Shown here: positions 1-64,000 of the stretch, in pieces
How positions within the stretch are numbered: the first letter of the stretch is position 1
How the letters are laid out: the number at the start of each line of letters is the position of its first letter
Origin: an uncultured Verrucomicrobiota bacterium
GTDB taxonomy: Bacteria > Verrucomicrobiota > Verrucomicrobiia > Limisphaerales > CAIQOK01
Assembly (NCBI GenBank): GCA_903873415.1
Contig: CAIQOK010000019.1
Location: forward strand, 1-64,000
Length of the DNA stretch: 64,000 bases
Direction: 5' to 3'
Notes under the pieces: generated by a model
What the model was told of the DNA's origin: nothing
Seen by the model: only the letters and a program-made list of their open reading frames with translations
The model's database searches: none
Program-made: the position numbers and the translations under genes

Positions 1-66
1 GGGGTGAAAAACCTCACACCGCAAGCCTGGGCCAAGTCGCGGGGCAAGCCCTCGGAACCTTCCTGA
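1..66 (+). pseudogene. 3' end of a transposase-like gene, cut by the window edge
   Basis: An open frame enters from the left edge and stops at TGA 64-66. The last 21 residues include NLTPQAWAKSRGKPSEPS. The NLTP-x-x-W stretch resembles the tail of IS3-family OrfB proteins (…SLGNLTPxEF…), which is a weak, inferred match. The same tail and the DNA after it recur in inverted orientation near 62.2 kb, which supports a mobile element. Whether the upstream part is intact cannot be seen. Confidence 0.4.
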
Positions 67-95
67 TCAGGAAATCTGCGCGCCCTGAGGCGTGG
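34..95 (+). repeat. Dispersed repeat, copy 1, with a 14-bp palindrome
   Basis: This 62-base stretch matches the reverse complement of 62194-62255 with 6 mismatches by direct reading. It contains the perfect palindrome TTCCTGATCAGGAA (60-73), which overlaps the stop codon of the transposase-like frame. Similarity ends near 95, where an unrelated formylglycine-generating-enzyme fragment begins, so this may be the terminus of an insertion element. Confidence 0.75.
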
Positions 96-271
96 ATCCG
101 CCGGTCGGATACGATCCTCACGGGGTTGGGTCGGGCTTCTCCCGTAAGAATCGGGGCGGCAGTTGGAACGACCTCGCCTTCGGCTATCGGTTGGCGTGTC
201 GGTATGGCGACGATCCGACGTTCAGCGGCTATGGTCTGGGGTTCCGGTCCGTCCTTCGCCTAGGTCAGTGA
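92..271 (+). pseudogene. C-terminal fragment of a formylglycine-generating-enzyme (SUMF1-like) protein
   Basis: The frame from 92 to TGA 269-271 encodes 59 residues containing RKNRGGSWNDLAFGYRLACR, then a GDDPTF segment, then GLGFRSVLRLG. This is the order of the C-terminal end of FGE-sulfatase domains (RGGSW…R…GFR). The enzyme normally has 250-300 residues; here the frame is closed upstream by a TGA at 86-88, where the dispersed repeat ends. I infer a gene truncated by an insertion or rearrangement. The family converts a sulfatase active-site Cys to formylglycine. No gene is recognised between 272 and 522. Confidence 0.65.
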
Positions 272-522
272 GCTAATACGGTTTGGGCTTAGCCGAGATT
301 CATCCTGTTTAACGCGGCTCCGGCCATGTTGGTGTGAGAATGCCGGGTGGTCTTGAAATTTCGGTGGGACTGCCCCTCCACATCGGAGACGTTCACGGCG
401 TGGTCGTTGTGCTCCGGGGTGCGGAGCATCAGGGGGCTTCAGGCGGGCATTCAGAAGAAACGGGGCTATGACGCTGACCAATTGCACCTCGAGGAATCCC
501 ACCGAAGGAACCTCGGCCATAA

Positions 523-1302
523 TCAGCCGCCATGAGTTGCGATCTGCGCAGCGATGCCGTCCCAGAGTGACAGTCGCGCCTCAAGCGCTGCCACGGCCGC
601 AGCCCGCGCTTCATTTTGCCGCGTGGCACTGCCATCACAAAGCAACTCCACCATCTCACGCCCCAGTTCTCCGTGCTCGTCTCCATCGAGTTCTATATGG
701 CGGTCGAGGTAGTAGCGGAAGGTGTCGAACCGGCCCGGAAAATCACGCTGCAGTTGCGCCACCAGTTCGCCGAACATGTCCGGAATCAGATCCTCCCGGC
801 CGTAGGTGAAGGCAGAGGCGATTTCATGGGGCTTGCCTCCGTGGATGACCTGAAAGGTGTGGCGAACAAAAGCGACCACAAAGTCGGGTACCTCAATAGC
901 CGCAAGCGCCGATTCCACATGTGAGCTGGCGCCCAGTCGTTCCACAAAAGCCAGTGCCTGTCCGGTGTTTGCACCCGCCTCCTCCATTGCTTGGAGGTAG
1001 AGTTCGAAGTGGCTAACCGTCCGCCCGTCCGGGGTGATGTCGCTCTCCTCGCCAAGTACGATCTCGTTGACTAGTCGCCGGGTCCGGGCATTTCCGGTCG
1101 GGATCCAAGGGGGCTGCACGCAGGTCAGGTGGCCCTGCAAGGCCTTGAGCAGCGACATGAAATCCCAGACCGCAAAGATGTGGTGCTCCATGAAAAGCCG
1201 CATGTCTTCCACCGTCCGCAGTCGCGCGTAGAGGCCATGTTGCAGTAAAGCCTGACGGGGCGCTGCAATGGCATCTGAGAAGGAGGTTCGTGCTGAGTTC
1301 AT
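523..1302 (-). CDS. DUF3050 family protein (haem-oxygenase-like fold)
   Basis: A 259-residue protein with no signal peptide. The segment MEHHIFAVWDFMSLLKALQ near its N-terminus is the hallmark of DUF3050, a family predicted to be all-helical and haem-oxygenase-like; its reaction is unknown. Further conserved-looking parts are FVRHTFQVIHGGKPHEIASA, which could hold metal or haem ligands, and the later DRHIELDGDEHG. I chose ATG 1302 because AAAGGA lies just upstream; the frame stays open to 1356 but without a better ribosome site. It is divergent from the outer-membrane protein gene at 1530, with a shared promoter region. Confidence 0.75.
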   Translation of the reverse strand: MNSARTSFSDAIAAPRQALLQHGLYARLRTVEDMRLFMEHHIFAVWDFMSLLKALQGHLTCVQPPWIPTGNARTRRLVNEIVLGEESDITPDGRTVSHFELYLQAMEEAGANTGQALAFVERLGASSHVESALAAIEVPDFVVAFVRHTFQVIHGGKPHEIASAFTYGREDLIPDMFGELVAQLQRDFPGRFDTFRYYLDRHIELDGDEHGELGREMVELLCDGSATRQNEARAAAVAALEARLSLWDGIAAQIATHGG

Positions 1303-1529
1303 TACAATTCCTTTATTCCTGACGGATTGCGTTGCAAATCGCCAGATCTTTTTCATCCACTTCCATATCCAGCTGTCGACAGACTACGGAATCGACCGTT
1401 ACTTAAATTGATTTTCACGTCATCACATCCTTGAGAACGAACTTGAATCCGCAGGGGTTTGCCGCACATTCCTGCGCGCCGGTGAAGAGCGTTGTTTCAA
1501 TGCCATAGCGACAACTTTAACATCGAGCC

Positions 1530-2348
1530 ATGAAAAATTTGAATCTGCTTGGAACCATCACCCTCGGCGCCACACTGCTCGCCCATACGGCGGGAGCAGA
1601 CAACCGCATCTTCACCTACGCCTACGAGCCGGAGACCGAACCACGCGGCGATTGGGAATACGAGCAATCCGTCACCCTCCGCGCCGGGCGCAACGCGAGA
1701 GTCGGACAGGAAGATTACCAACACTGGCAGTTCCGCGAGGAGATCGAGCACGGCGTCACAGACAACTACACCGTCGGGCTTTACCTCAACCACGACTACA
1801 AACATTTCACCAACCCGGTCAGCAGCGCGACGACTTCGCACCACGAGTGGACGGGCGTCTCGCTGGAGAACCGCCACCTGGTGCTGAACCCCACCGAACA
1901 CGCCGTCGGCCTGACGCTCTATCTCGAACCAACCTACGACGGCAGCAACTTCGAGCTGGAGCAAAAAATCATCCTCGGCCAGCGGCACGGGGACTGGAAG
2001 TGGGCGTTCAACATCTCGCAGGCGACAGAATGGGAGGACAACTTCCGCACCATCGAGGGCGAACTGGAATTTTCCTTCGGCCTCGCGCGCCAGTTGACCC
2101 GCCGCTGGTCGGTGGGCATTGAATTCCGCAACCAGAACGAACTCCCCGAATACAGGTCTTGGGAAAACACCGTGTTCTAAGCCGGGCCGGTCATCGCGTA
2201 TCGGCGGACAATCTGGTGGGGGACGCTCTCCGTGATGCCGCAAATCTACGGCGCGAATTTCTCCGGCGCCCCCGACGGCGATCATCACCTCGAACTCGAA
2301 GGCCACGAGCGCATGAACCTGCGCCTGCTGTTCGGGCGCAGGTTTTGA
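1530..2348 (+). pseudogene. Outer-membrane protein gene interrupted by an in-frame TAA
   Basis: The first part (1530-2180) encodes 216 residues: a signal peptide ending near HTAGA, then alternating strands such as EYEQSVTLRAGR and NYTVGLYLNHDY, as in a beta-barrel. It resembles proteins annotated DUF6662 (tentative). The frame meets TAA at 2178-2180 but continues without any shift for 55 more codons to TGA 2346-2348. These encode more strand-like sequence and end in LRLLFGRRF, a typical outer-membrane-protein terminus with a final Phe. A single base change (for example from TCA or TTA) explains the stop. Without the last strands and terminal Phe the barrel should not assemble. A sequencing error cannot be excluded. 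Confidence 0.7.
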
Positions 2349-2395
2349 ATAAAGCATCCCGACGCCGATGGTTGGAATAAGGAAGCCAGGAAAAC

Positions 2396-2536
2396 ATGAA
2401 GATCCCCCCCTCACGGCTTCATGCCTTCCCAATTCGTCACCGGATTCAGCGTCAGTGTGCTGGGAAATGCCACGAGCCACAGTGCCAGCCGCAGTTCTGT
2501 TTAGTCTATGGCACGCCGGACAAGGGGTGCCCCTAG
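2396..2536 (+). CDS. Possible small cysteine-rich protein, 46 residues
   Basis: A short frame starts at ATG 2396, seven bases after AGGA, and stops at TAG 2534. Its second half has five cysteines in about 25 residues (QCAGKCHEPQCQPQFC, then KGCP). No family is recognised. Good initiation signals and Cys clustering argue for a gene; lack of known homologues and its position in a 500-base gap argue for caution. The rest of 2349-2852 shows nothing else except the hairpin at 2715. Confidence 0.25.
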   Translation: MKIPPSRLHAFPIRHRIQRQCAGKCHEPQCQPQFCLVYGTPDKGCP

Positions 2537-2714
2537 TGCGATCAATGAGTTGTTTTATTTCAGGTGTCATGACGTTGGATGTATAGGTCATGTTTCCTTT
2601 CATTTGGTTGTTGTGGTGGTTAATCGGTCATATCCGAGACTGGCGGGAAGTTAAAAAGCTGCGGGCGTTGTCCGTTTAACCTGGATTCAAGACAGTTGGC
2701 CAAAGGCACCGCCC

Positions 2715-2736
2715 CCATACCTCCACAGAGGTATGG
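2715..2736. repeat. Perfect 9-bp inverted repeat upstream of the prepilin-type gene
   Basis: The arms CCATACCTC and GAGGTATGG are separated by CACA. No T-run follows, so a terminator is unlikely. It lies about 120 bases before the start at 2853 and could be an operator or an mRNA hairpin. Confidence 0.5.
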
Positions 2737-2852
2737 ACTCTGGAAGCCAGATTGATATTCTTGATTTTAAGCCTTGAGCCGATAAGTAATCATGGTCAGG
2801 CATTGGCACCAGAAAATTGAACAGGCCCGAAAATCATACCGATCAATCCAGA

Positions 2853-3668
2853 ATGTTTTCACTACGTTCTCCCCAATTGTGTATCAAAGCCCGCGCCGGC
2901 CTTGCCAAGCCCCGCAGTGGCTTTACTCTGATCGAGCTGTTGGTTGTTATCGCCATCATAGCGATATTGGCGGCCATGCTCCTGCCGGCCCTTTCCAAGG
3001 CAAAGGCGAAGGCGCATGCCACCATCTGCATGAGCAACTCGCGCCAGCTCACATTGGCGTGGATTCTCTATGCGACCGACAACAAGGACCGACTTCTAAC
3101 ATCGATGGGTTGGGTGCAGGATGGGGTGGCGGATCCTGCCAGCATGGAATTCGTCAACGGGTATGGGCACCTCCAGCAATCGGCCCTAACCGCCTACCTC
3201 AACGGAAATGTGGAGGTGTATAAATGCCCGGGGAACACCCGCCGCAGCACATTGAACGATCCGCAGTATTATGGGCAGGTCTGCGCCCGCAGTTATTCCA
3301 TGAACAACCATATCGGCGACTACTTCACGACGCAGATCGGGCCGGGCTACATGTTTCTTCAATTCATGAAAATGGGAGATTTTATCCGCCCCGGTCCGGC
3401 CAACACCTTCGTATTTCTGGATGAGGGTCCGAGCATCAACGACGGGTGGTTCATGGCGGACATGGGCGGCTACGATCCGCGAGTGCCCAGTTCCCAACAC
3501 TTTGGGGATCAACCCGCTTCCTACCATAACCGGTCCGCCGGTTTTTCCTTTGTCGACGGCCATTCCGAAATCCACAAATGGCGCGGGGACAATCCCTTTA
3601 CCGCGGATGATGTCGATTGGGTCCAGTCTAAAACGACCGCCAGCCGCGCGCCGTATCACACCCGTTGA
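2853..3668 (+). CDS. Prepilin-type exported protein with H-X9-DG motif
   Basis: A 271-residue protein. Near residue 25 it has the type IV prepilin signal ([20 protein letters not shown]) with Gly before Phe and Glu at +5 of the mature protein, followed by a basic stretch (KAKAKA). The C-terminal part contains [12 protein letters not shown], the H-X9-DG motif of the large pseudopilin-like families of Verrucomicrobiota, Lentisphaerae and Planctomycetes. It is processed by prepilin peptidase and probably held in the membrane or displayed; substrate unknown. The frame is open from TTG 2817, but ATG 2853 is the likelier start. It sits just upstream of the sensor kinase and sugar-degradation genes. 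Confidence 0.85.
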
Positions 3669-3745
3669 CCGAGGACACCCGGGGCTTCCTGGGCGGGTTT
3701 TCTCTCTGATCTTGCTTCACCTGGAGGGGGAACTAAAATTTCAGC

Positions 3746-6700
3746 ATGTTCCCAGTGCCGAGTTTCAGGTCGATGGGGCGATGGTGGGCGTGCCTGCTCT
3801 GGATGGTCACCTTAGCAGCCCAAGCCGCCACGGCCCAACCGGATTATTATTATCGCTCCTGGCAGTCAGATGAGGGACTGCCGGACAATACCGTGGTCGG
3901 ATTGGCCCAGTCGGCGGATGGTTTCTTATGGGTCGCAAGCCAGTCCGGTCTGGCCCGTTTCGACGGGGTGAGGTTCCGGGAATTCCCCTCGCTCAACGCG
4001 GCGGGGGAGCCGAGCACCCCGCTGCACTCCTTGTTTCTGGACCGGCAAGATCGCCTCTGGATTGCCAAGGATCACGGAGTCTTGATTTGCTTGGAACAGG
4101 GACGGATCAGCCGTTTCATCCCGGAAAACAGGTTGCCGGACCTGACCACCCACCTGATGGTGGAAGACCGGCAAGGGGGGCTGTGGGTCTCCTACCTGAA
4201 CGAAGGAGTGACGCGGATATTTGATGGGAAAGCCCGCTCCTACACCTCAAGCGAAGGGCTGCCTGACGGGGGCACCTGTCAGTTGACGTGCGACAAAGGG
4301 GGGCAAATCTGGTTTGCCAAAGCGGGCCAGATCGGGGTGTTCCGCCACGGCAAGTTTAATAAGCTGTTGAACATCCCCGCACAACGCATCGCCGCGGCGC
4401 GGTCCGGTGGCATTTGGATTTACGCCCTCGCACAACTCTTCCACTTCTCGGAGGCGAACGGACTGGTAAAAGCAGGCGATCTGCCAGTCAGCAGGCGCAC
4501 CGTCAATGCCACCGTGCTCTACGAGGATTCTCTGGGAGCCATCTGGATCGGCACCCAGGAGAGCGGCCTCTTCCGGCATGACAGCTCCGGATTCCGCAGC
4601 ATCCAGACTTCTCATCACGATATTCTCAGCATCACCGGAGACCGGGAAGGCAACGTCTGGGTCGGCACGGGGGGGGGGGGGCTTAACCGGGTGGGGCGGC
4701 GCACTGTGGAATTGCTGGATGTGGCTTCGGGATTGAGCGCCGAGGCCGTGCGCTCGGTTTGCCTGGATACCACAGGCGACCTCTGGGCGACGACACAAAG
4801 CGGGAGCGTGACCCGCAACAGCGGAAGTGGCTGGATCGACCTCTCCACAAACGCCAACTGGCCCATCCAATATGCCCAATGCATCACCGCCGATCCAAAG
4901 GGTGGTGTATGGATCGGCACCCAATATCTTGGGTTATTCCACTGGGACCGCAGGGGGATCAGCAATTTGGGGCGCCCCCCCACTCCGAGTCCTGATGCCA
5001 TCCGCACCCTGCTGGCCACTCAGAACGGGGACCTGTGGATCGGCACAGAGTCGGCAAACTCGCTGCAACGGATGCGCGCCGGAAAATTCCGTCCGTTCCC
5101 TCTGCCCGCCGGCAGCGGAATCATCACCGCCATGGTGGTGGATGCCGCAGGCAGGGTGTGGGTCGGCACGGCCGGAGGGTTCCTGCTGCAAGCCGTTGAG
5201 GACAGCCTTGTGGATCAAACCCACCGAACCCTCGCACAACCCGAGTCCATCCACTGCCTGTGCGCCACCCCCGAGGGAAACCTGTGGATTGGATATGCCG
5301 GACGGGGTGTTGGGAGGCTTGGCCGGGAGGGGTTTTTCCAATTCGGCGCCGAAGAGGGTCTGCATGACAATTATGTTTCCCAGATCGTGGCCGACCGACA
5401 GGGAGAACTCTGGTTTGCCGGAAACCAGGGTGTTTTCCATGTGCCAACCCTAGAATTCGATGCCTTGGCCCAAGGGAAAGCAGGCCGCATCCGCTCCATT
5501 GTTCTGGGAAGAAACGAAGGTTTGCCCAGCCTCAAAGCCAGTCATGGCTTTTGGCCCGGAGCACTGCTGGACCGCAGCGGAACTCTCTACATCCCCACAC
5601 TGACCGGACTGGCTGCGATCACTCCCAACGACAACCCCAAGCCCCCCCCCATTCTCATCACCCGGGTGGCGGTGGATGGCCGGACGGTGGCCACCATCGA
5701 TGCAGGCGGACCGCTGATCGAGGCGGGTGCAATGCCGGGACTAAATCCCGGCCAGATGAACTCCACCATCCGCATTGCCCCGGATCACGAGCGGGTGGAT
5801 TTGGAATTCACCGCCCCCAGCTTCACCTCGCCAAGAAACATCCTGTTCCAATACAAACTGGAGGGGCTGGATAAGCGCTGGTTGGATGCGGGCACAAAGC
5901 GAGAGGTTTATTTCCCGCATCTCCCCGCAGGGGACTATGTTTTCCGCGTCGCCGCCTTCAATGAACAGGGCATCCGGAGTGAAACCGAAGCGAAAATCCG
6001 TCTCAAAATCCTCCCTTTCTACTGGCAAACCTGGGGCTTTCGAATCCTGGCCACAGCCGGCGCCAGCCTCCTCTTCGCCGGGCTGGTGGCCTGGCGGGTC
6101 CGGTTGCGACAACGCCGCCGCATCGAGCAACTGGAACGTCAGCGCGCCATGGAACGGGAGCGGACCCGCATCGCCGAAGACCTCCATGACGAATTGGGCG
6201 CCGGACTGACCGAAATTAGTTTTGGCAGCGAGTTCGCCCTTGATCCACTCTTGGAAGCCGAGGCCCGGCGTCGGCACACTCGGGAGATAGGCAACCGGGC
6301 CAGAGAACTGGTGACAAGTTTGGATGAGATCGTCTGGGCTGTGAACCCGAAGAATGACACGGTGGCTTCCCTGGCCAGTTACCTATGCCAGTTTGCCGAG
6401 CGTTTCCTCAAGCCCACCCGACTGCGCCTGCGCTTAAGGGTTGACCGCAACCTGCCAGCCGTGCCGCTCAATGCGGAAGAGCGGCACAATCTGTTTCTGG
6501 CGGTCAAAGAGGCGCTGCACAACGCCCTCCAGCATGCCCGGGCCACAGAGGTGGAATTGATCATCAAGACCCGCCCGCCCCTGCTGATAGTGGTGGTGGC
6601 GGATGACGGCTGCGGGTTTGATCCCTCCACAGCACGCAGCGAGGCGGATGGATTGGGCAATATGCGCCGCCGTCTCAGCCAGATCGCAGGAGTCTGCACC

Positions 6701-6781
6701 CTGTCCAGTTCCTTGGGACAAGGGTCCACAGTCACTTTTGAACTGCCTCTGAACAACCTGCCTGAGGCCAAGATGACCTAA
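3746..6781 (+). CDS. Two-propeller sensor histidine kinase (Reg_prop, Y_Y_Y, HisKA_3, HATPase_c)
   Basis: A 1011-residue membrane kinase. Order: signal peptide (cleavage near ATAQ); about 13 Reg_prop repeats of the type GxxWIGTxxGL, enough for two seven-bladed propellers outside the cytoplasm (residues ~30-640); Y_Y_Y domain (~690-760); one membrane helix (ILATAGASLLFAGLVAW); HisKA_3 box RIAEDLHDELGAGL with phosphoacceptor His814; ATPase with N box KEALHNALQHA, G box DDGCGFD and LGNMRRR. This layout is that of sensors which detect sugars in the periplasm. The partner regulator follows 85 bases downstream, then the glycoside hydrolases. A 13-G run (4669-4681) lies in one propeller repeat and is in frame here. 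Confidence 0.92.
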   Translation: MFPVPSFRSMGRWWACLLWMVTLAAQAATAQPDYYYRSWQSDEGLPDNTVVGLAQSADGFLWVASQSGLARFDGVRFREFPSLNAAGEPSTPLHSLFLDRQDRLWIAKDHGVLICLEQGRISRFIPENRLPDLTTHLMVEDRQGGLWVSYLNEGVTRIFDGKARSYTSSEGLPDGGTCQLTCDKGGQIWFAKAGQIGVFRHGKFNKLLNIPAQRIAAARSGGIWIYALAQLFHFSEANGLVKAGDLPVSRRTVNATVLYEDSLGAIWIGTQESGLFRHDSSGFRSIQTSHHDILSITGDREGNVWVGTGGGGLNRVGRRTVELLDVASGLSAEAVRSVCLDTTGDLWATTQSGSVTRNSGSGWIDLSTNANWPIQYAQCITADPKGGVWIGTQYLGLFHWDRRGISNLGRPPTPSPDAIRTLLATQNGDLWIGTESANSLQRMRAGKFRPFPLPAGSGIITAMVVDAAGRVWVGTAGGFLLQAVEDSLVDQTHRTLAQPESIHCLCATPEGNLWIGYAGRGVGRLGREGFFQFGAEEGLHDNYVSQIVADRQGELWFAGNQGVFHVPTLEFDALAQGKAGRIRSIVLGRNEGLPSLKASHGFWPGALLDRSGTLYIPTLTGLAAITPNDNPKPPPILITRVAVDGRTVATIDAGGPLIEAGAMPGLNPGQMNSTIRIAPDHERVDLEFTAPSFTSPRNILFQYKLEGLDKRWLDAGTKREVYFPHLPAGDYVFRVAAFNEQGIRSETEAKIRLKILPFYWQTWGFRILATAGASLLFAGLVAWRVRLRQRRRIEQLERQRAMERERTRIAEDLHDELGAGLTEISFGSEFALDPLLEAEARRRHTREIGNRARELVTSLDEIVWAVNPKNDTVASLASYLCQFAERFLKPTRLRLRLRVDRNLPAVPLNAEERHNLFLAVKEALHNALQHARATEVELIIKTRPPLLIVVVADDGCGFDPSTARSEADGLGNMRRRLSQIAGVCTLSSSLGQGSTVTFELPLNNLPEAKMT
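4669..4681 (+). repeat. G13 homopolymer inside the sensor kinase gene
   Basis: Thirteen consecutive G encode part of the TGGGGLNR motif of one propeller repeat. The present length matches the usual GTxGGGLNR consensus. Gain or loss of one G would truncate the kinase at about residue 310, so slippage could switch it off; read errors are also common at such runs. Confidence 0.9.
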
Positions 6782-6866
6782 TCCTCCGGAGTTATTGCAA
6801 TCCGGCGGGCCGTTATGAACAATCCCCAGAGCCACAAACCCTTTCCACCCGGAGCGGGAATTGATT

Positions 6867-7607
6867 ATGTTCAACCCTGTGACAGACACTAGAGCAAGCC
6901 GCGCAACCCCTGCGGAAGCCTCACCGACCCGGGTGGCGTTGGTGGAGGACAGCGTTCCGTTGCGCAAACAACTCAGGCAACTGCTGGACGGCGCCCCCGG
7001 AATCCAATGTGTCTGCGCCTGCGGCAGCGCCGAGGATGCCTGTTTGCAAATCCCCGCCGCAACCCCGGATGTGGTGCTCATGGACATCAATCTTCCCGGC
7101 ATTTCCGGCATCGGCTGCACCGTCCAGCTGAAACAGCAACTACCTGCATTACAAGTAATTATGCTGACCGTCTACGAGGACGGGGAAAGTATTTTCAACG
7201 CGCTCAAAGCCGGCGCCTGCGGCTACCTGCTCAAGCGCTCCTCGCCTGCCGAAATCCTCGATGCCATCAACGCCGTGCGCCAAGGCGGTGTGCCCATGAC
7301 CGGGGAGGTGGCCCGCAAGGTGATCATGACCTTTCAAGGGGCAGTAGCCGGGCCGACTGAGGAAGTCGTCACCCTTTCATCACGGGAACAGGAAATCCTT
7401 GAGCTCCTCTCCCAAGGCATGCTGAACAAGGAAATCGCCGACCGGCTCTCCATCAGTTATCACACGGTCAAAGTCCATTTGAAACATGTCTACGACAAAC
7501 TCCACGTCCGCTCACGCGCCGAGGCCATGTTGAAATTCATGTCGGACAAGCGCGCCTCCAGCACTCATCGCCCTCCCTCCCTCCCGGCAGGCCGGCTCGA
7601 GAGGTAA
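6867..7607 (+). CDS. NarL/FixJ-type response regulator (REC + LuxR HTH)
   Basis: A 246-residue regulator. Receiver domain at residues ~25-140 with the acidic pair in LVEDS, phosphoacceptor Asp73 in VVLMDINLPG, Thr in MLTVYED and Lys in YLLKRSS. A LuxR-type helix-turn-helix lies at ~170-235 (LSSREQEILELLSQG…ISYHTVKVHLKHVYDKL). An open TTG lies at 6861, but ATG 6867 sits a better distance from GGAGCGGG. It directly follows the HisKA_3 kinase, the normal partner of NarL regulators, and precedes the glycoside hydrolase genes, which are its likely targets. Confidence 0.93.
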   Translation: MFNPVTDTRASRATPAEASPTRVALVEDSVPLRKQLRQLLDGAPGIQCVCACGSAEDACLQIPAATPDVVLMDINLPGISGIGCTVQLKQQLPALQVIMLTVYEDGESIFNALKAGACGYLLKRSSPAEILDAINAVRQGGVPMTGEVARKVIMTFQGAVAGPTEEVVTLSSREQEILELLSQGMLNKEIADRLSISYHTVKVHLKHVYDKLHVRSRAEAMLKFMSDKRASSTHRPPSLPAGRLER

Positions 7608-7708
7608 TCCTCGGCTCGCGCACCCGGTCCCACCGGTGCCCCGCGCCGGCCAAACACAAATGTGCTATTGGGCGCGGATCTTGCCCTTGTTAGCCTGCAC
7701 TCATCAAA

Positions 7709-9403
7709 GTGAAAACCTCACCCCAATCCGGCCGAACCGGACTTTGCAAACCCGCCCACCCAATCCCGGTCCGCACATTTCTCCCGCAAGCCTTTGCACT
7801 CGTCCTCCTCGCCTTGGTTGTGATTCCCGTCCTCCGTGCATCCGACTCACAAGTCAAGCCGGGCGATGGAAACCACGATTCCCTTGCCTCACTCCAGTCC
7901 GGACTTGGAAGCCTGCCGTTTCTGAGCCGGGGCCGCACGCGCTCGGTCTCCGCCGAAAATCCGACGGGCGAAAAGGGACGCGGCGGCATGGCCATCCCCA
8001 ATCCCACCGAGCCGAAGCCGGCGGCCAGTGGCCGAGCTGCCGACACTCTCGGCCAAGGCTGGAAGGTGCGCCCTTTCCTGCGCGTCAACGCGGGCCAGAC
8101 AGCCCTTCTCATGGATGTGGCCGGCCCGGGCATCATCCAGCACATGTGGATCGTCGAAGGATTGAATCGCGGCCTGGTGCTGCGGTTTTATTGGGATGAT
8201 GAGAAGACGCCCTCGATTGAATCGCCGGTGCCGGACTTTTTCTGCGTTGGTCATGGCCGGTTCGCACCGGTCAACTCCCTGCCCGTGGTGGTGAATCCGG
8301 CCAATGCCTTGAATTGCTACTGGCCAATGCCCTTTCATAAGCATGCTAGGATCACCCTCTCCAACGAAACCGACAAGGATGTCGAGCTGGTTGCCTATCA
8401 GATCACCTATCTCGAAACCGAAGTCCCCGCCAACGCGGGAACCTTTCACGCCCAATACCGCCGGGCTTCAACCGCTGAGCGCAATCCCTACGTGATACTC
8501 GATGGGGTGAAGGGCAACGGGCGCTATGTGGGCACTTTCCTGGCATGGACGCAAATGAAGAAAGGCTGGTTCGGCGAAGGGGAGATCAAGTTTTATTTGG
8601 ATGGGGACGGCCAGTTCCCCACCATCTGCGGCACAGGCACGGAGGATTATTTTCAGGGCAGCTATGGATTTCCACAACCTTACACGACAGCGTATTCAGG
8701 GACGGTGCTGCCGGCCTCCGAAAACGCGGTCCCACCCAATTTCTGGAGCCTCTACCGCTGGCACATCCAGGACCCCGTCAACTTCGAGCAGGATTTGAAG
8801 GTCACCATTCAGGCGCTTGGCTGGGGATCGGGCGGCAAATACCTCAAGCTCTCTGACAATATCGCCTCCGTCGCCTACTGGTATCAGACCGAACCTCATA
8901 CACCTTTTCCCAAGCTCCCCTCGCTGTCCGAGCGCCTGTGGGAACCCAAGCCGGGCACAACAGAAATCCCGGGAGCCATCGAGTGCGAATCCCTCAAATC
9001 CACTTCCAGCTCCTCCTCGTTCTCCGCCGCTCCCCAAGACTTGACCGCCTACGGAAATGGCTGGAGTGGCGGAGCCCAACTCTTCGTTCAGGCACAGAAA
9101 CCCGGGGACTTCGTTGAACTGGAAATCCTATCCAGAAGCGCCACCCCAAAATCAATCATCCTCCACGCCACTAGAGCTCCCGATTACGGAACTCTTGGAT
9201 TCACGGTCAATGGCGAACACGTCCAGACGATCTTTGACGGCTATGCCGGCACTCCAACTCCATCGGGCGCGATCAACCTCGGACTGCATGTGCCAAAAAA
9301 TGGAAAGTATGTGATCCGCATCGAAGTCACAGGCAGCAATCCGGCGGCGACCGGATCTAAATATTTCTTCGGCCTCGACGCGCTTGTCGTATCCAAGCTC
9401 TGA
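7709..9403 (+). CDS. GH172 (DUF2961) glycoside hydrolase with C-terminal jelly-roll-like domain
   Basis: A 564-residue exported protein with GTG start and N-terminal hydrophobic segment (LPQAFALVLLALVVIPVLRA). Residues ~65-400 match DUF2961/GH172: the SRGRTRSVSAENPTGEKGRGG opening in shortened form, GPGIIQHMWI, FYWDDEKTPSIESPVPDFF, and GTGTEDYFQGSY, which carries a conserved acidic pair. Characterised members act on arabinofuranosyl or fructofuranosyl bonds; the exact substrate here is unknown. The last 150 residues (ECESLK…GLDALVV) look like a carbohydrate-binding or jelly-roll domain. It is the first hydrolase after the regulator gene, in the same direction as the next four genes. Confidence 0.85.
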   Translation: MKTSPQSGRTGLCKPAHPIPVRTFLPQAFALVLLALVVIPVLRASDSQVKPGDGNHDSLASLQSGLGSLPFLSRGRTRSVSAENPTGEKGRGGMAIPNPTEPKPAASGRAADTLGQGWKVRPFLRVNAGQTALLMDVAGPGIIQHMWIVEGLNRGLVLRFYWDDEKTPSIESPVPDFFCVGHGRFAPVNSLPVVVNPANALNCYWPMPFHKHARITLSNETDKDVELVAYQITYLETEVPANAGTFHAQYRRASTAERNPYVILDGVKGNGRYVGTFLAWTQMKKGWFGEGEIKFYLDGDGQFPTICGTGTEDYFQGSYGFPQPYTTAYSGTVLPASENAVPPNFWSLYRWHIQDPVNFEQDLKVTIQALGWGSGGKYLKLSDNIASVAYWYQTEPHTPFPKLPSLSERLWEPKPGTTEIPGAIECESLKSTSSSSSFSAAPQDLTAYGNGWSGGAQLFVQAQKPGDFVELEILSRSATPKSIILHATRAPDYGTLGFTVNGEHVQTIFDGYAGTPTPSGAINLGLHVPKNGKYVIRIEVTGSNPAATGSKYFFGLDALVVSKL

Positions 9404-9452
9404 AATCCCACGCTAACGAGCGGCAGCCCCACCGATACAACTCAAGCCCACC

Positions 9453-10907
9453 ATGAAGCCCTCATCATCGTCCCAACTCTTTGCCGCGGCACTGGGAGTC
9501 AATCGACGCGATTTCCTGAAGTCCTCGGCGCTGGTGGCCGCAGGCCTCTCCTTCTCACGGTTGCCCTCCATGGCCGGACCTTTCACACGGGAGGATTTTG
9601 ACAAACTCGTCCCTGCGGACAAAAAGCTGCGCCCGGAGTGGGTCAAGTCCCTGACTTCCCAGGGCGAGCGCACCACGTATCGAGGCGCGGAATTAAAATG
9701 GATCGGCATGCCCGTCGGGGGTTTCACCTGCGGTCAACTCTATCTCGGAGGAGACGGTCGTTTGTGGCATTGGGATATTTTCCACCGGCATATGGGCACG
9801 GGCGACGGGCATTACTCCCAACCGCCTTCGCCCTCTTCACCGCTTCAGCATGGATTCGCAGTGCAGGTGACCACTGGCGGCGGGAAATCACGGATGCACT
9901 TGCTTGACGAAACAGGATGGAACGATGTCTCTTTCACCGGCGAATATCCCGTCGGCTATGTGGAGTATCGCGACTCGGAAATCCCAATCACCATCGGTCT
10001 GGAGGCATTCTCACCGTTCACTCCGCTTCAAACAGACGACTCGTCACTGCCGGCCACCATTCTCGAATTCACCGTCCGCAATCCAAGAAATGGTGAATTA
10101 CAGGTGAAACTTGGGGGCTGGGCCTGTAAAGTGGGGCTGGAGCGAATCCTTCCGGAACACGAAACGCGCAGAGCGCTGCAGTCGCTCTGGCACTACAACT
10201 TTTCCCCGGACTTGGGGCCCTACCGGGCGGCCAACAAACCGGGCCGCCGGTATGCAATGGCTGGCGAGGCTGGATTATTGATGTGCACATTCCCACGTAC
10301 GGACTGGGACTACAACAAGGCCAAGGGTCAGGGGGGATCCTCTGAAGGTGTTGCCGGCTATTTCAACGAGTGTATGAATGGCTTCGAACATCAAGTCGCG
10401 GGACATATGATCTGGAAAGGCCTGGTCACGGAGGGACTGGCAATCGAACATTCGGTTCGCGACCGATACCATGGGTCAAAGCGCAATCCGTGGAATGAAG
10501 TGGAATACGGCGACCACTACGCCCGGAGTATGGCAAGCTACGGCGCCTTTCTGGCGGCCTGCGGCTTTGAATATCATGGACCGAAAGGTCACATCGCTTT
10601 TGCCCCGCGCCTGACGCCGGATAATTTCAGGGCCCCCTTCACAGCGGCTGAGGGCTGGGGGACTTTCTCTCAGAAAATCGAGGGCCAAAGTATGGAGGCC
10701 GAGATTTCCTTGAAACACGGCCAGCTGCGCCTGAGCCGCATCGCTCTGGCCCTGCCGCCGGGAATCCCGCTCACCACCCCGGGCCTCGCGTGGAATGGAA
10801 ACACCGTTTCTGCATCCTTCCACCGCAACAACGGCAGGGTTGCAATCGGATTGAAGGAAGCTCTGCAAATCACAGCCGGACAGACCCTAAAGATTTCACT
10901 CAACTGA
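9453..10907 (+). CDS. GH116-like (glucosylceramidase/beta-glucosidase) protein lacking the catalytic core
   Basis: A 484-residue protein with a twin-arginine-like start (NRRDFLKSSALVAAGLSFS). Residues ~75-280 match the GH116 N-terminal domain (IGMPVGGFTCGQLYLGGDGR). Then, after a short GQGGSSEG stretch, residues ~300-420 match the end of the GH116 catalytic domain (NECMNGFEHQVAGHMIW, RDRYHG…RNPWNE, HYARSMASY), plus a C-terminal tail. Family members have about 800-950 residues. The middle, which holds the catalytic Glu and Asp (E441 and D593 in the Thermoanaerobacterium enzyme), is missing without a frameshift. It is therefore probably inactive as a hydrolase. The cause could be a genomic deletion, a specialised binding role or an assembly join. 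Confidence 0.8.
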   Translation: MKPSSSSQLFAAALGVNRRDFLKSSALVAAGLSFSRLPSMAGPFTREDFDKLVPADKKLRPEWVKSLTSQGERTTYRGAELKWIGMPVGGFTCGQLYLGGDGRLWHWDIFHRHMGTGDGHYSQPPSPSSPLQHGFAVQVTTGGGKSRMHLLDETGWNDVSFTGEYPVGYVEYRDSEIPITIGLEAFSPFTPLQTDDSSLPATILEFTVRNPRNGELQVKLGGWACKVGLERILPEHETRRALQSLWHYNFSPDLGPYRAANKPGRRYAMAGEAGLLMCTFPRTDWDYNKAKGQGGSSEGVAGYFNECMNGFEHQVAGHMIWKGLVTEGLAIEHSVRDRYHGSKRNPWNEVEYGDHYARSMASYGAFLAACGFEYHGPKGHIAFAPRLTPDNFRAPFTAAEGWGTFSQKIEGQSMEAEISLKHGQLRLSRIALALPPGIPLTTPGLAWNGNTVSASFHRNNGRVAIGLKEALQITAGQTLKISLN

Positions 10908-10934
10908 ACACCAAAAAACTGAAACCTGATCCCG

Positions 10935-12971
10935 ATGAAAAAACTGATCCTTATCTACTGTCTGCTTTTGAGCCTGCTTGCAGCCGCGCAAGAAATCGCA
11001 CCCAAGAAAGACTCTGCAACTGCGCAAACCGTTGCACTCAGTTCCCTCAACCTGCAGGAACTCCACCAGGAGGATCTTTGGGTCCAAGCGAACCGATCCA
11101 CCGGGCAGCATCCCATGCAAATCGGAGGTGTGAAATACACCAACGGAGTCGGTACCGCCGCACGAAGCGTCCTCTGGATCGACCTTCAGGGCGGCTCAAG
11201 CCACTTTTCGGCTCTGGTCGGAGTGGATGACGAAGTGGTGCCCCCAACCGTTCAGCGCGAACTCATCGCTGCCGGAAAAAAGGGGCACCCTGTCACCAAC
11301 ATCAACGGGAGTGTGGTGTTCCAGATTTATGGCGATGGCCGGCTGCTCTGGAAAAGCGGGATTTTACGCACCTGTTTTCCGGCCGAGAAGGCTGAGGTGA
11401 ATCTGGTCGGAATCCACACCCTGGTCTTGGTGGCAAGCAGTGCAGGAGACAGTCCAAAGCTTGATCATGCCGACTGGGCCAATGCTTATTTCACAGTCAC
11501 CGGAGCCAAACCCAAAACGATTGAACCTCCGGTGGAACAGGCCGAGTGCCTCACCCCAAAGACTTCCCCCAAACCCCGTATCAACGGAGCTTCCGTTTTC
11601 GGCGTGCGCCCCGGCTCCCCCTTTCTGTTCACCATCGCCGCAACCGGCCAGCGCCCCATCAAGTTCGCAGCCGCAAATCTTCCCAAGGGCTTAAGCCTGG
11701 ACCCAAATTCGGGCCGAATCACCGGAGTTCTGAAAAAGCGCGGAGAAACTCTGGTGACACTCCGGGCCGACAATGCCCTGGGCGTCGCGGAGCGGAGATT
11801 CAAAATTGTCTGCGGAGACCAGCTCGCCCTTACCCCCCAAATGGGCTGGAACACTTGGAATGTTTTCCTGCGCGAGCCGGACGAATTCAAGGTCCGATCG
11901 GCCGCCGATGCCATGGTGAACAGCGGACTGATCGACCACGGATGGACCTACATCAACATCGATGACTGCTGGGAACGCAAACCCGGCTCCAAGGATCCCC
12001 TGCTCAACGAAGGCGAGCCGCGCGACGCCGACGGCATGATCGTTCCGAGCAAGCGGTTTCCAGACATGAAAGGGCTTTGCGATTACATCCACAACAAGGG
12101 CCTCAAAGCGGGGATCTACTCGTCTCCCGCCATTTACACGTGCCAGGGATTTCCCGGAAGCTATCAGCATGAGGAAAAAGATGCCCTCCAATATGCCCGG
12201 TGGGGGTTCGACTATTTGAAATATGACTGGTGCTATTACGACAGCGTTGAGAAGGATCACGGTTTTTCCGAACAGCAAAAGCCTTGGGTCACCATGGCGG
12301 CAGCCCTGAAAAAAGTGGACCGCGACATCATTTTCAGCCTGAGCCAGGTCCTGGAAATGTGGTCCTGGGCAGAGTCCACCGGAGCCAATTCCTGGCGCAC
12401 CACCGGCGACATCTCCGACACGTGGGAGAGCTATGACGCCATCGGGTTCACCCAGAACGGCCGCGAGAAATATGCCGGCCCGGGACACTGGAACGACTGC
12501 GACATGTTTGTCGTGGGCAAGCTGGGCGGCGGCAAACTCCATCCCACCCGCCTTACCCCGAACGAGCAATACACACACATCAGCCTCTGGTGCCTGCTCA
12601 CCTCCCCGCTCCTCATCGGCTGTGACATGACTCAACTCGACGCATTCACGCTCAACCTCCTCAGCAACGATGAAGTCATCGAGGTCAATCAGGATCCCTT
12701 GGGCAGACAGGCCCGCCGGATTTCCAGAGACGACAATGTGGAGGTCTGGGCAAAGGACATGGAAGATGGGAGCAAAGCAGTCGGCCTGTTCAACCGCGGA
12801 GAGTTCGGGAATTCCGTCACCGTGAGCTGGAGCCAACTCGGGGTCAATGGCAAGCAAACCGTGCGCGATCTCTGGCGTCAACTGGATCTGGGATCCTTCG
12901 ATAAATCCTTCGGCGCGCCGGTTCCCAGGCATGGCGTGAAGTTGCTCCGCATCAAACCGATTGGAAACTGA
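10935..12971 (+). CDS. GH27 alpha-galactosidase with N-terminal NPCBM domain
   Basis: A 678-residue exported enzyme. Signal peptide MKKLILIYCLLLSLLAAAQ; NPCBM-type sugar-binding domain (~35-195, with GVKYTNGVGTAARSVLWIDL); a short Ig-like (He_PIG) domain (~225-290, LPKGLSLDPNSGRITGVL); then the GH27 barrel from MGWNTWN (~300). The nucleophile Asp is in YLKYDWC and the acid/base Asp is expected in TTGDISDTW, by analogy with human alpha-galactosidase A. HWNDCDM is also conserved. The C-terminal beta domain ends the protein. It should release terminal alpha-galactose (or a related sugar) from plant or algal polymers. Confidence 0.9.
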   Translation: MKKLILIYCLLLSLLAAAQEIAPKKDSATAQTVALSSLNLQELHQEDLWVQANRSTGQHPMQIGGVKYTNGVGTAARSVLWIDLQGGSSHFSALVGVDDEVVPPTVQRELIAAGKKGHPVTNINGSVVFQIYGDGRLLWKSGILRTCFPAEKAEVNLVGIHTLVLVASSAGDSPKLDHADWANAYFTVTGAKPKTIEPPVEQAECLTPKTSPKPRINGASVFGVRPGSPFLFTIAATGQRPIKFAAANLPKGLSLDPNSGRITGVLKKRGETLVTLRADNALGVAERRFKIVCGDQLALTPQMGWNTWNVFLREPDEFKVRSAADAMVNSGLIDHGWTYINIDDCWERKPGSKDPLLNEGEPRDADGMIVPSKRFPDMKGLCDYIHNKGLKAGIYSSPAIYTCQGFPGSYQHEEKDALQYARWGFDYLKYDWCYYDSVEKDHGFSEQQKPWVTMAAALKKVDRDIIFSLSQVLEMWSWAESTGANSWRTTGDISDTWESYDAIGFTQNGREKYAGPGHWNDCDMFVVGKLGGGKLHPTRLTPNEQYTHISLWCLLTSPLLIGCDMTQLDAFTLNLLSNDEVIEVNQDPLGRQARRISRDDNVEVWAKDMEDGSKAVGLFNRGEFGNSVTVSWSQLGVNGKQTVRDLWRQLDLGSFDKSFGAPVPRHGVKLLRIKPIGN

Positions 12972-13051
12972 ACCTCCATCGGAGACACGGAAATCGAACC
13001 TTCCTGGATATGATGTTGAACCTTGTGATCAGGCCCTGCCCTGAGGATCAA

Positions 13052-13077
13052 AAAAAATTGTAAAAAACCAATTTTTT
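13052..13077 (+). terminator. Possible AT-rich terminator after the GH27 gene
   Basis: AAAAAATTG and CAATTTTTT form a 9-bp stem with an 8-base loop, ending in a T-run 80 bases after the GH27 stop. The stem is AT-rich and therefore weak. Confidence 0.35.
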
Positions 13078-13096
13078 CATCAATTTCAACCCAAGC

Positions 13097-15019
13097 ATGA
13101 ACGACAAAACACCACCCCAAACCGCTATCGCAGGCCGGTCGCCCCGGCGCTTGTCACTCAAACGAACACTCGGCATTTCACTCCTGATTTCCTTGATCGG
13201 CTTTCCGGCCCGGGCGGAATGGCGGAATTCCCTGAAGCCCGCCGGCAACCCGTGTGGGCAGCTGGTCCTGGTGAACGACGGCAAACCCATGTCCGGCATC
13301 GTATGCCCGGACAACGCCACGCCTCAGGACAGGGCTGCCGCCACCGAACTACAAAAGTGGATCCGGGAGATCACGGGGGTCACTCTGGACATCAATTATG
13401 GAGGTGCCCGCGGCAATCTCATCCTCATGCGCACCGACCCGGCACTTGGTGACGGAGGCTACACCATCACCAATCTCTACTCCCACATCCGGCTTACCGG
13501 CGGCACCCACCGCGGCATGATGAACGCCGTATATGCACTGTTGGAGGAGGACATGGGCTGCCGGTTCTACACACCGGATTCCATTCGCATCCCCCGAACC
13601 AACACACTGGTGATCAGTCCGGTTGGCCGCCGCTACACCCCGCAGCTGCGACTGCGGGATCCCTTTTATCACTGCGCTTTCGATGCGGACTGGTCTTTGC
13701 GGAACCGGACAAGCGCCCCCCACGCCGCAGTTCCGGAGGTCAGCGGCGGCCATATGGATTACGCCAACATGTTTGTCCATACCGCCGAACAGCTCGTTCC
13801 ACCGGACAAATATTTCGCCAAGTATTCCGACTATTTCGCCCAACTCACCAACGGCACCCGCACCGCGCGCCAGCTCTGCCCCACCCACCCGGAAGTGGCT
13901 GCTATCGCAATCGATTATGTCCGACAGGTCTTGCAGAAAAACCCCGACACCGAACTGATCAGTATCTCCAAAAACGACAACACCACAGTCTGCCACTGCG
14001 AGCGTTGTTCAAAACTGCGAACCGAGGAGGGATCAGATATGGCCAATCAACTGGTCCTCGTCAACCGCGTCGCCGAAGCGATCGAATCCGACTACCCCAA
14101 AGTCACCATAGACACCTTGGCGTATCTGGAAACCATCCGCGTTCCTAAGACCATTCGTCCCCGCAAAAATGTGGCGATCCGACTGTGCAATGACAACGTG
14201 GGCGCATGGCGGCAACCCTTCACTCCAGCAGCCCAATGCGACGTGGCCCGACTGGTAAAGGCCTGGAGCGAGGTGCACAACCGCATCTACATCTGGGATT
14301 ACAACGTCAACTTCAGCCATTACCTGGCACCCATGCCCAACCTGGACATCATCGCCTCGAACATCCGCTTCTGGGTCACCAACCATGCCGAAGGCGTCAT
14401 GCTTCAGGGCGGTTATCAGGGGCCTGCGGAACGGGATGAGCTCAAGAGCTGGGTTGCCAGCAAGCTGCTCTGGAACCCGGCTTTAGACGAGAAGGCCCTG
14501 ACCAAGGACTTCATTTGGGGGCACTATGGCAAAGCCGCCCAGCCCCTCGAGGACTACGAAAAGCTTCTGGACCAAATGCGTTCCCAGTTCGCCACCGAAA
14601 TGGACAAACCGGCGGGAGGTATTCACTACCACATGGACGCCCCATTCCTGACCCGGGAATTCGCCATGCGGGCCACGGAGCTCTTTGCAAAGGCCCGCGC
14701 TCTGGCCGAAGGGGACCCCCAGCTCATCCGCCGGGTGGACCGGGCCCGCTTGCCTCTGCTCTACCTGCAGTGCGCCCGCGGCCCCGGATTCACCGATGCA
14801 AACTATGGAAGCGTGGTGAAGGAGTTCGAACGCATCGCGCGAATCGAAAACGTGCGGCATCTGGCGGAGCACGGTCAAGGCTTCGAGGAAAAACTCGAAC
14901 ACTACAGGAAGCAAGACACGGGCCCCAAACGCCTGCGCTATGCTCTGCTCGCAGTGGCCGCAGCCGCAGGACTTGGCATCGGACTATTCCGACGTTCCCG
15001 TAATAAAACTGCGCTCTGA
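13097..15019 (+). CDS. DUF4838 exported protein
   Basis: A 640-residue protein with an N-terminal membrane segment (LGISLLISLIGFPARAEW). Residues ~70-190 resemble the alpha-glucuronidase-type N-terminal domain (AATELQKWIREITGV, MMNAVYALLEEDMGCRFYTPDS). The main part matches DUF4838 (ISISKNDNTTVCHCERCSKL, WDYNVNFSHYLAPMPNL). DUF4838 proteins occur beside polysaccharide-degrading enzymes and are suspected glycosidases. The C-terminus has a membrane helix and basic end (LLAVAAAAGLGIGLFRRSR), so it may stay anchored in the envelope. It continues the glycosidase row. Confidence 0.8.
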   Translation: MNDKTPPQTAIAGRSPRRLSLKRTLGISLLISLIGFPARAEWRNSLKPAGNPCGQLVLVNDGKPMSGIVCPDNATPQDRAAATELQKWIREITGVTLDINYGGARGNLILMRTDPALGDGGYTITNLYSHIRLTGGTHRGMMNAVYALLEEDMGCRFYTPDSIRIPRTNTLVISPVGRRYTPQLRLRDPFYHCAFDADWSLRNRTSAPHAAVPEVSGGHMDYANMFVHTAEQLVPPDKYFAKYSDYFAQLTNGTRTARQLCPTHPEVAAIAIDYVRQVLQKNPDTELISISKNDNTTVCHCERCSKLRTEEGSDMANQLVLVNRVAEAIESDYPKVTIDTLAYLETIRVPKTIRPRKNVAIRLCNDNVGAWRQPFTPAAQCDVARLVKAWSEVHNRIYIWDYNVNFSHYLAPMPNLDIIASNIRFWVTNHAEGVMLQGGYQGPAERDELKSWVASKLLWNPALDEKALTKDFIWGHYGKAAQPLEDYEKLLDQMRSQFATEMDKPAGGIHYHMDAPFLTREFAMRATELFAKARALAEGDPQLIRRVDRARLPLLYLQCARGPGFTDANYGSVVKEFERIARIENVRHLAEHGQGFEEKLEHYRKQDTGPKRLRYALLAVAAAAGLGIGLFRRSRNKTAL

Positions 15020-15074
15020 CCGGCACCTGCCTATTCGAGTCCAATTCCGAACCCAATGTTGTCCAACGCCACCG

Positions 15075-16295
15075 ATGAAAAATCTCCGTGTCTTGCCCCT
15101 GACGATAGCAGCAATATTGCCGCTTGCATGTTGGGTGCTCTTCTCTGGTTGCGCCACTAAGCACCCCGCAACCGTTCAATCCGGTCCTTGGAACCTTCCG
15201 CAGCTCGAGCAGTCTCCGGTGACCGAATGGGGGGCCCGCACCGGTCTGGTGCAGGAGGTCTTCTATCAGGGAGAGCCCTTCGCTGGAAAACCCACCCGGA
15301 TCTTTGCCTATCTTGCGCGTCCGGCGGGCCGGGGCCCATTTCCAGCGATGGTGCTGGTGCACGGCGGGGGCGGGAAGGCTTTCCGAAACTGGGCCCAACA
15401 CTGGGCCGACCGCGGCTATGTGGCCATCGCCATGGACACCGCAGGCGCAGGCCCCAACGGCCACCTTCCTGACGGCGGACCAGACCAGAGCGACGAACTC
15501 AAATTCCGCGACTTCTCCCCAGCCGAAATCCCCCAGATGTGGACCTACCATGCGGTGGCCGCAGTGATTCGCGCCCATTCACTCCTACGATCCCTCCCTG
15601 AAGTGGACCGGGATCGCATCGGCCTGACCGGCATCAGTTGGGGCGGCTATCTGGCCTGCATCGTCGCGGGTATCGATCACCGCTTCAAGGTGGCTGTGCC
15701 GGTCTACGGTTGCGGTTTTCTGGGAGACAACAGCTACTGGACCGATAAATCCCTTGCCGCAATGCGGCCCGCGGCGCGGCACCTCTGGCTGGCCACCTTC
15801 GATCCTTCAAACTATGTCGGCGGAACCCGCTGCCCCATCCTGTTTCTGGATGGTTCAAACGACTTCGCCTATCCCCTCGACAGCCTTAAGAAAACCAGCA
15901 ACCTGGTCCAACACTCCTATAGTCACACCAGCATCATCCTCAACCTGCCTCATGGTCATATCTGGGATTTCGGCGAGGTGGACGCCTTTGTGGACACCGC
16001 GTTGCGCGGCCTCCTGCCACTCCCGGAACCGGGCCCGGTCACACTCCGCGATGGGATGGTCTCTGCCCCTGTCCAAGGAACAAGCGGGGTCAAAAAGGCC
16101 GAACTGATTTACACCGCGGATACGGGAGTTTGGCAGAAGCGCGCATGGAGAGCCGTTCCAGCCCTGCTGACGGGAGGCACCATCTCAGCTCGCCTTCCTG
16201 ATCAGCGCCCGCTAAGCTTTTACATTTGCCTCACAGACGAACGAGGCCTGCGCACAAGCACAACGGTGCAAGAGTCACTCCAAACGAAACCCTAA
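15075..16295 (+). CDS. Exported lipoprotein esterase/peptidase of the alpha/beta-hydrolase fold
   Basis: A 406-residue protein. Start ATG 15075 gives a lipoprotein signal (LACWVLFSGC, lipobox Cys at ~25); the frame is open further upstream but overlaps the DUF4838 gene. The fold is shown by MVLVHGGGGKAF, the nucleophile elbow GISWGGY, the acid Asp near FLDGSNDFAY and the His in LPHGHIWDFG. It is closest in style to dienelactone-hydrolase/acetyl-xylan-esterase or S9-type enzymes, which deacylate sugars. The C-terminal 90 residues look like a separate beta domain. Last gene of the row before a strong terminator. Confidence 0.8.
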   Translation: MKNLRVLPLTIAAILPLACWVLFSGCATKHPATVQSGPWNLPQLEQSPVTEWGARTGLVQEVFYQGEPFAGKPTRIFAYLARPAGRGPFPAMVLVHGGGGKAFRNWAQHWADRGYVAIAMDTAGAGPNGHLPDGGPDQSDELKFRDFSPAEIPQMWTYHAVAAVIRAHSLLRSLPEVDRDRIGLTGISWGGYLACIVAGIDHRFKVAVPVYGCGFLGDNSYWTDKSLAAMRPAARHLWLATFDPSNYVGGTRCPILFLDGSNDFAYPLDSLKKTSNLVQHSYSHTSIILNLPHGHIWDFGEVDAFVDTALRGLLPLPEPGPVTLRDGMVSAPVQGTSGVKKAELIYTADTGVWQKRAWRAVPALLTGGTISARLPDQRPLSFYICLTDERGLRTSTTVQESLQTKP

Positions 16296-16460
16296 CCACA
16301 TTTGAAAAAGGGAACCGCGCAGTCCTCAGAAGTTTCTTTCGGATGCTTGGTTTCTTGATGGTTCAAAATCAAAAACCGACGTAATTCAGAAAAATTCGGG
16401 AAACTGTTCTGATAGCCTCAGCCCCTCCAACGCCATTCCCGACCCCATCCGTGTACAAAC

Positions 16461-16489
16461 AAAAAGCCGGATAACAAGTCCGGCTTTTT
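16461..16489. terminator. Strong rho-independent terminator closing the sugar-degradation row
   Basis: An 11-bp perfect stem (AAAAAGCCGGA / TCCGGCTTTTT) with a 7-base loop and T-run. The A-run on the left makes it usable in both directions. It lies 166 bases after the esterase stop. Confidence 0.9.
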
Positions 16490-16926
16490 ACACACGGCGC
16501 TGAGAACGCAACGCCTTCTAACGCCCCCACCATAGCCACACACAAGCCCCTTACAAAGTCACCAGAACTGGGGACACCATCGGCGCGTCCCGGCCGTGCG
16601 CCTTGGCCATCCATTCAATTCTATGCACGCACCATCCCCTTGCGCGCCATGACCACGCCTTTCAATCGCTTGTTGGGGTTCGGCGATTGATCCAGCAGGG
16701 CGCTGGATTGACAGGCTGAACCGACCAGACTTCCCCTCCTAAAGCCGGTGTGCCCCGCCCCAAACCAGCGGAGGCCCGGCAGCGCGCTATCCGGAACAAA
16801 TCCCGACCGCCGCGCAGCGCTGCTTTCTTGATTCCCCTCGCACAGAATACAGCCGAAAAAGCGACAATTGAAAACCTTGACCTGGATGGAAACACCCACT
16901 TACAGTTCCATCAAAATCCCGTCACA
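16490..16926. other. Intergenic stretch without a recognised gene
   Basis: Open frames here are short and none has family features or a good start. It should contain the promoter for the prepilin-type gene at 16927. Confidence 0.4.
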
Positions 16927-17787
16927 ATGTCTGAATCAGTCACGAATCAACCGCGTCGCATGAAAGGATTGCTTCCCGACCCTCAAGCCTCCCGCTCCGA
17001 TGGCTCCATCAACGAGAGGGCTTTCACTTTGATAGAACTGCTGGTAGTGATTGCGGTCATTGCCATTCTTGCTTCCTTGCTGCTCCCGGCGCTCTCGGCC
17101 TCCAAGCGGAAGGCTTTGGAAGTCAATTGCGTCAACAACCTCAAGCAAATCAGCGTCTGCGGCTTCATGTATGTTCAGGATACGCGCAAACTTATTTCGT
17201 ATTACCCATATGATCCAACCTATGTGTCCACCCTTTGGATGGGCAGCCTGATCCAGTATCAGTCCTCGGTGACCAAGGTGCGCTACTGCCCAGCGGCCCC
17301 GACCAACACGACAACCACAGGTGTGGGCAGTGCCGATGTGGCCTGGCTATGGGGTTCAACACCGCCAATGCGCGGCAGTTACGCCCTCAACGGATGGCTC
17401 TATGATTCTAGCGATCCGTATGGGACGCCGACCCAATTCGGGTTTGGCACGGAAAACGGGGTCCAAAAACCCGCTCAAACTCCCTTTTTCGGAGATGCCA
17501 TCTGGGTCGATGCCTGGGCGGAGGCTCAGGATCCTCCCGCCCTGAACCTTTATGCCGGGAATGTGGGCAGCGGAGCCATTGGCGGAGGCATGGGGCGCTG
17601 GAGCATCGCCCGGCACAGCACTCCAATCAGGCAAAGTGCGCGGAGCACCAGCGGCGGAGGGATGAGCGGCGCAATCAATCTGGGCTATTTCGACGGGCAC
17701 GTGGAAGTGGTGAAACTCTTTAATTTATGGAATCAGTATTGGCACCGTAACTATGTCCCCCCGGCCTCCATTCCAGCGCCCCAGTGA
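16927..17787 (+). CDS. Second prepilin-type exported protein
   Basis: A 286-residue protein with the prepilin signal [20 protein letters not shown] at about residues 30-50 and a basic stretch after it. Near the C-terminus [12 protein letters not shown] corresponds to the DG end of the H-X9-DG motif, but the His nine residues before is a Met here. I chose ATG 16927; ATG 16960 is also possible and a longer frame starts at 16750. Same family type as the gene at 2853, with which it brackets the sugar-degradation genes. It is separated from them by a terminator, so it is its own unit. Confidence 0.82.
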
Positions 17788-18778
17788 CCCGCTGCATACC
17801 CGACACGATACGTTGCGAAATGAAGGAATGCGCAAGACATAGAATCCCCCCCGAAAACAAAGGAAACCTGCGGTTCCGAACCAAAACGGACTGCAGTGAA
17901 CGTCTTTGACCACGACATCCAAATCCATTTCAAAAGCCATTTCCTTGCCCGGGGCCAAATCGCCGACAGTGCTTGGCAATGCAATAAAACCGCCCCGACC
18001 GGCAGAGGGATTTTTCGGCAGACAACTTCTTCACCTTGTGGTTTCACATCGGATTCAAGCCTGGAAACCAATCCAAGGCGGCGCTTCTGCCGCGCACGAC
18101 AACGAAAGTGATTCTCGAATCCCTGCCAGCACTCCCTTCTGCGGCTCCGCAATTCGGTGGTTGAAGATATAATGATTGCCGAAGGTTGTTTCGGCGACAT
18201 GAAGGGCGGATTGGCAATAATGAGGTCGGCAAAGTTTTTCCGGCGTCGTCGGTGAGGGTATCGGATTCTTAAATGCGCGGATCGCGCAAAAGCTGAGGCG
18301 CGAGACAACTACGACGCTGGCGTGGATTGGAGAACAGCTCCGGCGTATGCCAACGATCCCGATGCGTTCAACAAGGTGTGGCGCCAGGCCAAGGCACAGG
18401 CGGCAAAAATCTGATACCGCTTGTGCAGCGCGCCCACCCCGGGCGCAGAAACCACCGCTCGCATAAAGGCCTAAGGATTAGCCATGCGAATCTCTCAGCT
18501 CCATCCCATGACCCCGAAGGGGCGGGGTGCTGCGCCGGTTTTCTATAGACAGGTCGATCCTCCGGAGCTTTGAAGACAAGAAGGAAGGCGGAAACCTGAG
18601 ATGTGAGATTGGTGACGCCCAGTAGCGATCCGATTTTCTAACGGCGCTCTATGATCGCCGTTGTTGTGTTTGGTGTTCGGAGTTCATAGACCGCCGCTAA
18701 AACACAATGAGCTAACAGGCGTCAAGTGCATATGCCCATTCCTCAATCCTCCGCCAGACGTGCTTCATACGGTGAAAT
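17788..18778. other. Decayed region with no intact gene
   Basis: Nearly 1 kb without a convincing frame. It contains a possible transposase tail (18242-18358) and, near 18645-18700, inverted TCTATGA/TCATAGA arms followed by an A-rich end, as in dispersed repeats. Together with the broken HTH gene and dead IS3 element on its right, this looks like a graveyard for mobile DNA. Confidence 0.5.
18242..18358 (+). pseudogene. Possible tail of a REP-associated (IS200-like) transposase
   Basis: One frame reads NARIAQKLRRETTTTLAWIG, like the C-terminal helix-turn-helix tail (…RLRxETTMTLxWIAExL…) often seen in REP-associated tyrosine transposases of Verrucomicrobiota. No start or catalytic HUH part remains. 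The match is from memory of the family pattern. Confidence 0.3.
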
Positions 18779-19157
18779 CTATTTGCGGTCGGGCATGTGC
18801 AATTTTTTGATGCCGGCGGCGAGACTCTTTAATTCCTTGGGCGGCAGATTATGACCACGCGTGGCGCAAAAAAGACCGGCAAGGCTTGCTGGAGAATAAC
18901 ATTGCCCGCCACATCCTCGGGGATTTCTCGACGTTGAATCGACGTCTCGTCAATTAGCGCCAACCTGTCTGCGGGCGTCAGGTCAAAAAAATCAGACAAA
19001 CGCTCCAGCACATCCGCATCGCCGGGCGGTGGGTTCACGCCGCGCTCCACTTTGCCCCAGCTGCTCGCAGAATTCACGCAAGCTAAGGCGTTTCTGGATG
19101 CGCATGGATTTGACAGTTTCGGTGAGCTTATCCCCCAAATTCGGACCACCGGCTAAG
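18779..19157 (-). pseudogene. Broken XRE-type helix-turn-helix regulator
   Basis: Three successive frames on the minus strand read as one protein. The first has GDKLTETVKSMRIQKRLSLR; the second WGKVERGVNPP followed by ADVLERLSDFFDLTPADR; the third RGHNLPPKELKSLAAGIKKL and ends at TAG (18779-18781). The order (helix-turn-helix, K-x-ERG, proline turn, helical tail) is that of small XRE/HigA-type regulators or antitoxins. A deletion with a frame change lies in the recognition-helix area and a second frameshift near 18850. The 5' end stops where the IS3 element begins (19158), so the insertion probably removed the start. No partner toxin is visible. Confidence 0.6.
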
Positions 19158-20373
19158 TGAGACTTTTTGGTGTCTGATGGAATTCAGCCTAGGAAGGCGG
19201 CAGAGAAACAGACAACCAAATGAGAGCGGAACGACAGCGACATTAATCGGCCTTCAAGGCCAAAGTAGGATTAGAAGCGCTGACAGGAGTCAAGACGGTG
19301 GCGGAGATTGCGCGGGAGTATCAGGTGCATCCGACACAGGTCAGCCAGTGGAAGCGGGCGATCTTGGATCGCAAGCCCGAAGTGTTTGAACACGGAACCG
19401 CGGCGCAAGCTCAGTCCTTCGAACGTGAAGTCGCCCGACTGGAGCAGAAGGTGGGACAACTGACGATGGAGCTGGACTGGCTTAAAAAAAGTCCGGACAA
19501 CTGGGGCTGTAAGTGGTCAACGCCTGGAGTTGGTGTCTCCTGCGGCCGGTCTGAGTGTGCTGCAGCAGTGCGTCCTTTTGGGGGTTAGCCGCAGCGGCTA
19601 CTACTACGCGCCATGTCCCGAAAGTCCCGAAAACCTGCGCTTGATGCGCCGACTCGACGAGTTGCATTTGAAGCATCCGGTGTATGGACGCCCCCGCCTG
19701 ACAGCGACCTTGCAGCGGAAAGGCTGGCCGGTGAAGGAGAAGCGCGTTGGGCGGTTGATGAAGGTGATGGATCTGAACGCGATCTATTGCAAACCTGGGA
19801 CGAGTGCGCCCCAGCCGGGACACGAGATCTAACCTTATTTATTGAGGAGGAAGGCGATTACGGGTCCCAACCAGGTTTGGTGTGCAGACATCACCTCTAT
19901 CCCGATAAAGCAAGGGTTCATGTATCTGATGGCGGTGATGGATTGGTGGAGTCGCCATGTGCTGGCGTGGGAATTGAGCAACACGCTGGAGGCGGCTTTC
20001 TGTTTCCAGGCTTGGCAAGTGGCGCTGGCCAGAGGAACCCAACCCCCACTGATTTCCAACACCGATAAGGGCAGTTCACCTCCCCCGAGTATGTCGGGGC
20101 CGTGGATGGACAACCGGTTTGGGAAACGGTTGTGGCGGAGCCTGAGGTATGAGGACATCTACCTGCGAGAGTATGAAAACGGACTGGCATTGCGCCGGGG
20201 CGTTGGGATCTGGTTTGGTAATTACAACGATTGGCGGCCTCACCAAGCAGTGGGCCACGCCACGCCTTCTGAGGTGTATAACGCACCTGAATCACATGCT
20301 GATCGGTTTTGGCGCCAAAAAACTTGCGCACCCCAGGCAACAACCGGTAGAGTCTGTCTCAGGAGGAGTTTCA
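19158..20373 (+). mobile_element. Degenerate IS3-family insertion sequence
   Basis: About 1.2 kb holding orfA and orfB remnants in the IS3 order. Likely ends start TGAGACTTTTT (left, 19158) and, on the other strand, TGAAACTCCTC (right, 20373); they match only partly and no clear target duplication is seen, so boundaries are approximate. Coding lesions include stops in both orfs, an internal deletion in orfB and loss of a catalytic Glu, so it cannot move by itself. It abuts the broken XRE gene. Confidence 0.65.
19220..19512 (+). pseudogene. IS3-family OrfA (transposase helix-turn-helix), broken
   Basis: ATG 19220 is followed by a TAA at codon 9 (19244-19246). After it the frame reads SAFKAKVGLEALTGVKTVAE, then REYQVHPTQVSQWKR, then a leucine-zipper-like part ending in MELDWLKK, all typical of IS3 OrfA. 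The A7 run at 19484-19490 marks the usual programmed slippage site. The frame relation to orfB is +1 and not -1, and a reading with eight A would restore the normal KKSGQLGL stop at 19510, so one A seems lost. Confidence 0.7.
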
Positions 20374-20492
20374 GTTTTTTTCGCAGGGTTAAAATCAAGG
20401 AAAAACACCTCGACGCACCAAAAAATCACGCTGCTTTCATTTCCTCATTCGTGAGGGGAAATAATTTCAGTTGGTCAGGGCTCAGAAGCTGA
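19482..20492 (+). pseudogene. IS3-family OrfB (DDE transposase), broken
   Basis: The frame starts in the A-run and contains the HTH_21 part (VSRSGYYYAP, HPVYGRPRLTATLQRKGW), then TAA at 19830-19832, then continues in the same frame with NQVWCADITSIPI (first catalytic Asp), ISNTDKGS (second Asp), and RLWRSLRYEDIYL. Between NTDKGS and MDNRF about 15-20 expected residues are missing with compensating frame changes (another frame reads QFTSPEYVGAV). The third catalytic residue, Glu in the usual VERLW, is Lys here (GKRLW). The transposase is dead on several counts. Confidence 0.8.
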
Positions 20493-20590
20493 GAGCCTCG
20501 TTAGGAATTGAATACAGGTGGGAATTTCCAGGCCCGGTCGGGCACGGAAGGGAGAACTCAAACCGGCGTTGCGCATTGAAAGGGGAAAGC

Positions 20591-21364
20591 ATGAACAGTT
20601 TCAATACCAAGCTTAACAACCAGCGCGCCGGGCAAACCCGGGGACTGGAGACAAACCGGCAGGAATTGAAAACCCTCCCTCATTGTGTCTCGGATGATCT
20701 TCGAGGACTGCGAAGCCTCAAGTGGTGCAGCCGAATCCTTGCGGAAAAGTGCGGCGACTGTTTGGACTTGACGCCTCGGGATTATACCGACGAATTGCGC
20801 ACCAGATGCCTGGAAATGAGCGGAATGAGCGGGGGCCTGGTTCAGCCAACCCGAGCAGTGCCCGCGCCGATGAATCTGGAAGGGATGTCTCTTTGCGCCT
20901 TGGTTCAAAAGATAACTAGGGACTTGAGTATGCCGAAGCCCAAGCGCTACCCCCGCTTTGAAATCGAGGAGGGAATCCGGGTGACCGGAGATAGTGGGCT
21001 GCTGAAAACGGCACTGGGGAATCTGGAGGAAAGCGCCTGTGACCCTCCCGAAACACGGTCCGACGCGTTTCACCGGTCCGGCCGTGAAAAGCCACAAGGT
21101 AAGCCGCAGGCTCTCTTGATTGGCGGCAATGGGATCGGATTCGACATGAGTTATTCCTGCAAGTTGTTCGCGTCCTTTGGGCGCCTGAATGCCGTGCGGG
21201 ATTTTTTCGGCCTTGGTAGTGAACCGGCTCCAACAGCGCGCTTTCTCCAGCGCCACGGCGGCCGGATTTGGGCTGAGGCATTACCCGCCACAGGGGCTGT
21301 TGTTTATCTCACGCCGCCCAAGGAGCCGAAAAACGAAATCAAAGCCGTGCCACGGCGCAAATAA
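20591..21364 (+). CDS. Degenerate histidine kinase without catalytic residues
   Basis: A 257-residue protein with a good ribosome site (AGGGGAA) before ATG 20591. Its layout follows phytochrome-like kinases: a dimerisation box SDDLRGLRSL where SHDLR is normal, so the phosphoacceptor His is Asp; a helix ending in LLKTALGNLEESACDP where the N box is normal but its Asn/His/Lys pattern is lost; GNGIGFDM, where the G1 box normally begins Asp; and no GTGIGL box (GLGSEPAPTARF). The terminal RHGGRIWAEA is well kept. It should not bind ATP or self-phosphorylate. Either it is a decaying gene or a scaffold for the receiver-kinase 20 bases downstream. Confidence 0.7.
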   Translation: MNSFNTKLNNQRAGQTRGLETNRQELKTLPHCVSDDLRGLRSLKWCSRILAEKCGDCLDLTPRDYTDELRTRCLEMSGMSGGLVQPTRAVPAPMNLEGMSLCALVQKITRDLSMPKPKRYPRFEIEEGIRVTGDSGLLKTALGNLEESACDPPETRSDAFHRSGREKPQGKPQALLIGGNGIGFDMSYSCKLFASFGRLNAVRDFFGLGSEPAPTARFLQRHGGRIWAEALPATGAVVYLTPPKEPKNEIKAVPRRK

Positions 21365-21384
21365 AAGCCCCACGGTAAAAGGCA

Positions 21385-22599
21385 ATGGGAATGAAAACAA
21401 AACTTCGTGTCCTGCTGGTGGAAGACTCCGAAAACGACGCGGAACTGCTCCTGCGCCAGCTGCGGCAGGGCGGCTTTGATCCGGTCAGCCTTAGGGTGGA
21501 AACAGCCGCAGACCTGACCAGCGCTTTGCGGGACGAGTGGGACATCATCCTGAGCGACTACCTGCTGCCGGAGTTTGACGGACTGACGGCGCTCAGATCC
21601 GTACATGCCACCGGCAGAGACCTGCCATTCATCCTGATCTCTGGTGCGGTAGGGGAGGAACTGGCCGTGATGGCAATGAAAGCCGGCGCGCATGATTTTC
21701 TTCTTAAGCACCAACTTTCCCGCCTTGCTCCGGCGGTGGAGCGCGAACTGCGCGACGCCATGGTCCGCAAGCAGCGCCAGCAGGCAGCCAAGGACCTGCA
21801 AAAGGAACGGGATGAACTGGAAAAACGGGTCCGAGAGCGCACCGCGGAGTTGTCAGGTCTGAACCGTGACCTGGAGGAACAAATCCGGCAGCGCCAGGCC
21901 GCCGAGCTGGCCCGCCGCAAACTGCTCCACCAGTTGGGTCTGGCCGAGGAGCGGGAACGCAGCCGCATCGCCCGCGAGCTGCACGACCAACTCGGGCAGG
22001 AACTCACAGCGGTGAAACTCCATCTTCATCTTTTGGAACAGCGCAACACCGACAGGCCGGAGGAACTGGCAGCCATCAGGCAAATCGCCGGCATGACCGA
22101 CGGACTGATGCGCACCACGCAGCGGCTGGCCTGGGAGTTGAGACCGGGGGTTCTTGATGCCTTGGGGCTGACACTGTCGCTCAAAAACCTCACCGCAGAG
22201 TGGTCTGCAAAAAACAACATCCCGGTGAGCCTGAAATTGCCTCCCCTCCCCGCCCAGCGTTTGCCCCTTGAGCTTGAAACCATTTCCTATCGCCTGGCCC
22301 AGGAAGCCCTGACCAACATCTCCCGACACGCCAAAGCCAACACCGTGCGGATCCAACTCGAGCTATCCGGTGACGAGCTTTGCTTGGAAGTTCGCGACGA
22401 CGGCTGCGGATTCGAACCCGACGCCATTCTCCGCACCTCTGACCCGCGAGACCGGCTGGGTTTGCTGGGGATGCAGGAACGCGTCAACCTCATCGGCGGC
22501 AGATTGACAATCCACTCATCGCCCGGCCAAGGGACCGTGGTCTCGGCCCGGCTGCCGGTGACTGACTCCCAGGGAACCACTCAAGTGGAAGCGGGCTGA
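21385..22599 (+). CDS. Receiver-histidine kinase (REC, coiled coil, HisKA_3, HATPase_c)
   Basis: A 404-residue soluble protein. N-terminal receiver (1-125) with the acidic pair in LVEDSEND, Asp58 in IILSDYLLPEFDG and Lys in DFLLKHQ; a coiled coil at ~130-185 rich in Glu/Arg; HisKA_3 box with His200 in RIARELHDQLGQEL; ATPase with N box QEALTNISRHA, G box DDGCGFEPD and LGLLGMQERV. The receiver comes before the kinase, so incoming phosphate or binding probably tunes the kinase. Starts at ATG 21385 or 21391. It follows the degenerate kinase closely and has no receiver/DNA-binding partner next to it. Confidence 0.9.
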   Translation: MGMKTKLRVLLVEDSENDAELLLRQLRQGGFDPVSLRVETAADLTSALRDEWDIILSDYLLPEFDGLTALRSVHATGRDLPFILISGAVGEELAVMAMKAGAHDFLLKHQLSRLAPAVERELRDAMVRKQRQQAAKDLQKERDELEKRVRERTAELSGLNRDLEEQIRQRQAAELARRKLLHQLGLAEERERSRIARELHDQLGQELTAVKLHLHLLEQRNTDRPEELAAIRQIAGMTDGLMRTTQRLAWELRPGVLDALGLTLSLKNLTAEWSAKNNIPVSLKLPPLPAQRLPLELETISYRLAQEALTNISRHAKANTVRIQLELSGDELCLEVRDDGCGFEPDAILRTSDPRDRLGLLGMQERVNLIGGRLTIHSSPGQGTVVSARLPVTDSQGTTQVEAG

Positions 22600-22754
22600 G
22601 CCAAATCCCAGCACTCAACGCGGGGGCGCAAGGCCGACAAACAAATAGCCCAGCCTCCCATAGAGCATCCTGCGCCCCGGATGCCGACATGCTTTCTTTC
22701 CGCACCCGTGTTTTCCTGCTTCCCTGTTTCGTCTGTTCGCTGCTACTTTTCCCC

Positions 22755-23720
22755 ATGCGCATTTTGTCCGGCATCCAGCCCTCAGGCACACTGCATCTCG
22801 GAAATTATTTCGGGATGATGCGGCCCGCCATCGAACTGCAAAACCAGGGCGAGGCCTTCTATTTCATCGCCGATTACCATTCGATGACATCGCTCTTCGA
22901 CGCCGCGCAGCGACGCAAGAACACGCTTGATGTGGCGCTGGACTTTCTGGCGTGCGGACTGGACCCCAAGAAATCGGTCTTTTTCCGCCAGTCGGATGTG
23001 CCGGAGGTGACGGAACTTGCCTGGCTGCTCTCGACCGTCACGCCCATGGGCCTGCTGGAGCGCTGCCACAGTTTCAAGGACAAGTCCGCCAAGGGCATTC
23101 CGATCAACCACGGCCTGTTCGCCTATCCGGTCCTCATGGCGGCGGACATTTTGATTTACGACTCGAACCTCGTCCCGGTCGGCCAAGACCAGAAGCAGCA
23201 CGTGGAGGTCACCCGCGACGTGGCCATCAAATTCAACGAGATCTACGGTCCCACTTTTGTGGTTCCCGAACCGCGCATACGGGAGGAAGTCGCCAAAGTG
23301 CCCGGCACCGACGGGGAAAAAATGAGCAAAAGCTACGGCAACACCATCGACCTGTTCGGCGAGGAAAAGGCGCTGCGCAAGAAAATCATGGGCATCCTCA
23401 TGGACAGCCGGACTCCGGCCGAGCCGAAACCCGATGCGGATAAAAATCTGGCCGTCCAACTGCTTCGCCTAGTCGCTCCGCCCGCCGTGGCGGCGGAGTT
23501 GGAGGAGCGCTTGCGAGCCGGCGGATTGGGCTATGGCGATTTGAAGAAGGCTCTGTTTGAAAACTATTGGAACACGTTTGCCGAGGCGCGTACCCGGCGG
23601 GCCGGGTTGGCCGCCAACTTGGACTATGTCAATCAGGTCCTTGCGGACGGAGCAATCAGGGCCCGGATACTGGCCCAAACGGTTTTGAAACGGGCCCGCA
23701 AGGCCGCCGGGCTGGAATGA
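22755..23720 (+). CDS. trpS: Tryptophan--tRNA ligase
   Basis: A 321-residue class I enzyme that loads tryptophan onto its tRNA. ATP-binding signature as SGTLHLGNYFG near the N-terminus and GEKMSKSYGNTI (KMSKS loop) at about 190-200; PVGQDQKQHVE and LMAADILIYDS are also typical. ATG 22755 gives the standard start MRILSGIQPSG; the frame open from 22689 adds a hydrophobic stretch not found in the family. A possible hairpin (CCGGGTGA / TCACCCGG, 23724-23765) lies between it and the convergent esterase gene. Confidence 0.97.
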   Translation: MRILSGIQPSGTLHLGNYFGMMRPAIELQNQGEAFYFIADYHSMTSLFDAAQRRKNTLDVALDFLACGLDPKKSVFFRQSDVPEVTELAWLLSTVTPMGLLERCHSFKDKSAKGIPINHGLFAYPVLMAADILIYDSNLVPVGQDQKQHVEVTRDVAIKFNEIYGPTFVVPEPRIREEVAKVPGTDGEKMSKSYGNTIDLFGEEKALRKKIMGILMDSRTPAEPKPDADKNLAVQLLRLVAPPAVAAELEERLRAGGLGYGDLKKALFENYWNTFAEARTRRAGLAANLDYVNQVLADGAIRARILAQTVLKRARKAAGLE

Positions 23721-23781
23721 TCCGGGTGAAACCAACTCCTCAAACCGATTCCAACACCTCACCCGGCAGGGATAAGTTTGG

Positions 23782-24534
23782 TCAGCGTGAATGCTGCAGA
23801 AACCACTCGAAGAGCGCCGGGTTGGAGTAGGTTTGGGTCCAACTGTCATGCTGAGCTTCGGGATAAACCGTGAGCTTCACCTCCCTCACACCCTTGTTTT
23901 TCAACATCCCCACCATGCGCTCGGATTCCCCGACCGGGACGACCGGGTCTTTGGCCCCATGAAAAGCCCAGATAGGCAGAGAGACTAGGCTGGCTTTGTC
24001 GGCCAGCAACGGGGTGATCCATTCTCCGCCACCGCAGATTGGGGCGATGGCGGCAAAACGCTCAGGATGGCTTAAGCCCAAGCTCCACGTGCCAAACCCG
24101 CCCATGCTCAGGCCGGTCAGGTAAACCCGGTGCGCATCGACGGCATATTTGCACTCAATTTCCTCCAACAGGGCGAGCAGCAAGTCGTTGGACCAGATCT
24201 TGCCCTCCGGACATTGGGGCGAAACCAGAATAAAAGGGAAACTGGCGTCGGCCGCGGCAATCTTTGGCGGACCATGCCGGGCGACACGCTGCAAATCCGA
24301 GCCCCGTTCGCCGGCGCCATGCAAAAAGAGAATGAAAGGCCAGCGCTTCGCGGAATCCGCGCCGTAGCCGGCCGGCAGAAACAGCAGATATTGGGCGGCG
24401 AGCACCTGTTTGCGTTCGAGGGAGAAGTGCCGGGCGACTTGGCCGGGCATCGTGGCGGCGGTCTGTTTCATACCAGTGCAGGCAGGCAATCCAAGCAGGG
24501 ACAGCAGGAGCAAAAACGGCTTGAGGTTTCGCAT
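23782..24534 (-). CDS. Lipoprotein alpha/beta hydrolase (phospholipase/carboxylesterase-like)
   Basis: A 250-residue protein with a lipoprotein signal (LLLLSLLGLPAC). It carries FILFLHGAGERG (oxyanion region), the nucleophile elbow GLSMGGFGTW, the acid in FHGAKDPVVPV and the His in YPEAQHDSW. This is the predicted-peptidase/phospholipase-carboxylesterase group; the natural ester is unknown. It starts 3 bases after the kdsD stop on the same strand, so it is probably co-transcribed as the last gene of that unit. Confidence 0.82.
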   Translation of the reverse strand: MRNLKPFLLLLSLLGLPACTGMKQTAATMPGQVARHFSLERKQVLAAQYLLFLPAGYGADSAKRWPFILFLHGAGERGSDLQRVARHGPPKIAAADASFPFILVSPQCPEGKIWSNDLLLALLEEIECKYAVDAHRVYLTGLSMGGFGTWSLGLSHPERFAAIAPICGGGEWITPLLADKASLVSLPIWAFHGAKDPVVPVGESERMVGMLKNKGVREVKLTVYPEAQHDSWTQTYSNPALFEWFLQHSR

Positions 24535-24537
24535 GGG

Positions 24538-25509
24538 TCACATGATTTTAAGCTTCGGCAAGTCTTGGGAATCCACCAAGCCCACCGGCTCCCGCTTGGC
24601 GTTGACAACAACAAGATCGTCGATATTCCGTTCGTTGAAAATTTTCAGGGCCTCCGCCGCCAGGGCGTCCTGACGGATGCAAATCGGGTTGACGGTCATC
24701 ACCCTCTTCAACGGCTGCGCCAGCAGATCCGACTCGGTGGCCATGTGGCGGCGGAAATCACCGTCAGTAAAGACGCCGGTGAGTTTGCCTCGTGAATTGA
24801 CCACGCTTAGGCTGCCGGAGCGGGAGCGGGTCATTACCATCAATGCGTCCTTGACGGACAAGGTTTCCGGCGCGACGGCGTTGCGATTGCCGGTGCGCAT
24901 GATGTCGCCAACCCGCAGCAGAAGGGCGCGACCGATGGCGCCGGAGGGGTGGAACTTGGCAAAGTCGCCCTGCTTGAATCCGCGCGCCTGCAGCACCGCC
25001 ATCGCCAAGGCATCGCCCATGACGAGGGTGGCCGTGGTGCTTGCGGTGGGGGCCAGATTGAAGGGGCACGCCTCGCGGGGCACTTTCACGCTCAGTGAAA
25101 TCTCACTGTGCTTGGCCAGAGAAGATTTGAGGTCGCCGGTAAGCGAAATGAGGGTGACGGAAAAACGCTTCAAGGCCGGAAGCAAGTTGAGCAATTCCTC
25201 CGACTCGCCCGAGTAACTCAAGGCCAGAACCACGTCGCCGTCGCTGACCAATCCCAGGTCGCCATGCAGGGCGTCGACGCTATTTAAGACCACGCTGGTC
25301 GACCCGGTGCTGGTGAGGGTGGCGGCGATTTTGCGGCCGATGTTGCCGGATTTGCCGACACCCACCACCACGATTTTACCGCGCCGCCCGAGCGCCGCCA
25401 CGATGGCGCAGACTGCCTGATCAAAGCCCCCATCCAGCTGAGCCCGCACCGCCTTGATTGCGGCCAGCTCAATATCAAAGACTTGGCGGGCGTGTTTGAT
25501 GGAATTCAT
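24538..25509 (-). CDS. kdsD: Arabinose-5-phosphate isomerase, KdsD/KpsF type
   Basis: A 323-residue enzyme. SIS sugar-isomerase domain at ~1-190 (VVVGVGKSGNIGRKIAATL, SVDALHGDLG, LALSYSGESEELL) followed by two CBS domains (VGDIMRTGN…, KRVMTVNPICI…). It converts ribulose 5-phosphate to arabinose 5-phosphate, the first step towards Kdo of lipopolysaccharide. Start ATG 25509 is preferred; a TTG at 25545 extends the frame. It lies between a small exported protein gene and a lipoprotein esterase gene on the same strand. Confidence 0.93.
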   Translation of the reverse strand: MNSIKHARQVFDIELAAIKAVRAQLDGGFDQAVCAIVAALGRRGKIVVVGVGKSGNIGRKIAATLTSTGSTSVVLNSVDALHGDLGLVSDGDVVLALSYSGESEELLNLLPALKRFSVTLISLTGDLKSSLAKHSEISLSVKVPREACPFNLAPTASTTATLVMGDALAMAVLQARGFKQGDFAKFHPSGAIGRALLLRVGDIMRTGNRNAVAPETLSVKDALMVMTRSRSGSLSVVNSRGKLTGVFTDGDFRRHMATESDLLAQPLKRVMTVNPICIRQDALAAEALKIFNERNIDDLVVVNAKREPVGLVDSQDLPKLKIM

Positions 25510-25578
25510 CACGTCGAGAATGGGCCGAAGGGTCGTTGATTTCAACCGGTTTTCCGAAGATGCCTGCGACCGGACGAC

Positions 25579-26091
25579 TCACCATAGAAATGACTTCTGC
25601 TCGTCGAGCTGGGCTCCATCCTCGGAGATGGTGGCGCGCCAGGCGGTGACCTCGCCGAATTTCCGGAACTCCTCGCCGGTCATCGGCAAGGAAACCCAAT
25701 GGCTGAAGAAGCCGGGCTTGACCTCGGTTTCCAGAACCATCTGGGTGGGCAGCTGTCCATTGGCCGTGCCGCGCAATTCCAACCGAAGCTTCAGCGGAGC
25801 GCGGGCAGGGCCTCGGGCCTTCCACCAGACGTCGAACCGGAGGCCCGAGCGGCGTTCCGGATGCTCCCGAAGAATCGCCTGATATGCGTCGCGCTCAAAG
25901 AGGCTGGGGGAAAGCGTGTGCTTGCCATTGAGATCTAGAAATTGAGGAAGAACCTTGAGCACCCGGGCACTCGCCGCCACCGCCGGAAAGGCCGCCGCAG
26001 TCAAGGCACAGAACAAACATAGGAAAAAGGATCGGCGCACGTCGGCCAATTTACCGGCTGCCGTTTCAAACTCAACAGGTTTTCTCCGCAA
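25579..26091 (-). CDS. Small exported protein of unknown function upstream of kdsD
   Basis: Up to 170 residues; a GTG at 26040 would give a 153-residue protein that begins directly with a signal peptide (VRRSFFLCLFCALTAAAFPAVAA). The mature part is mostly beta-like (LKLRLELRG, QMVLETEVKPGFFSHWVSL) and ends at a Trp. I do not recognise a family. It is about 70 bases upstream of kdsD on the same strand, so a role in the envelope is possible but only inferred from position. Confidence 0.65.
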   Translation of the reverse strand: MRRKPVEFETAAGKLADVRRSFFLCLFCALTAAAFPAVAASARVLKVLPQFLDLNGKHTLSPSLFERDAYQAILREHPERRSGLRFDVWWKARGPARAPLKLRLELRGTANGQLPTQMVLETEVKPGFFSHWVSLPMTGEEFRKFGEVTAWRATISEDGAQLDEQKSFLW

Positions 26092-26140
26092 ACACTCCAG
26101 CCTTGCGCCGCCCCAACGCCTGACCGAGCCTCACCCAAGT

Positions 26141-26680
26141 ATGACCAAACCCCATCCCCCACGGGATCTGCAAATCGTCCGCGCCTCGACGGAGGACATC
26201 CCCGCTGTGGCGGCCCTGGCCGGCGTTATTTGGCGGGCGCATTATCCAGGCATTATTTCCCCGGCCCAGATCGAGTTCATGCTGGAAAAGATGTATGCTG
26301 CGGCCGTCCTGAAGGAAGAACTCACCCATAGAAAAATCCATTTTGAAAGGTTGTTGGCCGGCCGCGAATTCATCGGATTCGCCGCCTGGGGCCCGGGGCC
26401 GGCTCACCACATAGGCAGGCTGCACAAACTCTATCTGCATCCAGACTGGCATGGCCGCGGACTGGGCAGCCGGTTGCTGCAACACTGCCAGGATGAGGCC
26501 CGGCGCAGCGGGATGCGGCAACTTATTCTCACGGTAAACAAACGGAATACAAAGGGGATTGCCGCCTACACGCGCAACGGCTTTGAGGTGACCGCTGGCG
26601 TGGTCACAGATTTCGGAGGCGGTTTCCTGTTGGACGACTTCGTGATGGCCAAAGATCTGGGAGCCTCTGTCAGGCAATAA
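26141..26680 (+). CDS. GNAT-family N-acetyltransferase
   Basis: A 179-residue protein. The acetyl-CoA site is visible as LYLHPDWHGRGLGSRLLQHC (Q/R-x-x-G-x-G/A pattern), followed by LTVNKRNTKGIAAYTRNGFE, the usual GNAT end. Its N-terminal part (IVRASTEDIPAVAALAGVIW) fits the family. Acceptor unknown. ATG 26141 chosen; the frame is open from 25955 but this overlaps the divergent gene at 26091. Confidence 0.88.
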   Translation: MTKPHPPRDLQIVRASTEDIPAVAALAGVIWRAHYPGIISPAQIEFMLEKMYAAAVLKEELTHRKIHFERLLAGREFIGFAAWGPGPAHHIGRLHKLYLHPDWHGRGLGSRLLQHCQDEARRSGMRQLILTVNKRNTKGIAAYTRNGFEVTAGVVTDFGGGFLLDDFVMAKDLGASVRQ

Positions 26681-26911
26681 GAAGCCATGGCCCCGGATGA
26701 AAAGCGGATTTCTTCCGGAGTGGAAGCTGATCCGGCTTGATTCATCACACATCCCCGTGCGGCATGCAACCAGGCACCCAGCGTCCGGTGAACGCGCCGG
26801 ATGACCCGCGACTCCTGCAACGACCGATACCAAGACGCTGTCGGAAAAGCATTTCAATGACTGAATCCGGAGCTGCGCCCAATTCCCCGGTTACGCCCCC
26901 TATTCGTCAGG

Positions 26912-28051
26912 TCAGTCGAGCGTCTGCCGGTAGCGTTTGATCCCCAGCGCCACCATCCCCAGAGCGAAGAGGGCAATGGGCCAGAGATCCCGAGCAATCT
27001 CGGAGAGGCCGTTGCCTTTGAGTAAAATCCCGCGAACCACCCGCAGAAAATGGGTCAGCGGGAGGACTTCGCCGATCCGCTGGGCCCAAAGCGGCATACC
27101 GCGGAAGGGGAACATGTAGCCGGAAAGGAGCAGGGAGGGCAGGAAGAAGAAGAAGGCCATTTGCACGGCCTGCAGCTGGTTTTTGGCCACCGTGGAAAAC
27201 ATGATGCCTACGGCCAGATTGGCGGTGATGAAAAGCAATACCAGGGACAAAAGGAGGGGCACGCTGCCCACTATCGGCACATGAAAGAGGTATTTGGAGG
27301 CCAGCAGGATGAGAAAAACCTGGACATAACCGACGGCGATATAAGGAACAATCTTGCCCAGGATGACCTCTCCGGGATGAACCGGGGTGGAGAGCAGATT
27401 TTCCATTGTTCCCCGCTCGCGCTCCCGGGTGATGGCTAGCGCTGTGATCATAACCATCGTCATCGTGAGCATCACTCCCATCAGGCCTGGGACAATGTTG
27501 TATTGGGTGATATTCTCTGGATTGTAATGGGGATGGGTGACCAGGCGGAACGGGGCGGGAGAGGGGCGCAATCGGTTCAAGGGCCCGGTCAGATCACGAT
27601 TCAATACGCTCTGGGTGAGGGAGTTGATGGCTGAAATCGCAAAGCCCACCGCCGAGGGATCGGTCGCATCGGCCTCAAGCAGCAGCTCGGGTTGTTCACC
27701 GCGCAGAAGTTTGCGCGAAAAATCCACCGGGATATGCACGGCGAACTGCACGGAGCCCTGCGCAAGCATGCGCTGGATTTCCCCCTCGTTGCGAGGCTCC
27801 CGCACGATGTCGAAGTAGCTGCTGTTGCGCAAAGCCCAAACCAGGGTGCGCGAAAAAACACTGTTATCCGCCGAATACACCGCCGTGGGCAAATGCTTCG
27901 GATCCGAATTGATCGCAAACCCGAAGAGGATCAGCTGGATCATAGGAATCCCGATCATCATGGCGAAGGTGACGCGGTCACGGCGCATCTGGATGAACTC
28001 CTTGGAGACCATGGCCCAGAAGCGGCGCGGGTTAAACTCGCGGATTTTCAC
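26912..28051 (-). CDS. ABC-2 type permease of a YbhFSR-like exporter
   Basis: A 379-residue membrane protein. N-terminal MVSKEFIQMRRDRVTFAMM, one helix, a large external loop (~60-170), then five helices including MGVMLTMTMVMITALAITRE with the conserved RERERGTMENLLSTPV loop. The GTG start at 28051 overlaps the ATPase stop by four bases, a sign of translational coupling. E. coli YbhFSR uses two permeases (YbhS and YbhR); only one is present here, so it may work as a homodimer. Confidence 0.9.
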   Translation of the reverse strand: MKIREFNPRRFWAMVSKEFIQMRRDRVTFAMMIGIPMIQLILFGFAINSDPKHLPTAVYSADNSVFSRTLVWALRNSSYFDIVREPRNEGEIQRMLAQGSVQFAVHIPVDFSRKLLRGEQPELLLEADATDPSAVGFAISAINSLTQSVLNRDLTGPLNRLRPSPAPFRLVTHPHYNPENITQYNIVPGLMGVMLTMTMVMITALAITRERERGTMENLLSTPVHPGEVILGKIVPYIAVGYVQVFLILLASKYLFHVPIVGSVPLLLSLVLLFITANLAVGIMFSTVAKNQLQAVQMAFFFFLPSLLLSGYMFPFRGMPLWAQRIGEVLPLTHFLRVVRGILLKGNGLSEIARDLWPIALFALGMVALGIKRYRQTLD

Positions 28052-28971
28052 ACGAAATTGTCCTTGGCCGCATCCATAAGGCTGATGAACACATCCTCCA
28101 AACCGGGTTCGATTTCTTCCCAGCGGTGGCCCGGGGTCATGACGGGCATGAGGCTGGAGCGCAACCGTGCGGCATCCCGCCCGCTGACATGCAAGGTGGC
28201 GCCGAAAGCGACAACCTGCTCCACAGCCGGCAGGGCGCGCAAGTGCTCGGCTAGTGCCGGCAGATCCGGCCCGGCCACCTGCCAGGTGCTTAACCCGCCC
28301 GCCGCCACCACTTCCCCCACCGTGCCTCGGGCCAGCAGACGTCCATACGCAATATAGGCAAGCCGGTGGCACCGCTCCGCCTCGTCCATATAATGGGTGG
28401 TCACCAAAGCCGTGAGCCCCGAGGCGGCCAGTTGGTGGATCTGCTCCCAAAACTCCCGGCGGGCCTTGGGATCAACCCCCGCCGTCGGCTCGTCCAGCAG
28501 GAGCAATTGAGGTTCATGAATCAGGCAGGCGGACAAGGCCAACCGCTGCTTCCACCCTCCAGATAAGGATCCGGCCATCTGTCGGCGCCGGGCCGTCATG
28601 CCGAGGCGCTCCAGACTTTTTTCCACCGCCTCTTTGCGCCGGGACACACCGTAAATGCGCGCGATAAAATCAAGATTCTCCTCCAGCGTCAGGTCCTCGT
28701 AAAAACTGAACCTCTGGGTCATGTAGCCGACCTGTTTCTTAATCTTGGCCGCCTCCGTCCGGATATCCAATCCCAGGCAGCGGCCACTGCCGCCGTCCGG
28801 TATAAGCAGGCCGCAAAGCATGCGCAGGAAGGTGGTCTTGCCGCTCCCGTTCGGACCGAGAAACCCATAAATCTCGCCGCGTCGCACCTGCATCGGAATA
28901 TTGTCCACCACCGTGCGCCCGCCAAAGCGCTTGCTGATGCCCTCGACATCAATGACCAGTGGGGAATCCAT
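28048..28971 (-). CDS. ABC transporter ATPase of the YbhF type
   Basis: A 307-residue ATPase from ATG 28971 (a TTG at 29031 is also open). Walker A FLGPNGSGKTT, Q loop YMTQRFSFYEDLT, signature GSLSGGWKQRLALS, Walker B LLLLDEPTAGVDP and switch His in VTTHYMDEAERC. The C-terminal 80 residues form a regulatory-like tail. E. coli YbhF has two ATPase units in one chain; this protein has one. It powers the permease encoded by the overlapping downstream gene. Confidence 0.94.
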   Translation of the reverse strand: MDSPLVIDVEGISKRFGGRTVVDNIPMQVRRGEIYGFLGPNGSGKTTFLRMLCGLLIPDGGSGRCLGLDIRTEAAKIKKQVGYMTQRFSFYEDLTLEENLDFIARIYGVSRRKEAVEKSLERLGMTARRRQMAGSLSGGWKQRLALSACLIHEPQLLLLDEPTAGVDPKARREFWEQIHQLAASGLTALVTTHYMDEAERCHRLAYIAYGRLLARGTVGEVVAAGGLSTWQVAGPDLPALAEHLRALPAVEQVVAFGATLHVSGRDAARLRSSLMPVMTPGHRWEEIEPGLEDVFISLMDAAKDNFV

Positions 28972-29091
28972 TTCAGAGGTGGCTGAAGCAAAAATGTCCG
29001 CAGCCGGAAAATCCGGTCTTGAAACCTGCAAGAATGATTTTGCATCCCGTGCCTGCGGACCAACCAGCTTTTCGGTTCTTGGGGAGGGCGT

Positions 29092-30054
29092 TCATTTCAG
29101 TTCCACATCCAACGGCTGGCCGGGATGCAAGGCCACCTCCCCCGGGGAAAAACGGGCTTCGACCATAAAAACGAGCTTGGCCCGGTTCTCGCGGTTGTAA
29201 AGCATCGGTGGCGTAAACTCCGCCTCATTGGAGATATAACTCACCGTGGCGGAATAAACCCGTCCCTCGCCGTCGCAGCGCAGCTGAACACTCTGTCCCG
29301 ACTTGACCCTGGACATCTGGGGTTCAGGCACGAAAAAGCGCGCCTTCAGATTGCCGGGCGGCAAAAGAACCACCACCGGCCGGCCGGGTTCAACCCACTC
29401 GCCCTGGCGATAAAGAGTGTCGTGGACCGCGGAGGCGGCCGGGGCCATCTGGCGCTTTTGATCCAGCGCCCAACGGGCCTTGGCAACGGCGGCGGCCTGA
29501 GCTTCCACGTTGGCTTGCCCGGCTCGCAGCTCATCCTCACGCGCACCGAGCTTGGCCGTTTCAATATCGGCCGTAAGCTGGGAAACCTGGGCCAGATTGG
29601 CGTCGCGGACGCCGCGGGCAGAGTCGAGTTCCTCGGCGGAGATGACCTCCGGGCCGCCCCTGAGTTTTTCCCGGCGGGCAAACTCGGATTGCGCCGTGGC
29701 TAGGCTGGACCGAGCCCGCTCCAGTTGGGCTTGCAAAGACGCAATCTCGGTTGGACGCCGCCCCTTGGTCAGATTGTCCAACTGGGCTTGGGATTGGATG
29801 AGGTTTTTCTCCGCCTGTCGGAGTGAGGCTGCCTCGGACTCGTGCTCCAGTTCAAAGAGCAATTGGCCCGAAGAAACATGATCCCCGCGCGCCACGGCCA
29901 GATTGGTCAGAGCCCCGCCTAGAGGTGCTGCGACATAGATGTATTCGCCTTCCACATAGCCTTGGAATTGGCCGGGATGCTGGCCTCCGCAGCCAGAAAA
30001 AAAAAGCGACGCCAGTCCGGCGGCGATGCAGGTGAAAATCCGGTGTTTAGTCAT
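29092..30054 (-). CDS. HlyD-family adaptor lipoprotein (YbhG-like)
   Basis: A 320-residue periplasmic adaptor. The signal ends in LASLFFSGCGG, a lipobox, so it is anchored by lipid. The biotinyl-lipoyl half-motifs are visible (VAAPLGGALTNLAVARGDHV and later WVEPGRPVVVLL), with a long alpha-helical hairpin between (~75-200, Gln/Ala/Leu rich). It should bridge the ABC permease with the TolC-type channel encoded at 30857. First gene of the minus-strand unit, divergent from the TetR gene. Confidence 0.9.
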   Translation of the reverse strand: MTKHRIFTCIAAGLASLFFSGCGGQHPGQFQGYVEGEYIYVAAPLGGALTNLAVARGDHVSSGQLLFELEHESEAASLRQAEKNLIQSQAQLDNLTKGRRPTEIASLQAQLERARSSLATAQSEFARREKLRGGPEVISAEELDSARGVRDANLAQVSQLTADIETAKLGAREDELRAGQANVEAQAAAVAKARWALDQKRQMAPAASAVHDTLYRQGEWVEPGRPVVVLLPPGNLKARFFVPEPQMSRVKSGQSVQLRCDGEGRVYSATVSYISNEAEFTPPMLYNRENRAKLVFMVEARFSPGEVALHPGQPLDVELK

Positions 30055-30122
30055 CCAGTTTTATGCCACCTTGCGGGGCATGGGTGGAGGAAAACAGAAA
30101 AGAGTTGACCCGTCAAACATCT

Positions 30123-30144
30123 GTTTCAATTATACGTTTGAAAC
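30123..30144. promoter_or_regulatory. Likely TetR operator overlapping a TATAAT box
   Basis: A perfect inverted repeat GTTTCAA-N8-TTGAAAC ends one base before the regulator ATG. On the minus strand a perfect -10 box TATAAT (30129-30134) lies inside it and points to the adaptor-permease unit. TTGACC at 30105-30110 is a possible -35 for the regulator. A repressor bound here would block the divergent unit and its own gene. Confidence 0.6.
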
Positions 30145-30852
30145 ATGAGCTTGAGGATCACCTCACCCAACACTTCCGCAAGAGGGGGCCCAACCCGGCA
30201 GCAGTTGCTGGAGTCAGCGGGGGCGGTGTTTGCCGAGACTGGATTCCGCCACGCCACCCTGCGGGAAATCTGCGCGCGCGCCGGGGCGAACATCGCGGCG
30301 GTGAACTACCATTTCGGCGACAAGGAAACCCTCTACTCCGAAGTGCTGCATTTCGCCCAGACCCAGGCTGTCGAAAAATATCCCCCCCTGCTAGAGGTGG
30401 GCCAGGACGCCCCGGCCGACCAGAGGCTCAACGCCTTTGTCCGCTCGCTCCTCCTGCGCCTGCTCGATCAAGGACCGGTCGCCTGGCATGGCAAGTTGAT
30501 GGCCCGGGAAATGATCGAACCCACCTCCGCCCTGGACGCCCTTGCCAAAGAACGGATTCAACCCATGGCGGAGCAGTTGCGCGGCATTGTCGCCGAACTG
30601 CTGCAATGTTCCCCGGAGCAGGATCTCGTGAGGCACTGCTTGCTGAGCGTCGTGAGCCAGTGCGTTTTCTATCATCACTGCCGCCCGATGCTCGCCCGGA
30701 TCTTCCCGCAACAACACTTCGATGCCGGGTCGGTTGAAAAACTCGCGGCCCACATCATCCGCTTCTCGCTTGCCGCCATGCAAAATCTCACCGAGCCTGT
30801 CTCCTCGTACGGGTGCCCGCAAGAGTTCTCCGTGACTGAACCGATCCGTTGA
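30145..30852 (+). CDS. TetR-family regulator of the CecR (YbiH) type
   Basis: A 235-residue repressor. Helix-turn-helix at ~18-65 (RQQLLESAGAVFAETGFRHA, REICARAGANIAAVNYHF-GDK). The ligand domain (~90-210) resembles the CerR/DUF1956 C-terminal family, with a typical LVRHCLLSVVSQCVFYHHCR helix. In E. coli CecR controls ybhGFSR, and here the gene is divergent from the same kind of adaptor-ABC genes and 4 bases ahead of tolC, so it probably represses the whole exporter. Confidence 0.88.
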   Translation: MSLRITSPNTSARGGPTRQQLLESAGAVFAETGFRHATLREICARAGANIAAVNYHFGDKETLYSEVLHFAQTQAVEKYPPLLEVGQDAPADQRLNAFVRSLLLRLLDQGPVAWHGKLMAREMIEPTSALDALAKERIQPMAEQLRGIVAELLQCSPEQDLVRHCLLSVVSQCVFYHHCRPMLARIFPQQHFDAGSVEKLAAHIIRFSLAAMQNLTEPVSSYGCPQEFSVTEPIR

Positions 30853-30856
30853 TTTT

Positions 30857-32260
30857 ATGAAACCGATTTCTTTTGGAATGAGTGCCGCCGCACGCTGCGT
30901 CCTGACCGCTGTAGTTCTGGTCGACCTCGCCCTGAGTGGACCTGTCCGCGCCCAATCCGGCAATGCCGGCGCGAATGCAAGTGAAACCGGCTGGCTGCGA
31001 CAGCCTCTGGCGGTGGTGGACTGCCTGAATCTGGCGCTGACCCAAAACGCCGACATCCTCAAAGCCAAGAGCGATCTGGAGGCGGCGCACGGCGTGGTGG
31101 TTCAAACCCGCGCGGTCGCCCTGCCCCATTTGAAGGCTACCGGCCAGTTCAAGGAGACCGATGGACGGGCCGTTGAAGGCTTTGCCAACTTCTCCTTGCC
31201 CAAGCAGGACTGGAACAGCGGACTGCAACTGGTCCAGACGGTTTACGACGGCGGCCGCATGACGGCGGCGATCCGCGCCGGCCGCGCCACCGCCAAGCAA
31301 GCCGTGGCACAATACCAAACCGTGATCGCCGACACACTTTTACGCGTGCGTCTGGCTTATTATGACGATCTCCTGGCCGCTCAGGAAATCGTGGTCAACG
31401 AGGCTTCGGTCAACCTGCTTCAAAAAGAATTGGACGACCAGAAGCACCGTTACGAAGCCGGCACGGTGCCGCGTTTCAATGTGCTCCGCGCCGAGGTGGC
31501 TGTGGCCAACCAGCGTCCGGCCTTGATCCGCGCCCACAATAACGACCGACTGGCCAAAAACAACCTGGCCAACCTGCTGGGCTATCATCTGCCGGCCGAG
31601 GTGTGGGAAGACCTGCCTCTGCGGCTGACCGATACTCTGGCAGCCACGCCGTATTCGGTGAAGTTGCCCGACGCACTCCAACGCGCCTTGGCCAACCGCA
31701 GCGAATTGGCCGCTTTGCGCAAAACCGCAGAACTGCAGCAACTCAACATCATTAATGCCCGGTCCGGCTACAAACCCACCTTGCAGGCCTTTGCCGGCTA
31801 CGGCTGGTTTAACGCCCAATTCACCCAGCCAGTCACCCTTGATCACGACATTCACGGCTGGAATTTCGGCGGTCAACTCAGCTGGGACCTTTTTGACGGA
31901 ATGTTGACCCGGGGCAAAGTCATCGAGGCCAAGGCGCATTACGAGCGCGCAAACATCGATGTGGACGACACGGGCCGCCGGATTGAGCTCGAGGTGCGCA
32001 CGGCTTATTCCACGTTCAGCGAAGCCCGCGAGCTGCTCGACTCCCAACTCAAAGTACAGGAGCAGGCCGAGGAATCATTGCGCCTGGCCCGGGCCCGGGC
32101 GGAAGCGGGAACCGGCACCCAGCTCGACGTTCTAGACGCCCAAACCTCGCTCACCCAAGCCCGAACCACCCAAGTGCAGGCCCTGCACGATTACGCCACC
32201 GCCCGTGCCCGGCTCGAACGGGCCATGGGTGAGGATGTGACCGCCAGTGGCGCAAAATAA
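30857..32260 (+). CDS. TolC-family outer-membrane efflux protein
   Basis: A 467-residue protein with signal peptide (cleavage near PVRAQ). Two similar halves of long helices and strands, as in TolC: first half with LNLALTQNADILKAKSDLEA and LVQTVYDGGRMTAAIRAG, second half with LQRALANRSELAALRKTAEL and QLSWDLFDGMLTRGKV, and a terminal TQLDVLDAQTSLTQAR. It forms the outer-membrane exit for the adaptor-ABC pump on its left. Starts 4 bases after the regulator stop, so both share one transcript. Confidence 0.92.
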   Translation: MKPISFGMSAAARCVLTAVVLVDLALSGPVRAQSGNAGANASETGWLRQPLAVVDCLNLALTQNADILKAKSDLEAAHGVVVQTRAVALPHLKATGQFKETDGRAVEGFANFSLPKQDWNSGLQLVQTVYDGGRMTAAIRAGRATAKQAVAQYQTVIADTLLRVRLAYYDDLLAAQEIVVNEASVNLLQKELDDQKHRYEAGTVPRFNVLRAEVAVANQRPALIRAHNNDRLAKNNLANLLGYHLPAEVWEDLPLRLTDTLAATPYSVKLPDALQRALANRSELAALRKTAELQQLNIINARSGYKPTLQAFAGYGWFNAQFTQPVTLDHDIHGWNFGGQLSWDLFDGMLTRGKVIEAKAHYERANIDVDDTGRRIELEVRTAYSTFSEARELLDSQLKVQEQAEESLRLARARAEAGTGTQLDVLDAQTSLTQARTTQVQALHDYATARARLERAMGEDVTASGAK

Positions 32261-32438
32261 AAGCCCCTTCGCCCGGCGCGATATACCTCAACCGGATCCT
32301 GTGGCGGCGTTCTACGAAATCCCAAGTCCAATGATTCACCCGCAACCGGGCACTTCAACCAACCCCGGATTTTTCAGCGGCTCCCAAATGTGTTGTGTCG
32401 GGCGCAAACGGGCACGCACTCCGCCCCAAGCGCAGCAG

Positions 32439-32475
32439 GACAGGGTGTTATCCCTGTCGAAAAACGAACGTTTTT
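32439..32475. terminator. Hairpin region after tolC-like gene
   Basis: GACAGGG-TGTTAT-CCCTGTC (7-bp stem) is followed by AAAAACG-AA-CGTTTTT, an A-run facing a T-run. This could end transcription from both convergent genes. The remaining 32261-32548 shows nothing else. Confidence 0.45.
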
Positions 32476-32548
32476 CCGACGATCCTTGATGAGCCGAAAG
32501 CCGGCTGCAGGATAAAGTTACTTTTGGTTACGGCTTGCCGGGTTTGAA

Positions 32549-33604
32549 TTATGGTTCTATCCGTCGGGTGGCCGGTTTAACTTCAAAGGTTCCATCCCCG
32601 CCTAGTTGACGCCCAAAGCCGCCGCCGGCCAACCAAGCTCCTGCGCGGGCGTCCTGCTTGAGAAAAGCTTCCCAGAAAACCAGTGAACACTCACAAATCC
32701 GGTCTTCAAACACCCGCTCCCGTTCCGGCGTTCGACTGGCATAGCGTCCCGCAAACACCATGTGATCCGCCCCTTGCAGCGTGATAAGAAACTGGTCAGC
32801 GCCGGAAATATGATCGAAGGGCAATCGCCGCTCAGCCGCCCCCGTCCCGCCGATCGGACTTGCGTCCGCCGTCCCGGTCATGTGGAGAATGGGAATCCGG
32901 ATTTTGCCGAAGGCCCGATCCAAAGCCGCTGGGGTCCTGATCGCAGGGAGGGGCGAACTCATTGCGATGGCCGCCTTAACACGCGGATCGGCAAAGCAAA
33001 GCCGCTCCCCTGAGGTGCCGAGGAACACCTGTCCGGCCACGCCCAAGGTGGTGAATGCGCCGAAAGAATGCCCCGCCAACCCCACCCGTGTCAGATCAAG
33101 CCGCCCCTTGAATCCGGAGTCGGACCGGTTGAGTTGTTCCAAACGGTCCAGAACGAAGCTGACATCCATGGGCCGGTTGGTGGCGTTGGCCGGGTTGGCT
33201 GCCGCGCGCCGCAACGCGGCCATTGCGCCCTGCATTCCACCGCTCTGCCACACGGCACTGTCACTGCCCGCATGCTGCAGATGAACAGAAATGTAACCGT
33301 GTCCGGCCCAGGCACGGCCAAGATACTCGTAACCTTCGCGCGAGCCTCCCAAGCCATGGGAAAAAAGCAGGACCGGCAACGGGCCTTTGCCGGCCTGCGG
33401 ACTGTAAATCTTCACCGGAACCTTGCGATCACGAATCACGTCGATCCAATCAAAGCGGGTGATTTGAACAGGCCCGGTTTGAGCTGGCAGTTTATATTCA
33501 GCCGCAACAACCTCCACCGCCGCCTCAAGAAGGGGCATCAAGAGCAGGCAAGCCAGATACATCAGCCAAGCTGGGGATTTGAATCCGTTTGGAAATCGTT
33601 TCAT
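32549..33604 (-). CDS. Exported alpha/beta hydrolase (PAF-acetylhydrolase-like)
   Basis: A 351-residue protein with signal peptide from ATG 33604 (cleavage near EVVAAEY); the frame is open to 33706. VLLFSHGLGGSREGYEYLG and the nucleophile elbow GLAGHSFGAF are clear; the acid is expected near HMTGTADASP and the His in QGADHMVF. This pattern fits the chlorophyllase/PAF-acetylhydrolase-like group. Natural substrate unknown. Its gene lies about 100 bases after the CarB stop on the same strand. Confidence 0.8.
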   Translation of the reverse strand: MKRFPNGFKSPAWLMYLACLLLMPLLEAAVEVVAAEYKLPAQTGPVQITRFDWIDVIRDRKVPVKIYSPQAGKGPLPVLLFSHGLGGSREGYEYLGRAWAGHGYISVHLQHAGSDSAVWQSGGMQGAMAALRRAAANPANATNRPMDVSFVLDRLEQLNRSDSGFKGRLDLTRVGLAGHSFGAFTTLGVAGQVFLGTSGERLCFADPRVKAAIAMSSPLPAIRTPAALDRAFGKIRIPILHMTGTADASPIGGTGAAERRLPFDHISGADQFLITLQGADHMVFAGRYASRTPERERVFEDRICECSLVFWEAFLKQDARAGAWLAGGGFGRQLGGDGTFEVKPATRRIEP

Positions 33605-33710
33605 GGGCCTGATGGCTGCCGGCATGTGGAGGCGTGCTGCAAAAAAACCTCGAAAACCGGTCATGTCTTCAGTCCCGGCTGATGGCCTCCGCGCCTTGAA
33701 AGCCATCCGG

Positions 33711-35501
33711 TCAATGATATTCCTGTATGGTCTTCACCGCGTAGCCGGACTTTTTAAGTGCGGCGATCCCAAGGGCGGCAGCCTTAGCGCCACTAAGAGT
33801 GGTCATGATCGGGGTTCCGGTGTAAACCGCCGTGGTCCGGATTTTGATTTCGTCCACGCGGGGAACGGCGCCGCTGGGCGTGTTGATCACCAGTTGCACT
33901 TCCTTGTTCTTAAGCAGGTCGATGACGTTGGGGCGTCCCTCAAGGAGTTTGAGGATGCGCTCCACCTTCAAACCGCTCCGTTCCAGAACGGAAGCGGTGC
34001 CGCTGGTAGCCACCAGTTCGAAACCCAGCCCGGCGAACAAACGGGCCACCTGGGCCACCTCGGGCTTGTGTGCGTCGCTCACGCTCAAGAACACCTTGCC
34101 CCCCAGCGGCAGGGGCGAGTTGGCTGCCATTTGCGATTTGGCGTAAGCCACCCCCAGATCGGGATCCAATCCCATGACCTCACCGGTGGAGCGCATCTCC
34201 GGAGAGAGCAAAATATCCTGCCCATGAAAGCGGTTGAAAGGAAAAACCGACTCCTTCACCGCCCAGTAGGCAGGCCAGATCTCCGACGTGAACCCCAGCT
34301 CCTTGAGCGTCTTGCCCGCCATCACCTTGGCGGCAAGCTTGGCCAGAGGAAATCCGATCGCCTTGCTGACGAAGGGCACTGTCCGCGATGCGCGCGGATT
34401 GACTTCAAGAACGTAAACGTCGTCACCCTTGACGGCATATTGCACATTCATCAAGCCGACAACCCTCAGTTCCCGGGCCATGGCGTGGGAGTATTCCCGG
34501 ATGGTTTGAACGACCTTTTGCGAAAGTGTATGGGGAGGCAGCACCATTGCCGCATCCCCGGAATGCACGCCGGCAAACTCGATATGCTCCAACATTCCGC
34601 CCATCACCACCGTGCCCTCGGAGGGATTTTCGAACTGCCCCACATCGGCAATGCAATCCACATCCACCTCGGTGGCGTCCTCGAGGAATTTGTCCACCAG
34701 CACCGGCCGCTCGGGCGAGGCCTCCACAGCAAACCGCATGTAATGCTGCAGCTCGCTGTCGGAATAGACAATCTGCATGGCGCGCCCCCCCAGCACAAAA
34801 CTCGGCCGGACCAGCACCGGATATCCCAGCCGTTTCGAGGCCACCAAGGCTTCCGACTCGTTGGTTGCCAGTCCGTTGGGCGGCTGCGGAATGTTCAGCT
34901 TGTTAAGCATCGCCGCAAAAAGCTTTCGGTCCTCCGCGATTTCTATGCTCTGAGGAGAGGTGCCGATGATGTTGACCCCGTTTTTCTGGAGGGCTAGGGC
35001 GAGATTCAAGGGCGTCTGGCCTCCAAACTGGGCGATGGCACCCCAGCACTTTTCTCGCTCGTAAATATGCAGCACGTCCTCGAGGGTCAGCGGCTCGAAA
35101 AACAACTTGTCGCTCGTGTCATAATCCGTCGAGACCGTCTCCGGATTCGAATTGACCATGATGGTCTCAAAACCGTCTTCCTTGAGGGCGAAGGCGGCAT
35201 GAACACAGCAATAGTCAAACTCAATCCCCTGCCCGATCCGGTTGGGCCCGCCGCCCAAGATCATCACCTTTCTGGCGCTGTTGCCCTTCACCTCATCATC
35301 GCCCCGGTCGTAGGTGGAGTAGTAATAGGGGGTGTAGGCCTCGAATTCAGCGGCGCAGGTGTCCACTAGGCGGTAGCTGGGTATCAACCCGATCCTCTTG
35401 CGCTCTGCGCGCACCGCGTCCTCGGACTGACCGGTCAAATGGGCGATTTGGCGGTCGGAAAAACCCAGCGCTTTGGCTTTGGCTAATTGTTCAGCGTTCA
35501 T
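33711..35501 (-). CDS. carB: Carbamoyl-phosphate synthase large chain, C-terminal half only
   Basis: About 596 residues from ATG 35501. It begins in the CarB oligomerisation domain (AKALGFSDRQIAHLTG, SYRLVDTCAAEF), then has the second ATP-grasp synthase (GGGPNRIGQGIEFDYCC, NSNPETVSTDYDTSD, GQTPLNLA, YVLEVNPRASRTVPF) and the allosteric MGS-like domain at the end (VFLSVSDAHK, TPSGA). The first 450-480 residues of the normal 1070, with the carboxyphosphate-making half, are absent. Upstream codons to 35723 stay open but do not resemble CarB, and ileS lies divergently beyond. Natural split CarB chains with a similar second part (about 600 residues) are known in methanogens and Aquifex, so the other half may be elsewhere. 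Confidence 0.9.
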   Translation of the reverse strand: MNAEQLAKAKALGFSDRQIAHLTGQSEDAVRAERKRIGLIPSYRLVDTCAAEFEAYTPYYYSTYDRGDDEVKGNSARKVMILGGGPNRIGQGIEFDYCCVHAAFALKEDGFETIMVNSNPETVSTDYDTSDKLFFEPLTLEDVLHIYEREKCWGAIAQFGGQTPLNLALALQKNGVNIIGTSPQSIEIAEDRKLFAAMLNKLNIPQPPNGLATNESEALVASKRLGYPVLVRPSFVLGGRAMQIVYSDSELQHYMRFAVEASPERPVLVDKFLEDATEVDVDCIADVGQFENPSEGTVVMGGMLEHIEFAGVHSGDAAMVLPPHTLSQKVVQTIREYSHAMARELRVVGLMNVQYAVKGDDVYVLEVNPRASRTVPFVSKAIGFPLAKLAAKVMAGKTLKELGFTSEIWPAYWAVKESVFPFNRFHGQDILLSPEMRSTGEVMGLDPDLGVAYAKSQMAANSPLPLGGKVFLSVSDAHKPEVAQVARLFAGLGFELVATSGTASVLERSGLKVERILKLLEGRPNVIDLLKNKEVQLVINTPSGAVPRVDEIKIRTTAVYTGTPIMTTLSGAKAAALGIAALKKSGYAVKTIQEYH

Positions 35502-35759
35502 TTGTAAAACCCCGCTAAGCAAACCGCAACGCGCCGCCGGTGTCGAGTTTGAAAACAGCGGATCTGCGCGCTCCATTTCGCGTCCAATCCCGGAACGGCT
35601 TGCCTTTGCCAACCGGGCACAAAGGCTCGCGTTGTTTTTCTGACGCCCGCCTTTGAACATGAGGGACTGAAAGAGAAGCGCCGCGCCGGCAGATCCGAAT
35701 CCGCCGCGCCGCTGCGTTGACACTGCGGAGAACCGCTGCTACTGTGCGCGTTCTTTCAG

Positions 35760-38573
<2,814 letters not shown>

Positions 38574-38639
38574 CCGCACCCTGCCCGGGCACCCTGCCCT
38601 AGGCCACCCGTCGAACAGGGTCCTTTCAACACTACGAAT

Positions 38640-38663
38640 CCACAAGGCACTTCGTGGTTTTTT
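38640..38663 (+). terminator. Possible terminator of ileS
   Basis: CCACAAGG…CTTCGTGG with one mismatch, followed by six T, lies 67 bases after the ileS stop. Another T-run follows at 38671-38680. Confidence 0.4.
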
Positions 38664-38813
38664 GCCGGCTGGTTTTTTCGGATATTTGCTCTAGGCCCAA
38701 GTCAATGCTCAGCCCGCCAGGCGGTTGGATTTATCCGGCGCTCACAGGATTGGCTGCCCTACCCTATCTTTTTTGGCAGTTTTTAAGTTTCTGCTTTAAC
38801 AGTCCGTAGCCTT

Positions 38814-40616
38814 CTAGTGGCTGCGCAACCAGAGATCGATCTGAAATTCAAGCTGGTCCAGAGGCAAAGCGCCCCGGGCCAGAATCTGGTCGTGAAAGCG
38901 TCGCAGGTCGAATTTCGGGCCTAAAACCCGAGCGGCCCGATCGCGGAGCTCCTTGATTTTCAACTGCCCGATTTTATAAGCCAAGGCCTGCCCGGGCCAA
39001 ACGATATCGCGGTCCACTTCCACCACCGCCTCATGCTCGGTCTCGCTGGTATTGGCCAGCAGGGTATTGATGGCTTGCTGCCTCGTCCATCCCAGCGAAT
39101 GCATGCCGGTATCCACCACTAGGCGCAGGGCGCGCCACATCTCAAAAGTCAACTGACCGTAATGCGAGTAGGGATCTTTGTAGAAGCCCAGCTCGGATCC
39201 GAGGGACTCGGCATAGAGTCCCCAGCCTTCCACAAAGGCGGTGTATCCGGCATGTTTGCGGACCTCCGGAACGCCCTCCATTTCCTGGGCTAGGGAAATC
39301 TGCAGGTGATGGCCGGGCACTGCTTCGTGACAGGTCAACACCTCCATCTCCCACTTGGGGCGGGAAGCGAGGTCGCAGGTGTTGGCGAAGAAATCCCCCG
39401 CCCGCCCGGCATCCGGCGACCCCGGCTCGTAGTAGGCCGCGGTTTGGGATTTCTCGGCGTAAGCCGGCACCGCCACCACCCCATAGGTGTTGCGCGGCAA
39501 CTTCCCGAAAAGCCCGGGCAACCCCCGATCCGCCCGCTTGGAAATATCCCTATATCCCATGAGCAGATCGGCCGCGTTGGTATAGTAAAACTGCGGGCTC
39601 TCATGAAGAAACCTGGTGAACTGCCCAAAGTCCCCGTTGAACCCGGTTTGTCTGATCACTTCATCCATCTCGGCACGAATCCGCTTGACCTCGGACTGCC
39701 CGATTTCATGAATTTGCCGGGGCGTGAGCTTGGTGGTGGTCTGGGTCCGGGCGTTATAGGCATACCAGGCGGCCCCGTTTGGCAACTGGCTCATGCCGAT
39801 ACTTTCCCGCGCACCGGGCAGGTAAGTGAGAACAAGAAACTCATGAAGCTTTGCAAAGGCGGGAAGGACCTTTTCCTTCAACGCCACGGCGGCCAGACCT
39901 CGGAGCCGCTCCCGGTCCGCCCCGGGTATCGCACCGGGAAATTCTGTGAATGACTTGAGCAGTGGGTTTTTGTCCGGATCCGGATTCATCTGGTTCTTCA
40001 CCTGATCCGGCACATCGCGCAGGGTGATTCGGGGCGGGGTGATACCTGCCTGAAGCCCTTTGCGCAAGAGCACCAACGTCTGGTCGATCACCTCCGGCAC
40101 TGCATTGAGGCGGGCCAGAATGTCGGCGTAATCCTTGATGTTCGCGCGGGGTGAAATCTCCAAGGTCTGGGCCAAATCCTGTTGCACACCGTTCATCTGG
40201 GTCAGAGGCATATATTCGCCATGAAATGCGAGTCCTTCGATACCCTCTTGGATTCCGCACAGGCAGAGGTCGTAGTTCAGCTGATCGGCCGCAGTCAACT
40301 TGGAACGGCGGATGGACTGGAGCACTTTACGCGGAGCCTGCAATTCGCGCTGGCGGCGGGCAATGGCCTCGAGCGAGCTGTCGCTCCACCGGTCATTCAA
40401 CCCCGGATGCCCCACGGACGTGGCAAACTCCGGACTCTCGGAAAGTGAGTGTTCCCAATCCAGTTTGAAGAAATCCTGCAAGCCCTCGGCGTCCGCGCGG
40501 GAGCTGGTCGCCAGCTTGGCGCATTCCCGCTCATAAACGCTGGGAAGCGGCTGGACGGCAAACAAAGTAAAAGCCCCCAACAGGAAAGTCAGCAAAAGAG
40601 ATCGGATTAAGATCAT
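38814..40616 (-). CDS. DUF885 family protein, likely zinc metallopeptidase
   Basis: A 600-residue exported protein (signal MILIRSLLLTFLLGAFTLFA from ATG 40616; open to 40658). The DUF885 motif CHEAVPGHHLQISLAQEM (HExxxxHH type) and the downstream Glu-bearing YTAFVEGWGLYAESLG are seen at about residues 430-480, as expected for a gluzincin-like site. Other typical parts are GMSQLPNGAAWYAYNAR and the terminal PLDQLEFQIDLWL. Substrate unknown. Confidence 0.88.
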   Translation of the reverse strand: MILIRSLLLTFLLGAFTLFAVQPLPSVYERECAKLATSSRADAEGLQDFFKLDWEHSLSESPEFATSVGHPGLNDRWSDSSLEAIARRQRELQAPRKVLQSIRRSKLTAADQLNYDLCLCGIQEGIEGLAFHGEYMPLTQMNGVQQDLAQTLEISPRANIKDYADILARLNAVPEVIDQTLVLLRKGLQAGITPPRITLRDVPDQVKNQMNPDPDKNPLLKSFTEFPGAIPGADRERLRGLAAVALKEKVLPAFAKLHEFLVLTYLPGARESIGMSQLPNGAAWYAYNARTQTTTKLTPRQIHEIGQSEVKRIRAEMDEVIRQTGFNGDFGQFTRFLHESPQFYYTNAADLLMGYRDISKRADRGLPGLFGKLPRNTYGVVAVPAYAEKSQTAAYYEPGSPDAGRAGDFFANTCDLASRPKWEMEVLTCHEAVPGHHLQISLAQEMEGVPEVRKHAGYTAFVEGWGLYAESLGSELGFYKDPYSHYGQLTFEMWRALRLVVDTGMHSLGWTRQQAINTLLANTSETEHEAVVEVDRDIVWPGQALAYKIGQLKIKELRDRAARVLGPKFDLRRFHDQILARGALPLDQLEFQIDLWLRSH

Positions 40617-40930
40617 AGCGCAGATTACCAATCCCCCACCAGACAGCAAGAGAGGCAAAGCAGAGCGGCCTCAAACGCCCTTTGCCACTGGGATCCTTGA
40701 AAAACCACCCGGCTGACTATCTTACTCTGCCCTGCCCGCCGCGGGCATGCCGGTTCAAGAGATGTGCCTCTATTCCACCGGACTTTTGCAGTCTGTTATA
40801 AATGCTGGCCGCCGGGGCTTTGCTGCTGCAAAATCCTCGTATGCCTAAACCATTCCCGCCCCGCTCCCAGACCAGGCCGGAGTTCAGAACCAGTTCACCC
40901 CGCACGAGCCGCCCCCTGCCCTTCCCGGCC

Positions 40931-41707
40931 ATGCCCCAGCTACCGGGCCTCTGGCTTTGCCCAGGTCTCCTGCTTCTGTTTTCGCTGATTCATTCCGCAG
41001 GGCCGCAAGCACGGGCCGGCACAATCGAGCCGACCACAGCCCAACATTACGAGGTCAGAACACAACACGACCCCAACGGAATTGGCAAATTCCATCTCGG
41101 TCGGGAAATCGCCGACGTGATGGGGCATCAAGCCGCAGACTGGCTGGAGCGGCCGGAACGCGAGCGGGAAGAGCGCACCGACCTGCTGGTCCCCTCCTTA
41201 AAACTCAAGCCGGGCGACATCGTAGCGGACATCGGCGCAGGCACCGGATACTACACGCGCCGTCTCGCAACCGCCGTGTCCACCAAAACAACCGCAGCCA
41301 AATCAGGACGCGTCTATGCCGAGGACATCCAACCGGAAATGCTCGACATACTCACCAATAAAATGATTCAGGCCGGCATCACCAACGTGAGTCCAATCCT
41401 CGGCACTCTGACCGATCCTCAACTCCCTAAAGATTCACTCGATTTAATTCTCATGGTGGATGTCTATCACGAATTTGATCATCCCTTTGAAATGGTCGAA
41501 TCCATGTGCCGGTCATTGAAGCCGGGCGGCCGGATCGTTTTCGTCGAGTTCCGGGGCGAGGATCCCAACGTGCCCATCAAGCTGGTTCATAAAATGTCCG
41601 AAGCCCAGGTCCGCAAAGAAATGTCGCTTCATCCCCTTGTCTGGGTGGAGACCATTGAGTCCATGCCCCAGCAGCATATTATTGTTTTCCAAAGAAAGAC
41701 CCGTTAA
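40931..41707 (+). CDS. SAM-dependent methyltransferase with an export signal
   Basis: A 258-residue protein from ATG 40931, beginning with a signal peptide or anchor (LWLCPGLLLLFSLIHSAGPQARA). The class I fold is clear: ERTDLLVPSLKLKPG, VADIGAGTGYYTRRLA (SAM loop), AEDIQPEML, DLILMVDVYHEF and LKPGGRIVFVEFR. Methyltransferases of this UbiE-like type are usually cytosolic, so the signal is notable. Earlier starts (40802, 40841) add a proline-rich leader. 40617-40930 holds no other gene. It converges on the porin-cytochrome operon. Confidence 0.8.
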   Translation: MPQLPGLWLCPGLLLLFSLIHSAGPQARAGTIEPTTAQHYEVRTQHDPNGIGKFHLGREIADVMGHQAADWLERPEREREERTDLLVPSLKLKPGDIVADIGAGTGYYTRRLATAVSTKTTAAKSGRVYAEDIQPEMLDILTNKMIQAGITNVSPILGTLTDPQLPKDSLDLILMVDVYHEFDHPFEMVESMCRSLKPGGRIVFVEFRGEDPNVPIKLVHKMSEAQVRKEMSLHPLVWVETIESMPQQHIIVFQRKTR

Positions 41708-41955
41708 CTCAATGCCCGCAGCGCCGCCGATTACCCAGCCGACCAAGCCCCGCAGCCCGGCGGCCAAGGTGAACAATTCATAAGCTTTCCAGCGGGCATA
41801 AGAACGCTCCGCCCGCAAAAGGCCGGGAACAAAAAGGAAGTGACGATCCACCCTGCACCCTACATCCGCCCTTGGCAGCAGGGGTTTGACCACGCTACCT
41901 GCCGGAACGCTCCGCCTCCGGAAAACACGTAAGGCCGGGGAATGCGCGGCGGTGG

Positions 41956-44082
41956 CTAAAAACGATATTGCAGGCTGGTGAAAATAACGTGCGCATCATA
42001 GCTGAATTGTTGTCCCGAGGCGGCATCCGAGTAGCGAGTGAAGGCGTATTTCAAATTCAGGCGCAGGTGTGAAGAGATCCGCCGGGTAAGTGAGCTCGTA
42101 AGGCTGTGTTCCTCCGCTCCGGCCCCGTAGGGGACTCCTTGGACGATGATATTCTGGTAGTCATTGGCGCGGTAGTAAAAATAGCCCAGATTCAAATCGG
42201 TTTTGGCATCCAGGACGAACCCGGAGTTGAAGTTGGCCGTCCAATAATTATTCCGTGCATTGAGAAGGGCCTGGGTGTGATCGGAGGCCGGTGTTTGGGT
42301 GGCACTTAAAACGAAATTCAACCCGGCCTGCAGGCTTAGCCAGCTCAACGGCGTCCAGCTTGCATTCTGCCCGAGAACATGACTGCGCATCCTCGAAGCC
42401 TCCACGCCATCAAGACCGGACGCGGGATCGGGACCGGTGCGGATGTCGGAAATCTGGTATTCATAACGGGTTACCAGCGTGATTTTTGCGGCTGGCCGCA
42501 GCGTGAGCCGCACGTTGCCGTCCTCTGTTTCAAACCCCTGATAAATCAGGAACCCCGGGTAGGCGTCACCACTGCTCAGATTGTTGGGTGTGCTGTCAAG
42601 CGGGTTGGTGTAATTGTAGCGGTTTGCTTTGTGATAGCCGCCGAAATCCACGCTGGCCTGCTTGACCGGATACCATCGCGCATTGACCGAGTATTTTTGG
42701 AAAAAAGTGGAGTCGTCGGTTTCGTTGAGCAGTGGAGCAGGCCCGATTCCGGCGATCTGGCTCAGACCTCCGCTTTGCCGCAGGCTGCCCTGGCTTTCGG
42801 TCCATTCGCCTCCGACACCAAACACCCAATTGGTGATGCCTGTGTAGCGCAAGTCCAGCCGCTCGCGCACCTGAAGTGAATTGCGCTCGCTCTGCGCAGT
42901 GAAAGGTTCCGGGGCGAACGCCCCCAGAGTGCCCATGCCGCCGCTGTGCGCATCCCAATCCTTCTGTTCAATGCGCAGCGAGGGTGTGACGCTCAAGAAC
43001 GGGGTCGGTTGGGACAAAAGATTGAGGTTGCCCACATACTCGGTCTTGCGCGCGCCGCCGTTGAGGTTGTAGTAACCATACCCTAGGGCCGGATACCCGG
43101 GCAAATAGGCGACGTTGAAATCGTCCCCGTAAATCCGGCTGCCGGCCAAGTTGTCATCGAGGCTGGCGAACAAAAAAGCGGTGGAGAAAAAGAGGCCCGG
43201 CTTGAGCCACGTCTCACTGAACGCATGCACGCTTCCCGTATCCCAAGTGGTTTCCTGACGGTCGCTGGCCCGTTGCTGAACCGGTTCCCCGTGCCAGAAC
43301 GTCACCCCCCGCGTGTCATTGACCGTTCCGATTTCCAGCCGCCCGACCGCCCCCACCTCGGTTTTCCTGACGCGCTGCGTCACGTCGATCTGGAAGATGT
43401 CGGTTTTTTCGTCGATCGTATAAAGCCCAGGAAACAGGGCGCGCGTGCCATCCGAGGTGTGGTCCGGCCCCCAGCTGGTTGAACTTTTTTCACCCTCGCG
43501 ATAGCGGTGAGTGTATTTGAAAGTGACCTTCGGAAGGTTCTTTTTCGTCAACCCGGCCTCCAGAGATATCTGCCCGCGATCCAGTCCCGAGGCGGCTCCG
43601 GGCAACGCGTAGGCAAGTGCGTCGGTGGAGGAAAACCCGCCAACCCCGGAATCCCAAGTCCGGAAATTCTCAAAATTAAAGCGCACAAACCCGTAATCCT
43701 CCCGCCTCAATCCCAGGCCAAACTTGTAGTCGTGGTTGTCCGCAACGGAACGCCCGTCCAAACTGAAGGTTGTGTTCTTGGCCACCTCGCGCTGGTAATG
43801 CAAGTCCTCAATGCCTCCGAATATTCCCGTGCTCAGACGCTGCCGCTGCTGAGCCTGACCGGCATAGCCACCGGTCAGCAGAACGCCGGAGGACAATTCA
43901 ATCCAGTTGATGAACGTGTTGGTCCCGCCTTCGTATTGCTGCTCCGGGGAGACGGCGTCAAGCGCCCTGGCAATCGCGGAGCTAAGCATCAGGGCTGCAC
44001 CGATACAGCGCGGGCCAAACGCCCTCCTGTTCGCATTCCCGCAAGGCGCCTTTTTCAAGATGGTTTGTTTTTTCATCGGCAT
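41956..44082 (-). CDS. MtrB/PioB-like outer-membrane barrel of a porin-cytochrome complex
   Basis: A 708-residue protein with a signal peptide (cleavage near ARALDA) and about 26 amphipathic strands typical of the MtrB/PioB family (YNYTNPLDSTPNN turn, FNFENFRTWDSG, KYAFTRYSDA), ending in the barrel terminus FTSLQYRF. Such barrels form a sheath in which a multiheme cytochrome spans the outer membrane. Its gene starts 12 bases after the 8-heme cytochrome stop, completing a three-gene minus-strand unit. Confidence 0.85.
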   Translation of the reverse strand: MPMKKQTILKKAPCGNANRRAFGPRCIGAALMLSSAIARALDAVSPEQQYEGGTNTFINWIELSSGVLLTGGYAGQAQQRQRLSTGIFGGIEDLHYQREVAKNTTFSLDGRSVADNHDYKFGLGLRREDYGFVRFNFENFRTWDSGVGGFSSTDALAYALPGAASGLDRGQISLEAGLTKKNLPKVTFKYTHRYREGEKSSTSWGPDHTSDGTRALFPGLYTIDEKTDIFQIDVTQRVRKTEVGAVGRLEIGTVNDTRGVTFWHGEPVQQRASDRQETTWDTGSVHAFSETWLKPGLFFSTAFLFASLDDNLAGSRIYGDDFNVAYLPGYPALGYGYYNLNGGARKTEYVGNLNLLSQPTPFLSVTPSLRIEQKDWDAHSGGMGTLGAFAPEPFTAQSERNSLQVRERLDLRYTGITNWVFGVGGEWTESQGSLRQSGGLSQIAGIGPAPLLNETDDSTFFQKYSVNARWYPVKQASVDFGGYHKANRYNYTNPLDSTPNNLSSGDAYPGFLIYQGFETEDGNVRLTLRPAAKITLVTRYEYQISDIRTGPDPASGLDGVEASRMRSHVLGQNASWTPLSWLSLQAGLNFVLSATQTPASDHTQALLNARNNYWTANFNSGFVLDAKTDLNLGYFYYRANDYQNIIVQGVPYGAGAEEHSLTSSLTRRISSHLRLNLKYAFTRYSDAASGQQFSYDAHVIFTSLQYRF

Positions 44083-44094
44083 CCGGGTTTCGGT

Positions 44095-44922
44095 TTAAAA
44101 CCTCAGGGAAGGATTGACGCGCGAGCCGTGCACCGCCTCGTGGCAGCCCGCGGTCCAGCAGGTGCCCTGCGGCAGGCGCAGGGTATGGTCCACGCCGCCG
44201 ATCAAGAGGCTGCCGCTTTTAAACTGTTGGAAGTGGCATTTGAAACAAAGATTGGCGTCGCGCGCGGTCAACATCTTGGCGTTGATGCTGCCGTGGGGTG
44301 AATGGCAGGAAGTGCATCCTTCCCGCAGCGCTTCATGTTCGAAAACATAGGGCCCCTGCTGCGAAGGATGGCATTGCAAACAGTTTTCCTCCCGGGACAG
44401 CAGCGCGGTGCTTCCCCCGGCGTGGGCTATTCCCCTGTGCGGCGGGTGACACTGAACACAGCTCATACGCCCCTCGGGAACGGGATGATGATTGGGCAGG
44501 TTAAACTGTCCCCGGATATCCAGATGACACTCATAACAGACCGTCTCGACCGAGCGTGACGTGGTGAGCGCAAGCCTCGCCCCCTGCCCATTGGGTAGCG
44601 GCCGGCCGGAGGTGAAACTGTAAGGCGGCTTGGTTTCCCCCCCGGAATCGGAATGTATGCTGCCCGGGCCGTGACAAGATTCGCATCCGGCGCCTAGGCC
44701 GTTTTTACCCTCGGCAATCAGCCGCGCGTGATCGGCGGTCTTGAAGCTGCGGCTGATTTCCTCATGGCACTGCTCGCATTCCTTAGCCCCGATGTATTTC
44801 GCGCCGGGAACCTCCGGCAGCACCACAACGGCCCGGTGGGTCGTACGACAGGATATCGCAGCCGATAGCACGGCCGCCAGGCCCAGCAGCCACGAAAATC
44901 TGATGGTTTGATGAAGTGTCAT
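44095..44922 (-). CDS. Octaheme MtrA/DmsE-like cytochrome c
   Basis: A 275-residue protein from ATG 44922; the signal ends in SAAISC, possibly a lipobox. Seven CxxCH haem sites are seen (CEQCH, CESCH, CYECH, CVQCH, CLQCH, CTSCH, CFKCH) plus an eighth with wider spacing, CWTAGCH (Cx4CH), near the end (AGCHEAVHGSRVNPSLRF). The regular spacing with extra His ligands (NLPNHHPVPEG) resembles DmsE/MtrA decaheme proteins with two sites fewer. It should sit inside the barrel encoded next and carry electrons through the outer membrane. Confidence 0.87.
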   Translation of the reverse strand: MTLHQTIRFSWLLGLAAVLSAAISCRTTHRAVVVLPEVPGAKYIGAKECEQCHEEISRSFKTADHARLIAEGKNGLGAGCESCHGPGSIHSDSGGETKPPYSFTSGRPLPNGQGARLALTTSRSVETVCYECHLDIRGQFNLPNHHPVPEGRMSCVQCHPPHRGIAHAGGSTALLSREENCLQCHPSQQGPYVFEHEALREGCTSCHSPHGSINAKMLTARDANLCFKCHFQQFKSGSLLIGGVDHTLRLPQGTCWTAGCHEAVHGSRVNPSLRF

Positions 44923-44974
44923 GCCGGCTTTTTTGTTGTCTCTCGTTTCCCGTCTCTTTCCAGCCGCCCGGCTG

Positions 44975-46861
44975 TCAATACCCCAGCTCCTGCAGCACCC
45001 AGTCGTAGGCCGTATCAAGCAGCCTTAGGGCGAAGTAGGGGTTGTGAACGCCATGACTGCCGTCGTTGAGGACCAGGTAAAGATTGAAGCGCGCCTTCTT
45101 GATATTGTCCGGGATTATCGACTGCCCGGCCGCAGCCGGCCCACTGAAGCGGACCCCGCGGGCCTGGGTCCAGCCGGCGATGCCCCCGCTGCTGTTGGTC
45201 TGCCAAACCAAGCCGCCGGGCGTGATGTATTCCCAGGGAACAATTCCCGGGGCGCGCAACCGCTCCGCGGCCGTGGTGTCGCCCCACAAATCCAGCGCGT
45301 ATTTCAGGTTGTAAACCCGATTGGATACGGCAGGCACCATGACGTATTGCACCAAGAGCTCGGGCTCGAAATTGTGGCACTTTAGACACACCCCGTAATT
45401 GCTCATGCCCAGCTTGTGGCTGTGCAGCGCTTGGGCCGACTCGGGGTCCTGTTGCATGTGGCAGCTGACACATTGGTTGGTGAGATAAAACGCCCCGGAG
45501 AGCGAGTTGCCGGCGCTGGACGGCAGACCTGCGTGTGTGCCCGGATTAAAGTCCGCCGGTCCGCCGGCCAGCTCGCCCACCGAGCCCAGCATAAAATTAT
45601 ACTGCGCCGATCCATGCGGCGCGTGGTCGTCCAGATAATTCGTAACCACAATCCTGTTCGTGTAGACCACCGAGTTGATTCTTAAAACCACCTCGTTGGT
45701 TGCGGCGCTTCTCCAGCTTTCGCCCCGGTCGTTATGGCACTGCGCGCACAGGTTGATGTTGGCGTTGTATTTCGCGGCAAAACTGTCCGCCGCGGCCAGA
45801 TGAAACGCGTTGGTCGAATAAACAGGATTCCTCAACTGGCCCGGAACCGAATTGGTCTGATGCGGATCGTGGCAAACAACGCAGGTGATGGGCACATTGT
45901 AGTCGTCCTTCAGGGTCACTGCGGGATTCTGCCCGGCAATCAAGGCCAGCCGCGCGGTGCCGGAGTGGCACCGGCCGCAAGTGCTGATATTATCCGGGTT
46001 TGCGGCCATGACCGCAGCCGCCTCCGGCACCACTGCCGCATGCCCGCTCGAGGACCATTCCTCATAGGTGGGCTGCCGGGCCCCGGTGTGGCACCCTCCG
46101 CAAACCTGCGCCGCGATGTCCACCCGCGGCCGTACCACGGGATCCGTTTCGTTGGCGGCGTGATTGCCGGCCGGGCCATGACAGTTCTCGCACTGCACTC
46201 CGGCCAGGTTGGTGGTGTAGGAGAAAAAACCGCTCCGGTTCGTCAGGCTGAATCCGCTTGGCAACCCGTAACCCACGGTGTGGCAGGGCAGGCAACTGCT
46301 GTTGGTCTGGCCTCCGGCCCCCTTGAACGCTGGACTGAGAAACGCCATAGCATGAGGCGTATTCGTTTCATAGCGGCACACTTTGAGGTGGCACGAGACG
46401 CAAACTTTCGCCCCGGCATATTGCGGAGCGGCGCAGGAAACCCGGAAAAAAGCATCGGGATAGAGGGCGGCCACGCGGACGCTACCTTGGTAATTCGTCG
46501 CTTTGCCCAGCGCCTCCCACGGAGCGGTCAAATGGTTGGACTTTTGATGGATCTGATAATACGCCGGGGGGCCTTCCCAGGTCAGCTGCATCGCGTTGCT
46601 CCCTTTAGTGATTCCGGTCATCACTGGCAACCCCGGCATTCCGCCCGGCTGAGTCACACTCAAATGCTGCACCGCCTGGCTTCGGGCCAGCCCCAGCCAG
46701 ATCAATGCCGCAATGAACAGAGCCCTTGCCCTTCCGCCCTTCCTGCCGCCCGTGCCCTGGCCCCCAGCCACAACGCCCCCAAAGACGGGCGCCCTAAGAC
46801 TGCCGGGCGCAATCCCCGGCCCGCCGCGCGGAAAAATCGCTCGTGCTGCGATCACGCTCAT
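44975..46861 (-). CDS. Nonaheme exported cytochrome c
   Basis: A 628-residue protein with an N-terminal hydrophobic segment (ALFIAALIWLGLARSQA); the true start may be downstream of 46861. After a fibronectin-like part (~70-150) come nine CxxCH sites (CVSCH, CLPCH, CENCH, CGGCH, CGRCH, CVVCH, CAQCH, CVSCH, CLKCH), then a haem-free C-terminal domain (~500-628) ending in a helix DTAYDWVLQELGY. It is likely the outer or periplasmic electron partner of the MtrA/MtrB-like pair. First gene of the unit; it is divergent from the GldG-like gene. Confidence 0.87.
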   Translation of the reverse strand: MSVIAARAIFPRGGPGIAPGSLRAPVFGGVVAGGQGTGGRKGGRARALFIAALIWLGLARSQAVQHLSVTQPGGMPGLPVMTGITKGSNAMQLTWEGPPAYYQIHQKSNHLTAPWEALGKATNYQGSVRVAALYPDAFFRVSCAAPQYAGAKVCVSCHLKVCRYETNTPHAMAFLSPAFKGAGGQTNSSCLPCHTVGYGLPSGFSLTNRSGFFSYTTNLAGVQCENCHGPAGNHAANETDPVVRPRVDIAAQVCGGCHTGARQPTYEEWSSSGHAAVVPEAAAVMAANPDNISTCGRCHSGTARLALIAGQNPAVTLKDDYNVPITCVVCHDPHQTNSVPGQLRNPVYSTNAFHLAAADSFAAKYNANINLCAQCHNDRGESWRSAATNEVVLRINSVVYTNRIVVTNYLDDHAPHGSAQYNFMLGSVGELAGGPADFNPGTHAGLPSSAGNSLSGAFYLTNQCVSCHMQQDPESAQALHSHKLGMSNYGVCLKCHNFEPELLVQYVMVPAVSNRVYNLKYALDLWGDTTAAERLRAPGIVPWEYITPGGLVWQTNSSGGIAGWTQARGVRFSGPAAAGQSIIPDNIKKARFNLYLVLNDGSHGVHNPYFALRLLDTAYDWVLQELGY

Positions 46862-47219
46862 AATTTATAGGTCAGGCTGGCCTCACCTCTCTCCGTCGGG
46901 CTGGAAACCAGGCTTCCAAACGCCCAAGGCCGCCGGGATCCGGAAGGCTCCACAAAGCCCTTTAAAAAAAGCCCCGGACCACCGAAAAGTGTAACCAGCC
47001 GGCGGCTTAGAACTTCTCGGAAATTGCCGCACTCTCACCAACCTTTGTTTGACCGTAAACCGCTCAGATGCCATCCGGCCGCCGGGGTGTGTCATGGGTT
47101 TGCCAAGACCTCAAGCAAACCTCGATATCCCGGCACAAAAGCGGCATCGTCGGAACATTTCAAAAATTGACAGATGCCAGACAGGCCGCAGTATTTGGGG
47201 GGAAGTTAAAAACAACATT
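46862..47219. other. Divergent intergenic region of the cytochrome operon
   Basis: 358 bases between the cytochrome unit and the GldG-like gene. A TATAAA is seen 4-10 bases before the cytochrome ATG (minus strand). Open frames are short and have no family features; promoters for both sides are expected here. Confidence 0.4.
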
Positions 47220-48137
47220 ATGACCAGAACCCCTCTTGAAAAATGCGGGTCCGCCAGAAGCGCAACCAAAAACAAAGCACCCTCCGTGTTTGTGCCGTCG
47301 CTCTGTTTCCTGCTGGGCTTGGGTTTGGGCGCCTTCTGGTTTTATCCGCACAAATCCGGACACCCCCCTGAAAACCAAACCATCCAAATTTCCGGGCAAA
47401 CCCGCTCCGTTCTGCGGCACTTGGGCGCTCCTGTCGAAATCCGTTTGTTCTCGCTGCTCCCCGCACCAACGGCACCGGAATCACTCCAGGCCTACAGCCG
47501 GCGCGTGGCGGCCCTGCTGAATTTGATCGGAAAGGAAAGCGCAGGCCTTGTAAAAACCAGCGTGCTGGGCCAGCCGACCCATGCCGCCGCCGCCGCCGCC
47601 GAAGGATTGACGGCGTTCAATCTGGAGAAGGGCGAGCCCTGTTTTCTTGGTATGACGCTGGTTTGCGCGGACCGCAAAGAATCCTTTCCCCGGCTCCAAC
47701 CGGCATGGGAGTCGGCTCTTGAATCGGATCTGGCCCGGGCGCTGGAGCGATTGTCGGCACAGCGCACCATTCCCTTGCCCGGACCGGCACTGGATCCGGA
47801 TGAAGTTGCCAGCGGCACGCTTGCCATTGGGCGCCTGATCCCCAACTTCAAGGAAATACCCTTTGATGAGTGTGTTCGTGCTTTGCGCGAGGCAGCCGGC
47901 AGAGATTTGGCGGAAGCCGGAGCTGAGATGGAAAAACAGATCAGCAAGGCGCAGCGCGCGCTGCAAAACGCACAGGAGGCCGATTCCCAAGCCGGGCAAC
48001 TGGAGGCCAGGAGCCGGCTTCAAAAAACCCAGTTGGAACAGGCCGACAAACTCAAGCAAATCACCGCCCGGCTTCAATCACGCATCACCGTGTTACGACA
48101 ACTCAAGAGCCCCGCGCCGGCCCAGCTTCCCAATTGA
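47220..48137 (+). CDS. GldG-like ABC-associated protein
   Basis: A 305-residue protein with one N-terminal helix (FVPSLCFLLGLGLGAFWFY). The middle resembles the GldG/ABC_transp_aux extracellular domain (VEIRLFSLLP, AYSRRVAALLNLIGKE, AAEGLTAFNLEKGEPCFLGM, LESDLARALERLS). The last 90 residues are a coiled coil (EMEKQISKAQRALQNAQEAD). In other Verrucomicrobiota and Bacteroidota such proteins accompany an ABC permease and ATPase, but none is next to it here. Confidence 0.7.
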   Translation: MTRTPLEKCGSARSATKNKAPSVFVPSLCFLLGLGLGAFWFYPHKSGHPPENQTIQISGQTRSVLRHLGAPVEIRLFSLLPAPTAPESLQAYSRRVAALLNLIGKESAGLVKTSVLGQPTHAAAAAAEGLTAFNLEKGEPCFLGMTLVCADRKESFPRLQPAWESALESDLARALERLSAQRTIPLPGPALDPDEVASGTLAIGRLIPNFKEIPFDECVRALREAAGRDLAEAGAEMEKQISKAQRALQNAQEADSQAGQLEARSRLQKTQLEQADKLKQITARLQSRITVLRQLKSPAPAQLPN

Positions 48138-48500
48138 TTCAGCTTCCCTCTTGAGTCCATGTCCGACCCGCGCACCCGCTGATGGATTCCGAGCCCCGGT
48201 TCAGACCTCCAGAGAGAAAGGTGCTTGTAAATCGCCCCTGTAGGACTGACTCTTCCGGAATGGGGAGTGGGGCTTATCGCCCCCGCCCTCAGACTTTATT
48301 CAAGCGCCGCTGGCACGGCCTGTTTCCAGATTGGTTTTGCCACCGGGTTTGCAGTTTAACAAGTCCGGTGACTGATTGGAGAGAAAATGAGCCTGTTGAT
48401 TTTGCCTGTGTTTGCATACACCTTAAATCCTCTACCCGCAGGAGCCTGTGCTGCGGCAGAGCATTAGAGATAAGCAGGATCAACAAGGCCGATAGGGGTT
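48138..48500. other. Intergenic stretch without a recognised gene
   Basis: 363 bases after the GldG-like gene and before the convergent pyrophosphatase stop. No frame with family features and no clear terminator was seen. Confidence 0.4.
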
Positions 48501-50159
48501 TCAGCCGTGTGTTTTCATCCGCTGCAAACAGTGCGTGAGATAGGGCAGGAGTTGCTTCTTCCGCGAGACCACATCACGCATCTCAAACACCCCGGGCTCC
48601 ACCGCGGGATAGTCCACCCGCTCGACAAATTCCTTCGCCCCGGCCACCAGCAGGAGTGAGCACTGGCCCACCACATCGGTGACCATGAGGGCGGAGAATA
48701 CATATTTGTGCTCGGAGCGGTAACGCTCGAGAGCGCACAAGAGCTCGTCCTTGCGCTGCCAGAACTGGGTGAACCCGAGTTCCTCGATCTGCGCCACGCT
48801 AAAGACCGCACGGTTTTCGCGATACTCTTTACAATCCGTGGTGATAGCCTGCGGTGCCGGCTTGAGGGTGAGCAGCGAACCGGAGGCAAACAATTGGTCG
48901 GTGAACTCCCGGGCATTGATCTGAGCGATCTGCTCCAGTCTGGCGAGCACATCGGCATCCCGTGGCGTGGTCGTCGGGGATGTCAAATTCAGAGTGTCTG
49001 AAACCAACCCCGCCAAGAGTAAGCCGGCGATGGGCTTGGTCATCTCCACGCCGTGGCGGAAAAAACAGTCCGCAACGATCGTGCTCGTGGACCCCACAGG
49101 CTCGTTACGAAACAAAATCGGCTGCTGGGTCGTCAGCGAGCCTATCCGGTGATGGTCCAATATCTCCAGAATCTCCACCTCCTCGGCTCCCAGCACGGCC
49201 TGAGAAAGCTCGTTGTGATCCACGAGAATGAGCTTGCGGAGCACGGGCTTGAGAAAGTCGGTTTTGGAAAGCACCCCCACCGTGCGCCCCTCCGCATCCG
49301 TCACCGGAAAGGCGGCAAAGCCCGAGGCGGTGGCTTCCGCCTTGACCTCGCTGAGCGGCGCATCCTCGCGCAAGGTAAGAAATTCCTGGTTGAGCATGTG
49401 GCGAATGGCCACCGCCGCACGGCAAAGGGACGAGGTTGTCGCAGTGTCATGGGGAGAGGCGATAAGGCTGACGCGGTTGCGCCGGGCCGCATCGAGGGTT
49501 TTTGTCTCCACATCCAACCCGCCGGTGACGATAAGCACCCGCACCCCTTCGCGGATGGCCAGATTCTGAATGTCCCAGCGGTCTCCGACCACCACGGCAA
49601 GCTGGTTCCTGTCGTAGTTTTCCAAGCGCTGGGCAAAGGATTCCAACCCCATGGCCCCGATCATCAGGACAAGGTCTTCTTCACGATCCTCTTCGGGTCC
49701 GACCAGCAATTGGCCGCCAAGAGTGCGGGCCAGATTGGGCAGGGATGAAAGAACGCGGCGGGAGTCCATGAGTCGGTTTGTGACAGGGAAGAGAAACTTG
49801 CTCAGCTTGAAAAGTGACAGCAGCCCCAAGCAGCGTTGCTGGGCGTCCAGCACCGGAAGAATGCGCACATTATGCGAATCCATCAGCCCTAGCGCCTCGG
49901 CGGCAGTCGTCTCCGGTGTCACGCTCAGCACCTCGGTTTGCATGACATCGCGCACCTTGGGTGAGACATCAGACACAAATCGGGGCGCAGGCACCCCGAA
50001 CGTCTTTAGCACAAAATCAATCCGGTCATTGGTGTCGCCACAACGCGCGGCCACTGCCCCGGGCATGCCGGTGAGTCGCTTGAATTCCGCATAGCAGATC
50101 GCCGAGCAGATCGCGTCCGTATCGGGATTCCGGTGGCCAATGACCAATACTTCGCTCAT
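48501..50159 (-). CDS. Family II inorganic pyrophosphatase with CBS and DRTGG domains
   Basis: A 552-residue enzyme. DHH motifs for two metal ions are clear: GHRNPDTDAICSAICYA at the start, LVDHNELSQAV, and EILDHHRIGSL. Inserted between are two CBS domains (VRDVMQTEVLSVT, FAAFPVTDAEGRTVGVLSK) and a DRTGG-like part. The C-terminal DHHA2 domain ends with SRKKQLLPYLTH. It hydrolyses pyrophosphate with Mn2+ or Co2+ and is tuned by adenine nucleotides through the CBS domains. Confidence 0.92.
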   Translation of the reverse strand: MSEVLVIGHRNPDTDAICSAICYAEFKRLTGMPGAVAARCGDTNDRIDFVLKTFGVPAPRFVSDVSPKVRDVMQTEVLSVTPETTAAEALGLMDSHNVRILPVLDAQQRCLGLLSLFKLSKFLFPVTNRLMDSRRVLSSLPNLARTLGGQLLVGPEEDREEDLVLMIGAMGLESFAQRLENYDRNQLAVVVGDRWDIQNLAIREGVRVLIVTGGLDVETKTLDAARRNRVSLIASPHDTATTSSLCRAAVAIRHMLNQEFLTLREDAPLSEVKAEATASGFAAFPVTDAEGRTVGVLSKTDFLKPVLRKLILVDHNELSQAVLGAEEVEILEILDHHRIGSLTTQQPILFRNEPVGSTSTIVADCFFRHGVEMTKPIAGLLLAGLVSDTLNLTSPTTTPRDADVLARLEQIAQINAREFTDQLFASGSLLTLKPAPQAITTDCKEYRENRAVFSVAQIEELGFTQFWQRKDELLCALERYRSEHKYVFSALMVTDVVGQCSLLLVAGAKEFVERVDYPAVEPGVFEMRDVVSRKKQLLPYLTHCLQRMKTHG

Positions 50160-50681
50160 GAATGTTCAGCCATCCTAGTGAGGCGCAAGTCTGGTCGCAA
50201 GAAAAAGGGTTCGCACGCGGCCTGAAAGGCCCATTGCGCCGCGCATAAAAGCGGGTTGTCACCTGTGCGTTTTCATTGTCACAGCGCCCTAATTGCCGGC
50301 GACCGGCCGCGGGGTGAAAATCACGCATGCCTTCGGCGGCCGTTCCGCGAAAAATAAAAACTGACAACGAACGGAGTGTGCACTGCTCAATACGCGATAT
50401 AGCGACTGCCAGGTAGCGGCTTTTCCCCTGAAACTCGCGGGGCGTGGTCTTCAGACCGCTTGAACAGTCCTCCGTTTCACGGACGTAAAAAACATGCGGA
50501 TAATGAGACGGCGCAGCCTGGCTTTTGTGCTGTTTTAAATTCCGAAACCACTCCAACTCACTCCACCACCGGTTTCGCAGATTTAGGCAGGATCGTTTCG
50601 ATCTGCGCCATCCAGAAACAATTTTAGGCAATCATAAAAACCCGCGCCCCCCCCCTTGGACGGTAAAGGCCGGAACCGGGG
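50160..50681. other. Intergenic region with palindromes
   Basis: Over 500 bases without a convincing gene. It has a 12-bp palindrome GGTCTTCAGACC (50446-50457), a small hairpin TCCGT-TTC-ACGGA just after, and nine C in a row (50647-50655). The ORF on the minus strand across it has no recognised features. Confidence 0.4.
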
Positions 50682-51467
50682 TTATGGCAAAGGAAGGGAG
50701 ATCCTTTCTATTTTCAAAGCTTTGCCGGTGAGAGCATCTATTTCAATAAGAGCGCCGTGAAGCAAGACACGGTTTTGGGCGACCTCAAAGCGCTGCGGCA
50801 TGCCCGTCAGAAAACGTTTCAACACCGGATCCAACTCGCGCCCCAAAACCCCGTCATGCGGACCGGTGAACCCGGCATCGGTCAGATAGGCCGTGCCGCC
50901 GGGGAAAATCTGCTCGTCAGCCGTCTGGACATGGGTGTGGGTGCCGACCACCGCGCTGACCTGTCCATCGAGCATCCGCGCAAAGGCGATTTTTTCAGAG
51001 GTGGCCTCCGCGTGGAAATCGACAAACAGAATGGGGGTTTGTTCGCGCAGACGGCTTACTTCAGGGGGAGCAAGAAGGAACGGGTTTTCGAGTGGAGGCA
51101 TGAAAGTGCGGCCCTGAAAATTCAAAACCGCTATCCGGGTCTTCGAGCCGGGGATCTCAAACACACCGCTGCCGCGCCCCGGAACCGCCGGGGGATAGTT
51201 CAACGGGCGCAGAAGACGGCTTTCCCCGGAAATCCATTCCACCACCTCCTTCTGATCCCAGAGGTGATCTCCGGTGGTGATCACGTCCACCCCGGTTGCG
51301 AACAATTCGGCGGCGATTCGGGGCGTGATGCCGCTGCCGCCGGCGGAATTTTCCCCGTTGGCGATGACAAAATCAATAGCCCTCTCCGCCCGCAGGACCG
51401 GGACCAAGGCGGCCACAATCCGGCGTCCTGGCTGCCCCACAATATCCCCGATGAAAAGCAGTTTCAT
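50682..51467 (-). CDS. YmdB-family metallophosphoesterase
   Basis: A 261-residue protein from ATG 51467, with GAAGGG just upstream. Family motifs are FIGDIVGQPGRR, ANGENSAGG, TTGDHLWDQKE, VDFHAEATSEK and VGTHTHVQTADEQI, which bind two metals. Bacillus YmdB hydrolyses 2',3'-cyclic AMP and affects biofilm and sporulation choices; the role here is not known. Confidence 0.92.
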   Translation of the reverse strand: MKLLFIGDIVGQPGRRIVAALVPVLRAERAIDFVIANGENSAGGSGITPRIAAELFATGVDVITTGDHLWDQKEVVEWISGESRLLRPLNYPPAVPGRGSGVFEIPGSKTRIAVLNFQGRTFMPPLENPFLLAPPEVSRLREQTPILFVDFHAEATSEKIAFARMLDGQVSAVVGTHTHVQTADEQIFPGGTAYLTDAGFTGPHDGVLGRELDPVLKRFLTGMPQRFEVAQNRVLLHGALIEIDALTGKALKIERISLPLP

Positions 51468-51643
51468 CCCTTCAAAGTAGAGTTCAAACAGACCAAAGAC
51501 ACGCATGAAAAACACGGAACGGGAGCCGGTCTAGGATTAAGCCCCCCGAAAAACCGGTCGGTGAAGGTTCCCGGGCTGAGCGACATTTGAGAATGCCGCC
51601 ATTTTAAAATTGCATTTTAATCGGCGCTCGCTTGTTATGGCAC

Positions 51644-52717
51644 ATGATCAATACTCGGCTGTCACGCTTGCTGTCGATAAGTTTTCTGGCTCTGTGTCTT
51701 GGCGGCCTTTCGGTTCGAGCCCATACCCCCGCGCAGGAAATGTCCGATGCGGCGCAGAATTTCCTGGCCGGACTGGCACCCGGACAAAAAGACAAAGCGA
51801 CCTTTGAAATGAAGGATCCTGAACGGGAAGGCTGGAATTTCGTGCCTCTGGCGCGCAAAGGACTGCCCATGAAGGAGCTTTCTCCCGCCCAGCGTTTGCT
51901 CGCCCATGCTCTCCTTGCCAGCGCCCTGAGCCAGCGGGGGTATATACAAGCCACCACCATCATGAGTCTCGAGGACATCCTACGGGAACTGGAACAAGGC
52001 CGCGGCCCGGTGCGCGACCCTGAACTCTATTACGTCTCGATTTTCGGACGACCCGCAGCGCAGCAAACTTGGGCTTGGCGCGTTGAAGGCCACCATCTTT
52101 CCCTGAACTTTGTCATCGTTGACGGAAAAGAGATCACGGTAACACCTTCTTTTTTCGGAACCAATCCAGGACAGGTGCGAGGAGGAGCGCGGACCGGCCT
52201 GAGGGTAATCTCCACGGAGGAGGATCTGGGGTTTGAACTGGTGCGCTCACTCAATGCCAGACAGCGGGAGTCGGCAATTTATTCCAACACCGCCCCGCGG
52301 GAGGTCATCACCGGCAACCTGAGGCAGGTTGAGGCTCTCCCGCCCAAAGGACTTAGTGCCGGAGATATGACATCCGCGCAGGTCAAGCTCGTCAGGCAAA
52401 TCCTCCAAGAATACACGCGCCGTTACCGCCCGGAACTGGCCGAGGGCGACCTGGAGCGAATGGAAGAGTCGGGAATCAAAAAGCTCTTTTTCACCTGGGC
52501 CGGGGCTCTTGAACCGGGACAGGGGCATTATTACCGCGTGCAAGGTCCAACCTTTCTGTTGGAATTCGATAACACCCAGAATGACGCCAATCATATCCAC
52601 ACGGTCTGGCGCGATCTGGGCCGGGACTTTGGCCGGGACCTGCTGCGGCTGCACTATCAACAGGTGCCCCACCCGGAATCCGGCGGCGGTGCCGGAGCGG
52701 TAAACAGCGGAAAATAG
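51644..52717 (+). CDS. DUF3500 exported protein
   Basis: A 357-residue protein with signal peptide (LSISFLALCLGGLSVRAH) from ATG 51644. It has the DUF3500 landmarks: WNFVPLARKGLPMKELSPAQ near the start, FGRPAAQQTWAWRVEGHHLS, VTPSFFGTNPG and HTVWRDLGRDFGRDLLRLHY at the end. Function unknown; many copies occur in Planctomycetota and Verrucomicrobiota. Confidence 0.88.
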   Translation: MINTRLSRLLSISFLALCLGGLSVRAHTPAQEMSDAAQNFLAGLAPGQKDKATFEMKDPEREGWNFVPLARKGLPMKELSPAQRLLAHALLASALSQRGYIQATTIMSLEDILRELEQGRGPVRDPELYYVSIFGRPAAQQTWAWRVEGHHLSLNFVIVDGKEITVTPSFFGTNPGQVRGGARTGLRVISTEEDLGFELVRSLNARQRESAIYSNTAPREVITGNLRQVEALPPKGLSAGDMTSAQVKLVRQILQEYTRRYRPELAEGDLERMEESGIKKLFFTWAGALEPGQGHYYRVQGPTFLLEFDNTQNDANHIHTVWRDLGRDFGRDLLRLHYQQVPHPESGGGAGAVNSGK

Positions 52718-52767
52718 ACCGCTTAAAAAAGCTTTCACCCCAATCCACCCGCCCCTAACTTTCAATC

Positions 52768-53904
52768 GTGAATCTGTCTCCCGGCACCACCGTGGCACTT
52801 GAAATTGAAGACATCGCCTTTGGCGGCGAAGGCGTTGCGCGTCTGGATGATTTTGTGGTGTTCGTGCCTTTTGTGGCGGTCGGGGAAACGGTGGAGGCCG
52901 AATTGGTGGAGGTGAAGAAGAGTTTTGCCCGGGCCCGATTGACTCGCGTGCTCAAGCCCGCGGCCCAGCGGGTGCGGCCGGAATGCCGTTTTTTTGGCGC
53001 CTGCGGAGGCTGCCAATACCAACATCTGGATTACGGCTCGCAGTTGCGGATAAAACACAAGCAGGTGGCCGACCTCTTCCACCGCATGGGCGGTTTTGAC
53101 CAGTCGCTGGTCGCCCCGGTCGTCCCCTGCCCCCAACCCTATGGCTACCGGAACCGAATCATGATCCGCAGCCAGTGGAACAAGCCTGAACAAAAGCTGA
53201 ACATCGGTTTTGTGCGGCACGACGGAGGGCTTGTGGAGGACCTGGACGAGTGTAAAATCGCCGAACCTGCCCTCAACGGGCAGATCCTTCATGTCAGGGC
53301 CAACCCGCCGCCCAAGGGCGGAATCAAGGTGGTTCTGCGCGTGCCGCCTGAGGGTTGGCAAGTGCCGCCACATTCCTTTTTTCAAAACAACTTCTTTCTG
53401 CTCCCCAAACTCATCGAGACGGTGCGCCAATGCCTGGTAAACGGCGGCACACGGCACCTGCTGGATTTATACTGCGGGGTGGGTTTCTTTGGCATCGAAC
53501 TGGCCGGTGCCGTGGATTCCTTTGCGGGTGTGGAATATGACAAGCCGGCGATCCGGGCGGCGCAGCAGAATGCGGCGGACCGGGGGATCACTAACGGCGA
53601 ATTTCTGGCAGCCAAGGTTGAGGACGTCCTCCCCACCCTGCTTAAACGCTTTTCCTCAGAACAAACCACCGTTTTAATCGACCCCCCGCGCAAGGGGTGT
53701 TGGCCTGAGATTCTGGAGCTTTTACGCAGCAACCGGCCCGCGCAACTCATTTATGTCTCCTGCCATCCCGCCACCATGGCAAGAGATCTGAAAATTCTCT
53801 GCGCCGACGGTGTTTACCAACTGGCCGGAGTCACCCCTTTGGACATGTTCCCGCAGACCCAGCATGTGGAATGCGTGGCCGATTTGCGGCGCGGTCCAAA
53901 TTGA
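52768..53904 (+). CDS. RlmD/TrmA-type RNA (uracil-C5) methyltransferase
   Basis: A 378-residue enzyme with GTG start. N-terminal TRAM domain (VALEIEDIAFGGEGVARLDD); Fe-S cysteines in CRFFGACGGCQY plus a later Cys in DECKIAEP; SAM part LLDLYCGVGFFGIEL; IDPPRKG; and the catalytic Cys in YVSCHPATMARDL. It methylates uridine in rRNA or tRNA. Which RNA cannot be told from sequence. Confidence 0.9.
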   Translation: MNLSPGTTVALEIEDIAFGGEGVARLDDFVVFVPFVAVGETVEAELVEVKKSFARARLTRVLKPAAQRVRPECRFFGACGGCQYQHLDYGSQLRIKHKQVADLFHRMGGFDQSLVAPVVPCPQPYGYRNRIMIRSQWNKPEQKLNIGFVRHDGGLVEDLDECKIAEPALNGQILHVRANPPPKGGIKVVLRVPPEGWQVPPHSFFQNNFFLLPKLIETVRQCLVNGGTRHLLDLYCGVGFFGIELAGAVDSFAGVEYDKPAIRAAQQNAADRGITNGEFLAAKVEDVLPTLLKRFSSEQTTVLIDPPRKGCWPEILELLRSNRPAQLIYVSCHPATMARDLKILCADGVYQLAGVTPLDMFPQTQHVECVADLRRGPN

Positions 53905-53941
53905 GTCCGATCACACCCAGCCGCACCAGCCCCAGCCCATC

Positions 53942-56848
53942 ATGCAAACCACACTCGAACGCCAAAGAAAATTCCCCTCCGACATTCTTCCATGGCTGCT
54001 GATGGCCGCCACTCTGGCCTTGTACTTGGGCACCCTGAACCCATGGATTTCGCTTAACAATTTATTCCAGGTCGCCAAGGGAACCGGCTGGCTGGACGGC
54101 ATGCAATCAGGGGTCACCGCCTACAGACCGGTCTATGCGCTGCTGACCTGGCCCCTGCACGTGGTGCCGGCCCGCTGGATGCCGCTTGCACTAAACCTTA
54201 TCTCCGTAGTTTGCACTATCACCAGCGTAGGATTGCTGGCGCGCAGTGTAGCCTTGCTTCCCCATGACCGGACTCATGAGCAACGGCAACGCCAAAAAGG
54301 CTCCGGTGCCATCCTTTCGATCTCCGCAGCCTGGCTTCCCGTGGTGTTGGCCGTGTTTGCCTTTTCAATGCAGTTGAGCACATGGGAAAACGCCACCACG
54401 GGTGCCAGTGAAACCGTCGACCTGCTCCTGCTGGCCGGGGTCGTGGCCTGTTTGCTGGAGTTCCGGATCCGCGAGCGCGACTCCTGGCTGGCTGGGGCGG
54501 CGGCCATCTACGGCATAGCCATGACCAACAACTGGCTGATGATTCTCCTGCTGCCCGTGTTCATCACTTCACTCATTTGGCTGAAGCGGGCTGATTTCTT
54601 CGCGCCCAGATTCCTTTTGCCAGTAGCCCTGTGGGGGATGGCAGGGCTGGTTTGCTTCTATCTCTTGCTGCCGCTGGCCCACACCCTCTCTGGCGAGGCC
54701 GGACCGACATTCTTGCAGGTTTTGAAGATGAATCTGGGATCGCAAAAAACCGTGCTGCAAAGTTTTGTTCAGCGGGTGCCTGGCAACATCCTCATGCTGC
54801 TGGCCATCACCTCACTCCTGCCCCTACTGCTGGTCAGCATCAAATGGGCCTCCCACTTTGGCGACCCGAGCCGGCTGGGCACTTTACTGACTACGGCGAT
54901 CCTGCATTTTGGGCATGCCGCCTTTTTTGCCACCTGCCTCTGGGAGGCATTCGACCCCGCCTTCAGCCCCCGGCACATAGGTTTTCCAAACCCAGCCCTG
55001 ACGTATCTTGGGGCTTTGTGCATCGGCTATTTTGCAGGCTATTTCCTGCTCGTTTTCCAACCCCGAAAACTGGAATGGAATGAGCAGGATCCGCCTTGGC
55101 AAAGGCACTTGCACCGGCTTTCCCTGGGGCTGGTCTGGGGGGCGCTGTTCCTGATTCCGGCCGGGCTGGCCTGCAAAAACCTCCCTCAAATCCACATGAC
55201 GAACGGGCCCGCACTGAAAAACTACGCCGCCTCATTAAGCGACTGCCTGCCCCCCAGCGCTGCGGTTCTGAGCGACGACCCACGCAAACTGGTGCTGCTT
55301 GAGGCATGGAGCGAAAGGACGGGCCAAACAAAAAAACGGCTGTTTCTCGACACCCAATCCCTCCCCGAGCCCGGCTATCATCGCACTCTCCAAACCCGCC
55401 ACCGGGGGACATTCCCGGTTTTAACCAAGGCAGGCCAGACTGAAGCGTTGACGGATGTGGCTCTGCTCAATCTGGCTGTTGCAATCTCCGAGAAGCTACC
55501 GCTTTATTATTTGCATCCCAGCTTCGGCTATTACTTCGAGGCATTCTACGCCAACCCGGCCGGTTTTGCGTTCAAATTGGAACGCTATCCCACCAATTCC
55601 CTGACCGGCGCGCCTCTTTCCGGTACCGCTTTGGCAGAGCAGCAAAAATTCTGGGCTGAGCGTACCACGACCCTCAAAGGGCTGCTGCCTTTTATCAGTC
55701 CCCCGGCAGTCGGGGTTCAGCCGGGTTTGCGAGAGCAGCTTCTCAAGCGCCTGCATATTCCCTTCGAACCCAACGCCACAGCAGCAATGCTGGGAAACCT
55801 CTACTCCCAAACCCTCAACAACTGGGGCGGTTGCCTGCAAATGGCCGGGAAATTCACCGAGGCCGGGAGCTGCTTCGATCTCGCGCTGCTGCTCTATCCC
55901 GACAACGCCGCGGCCCGTATCAATCTCAAGTTCAACGAATCCCTTCTTTCAGGTCGGACGCCGGTCCTCGAGTCGGCCCGTGCGATTGAAGATGAGCTGG
56001 GCAAATACCGGAACCTGCAGGATGCACTGCGCGACAGCGGTTCCTTCTATGACCCCACCCACTGCTTCGGACTAGGCCTCATTTATGCCCAAACCGGCCT
56101 CTATCGTCAATCCGCCCAGCTGTTGGAGCGGGTGCGGCTGCTGATACCTGATAACGCAGCCGCCCGGTTCTGGCTGGCCCGGCTTGAACTTCTGGCACGG
56201 GCGCCCGAGCGCGCCTTGAAACTGATTTCCGAGATCAAACCCCATGGCGCGGCGTTGGAAAGCGCCGGGCTGGGTAAGCTTGATCTTCTACAACTCGAAA
56301 CCATGGCTCTCTTCTCAGCCAACCGCCCCTCCCAAGCTGAATCGTTGCTGCTCAAAGCTATCCAAGACGCACCCAACGACACCAACGTGCTTGCCTTGGT
56401 GGTAAAGATGTCCACCGGCTTCAGGCAATACACCAACGCCTTGCGGGCCGTCCAGCGCCAACTCGCCCTCAATCCCAACGACACCGAGGCTCTGGTCAAC
56501 TCTGGATTCATCCACATTCAGGCCGGTCAATTTGCCGAGGCAGTCGCCCCCCTGACACGGGCTCTGACTCTGGACACCAACAATCACACCGCCCAGCTCA
56601 ACCGCGCGATTGCCTATCTGAGTTCCGGCCAACTCGAACCTGCCCGGAGCGACTACGCCGCCTTGAAAAAACTCTATCCCAAAGCGTATCAGGTCGATTA
56701 TGGGCTGGCCGACGTGGCTTGGCGGAAGCAGGACACCAACACCGCCATCCGTTATTACGAGTCCTATCTGGCCAACGCCCCCACCAATTCAGAGGAATTC
56801 CTCACGATCAGCAACCGTCTGGCCCAGCTTAAACCCCGCTCGCCTTAG
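53942..56848 (+). CDS. DUF2723 membrane protein with C-terminal TPR repeats
   Basis: A 968-residue protein from ATG 53942 (open further upstream in a frame that overlaps the methyltransferase). N-terminal half with about ten membrane helices and the DUF2723 features (LNPWISLNNLFQVAKGTGWL, WLPVVLAVFAFSMQLSTWEN, a Glu/Asp-bearing loop). The last 300 residues form tetratricopeptide repeats (LALNPNDTEALVNSGFIHIQ, RALTLDTNNHTAQLNRAIAY). DUF2723 is a GT-C-like fold, probably a protein or lipid glycosyltransferase. It is 8 bases ahead of the GT4 gene. Confidence 0.87.
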   Translation: MQTTLERQRKFPSDILPWLLMAATLALYLGTLNPWISLNNLFQVAKGTGWLDGMQSGVTAYRPVYALLTWPLHVVPARWMPLALNLISVVCTITSVGLLARSVALLPHDRTHEQRQRQKGSGAILSISAAWLPVVLAVFAFSMQLSTWENATTGASETVDLLLLAGVVACLLEFRIRERDSWLAGAAAIYGIAMTNNWLMILLLPVFITSLIWLKRADFFAPRFLLPVALWGMAGLVCFYLLLPLAHTLSGEAGPTFLQVLKMNLGSQKTVLQSFVQRVPGNILMLLAITSLLPLLLVSIKWASHFGDPSRLGTLLTTAILHFGHAAFFATCLWEAFDPAFSPRHIGFPNPALTYLGALCIGYFAGYFLLVFQPRKLEWNEQDPPWQRHLHRLSLGLVWGALFLIPAGLACKNLPQIHMTNGPALKNYAASLSDCLPPSAAVLSDDPRKLVLLEAWSERTGQTKKRLFLDTQSLPEPGYHRTLQTRHRGTFPVLTKAGQTEALTDVALLNLAVAISEKLPLYYLHPSFGYYFEAFYANPAGFAFKLERYPTNSLTGAPLSGTALAEQQKFWAERTTTLKGLLPFISPPAVGVQPGLREQLLKRLHIPFEPNATAAMLGNLYSQTLNNWGGCLQMAGKFTEAGSCFDLALLLYPDNAAARINLKFNESLLSGRTPVLESARAIEDELGKYRNLQDALRDSGSFYDPTHCFGLGLIYAQTGLYRQSAQLLERVRLLIPDNAAARFWLARLELLARAPERALKLISEIKPHGAALESAGLGKLDLLQLETMALFSANRPSQAESLLLKAIQDAPNDTNVLALVVKMSTGFRQYTNALRAVQRQLALNPNDTEALVNSGFIHIQAGQFAEAVAPLTRALTLDTNNHTAQLNRAIAYLSSGQLEPARSDYAALKKLYPKAYQVDYGLADVAWRKQDTNTAIRYYESYLANAPTNSEEFLTISNRLAQLKPRSP

Positions 56849-56856
56849 ACCGCCCC

Positions 56857-58017
56857 ATGCGCGTCTCCCATGTCATCACCCGGTTGACTGTCGGGGGTGC
56901 CCAGGAAAACACCGTCGCCTCTGTCTTGGGACTGCAAGCCCAGGCAGGAATGCAAGTGGACCTCATCACAGGCCCGTCCACAGGGTCGGAAGGCTCTCTG
57001 GAACACGCTTTTCTCGGGTGCCCGGAACGTCTCACCCTGGTGCCGCAACTGGTGCGCCCGATCCATCTATTCGCGGATTGGCTTGCTTTGGGGGCACTCA
57101 CGAAAATCTTCCGGCGGACCCGGCCTGACTTGGTTCACACCCACAGCGGCAAAGCAGGAGTGCTCGGGCGGCTGGCTGCCCACCGCGCCGGAGTGCCGGT
57201 CATCGTCCATACCATTCACGGCCCGTCTTTCGGCGCTTTCCAGGGCTCTCTCTCAAACGCTATCCTCCGCGCCGCCGAGCGCCGCGCTGGAGCGGTCACG
57301 ACACATTTTGTCTCCGTCGCAAATGCCATGACCCGCCAGTATCTGGCTGCGGGCATTGGGCGGATGGATCAATACACCACCATCCGCAGCGGGTTCGATC
57401 TTGCCCCCTTTGCCGCCGCGCGCAACGACCCCGGGGTGCGCGCCCGCTGGGGCATTGCGCCGGAGGACATCGTCATCACCAAACTCGCGCGGCTGGTGCC
57501 CCTCAAAGGCCACACAGACCTCTGGACGGTGGCACCCTTGATTGTGGCCAAAAACCCCAGGATTCGGTTCCTTCTCATCGGTGACGGGAAACTGGGGACG
57601 GAATTCCAGTACGAGGCCCGGCGCCGGGGCCTGGCGCGTCATTTTATTTTCACCGGCTTGATTCCACCCGATGAGGTGCCATCACTTCTTGGCATTACCG
57701 ACCTCTTGGTTCATCTCTCTTCGCGCGAAGGTCTGGCCCGCGCGTTGCCGCAAGCCCTTGCCGCCGGCCGGCCGGTGGTGGCTTATGACTGCGACGGGGC
57801 GGCAGAGGTGTGCCTTGAAAACAAAACCGGATTCCTGCTGAGGGCCGGGGATTTAGCCGCGCTAAGCGCACGGCTGCTGCAACTGGCCGGAGATCCGGCC
57901 CTGCGGGCGCGATTGGGCGGTTACGGCCAAAGTCTGGTCAGCCGACAATTCGCACTTCCCGACATGGTGGATGCGCTGCGCCGTCTTTATCTTCAGCTGG
58001 GCCATCGGACCGCCTGA
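56857..58017 (+). CDS. Glycosyltransferase family 4
   Basis: A 386-residue GT-B enzyme. Acceptor half with LTVGGAQENTVASVLGL and HTHSGKAGVLGRLAA; donor half with ITKLARLVPLKGHTDLW, RFLLIGDGKLGTEFQ and the nucleotide-sugar EX7E part SREGLARALPQALAAGRPVV. It adds a sugar to a lipid-linked or polysaccharide acceptor. It starts 8 bases after the TPR gene and is followed within 3 bases by the WecA-like gene, so all three are co-transcribed. Confidence 0.92.
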   Translation: MRVSHVITRLTVGGAQENTVASVLGLQAQAGMQVDLITGPSTGSEGSLEHAFLGCPERLTLVPQLVRPIHLFADWLALGALTKIFRRTRPDLVHTHSGKAGVLGRLAAHRAGVPVIVHTIHGPSFGAFQGSLSNAILRAAERRAGAVTTHFVSVANAMTRQYLAAGIGRMDQYTTIRSGFDLAPFAAARNDPGVRARWGIAPEDIVITKLARLVPLKGHTDLWTVAPLIVAKNPRIRFLLIGDGKLGTEFQYEARRRGLARHFIFTGLIPPDEVPSLLGITDLLVHLSSREGLARALPQALAAGRPVVAYDCDGAAEVCLENKTGFLLRAGDLAALSARLLQLAGDPALRARLGGYGQSLVSRQFALPDMVDALRRLYLQLGHRTA

Positions 58018-58020
58018 GCC

Positions 58021-58989
58021 ATGAAGTTCCCCTTTGATCTCTGCCTCCTTGCATTCGCAGGCGCATTTGTCGGCTCCCTGATATCACTGCCCTTATGGCG
58101 CCGCTGGTGCCTGCGAACCGGGCATGTGGACGATCCAGGCCACCGTAAAATCCAGACCGCTCCCGTGCCGCTTGCAGGGGGACTTGCCGTGCTTACGGGT
58201 CTGCTCCTGCCGCTGGCAGGCGGCTCGGCACTGCTATTTTCCCGTGCCGGTTCGGGGCTGCAGCCCCTCCAATACGGCCTGGAACATCGGGGGGGGCAGA
58301 TGCTCGCTCTAGCGGTCGGGGCGGCGGCTATTTTCACCCTCGGCTGGCTGGACGATCATCGCGAGTTGAAACCGCTGCCCAAGTTTCTCGGACAACTCCT
58401 GGTCGCCCTGCTGGTCGCCAGCGCCAGCAACCGCGCCACGCTCTTTGTCCCCAGCCTCCTTTTCAGCTACATCATCACCATTTTGTGGATTCTAACCCTG
58501 ATCAACGCCTTTAATTTCATGGATAACATGAACGGCTTGTGCACCGGTCTGGGGGCGATCGCGGCACTGCAGTTCGCTGTCTTTTCTGGCCTGCACGGGC
58601 AATATCTCATCACCTTGGTGGCACTGGTTACGGCAGGAGCCCTGCTGGGATTTCTGCCGCACAATTTTCCGGGGGCCCGGGCCTTTTTGGGTGACGCCGG
58701 CAGCCACCTCGTAGGCTATCTCATGGCGGTGCTCGCCCTGTTGCCCCATTTTTACACGCGCCAAAACCCCAGACCGTGGGCGGTCTTCAGCCCGCTGGCA
58801 ATTCTGGCGGTGCCTCTGGCCGATCTGGTCTGGGTGGCGCTCTGGCGATGGCGCAACGGCAAACCGTTTTACCTCGGAGACACCAACCACCTCTCCCACC
58901 GGCTCGTGCGACTGGGACTCTCCCGCAGCCGGGCGGTGCTGGTCATCTGGTTGATCGCTGCCGCCTTGGGCTCATTGGCTTTTTTTTGA
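58021..58989 (+). CDS. WecA/MraY-like undecaprenyl-phosphate sugar-phosphate transferase
   Basis: A 322-residue protein with about ten membrane helices. The family signatures are visible: GHRKIQTAPVPLAGGLAV, GWLDDHRELKPLPKF, the catalytic-Asp loop NAFNFMDNMNGLCTG, FLGDAGSHLVGYL and NHLSHRLVRLG. It starts a glycan on the lipid carrier by adding a HexNAc-phosphate. MraY/WbpL-type or WecA-type cannot be separated. Last gene of the polysaccharide operon. Confidence 0.92.
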   Translation: MKFPFDLCLLAFAGAFVGSLISLPLWRRWCLRTGHVDDPGHRKIQTAPVPLAGGLAVLTGLLLPLAGGSALLFSRAGSGLQPLQYGLEHRGGQMLALAVGAAAIFTLGWLDDHRELKPLPKFLGQLLVALLVASASNRATLFVPSLLFSYIITILWILTLINAFNFMDNMNGLCTGLGAIAALQFAVFSGLHGQYLITLVALVTAGALLGFLPHNFPGARAFLGDAGSHLVGYLMAVLALLPHFYTRQNPRPWAVFSPLAILAVPLADLVWVALWRWRNGKPFYLGDTNHLSHRLVRLGLSRSRAVLVIWLIAAALGSLAFF

Positions 58990-59005
58990 CCCGCCCCGGC
59001 ATCCT

Positions 59006-60826
59006 TCAGAGTCCCGTCGGTTTGCTGGCCGCGATTGCCTCGGAAAACAAGTTCAACACCTGCGCCCGGGACAATGCGCCCACCAACGTTTTTTCAACAC
59101 TTGAGCTGACCACCGGAATGTTGCGCAACTCACTGCCCAGCACCACCGGCAGCGTGTCCAAAAGACGTTGCCGGGGCGTCACAAAGTCCCGTGCCGGGCG
59201 CATAACATCGGAGGCGATGACCGCGATAAGTTCGCCGCCCGAGTTGAGATGCTCCTTTAAATCCTGAAGTGCCACCAGGCCGGTCAACTGCCGTTGCGCA
59301 TTGACCACCGGCAGAAAATTATAGGGCACGGTCAAAAACCGCTCGGCCAGTTCCTTGAACGAATCGGTCTCCAGCACCGGATCCACCGGCGGCCCCATCA
59401 GGTCGCCAACCGTGCGCGCCGTGGCAGTGCCCGGCCGGGTTGTTTCCTGCATGGCCTCCAGCCCCTTGTGCCGCAGCGGCCCGGTATAGATCGATTCGGA
59501 ATGGATCCGGCGCGCGACAAGCACCGAAACCACGCAGACAAGCATCAGAGGCGGCATGATCGAATAATCCATGGAAATTTCAAAGATCATGATCATCGCC
59601 AGCAAGGGGGATCTGGTGGTGGCCGAGAGCAGCCCGCCCATTCCGACCACGGCAAACGCCGTGACAGGCAAGCCCGCAGCCCAGCCTGCTTGGTGCAACA
59701 CAAGCCCGAAACCGGCACCCAAACCTGCGCCCAGGAAGAGCGTCGGAGTAAATACTCCTCCAACCGCCCCCGAGCCCACGGTGGCCAACGTGGCCACAAG
59801 CTTGGCCATCCACAATCCGGCCAGAAATATCAAGGGCGAAAGGCCAGGCACTTCCCTCCCTTGGAGAATCCGGTTGGTCACCAGATAGCCGTTACCCCAG
59901 ACCCCCGGATACCAAAGCGCCAAAACACCCACGATCAATCCGCCCAAAGTGAGTCGAACATAAACCGGCGTCTTCATCCCGATGAACGCCTGATCGCTGA
60001 ATCGCAGCAGCTTCAGGAAAACCGCGCCCACCCCGCCGCAGACGGCACCCAAGAGCAGAAACCAGGGCAGCTGCCCGACACTGCTGAATTCAAAGGGGAC
60101 TGGTGCATACCATGATTTGATCCCGGAAAAACTGCGGGTGGTCAGTGTCGCAATAACAGAGGAAAACACCAGCGGACCAAAGTGGTTCATGGAAAAATTA
60201 CCCAGCACGATCAGCGCCGCAAAAACCGCCCCGGCCACCGGCGCATTATAGGCGGCGGCTATACCTGAGGCCGCACCGCATCCGACCAGCAGCCGCAACC
60301 GATAGGGCGGCCAGTTCGCCAGCTGGCCCGTCTTCGATGCCAGAGTGGCGGACATTTGGACAATGCCACCCTCGCGCCCAAGGGACCCGCCCGTCCCCAG
60401 ACTGACCAGGGAGGAAATAAATTTAATCAGGCTGCTGCGCAGGGGTAACTTGCCATCCCCCGCAACCACCACCTCCAGCAGGTTGGTGGACCCCTGCGGC
60501 CCGACCAAACGGAGACCCCAGTAAAGAACCAACCCTGCAACCAATCCCCCCAGGGCCGGCAGTAGCAGCCGCCCCGAGCGGCCCATCATTTCGGCAACCT
60601 CCACCGGATCTCCCGCGCGGTGAAGGAACAGTCTTTCCACCCAATCCAGCGCGCGGTAGTGCAGGAGGTTGACCAAGCCACCCAAAACCCCCACCCCGCC
60701 TGCAAGCAAAAGGTGAAAAGCCTCCTCACTGAAACTAAGATGCTCTCGAACCCGAAGCAGCCGGAACCAATGCAGCCGCACCAAGCGGCCGGCCCTGTGA
60801 AAGGATGGACGCATCCCTGAATACAT
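59006..60826 (-). CDS. ClC-type chloride channel/antiporter with CBS domains
   Basis: A 606-residue membrane protein. ClC signatures: GTGGSLGREGG (GREGP-type, gating Glu kept), AAYNAPVAGAVFA, and GSGAVGGVFTPTLF. Two CBS domains form the last 130 residues (VGDLMGPPVDPVLETDSFKEL, ASDVMRPARDFVTPR). It moves chloride against protons or as a channel; the class is not decided. It converges with the polysaccharide operon. Confidence 0.92.
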   Translation of the reverse strand: MYSGMRPSFHRAGRLVRLHWFRLLRVREHLSFSEEAFHLLLAGGVGVLGGLVNLLHYRALDWVERLFLHRAGDPVEVAEMMGRSGRLLLPALGGLVAGLVLYWGLRLVGPQGSTNLLEVVVAGDGKLPLRSSLIKFISSLVSLGTGGSLGREGGIVQMSATLASKTGQLANWPPYRLRLLVGCGAASGIAAAYNAPVAGAVFAALIVLGNFSMNHFGPLVFSSVIATLTTRSFSGIKSWYAPVPFEFSSVGQLPWFLLLGAVCGGVGAVFLKLLRFSDQAFIGMKTPVYVRLTLGGLIVGVLALWYPGVWGNGYLVTNRILQGREVPGLSPLIFLAGLWMAKLVATLATVGSGAVGGVFTPTLFLGAGLGAGFGLVLHQAGWAAGLPVTAFAVVGMGGLLSATTRSPLLAMIMIFEISMDYSIMPPLMLVCVVSVLVARRIHSESIYTGPLRHKGLEAMQETTRPGTATARTVGDLMGPPVDPVLETDSFKELAERFLTVPYNFLPVVNAQRQLTGLVALQDLKEHLNSGGELIAVIASDVMRPARDFVTPRQRLLDTLPVVLGSELRNIPVVSSSVEKTLVGALSRAQVLNLFSEAIAASKPTGL

Positions 60827-61463
60827 ACCGGCACTCTACCCTAGCGCGCCAGATTTGACGAACGCCCCCCGGCAAAAACAACTAAGAACCAATGGAATCA
60901 ACCCGGAGTTTTGGCGCTTCTGCCCTCAATGAAGAACGCTTTCAAGCCATGCCCCCACCACTACCCCGCCACAGAATATCGCTGCAACCGCTAATCGTTT
61001 CGTCGGCACCGATCCATCATGCTCCGGGGGTCGGGATTGTTTGTTTGGCTGTTGAACGGGTCTATAAAAGGGCCGCGCATGCTTCATCTCTTACTTGGCG
61101 CGGCGAATGCCGTCCCCCTGTATGACCAAGCACCACAAGGACAGAGCCTATGACTTGGGTGTGCCGATCGGCGTGTTGACCGCAGAACTGCGGCACAGCA
61201 ACTGGGCCAAGGACCGTATGCAGCGCGGCATAAAACCGCCGAAAAACAGGATTCAACCCATGTGGCGGAGCCACTGTCATTGGCTGAAATTCGGTAGGAA
61301 ACCCCGCATTTCTGGCGTAAAAATCAAATAAAGGGTTGGTATGACGTGAGAAAAACAGAGATTCTTTAACAAAACAGCATTATTCGCTTGGCGAACGCAC
61401 GAAAAACCGCTTTGATTGGCTTGTCAGCACGTCCTTTAAACAAAAAACCAAACTGTAATCATT
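60827..61463. other. Long intergenic region before the HU gene
   Basis: 637 bases without a convincing gene. A basic frame (61122-61331) lacks a ribosome site and family features. The right end must hold the HU promoter. Confidence 0.4.
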
Positions 61464-61766
61464 ATGGCAAAAGCACTCACCAAAAAAGCACTCACCAAAT
61501 CCCAAATCGCCGCTGAGGTCGCCACCCACAGCAACATCAGCAAAAAAGCCGCTCTAGACATCATCGACTTTATTGCGCAACTGGCTTACAAGCATGCCAA
61601 GAACAGCTTCACCTTGCCCGGCTTGGGCAAGTTGGTCTTGGTCGACCGCAAAGCACGCATGGGGCGCAACCCCGCCACCGGCGAATCCATCAAGATCAAG
61701 GCCAAGCGCGTCCTGAAATTCCGTGTGGCCAAGGCCGCAAAAGACGCCATCCTCGGCACCAAGTAA
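61464..61766 (+). CDS. HU/IHF-family DNA-binding protein
   Basis: A 100-residue protein with a repeated KALTKKALTKSQ start. The HU fold is clear: helical dimer part (ISKKAALDIIDFIAQLA), then the DNA-binding arm with RKARMGRNPATGESIKI and a Pro at the tip. It bends and packs DNA. Its arms match the RNPxTGExIxI consensus. A strong terminator follows. Confidence 0.95.
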   Translation: MAKALTKKALTKSQIAAEVATHSNISKKAALDIIDFIAQLAYKHAKNSFTLPGLGKLVLVDRKARMGRNPATGESIKIKAKRVLKFRVAKAAKDAILGTK

Positions 61767-61791
61767 CTCCCTCTTCTCGTTATACCGACTC

Positions 61792-61824
61792 AAGGCACCC
61801 TTGCAAAACATGGGTGCCTTTTTT
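61792..61824 (+). terminator. Rho-independent terminator of the HU gene
   Basis: A 9-bp stem (AAGGCACCC / GGGTGCCTT) with an 11-base loop and six T, 26 bases after the stop. Confidence 0.9.
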
Positions 61825-61839
61825 GTCCTCTTTGGCAAT

Positions 61840-62190
61840 GGTCTGGTTGTTTTCCATTGGGCGGGATCAAGGTCCGATCCACCGAGATGGAAAAATGTCG
61901 GACTTGAAACGTTCCTGGTTCCTATGTCCACAGGCCTTTTGAACAGTCCTTGGAACTTGTTGTTGAGTCCTTCAATCGGCCCAATGGTTAAGCCATGCAA
62001 GAGGAAAGTCAGGATGTCACCCGGGTGAGCCTTGCACAGCCGAGCCCACTTCCTAACCGGCGCCAAGCGCTGCGAATGCCCCAACCATACCATTCCCAGA
62101 GATAGCGCTCATAGTTCTGCCCAGGCCCATCCCTTTTTCATCGACACACAAACGCTCAATCACCGCCGGCACCATTTCCCACCGGGGGGG
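61840..62190 (-). pseudogene. Decayed ISL3-type transposase remnant
   Basis: On the minus strand successive frames read ERLCVDEKGMGLGR, then YERYLWEWYGWGIRS, then APVRKWARLCKAHPGDILTF with NGPIEGLNNK-like IGPIEGLNNKFQGLFKR, then CGHRNQERFKSDIF and FHLGG. This is the order in ISL3-type (IS204/IS1001/IS1165) transposases, whose C-terminal end has EGxNxKIQ and GxRNxxxF. There are at least two frameshifts and a large internal loss. Confidence 0.55.
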
Positions 62191-62193
62191 GGG

Positions 62194-62255
62194 CCATGCC
62201 TCAGGGTGCGCAGATTTCCTGATCAGGAAGATTCAAAGGGCTTGCCCCGCGATTT
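62194..62255 (-). repeat. Dispersed repeat, copy 2, with the same 14-bp palindrome
   Basis: Reverse complement matches 34-95 of the window with 6 differences in 62 bases, including the palindrome TTCCTGATCAGGAA (62215-62228). On the minus strand it encodes the same KSRGKP…SS-stop tail as copy 1. A run of ten G adjoins its end (62184-62193). Confidence 0.75.
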
Positions 62256-62703
62256 TGTTCGTTTACGGCCAACCATGATCGTGCTGCCTGTTGGGATGAC
62301 CGGAGTGATCCCCCTTCAGAGCAGCACCAATCTCGTCCGATGGCACGACGACTAGTTGCCGACGTGGAATCACGCCACGTGGATGAATTTTCAGCTCAAA
62401 GGCTACCTGGAGGAGATCTTCACGATCACCACTCCTATGATGGAGCGCGTGGTGCTGTCGCGTTTACTAAGCGGTGTGTTTTTTGGTTTCGGTGTTTTTG
62501 GCTTTGAAGCTGTGGAAGGATGCGTGACGGATTTATTTCATGTGCCACGTGCACAAGGATTAGCGATAGCGTTTGGAGGCGATTTCAGCTTGATTTGGAG
62601 GCAGTTCAGGGGGCTCTGCTCTCTGGAGATGCGTTTTATCTGTCTTTTGGAAAACTCTTGCCAAGAGCAGTCGGGATATGCGCTTGATCTTGATTGACCA
62701 CTA
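62256..62703. other. Decayed stretch without an intact gene
   Basis: No convincing gene. One frame reads LQSSTNLVRWHDD before a stop, like a fragment of the repeat-type domains of large exported proteins in this phylum. It is part of a decayed block from 61.8 to 63.1 kb. Confidence 0.35.
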
Positions 62704-62719
62704 TTGAGCATGAACAACC

Positions 62720-63105
62720 TTAGCAGCCGGCGCCAACCTGAAATACTTCGGCGGCATCAAGCAGTGGACCAGCCCGCTTGGAGCCTTTCTCTCGCGCGGC
62801 CTGTTCAAACTGGTCACGTGCAAGCCCGGCTCGTGCTTGGCCGCCGACGCAGTCCTGAAGATCGACGGGGAGGGCGGGAAACCACCTATGAAAACATGCC
62901 ACCTCAGCGTAATCCCAAAGGGCTGCCTGAAGGCGGCAACCAGGTTTATGCCGACGTCCCGGCAGCCTGGGTCCGGTTTGAAGCGATGTATTACTTTCAA
63001 AGCTGCAACACCGGCGGGAACCGGATTGTCTATTGGTATCAGTTCCCCCCCGACCTTGGCAGCCGGATGCTGGCCGGAATCAATACCTTGTCCGCACAAC
63101 CCTAA
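62720..63105 (+). pseudogene. Frameshifted remnant of an unknown protein before the sulfatase
   Basis: Two frames read as one protein. The first gives NLKYFGGIKQWTSPLGAFLS and KLVTCKPGSCLAADAVLKID up to about 62880; the second continues TTYENMPPQRNPKGLPEGG and then WVRFEAMYYFQSCNTGGNRI, ending at TAA 63103. The switch of a coding-like composition near 62880 implies a one-base indel. Family not recognised. It ends 15 bases before the sulfatase start, so it may have been co-transcribed. Confidence 0.4.
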
Positions 63106-63120
63106 CCCCATACGCCTGAC

Positions 63121-64000
63121 ATGAGAACCCTGCTCTTCAAATGGATCTACTTCATATGCCTTCTGGCACTGACCACCTCGGGCGCCTATGCCACAGGTAA
63201 ACAACCCAACATCATTCTGGTGATGCCTGATGATGTGGGCTATGGCGATTATGCATGTCTGGGCAATCCCGTTGTCCACACACCCGCGGTCGATGCTTTC
63301 AAGAAACAGAGCCTGATGTTCAACCAGTTTCATGTCAGCCCCACCTGTGCGCCCTGTCGTTCCGCTCTGATGAGCGGACGGCATGAGTTTAAAAACGGAG
63401 TAACCCACACCATCTATGAGCGCGAACGAATGAACCTGAAGACGTTCACCCTGGCACAAATGCTCCAGTCAGCCGGGTACACCACGGGCATCTTCGGCAA
63501 GTGGCATCTGGGCGATGAAGAGCCTTACCGCCCCGAAAACCGCGGTTTCGACGAGGTTTACATCCACGGCGGCGGCGGCATAGGACAGACCTTTCCCGGC
63601 TCTTGTGGCGATGCCCCGGGCAACAGCAACATTGATCCTGCGCTCTGGCACAATGGAAAATTTGAAAAGACCAAGGGCTATTGCACCGACCTGTTCTTCG
63701 CACAAGCCCTTCGCTGGATGAACACCCGGCGCACCGGGGCAAAACCCTTCTTTGCCTACATCCCGCTCAATGCCGCCCACAGCCCGCTTGTCGTTCCGGA
63801 AGAATATTGCCGCCGCTATCAGGATGCGCCGGGGGTGAACAAAGCCAGCGCAAAATTCTTTGGAATGATTGAAAACATCGATACCAACTTCGGCGCCTTA
63901 CTCAAAAAACTCGACGACTGGGGCATCACAGAACAAACACTGGTCATCTATCTCGGGTCGGACAACGGCGGGACGGAGGGTGTTCAGATCTTCAACGCCG
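63121..64000 (+). CDS. Arylsulfatase, 5' part (cut by the window edge)
   Basis: 293 residues are visible, open to the window edge. Signal peptide (FKWIYFICLLALTTSGAYA), metal-binding PNIILVMPDDVGYGD, the formylglycine signature CAPCRSALMSGR (C-x-P-x-R with Cys to be modified), GKWHLGDEEPYRPENRGFDE, and the later IYLGSDNGGTEG with an Asp-Asn pair for metal. It should remove sulfate esters, probably from sulfated sugars. It needs a formylglycine-generating enzyme; only a fragment of one (92-271) is in this window. Confidence 0.93.
   Translation, partial: MRTLLFKWIYFICLLALTTSGAYATGKQPNIILVMPDDVGYGDYACLGNPVVHTPAVDAFKKQSLMFNQFHVSPTCAPCRSALMSGRHEFKNGVTHTIYERERMNLKTFTLAQMLQSAGYTTGIFGKWHLGDEEPYRPENRGFDEVYIHGGGGIGQTFPGSCGDAPGNSNIDPALWHNGKFEKTKGYCTDLFFAQALRWMNTRRTGAKPFFAYIPLNAAHSPLVVPEEYCRRYQDAPGVNKASAKFFGMIENIDTNFGALLKKLDDWGITEQTLVIYLGSDNGGTEGVQIFNA

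Follow-up and report, generated by a model that had tools for sequence, protein, structure and literature searches.

A candidate MtrAB-like electron conduit with an OcwA-type nonahaem cytochrome in Verrucomicrobiota

Three genes on the minus strand of the window (the whole 64-kb stretch of DNA that was analysed) code for a nonahaem protein, an octahaem protein and a 708-aa outer-membrane barrel. The operon probably specifies an MtrAB-like porin-cytochrome conduit that carries electrons across the outer membrane, from an ImcH-like quinol oxidase to an external acceptor. A preliminary description of this DNA had proposed a porin-cytochrome operon as a candidate route of extracellular electron transfer (EET). 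This proposal is well supported by the MtrB fold of the barrel, the MtrA-type octahaem, synteny, and both local and genome-wide linkage to ImcH-like genes. The coordinates and haem counts given there (nine; seven CxxCH plus one CX4CH; a barrel; one tight unit) were correct on recheck.

Organization of the operon

The first gene codes the nonahaem cytochrome (44975..46861, minus strand; 628-aa ORF, whose start could fall anywhere in the first ~40 codons), which is composed of a signal peptide, an FnIII-like domain, a nine-haem domain and C-terminal helices. The octahaem ORF as listed (44095..45018, minus strand) opens with a TTG at 45018 that falls within the upstream gene, and the ATG at 44922 is therefore its likely start (44095..44922). 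This ATG lies about 50 nt behind the nonahaem stop codon, and about 12 nt separate the octahaem stop from the ATG of the barrel gene (41956..44082, minus strand). The nonahaem and octahaem genes are the only reading frames of the window with at least two CxxCH motifs. A chance cluster of such motifs is ruled out by their invariance in relatives. Promoter and terminator scans gave results no better than shuffled sequences.

The outer-membrane barrel has an MtrB fold

Sequence searches of the PDB with the barrel, profile included, gave no real match, and a fold comparison was therefore needed. The AlphaFold model (pLDDT 87.2, pTM 0.81) has 26 predicted strands. Its best match among 350,542 PDB chains is MtrB (6r2q_B, TM 0.64, E 3.5e-14), followed by TonB receptors with a TM of 0.47 or less. 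Profile-profile comparison with MtrB_PioB porins agrees (prob 97, E 8.7e-11); since beta-barrels are prone to false support in such comparisons, this match was counted only alongside the fold result. Unlike MtrB, the window barrel is unrecognised by Pfam MtrB_PioB (PF11854), which matches a single one of 41 aligned barrels, at 0.007.

The octahaem protein is a shortened relative of MtrA

The octahaem carries CxxCH motifs at residues 81, 112, 161, 187, 213, 235 and 258 (ORF numbering) and a CX4CH site, CWTAGCH, at residue 287 (44140..44160, minus strand). All eight sites are invariant in 39 aligned octahaems, including C287, G291, C292 and H293 of the last one (39/39), whose counterpart in the alignment with MtrA is the final CxxCH. 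This constant 7+1 pattern rules out that the gene is a decahaem MtrA from which sequencing error removed two motifs. The octahaem profile matched MtrA (6r2q) at 1.2e-41, and the best NCBIfam models were GSU2203 (8e-50) and DmsE (2.5e-44), both below their curated cut-offs (169.8 bits against 325 and 151.7 against 192.2, respectively). With eight haem sites and these scores the protein falls outside the strict MtrA/DmsE decahaem family; judged by sequence, it is an MtrA/DmsE/GSU2203 relative that is two haems short. In the octahaem tree the Verrucomicrobiota proteins form one group, which includes those of the octahaem-barrel pairs of Opitutaceae together with the window octahaem.

A hydrophobic signal segment is followed by a lipobox-like cysteine at residue 57 of the ORF (...AIS-C; codon 44848..44850, minus strand). 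This cysteine is invariant (39/39) and preceded by serine in 37 sequences and alanine in two, suggesting that the protein is lipidated at C57. The eight haems instead of ten, the CX4CH form of the last site and the lipobox-like cysteine set it apart from MtrA.

The barrel and octahaem together display the hallmarks of the MtrAB kind, namely a large MtrB-fold barrel and an adjoining MtrA-family multihaem cytochrome. Like MtrAB(C) of Shewanella (PDB 6R2Q) and PioAB/MtoAB, the set combines a 26-strand MtrB-fold barrel, an MtrA-family wire and a third multihaem cytochrome. A further parallel is the GSU2203/GSU2204 pair of Geobacter, a decahaem cytochrome with a CXXCH-containing partner: the GSU2203 family, top-scoring NCBIfam model for the window octahaem, is matched by 39/39 octahaems, and the GSU2204 model is touched by four barrel relatives. 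Unlike GSU2203, however, the window protein has eight haems rather than ten and scores well below the curated cut-off.

Among the closest described counterparts are the porin-multihaem cytochrome (porin-MHC) clusters that He et al. 2017 reported for Verrucomicrobia, including Opitutus terrae and others, with a porin of 20 or more strands and "eight conserved heme-binding sites" (PMC5615132). Several of those clusters have an extracellular multihaem cytochrome (PMC5615132). Compared by description, the window operon matches them in having an eight-haem cytochrome beside a barrel of at least 20 strands. The distant MtrAB kinship, the OcwA-type outer cytochrome and the ImcH-like link go beyond that account, whose authors considered their sets to lack homology with those of Geobacter and Shewanella (PMC5615132). 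A 2017 report had already described this kind of conduit for the phylum, while the OcwA-type outer partner and the ImcH-like link appear to be new.

The nonahaem protein belongs with OcwA

The preliminary description could not place the nonahaem in a known family. The profile of its 22 homologues matched OcwA (6i5b) at 3.7e-37, the alignment being collinear in five consecutive stretches that cover the nine haems and the C-terminal helix. OcwA, the cell-surface terminal reductase of Thermincola (PDB 6I5B), and OmhA, both of them cell-surface EET cytochromes, are the nearest solved relatives of the nonahaem. A 2021 tree groups OcwA, at subclade level, with nonahaems of Gram-negative bacteria (PMC7829351). 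All nine CxxCH (residues 154, 190, 224, 254, 295, 327, 372, 464 and 492) are invariant in the 22 aligned nonahaems. The haem domain (residues ~146-497; 45371..46426, minus strand) has a c554-like N-terminal and an NrfA-like C-terminal part, as in OcwA, with Pfam matches to Cytochrome_C554 (1.6e-11) and Cytochrom_C552 (3e-7). These sequence matches place the outer cytochrome of the operon in the OcwA type, with an added FnIII domain in front. The impression of a new cytochrome type is not supported, the octahaem and porin fitting the porin-MHC sets and the nonahaem sitting with OcwA-type nonahaems.

The fibronectin-like start noticed earlier is borne out at residues ~75-143 (46433..46639, minus strand): the model shows FnIII-like strands for residues ~80-143 (pLDDT about 80), and the top Foldseek matches in the PDB are FnIII domains (prob 0.99, E 2e-2). 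OcwA was a weak match, at rank 49, in the whole-chain fold search. The haem domain was modelled with low confidence (mean pLDDT 54), and haem ligation is therefore not readable from the model. The haem-free tail (residues ~500-627; 44981..45364, minus strand), also noted before, is real and can be placed after all: it corresponds to the C-terminal helices of the NrfA/OcwA superfamily. It has helices at 500-529, 585-598 and 608-627 (mostly pLDDT 75-91) and a DGS.G.HN motif aligned with DGSNGVHN of OcwA, of which D600, G601, S602 and H606 are invariant in the 22 homologues. Unlike OcwA, the nonahaem comes from a diderm host, is coded within a porin-cytochrome operon and carries the FnIII-like domain in front; its H443 aligns with a methionine of OcwA.

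Two other assignments were discarded. An MtrC/OmcA type, as in the third protein of MtrAB(C), is excluded by nine haems instead of ten, the absence of a match to TIGR03507 (MtrC/OmcA) at E 0.1 and the plain Sec-type signal without a lipobox. A plain NrfA is excluded by nine haem sites instead of five and the absence of CxxCK, every paired cysteine lying within one of the nine CxxCH.

The kinship with OcwA also bears on function. OcwA is able to reduce nitrite as well as hydroxylamine, and two of its haems are five-coordinate (PMC6703420). The nonahaem is similar to NrfA and to octahaem nitrite reductases, and only eight non-CxxCH histidines are invariant among the 22 aligned sequences for nine haems, which may leave one or more haems open. 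The conduit could accordingly run outward with the nonahaem acting mainly as an extracellular reductase of soluble nitrite, hydroxylamine or sulfite, as in the NrfA/MccA/OcwA superfamily. This is an unlikely reading. Of the OcwA His-His pairs that sit over its open haems 2 and 5, neither is kept in the window protein: as read from the alignment, Arg262-Gln263 stands in place of the first and His413-Ala414 (mostly Arg-x in the family) in place of the second. The CxxCK found in most NrfA is missing, and a soluble compound able to enter the periplasm would require neither an ImcH-like linkage nor an MtrB-type barrel. The nitrite-reductase alternative raised in the preliminary description is likewise less likely than EET. 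Full-length NrfA was searched for in the genome and not found.

Conservation and linkage of the genes in relatives

The operon is conserved in many families of the order. The octahaem gene directly precedes the barrel gene in nearly every Verrucomicrobiota locus examined, and the nonahaem gene is in the same cluster in about 24/32 loci with the barrel subtype of the window and 0/8 with the other subtype. Among 97 genomes of the order, the nonahaem is found in 30 of the 37 with the barrel subtype of the window and 3 of the 60 without (p 4e-15; p 2e-9 with one genome per family). Note that the other barrel subtype showed no association in these 97 genomes with nonahaem or ImcH-like genes (p 0.68 and 1.0, respectively). 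In the only genome of the same genus (G001, 92% complete) an ImcH-like gene is present and no barrel match was found, which speaks against the conduit reading.

Octahaem-barrel pairs that lack the nonahaem are common, for instance in Opitutaceae. Together with the plain Sec-type signal of the nonahaem, they fit an arrangement in which octahaem and barrel form the conduit and the nonahaem is a periplasmic carrier or enzyme that feeds it. We regard this as improbable: the closest relatives of known structure sit on the cell surface, the presence of a further multihaem cytochrome next to an MtrAB-like pair resembles mtrC-type sets, and FnIII-like domains would be typical of surface proteins. The preferred position of the nonahaem is the outer face of the outer membrane; its lack of a lipobox, which bears on how it would be anchored and carried across that membrane, counts against this.

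The ImcH-like partner and the direction of electron flow

An ImcH-like gene (G000:C127) is found in the same genome, outside the window and on another contig than the operon, a separation that counts against the proposed route. Its 508-aa product has three hydrophobic segments, a CX3CH after the third and six CX2CH. ImcH proteins have 495-519 aa, three TM segments, CX3CH and six CX2CH (PMC6295460), and, judged by this described make-up, the protein conforms to the ImcH definition. A NapC/CymA-like reading of this heptahaem gene was dropped, the same features fitting ImcH better. ImcH-like genes accompany the barrel in 30/37 genomes and occur in 13/60 without it (p 1e-8; p 8e-8 with one genome per family). 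Among relatives, 11 loci have the gene 0.4-0.7 kb downstream of the barrel gene on the same strand, unlike in a 2018 survey in which no mtrAB/mtoAB was found beside imcH (PMC6295460).

The ImcH-like association bears on the direction of flow, ImcH homologues being known by 2018 from Fe(III) reducers only (PMC6295460). It argues against an inward conduit, in which Fe(II) or another outside donor would deliver electrons to the two cytochromes in the manner proposed for PioAB and MtoAB. In favour of inward flow, haem wires can conduct in either direction, Fe(II) oxidisers have the homologous conduits MtoAB/PioAB (PMC6344600), and three COX1-type oxidase genes are present in the genome; the oxidases also mean that EET would not be its sole respiration. 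RuBisCO was not found there, and inward flow is the most remote of the readings weighed here. Most likely the electrons flow outward, from quinol to acceptors such as humics or Fe(III).

Proposed electron route

In the outward conduit the ImcH-like heptahaem oxidase would take electrons from quinol at the inner membrane and pass them, perhaps via a periplasmic carrier, to the octahaem. The latter would be tethered by its N-terminal lipid to the outer membrane, on the periplasmic side, and would sit within the 26-strand barrel as a short version of the MtrA wire. From its final (CX4CH) haem electrons would pass to the OcwA-type nonahaem at the outer surface, and from there they may reach humic quinones, Fe(III) or Mn(IV) oxides, or a redox shuttle. 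The analysis itself shows gene content, protein families, the modelled barrel fold, synteny and the ImcH-like co-occurrence; we infer lipidation, complex formation, the outer location of the nonahaem, the outward direction and the nature of the acceptor.

Verrucomicrobiota are abundant in soils and humic waters. Chances are about even that in many of them an ImcH-type oxidase, an eight-haem MtrAB-like conduit and an OcwA-type nonahaem make up one dedicated, mosaic route to humics or minerals. If so, a diderm would use a surface reductase of a type known from a Gram-positive bacterium, and ImcH would be joined to an MtrAB-type conduit. The operon suggests that surface reductases of the OcwA type can connect to a conduit in the outer membrane. 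In the literature, no experimental test of an EET pathway in Verrucomicrobiota was found. The loose prediction of a porin plus cytochromes now becomes a named chain (ImcH-like protein, octahaem, barrel, OcwA-type nonahaem) with genome-wide support, and is therefore testable in cultured relatives that carry the genes. Were the route to run, carbon in anoxic, humic surroundings could be respired instead of entering fermentation and methanogenesis, as proposed by He et al. (PMC5615132). Genes for c-type cytochrome assembly are present in the genome.

Organization of the operon and relation to described systems

The operon is a real, conserved conduit operon of three tightly spaced genes on the minus strand (41956-46861). 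They code for a nonahaem cytochrome (44975-46861; nine CxxCH in 628 residues), an octahaem cytochrome (44095-44922; seven CxxCH and one CX4CH) and a barrel of 708 residues (41956-44082). The octahaem ORF as listed begins at a TTG (45018) within the nonahaem gene, while comparison with relatives favours the ATG at 44922. Frames with at least two CxxCH are confined to this operon within the 64-kb window, and the flanking genes are unrelated (coding DUF885, a methyltransferase-like protein, IleRS, a DHH/CBS/DRTGG-domain protein, YmdB, glycosyltransferases and a chloride channel). A 362-residue protein with weak similarity to DUF7088 is coded divergently (47049-48137, plus strand); no link of it to the operon was found.

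The operon very probably belongs to the porin-cytochrome system of Verrucomicrobia in which a porin adjoins an eight-haem periplasmic cytochrome, with an extracellular multihaem cytochrome also present in several cases, and for which extracellular electron transfer (EET) to humics was proposed (He et al. 2017, PMC5615132). OcwA had been placed within a subclade of Gram-negative nonahaems (Gavrilov et al. 2021, PMC7829351). From these two reports the parts and the general idea are already known. No earlier report was found in the open-licence literature of the OcwA-type assignment of the presumed outer cytochrome, of the MtrAB kinship of this porin and octahaem, or of the ImcH link to this conduit.

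The most likely function of the conduit would be outward EET from quinol. The view that the operon works like MtrCAB stands, though strict family membership fails for the octahaem (MtrA), the barrel (MtrB_PioB) and the nonahaem (MtrC, as also NrfA).

Barrel and octahaem cytochrome

No match to the barrel was found among Pfam models, NCBIfam models and PDB sequences. Its AlphaFold model, built on an alignment of 41 barrels (pLDDT 87.2, pTM 0.81), has 26 long strands. Among PDB folds, MtrB from the Shewanella MtrCAB complex ranks first (TM 0.64, E 3.5e-14), with TonB receptors clearly behind (TM <=0.47). Porins gathered beside decahaem genes in other phyla served for profile comparison, where the window barrel family matches the proteobacterial set (probability 97%, E 8.7e-11); the three porins tested from this set all match PF11854. 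The fold match and the profile comparison together support the assignment of the barrel as a predicted MtrB-fold conduit, remote in sequence.

The octahaem profile matches MtrA at 1.2e-41 (6r2q chain A, labelled as another protein in the PDB record) and also the GSU2203 and DmsE decahaems, both under cut-offs. Local alignments pair haems 1-2 with MtrA haems 1-2 and haems 3-8 with MtrA haems 5-10, of which the simplest reading is that one internal two-haem unit would have been lost. The CX4CH is the final haem site in 39/39 aligned octahaems. The cysteine at residue 57 is invariant, follows a hydrophobic stretch and is directly preceded by Ser or Ala, which makes a lipid anchor likely. In a quick tree with decahaems of other phyla, whose deep branches have weak support, the Verrucomicrobiota octahaems cluster, except an odd Luteolibacter protein (L137) that has no barrel. 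The window protein is placed among sequences of Verrucomicrobia subdivision 3; Opitutaceae and Akkermansiaceae octahaems form other branches of the group.

The octahaem-barrel pair is also present in Candidatus Omnitrophota (loci L128 and L134); in the latter, the barrel is followed by a variant that has nine CxxCH and two CX4CH. Two Opitutaceae loci (L102, L122) carry two tandem pairs on one contig.

Nonahaem cytochrome

OmhA (6qvm) and OcwA (6i5b) are the top matches of the nonahaem already by single-sequence search. A profile of 22 relatives matches OcwA at 3.7e-37, in five collinear stretches that cover all nine haems and reach the C-terminal 'DGSNGVHN' helix. The first part matches cytochrome c554 models and the last part NrfA models, as expected of the OcwA type, since the OcwA structure joins c554-like tetrahaem and NrfA-like pentahaem parts and has a C-terminal three-helix bundle (PMC6703420). 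The haem-free tail noted in the preliminary description is thus explained by OcwA-like C-terminal helices, reached by the profile alignment, and the fibronectin-like start corresponds to an FnIII-like domain preceding the haem part.

Besides those of the CxxCH sites, eight histidines are invariant (170, 234, 274, 334, 416, 443, 482, 606). The His-His pockets over the open haems 2 and 5 of OcwA align with R262-Q263 and H413-A414, suggesting that these pocket residues are not kept as such in the window protein. Among its relatives about half retain HH at the first position, and Arg-x predominates at the second. The nonahaem model is too poor in its haem region to allow a spatial reading of the pockets.

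The same genome codes for a nonahaem-related protein of 958 residues with eight CxxCH (L094:8226-11099, minus strand, contig C40; E 1.9e-47 to the nonahaem profile), similar paralogues of which precede the operon in several relatives (L036, L037, L039, L041, L043), and for an 815-residue protein whose eight CxxCH stand ahead of HEAT and TPR repeats (L093:7476-9920, minus strand, contig C158). In a Chthonomonadaceae locus (Armatimonadota; L174:11573-13027, plus strand) a 7+1-haem nonahaem relative (9.6e-55) is encoded close to an MtrA-like protein with 9+1 haems, so this pairing may extend outside Verrucomicrobiota.

Barrel subtypes and a likely ImcH-like partner

A barrel match is found in 66 of the 97 genomes of the order Limisphaerales searched. 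There are two subtypes, that of the window, which occurs in 37 genomes, and a longer form carrying an N-terminal PSCyt1 monohaem domain, both preceded by a 7+1 octahaem of the same kind. The nonahaem is tied to the window's subtype only, being present in 30/37 genomes with it and 3/60 without (p 4e-15; p 2e-9 with one genome per family).

A search of the genome that holds the window gave a single NapC/NirT-family gene, which codes for a candidate inner-membrane quinol oxidase of 508 residues, with three hydrophobic segments directly followed by CX3CH, and six CX2CH. This is the make-up described for ImcH of Geobacter and close kin (495-519 residues, three TM, CX3CH and six CX2CH; PMC6295460), to which it is likened by description. 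The ImcH-like gene occurs in 30/37 genomes that have the first barrel subtype and in 13/60 of the others (p 1e-8; p 8e-8 with one genome per family); in 11 loci of relatives it follows the barrel on the same strand at a distance of 0.4-0.7 kb. This link is the strongest evidence in the analysis for outward transfer. A 2018 survey found ImcH in Fe(III) reducers only and no mtrAB or mtoAB adjoining imcH (PMC6295460); the ImcH-barrel link is new as far as found. In the window's genome the gene lies in a cluster on another contig (L095; C127:16000-28000) coding the heptahaem, a cytochrome c, an NrfD/DsrP-like protein with a cNMP-binding domain, an iron-sulfur protein and a tetrahaem cytochrome.

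The second barrel subtype is associated with neither the nonahaem nor, in the 97 genomes, the ImcH-like gene. Its layout, as in L064:5881-8400 (plus strand) and in L063 and L065-L070 from other genomes of the order, is Cyc2-like, with PSCyt1 (PF07635, E 2e-15) fused N-terminally to a barrel downstream of a predicted 7+1 octahaem lipoprotein.
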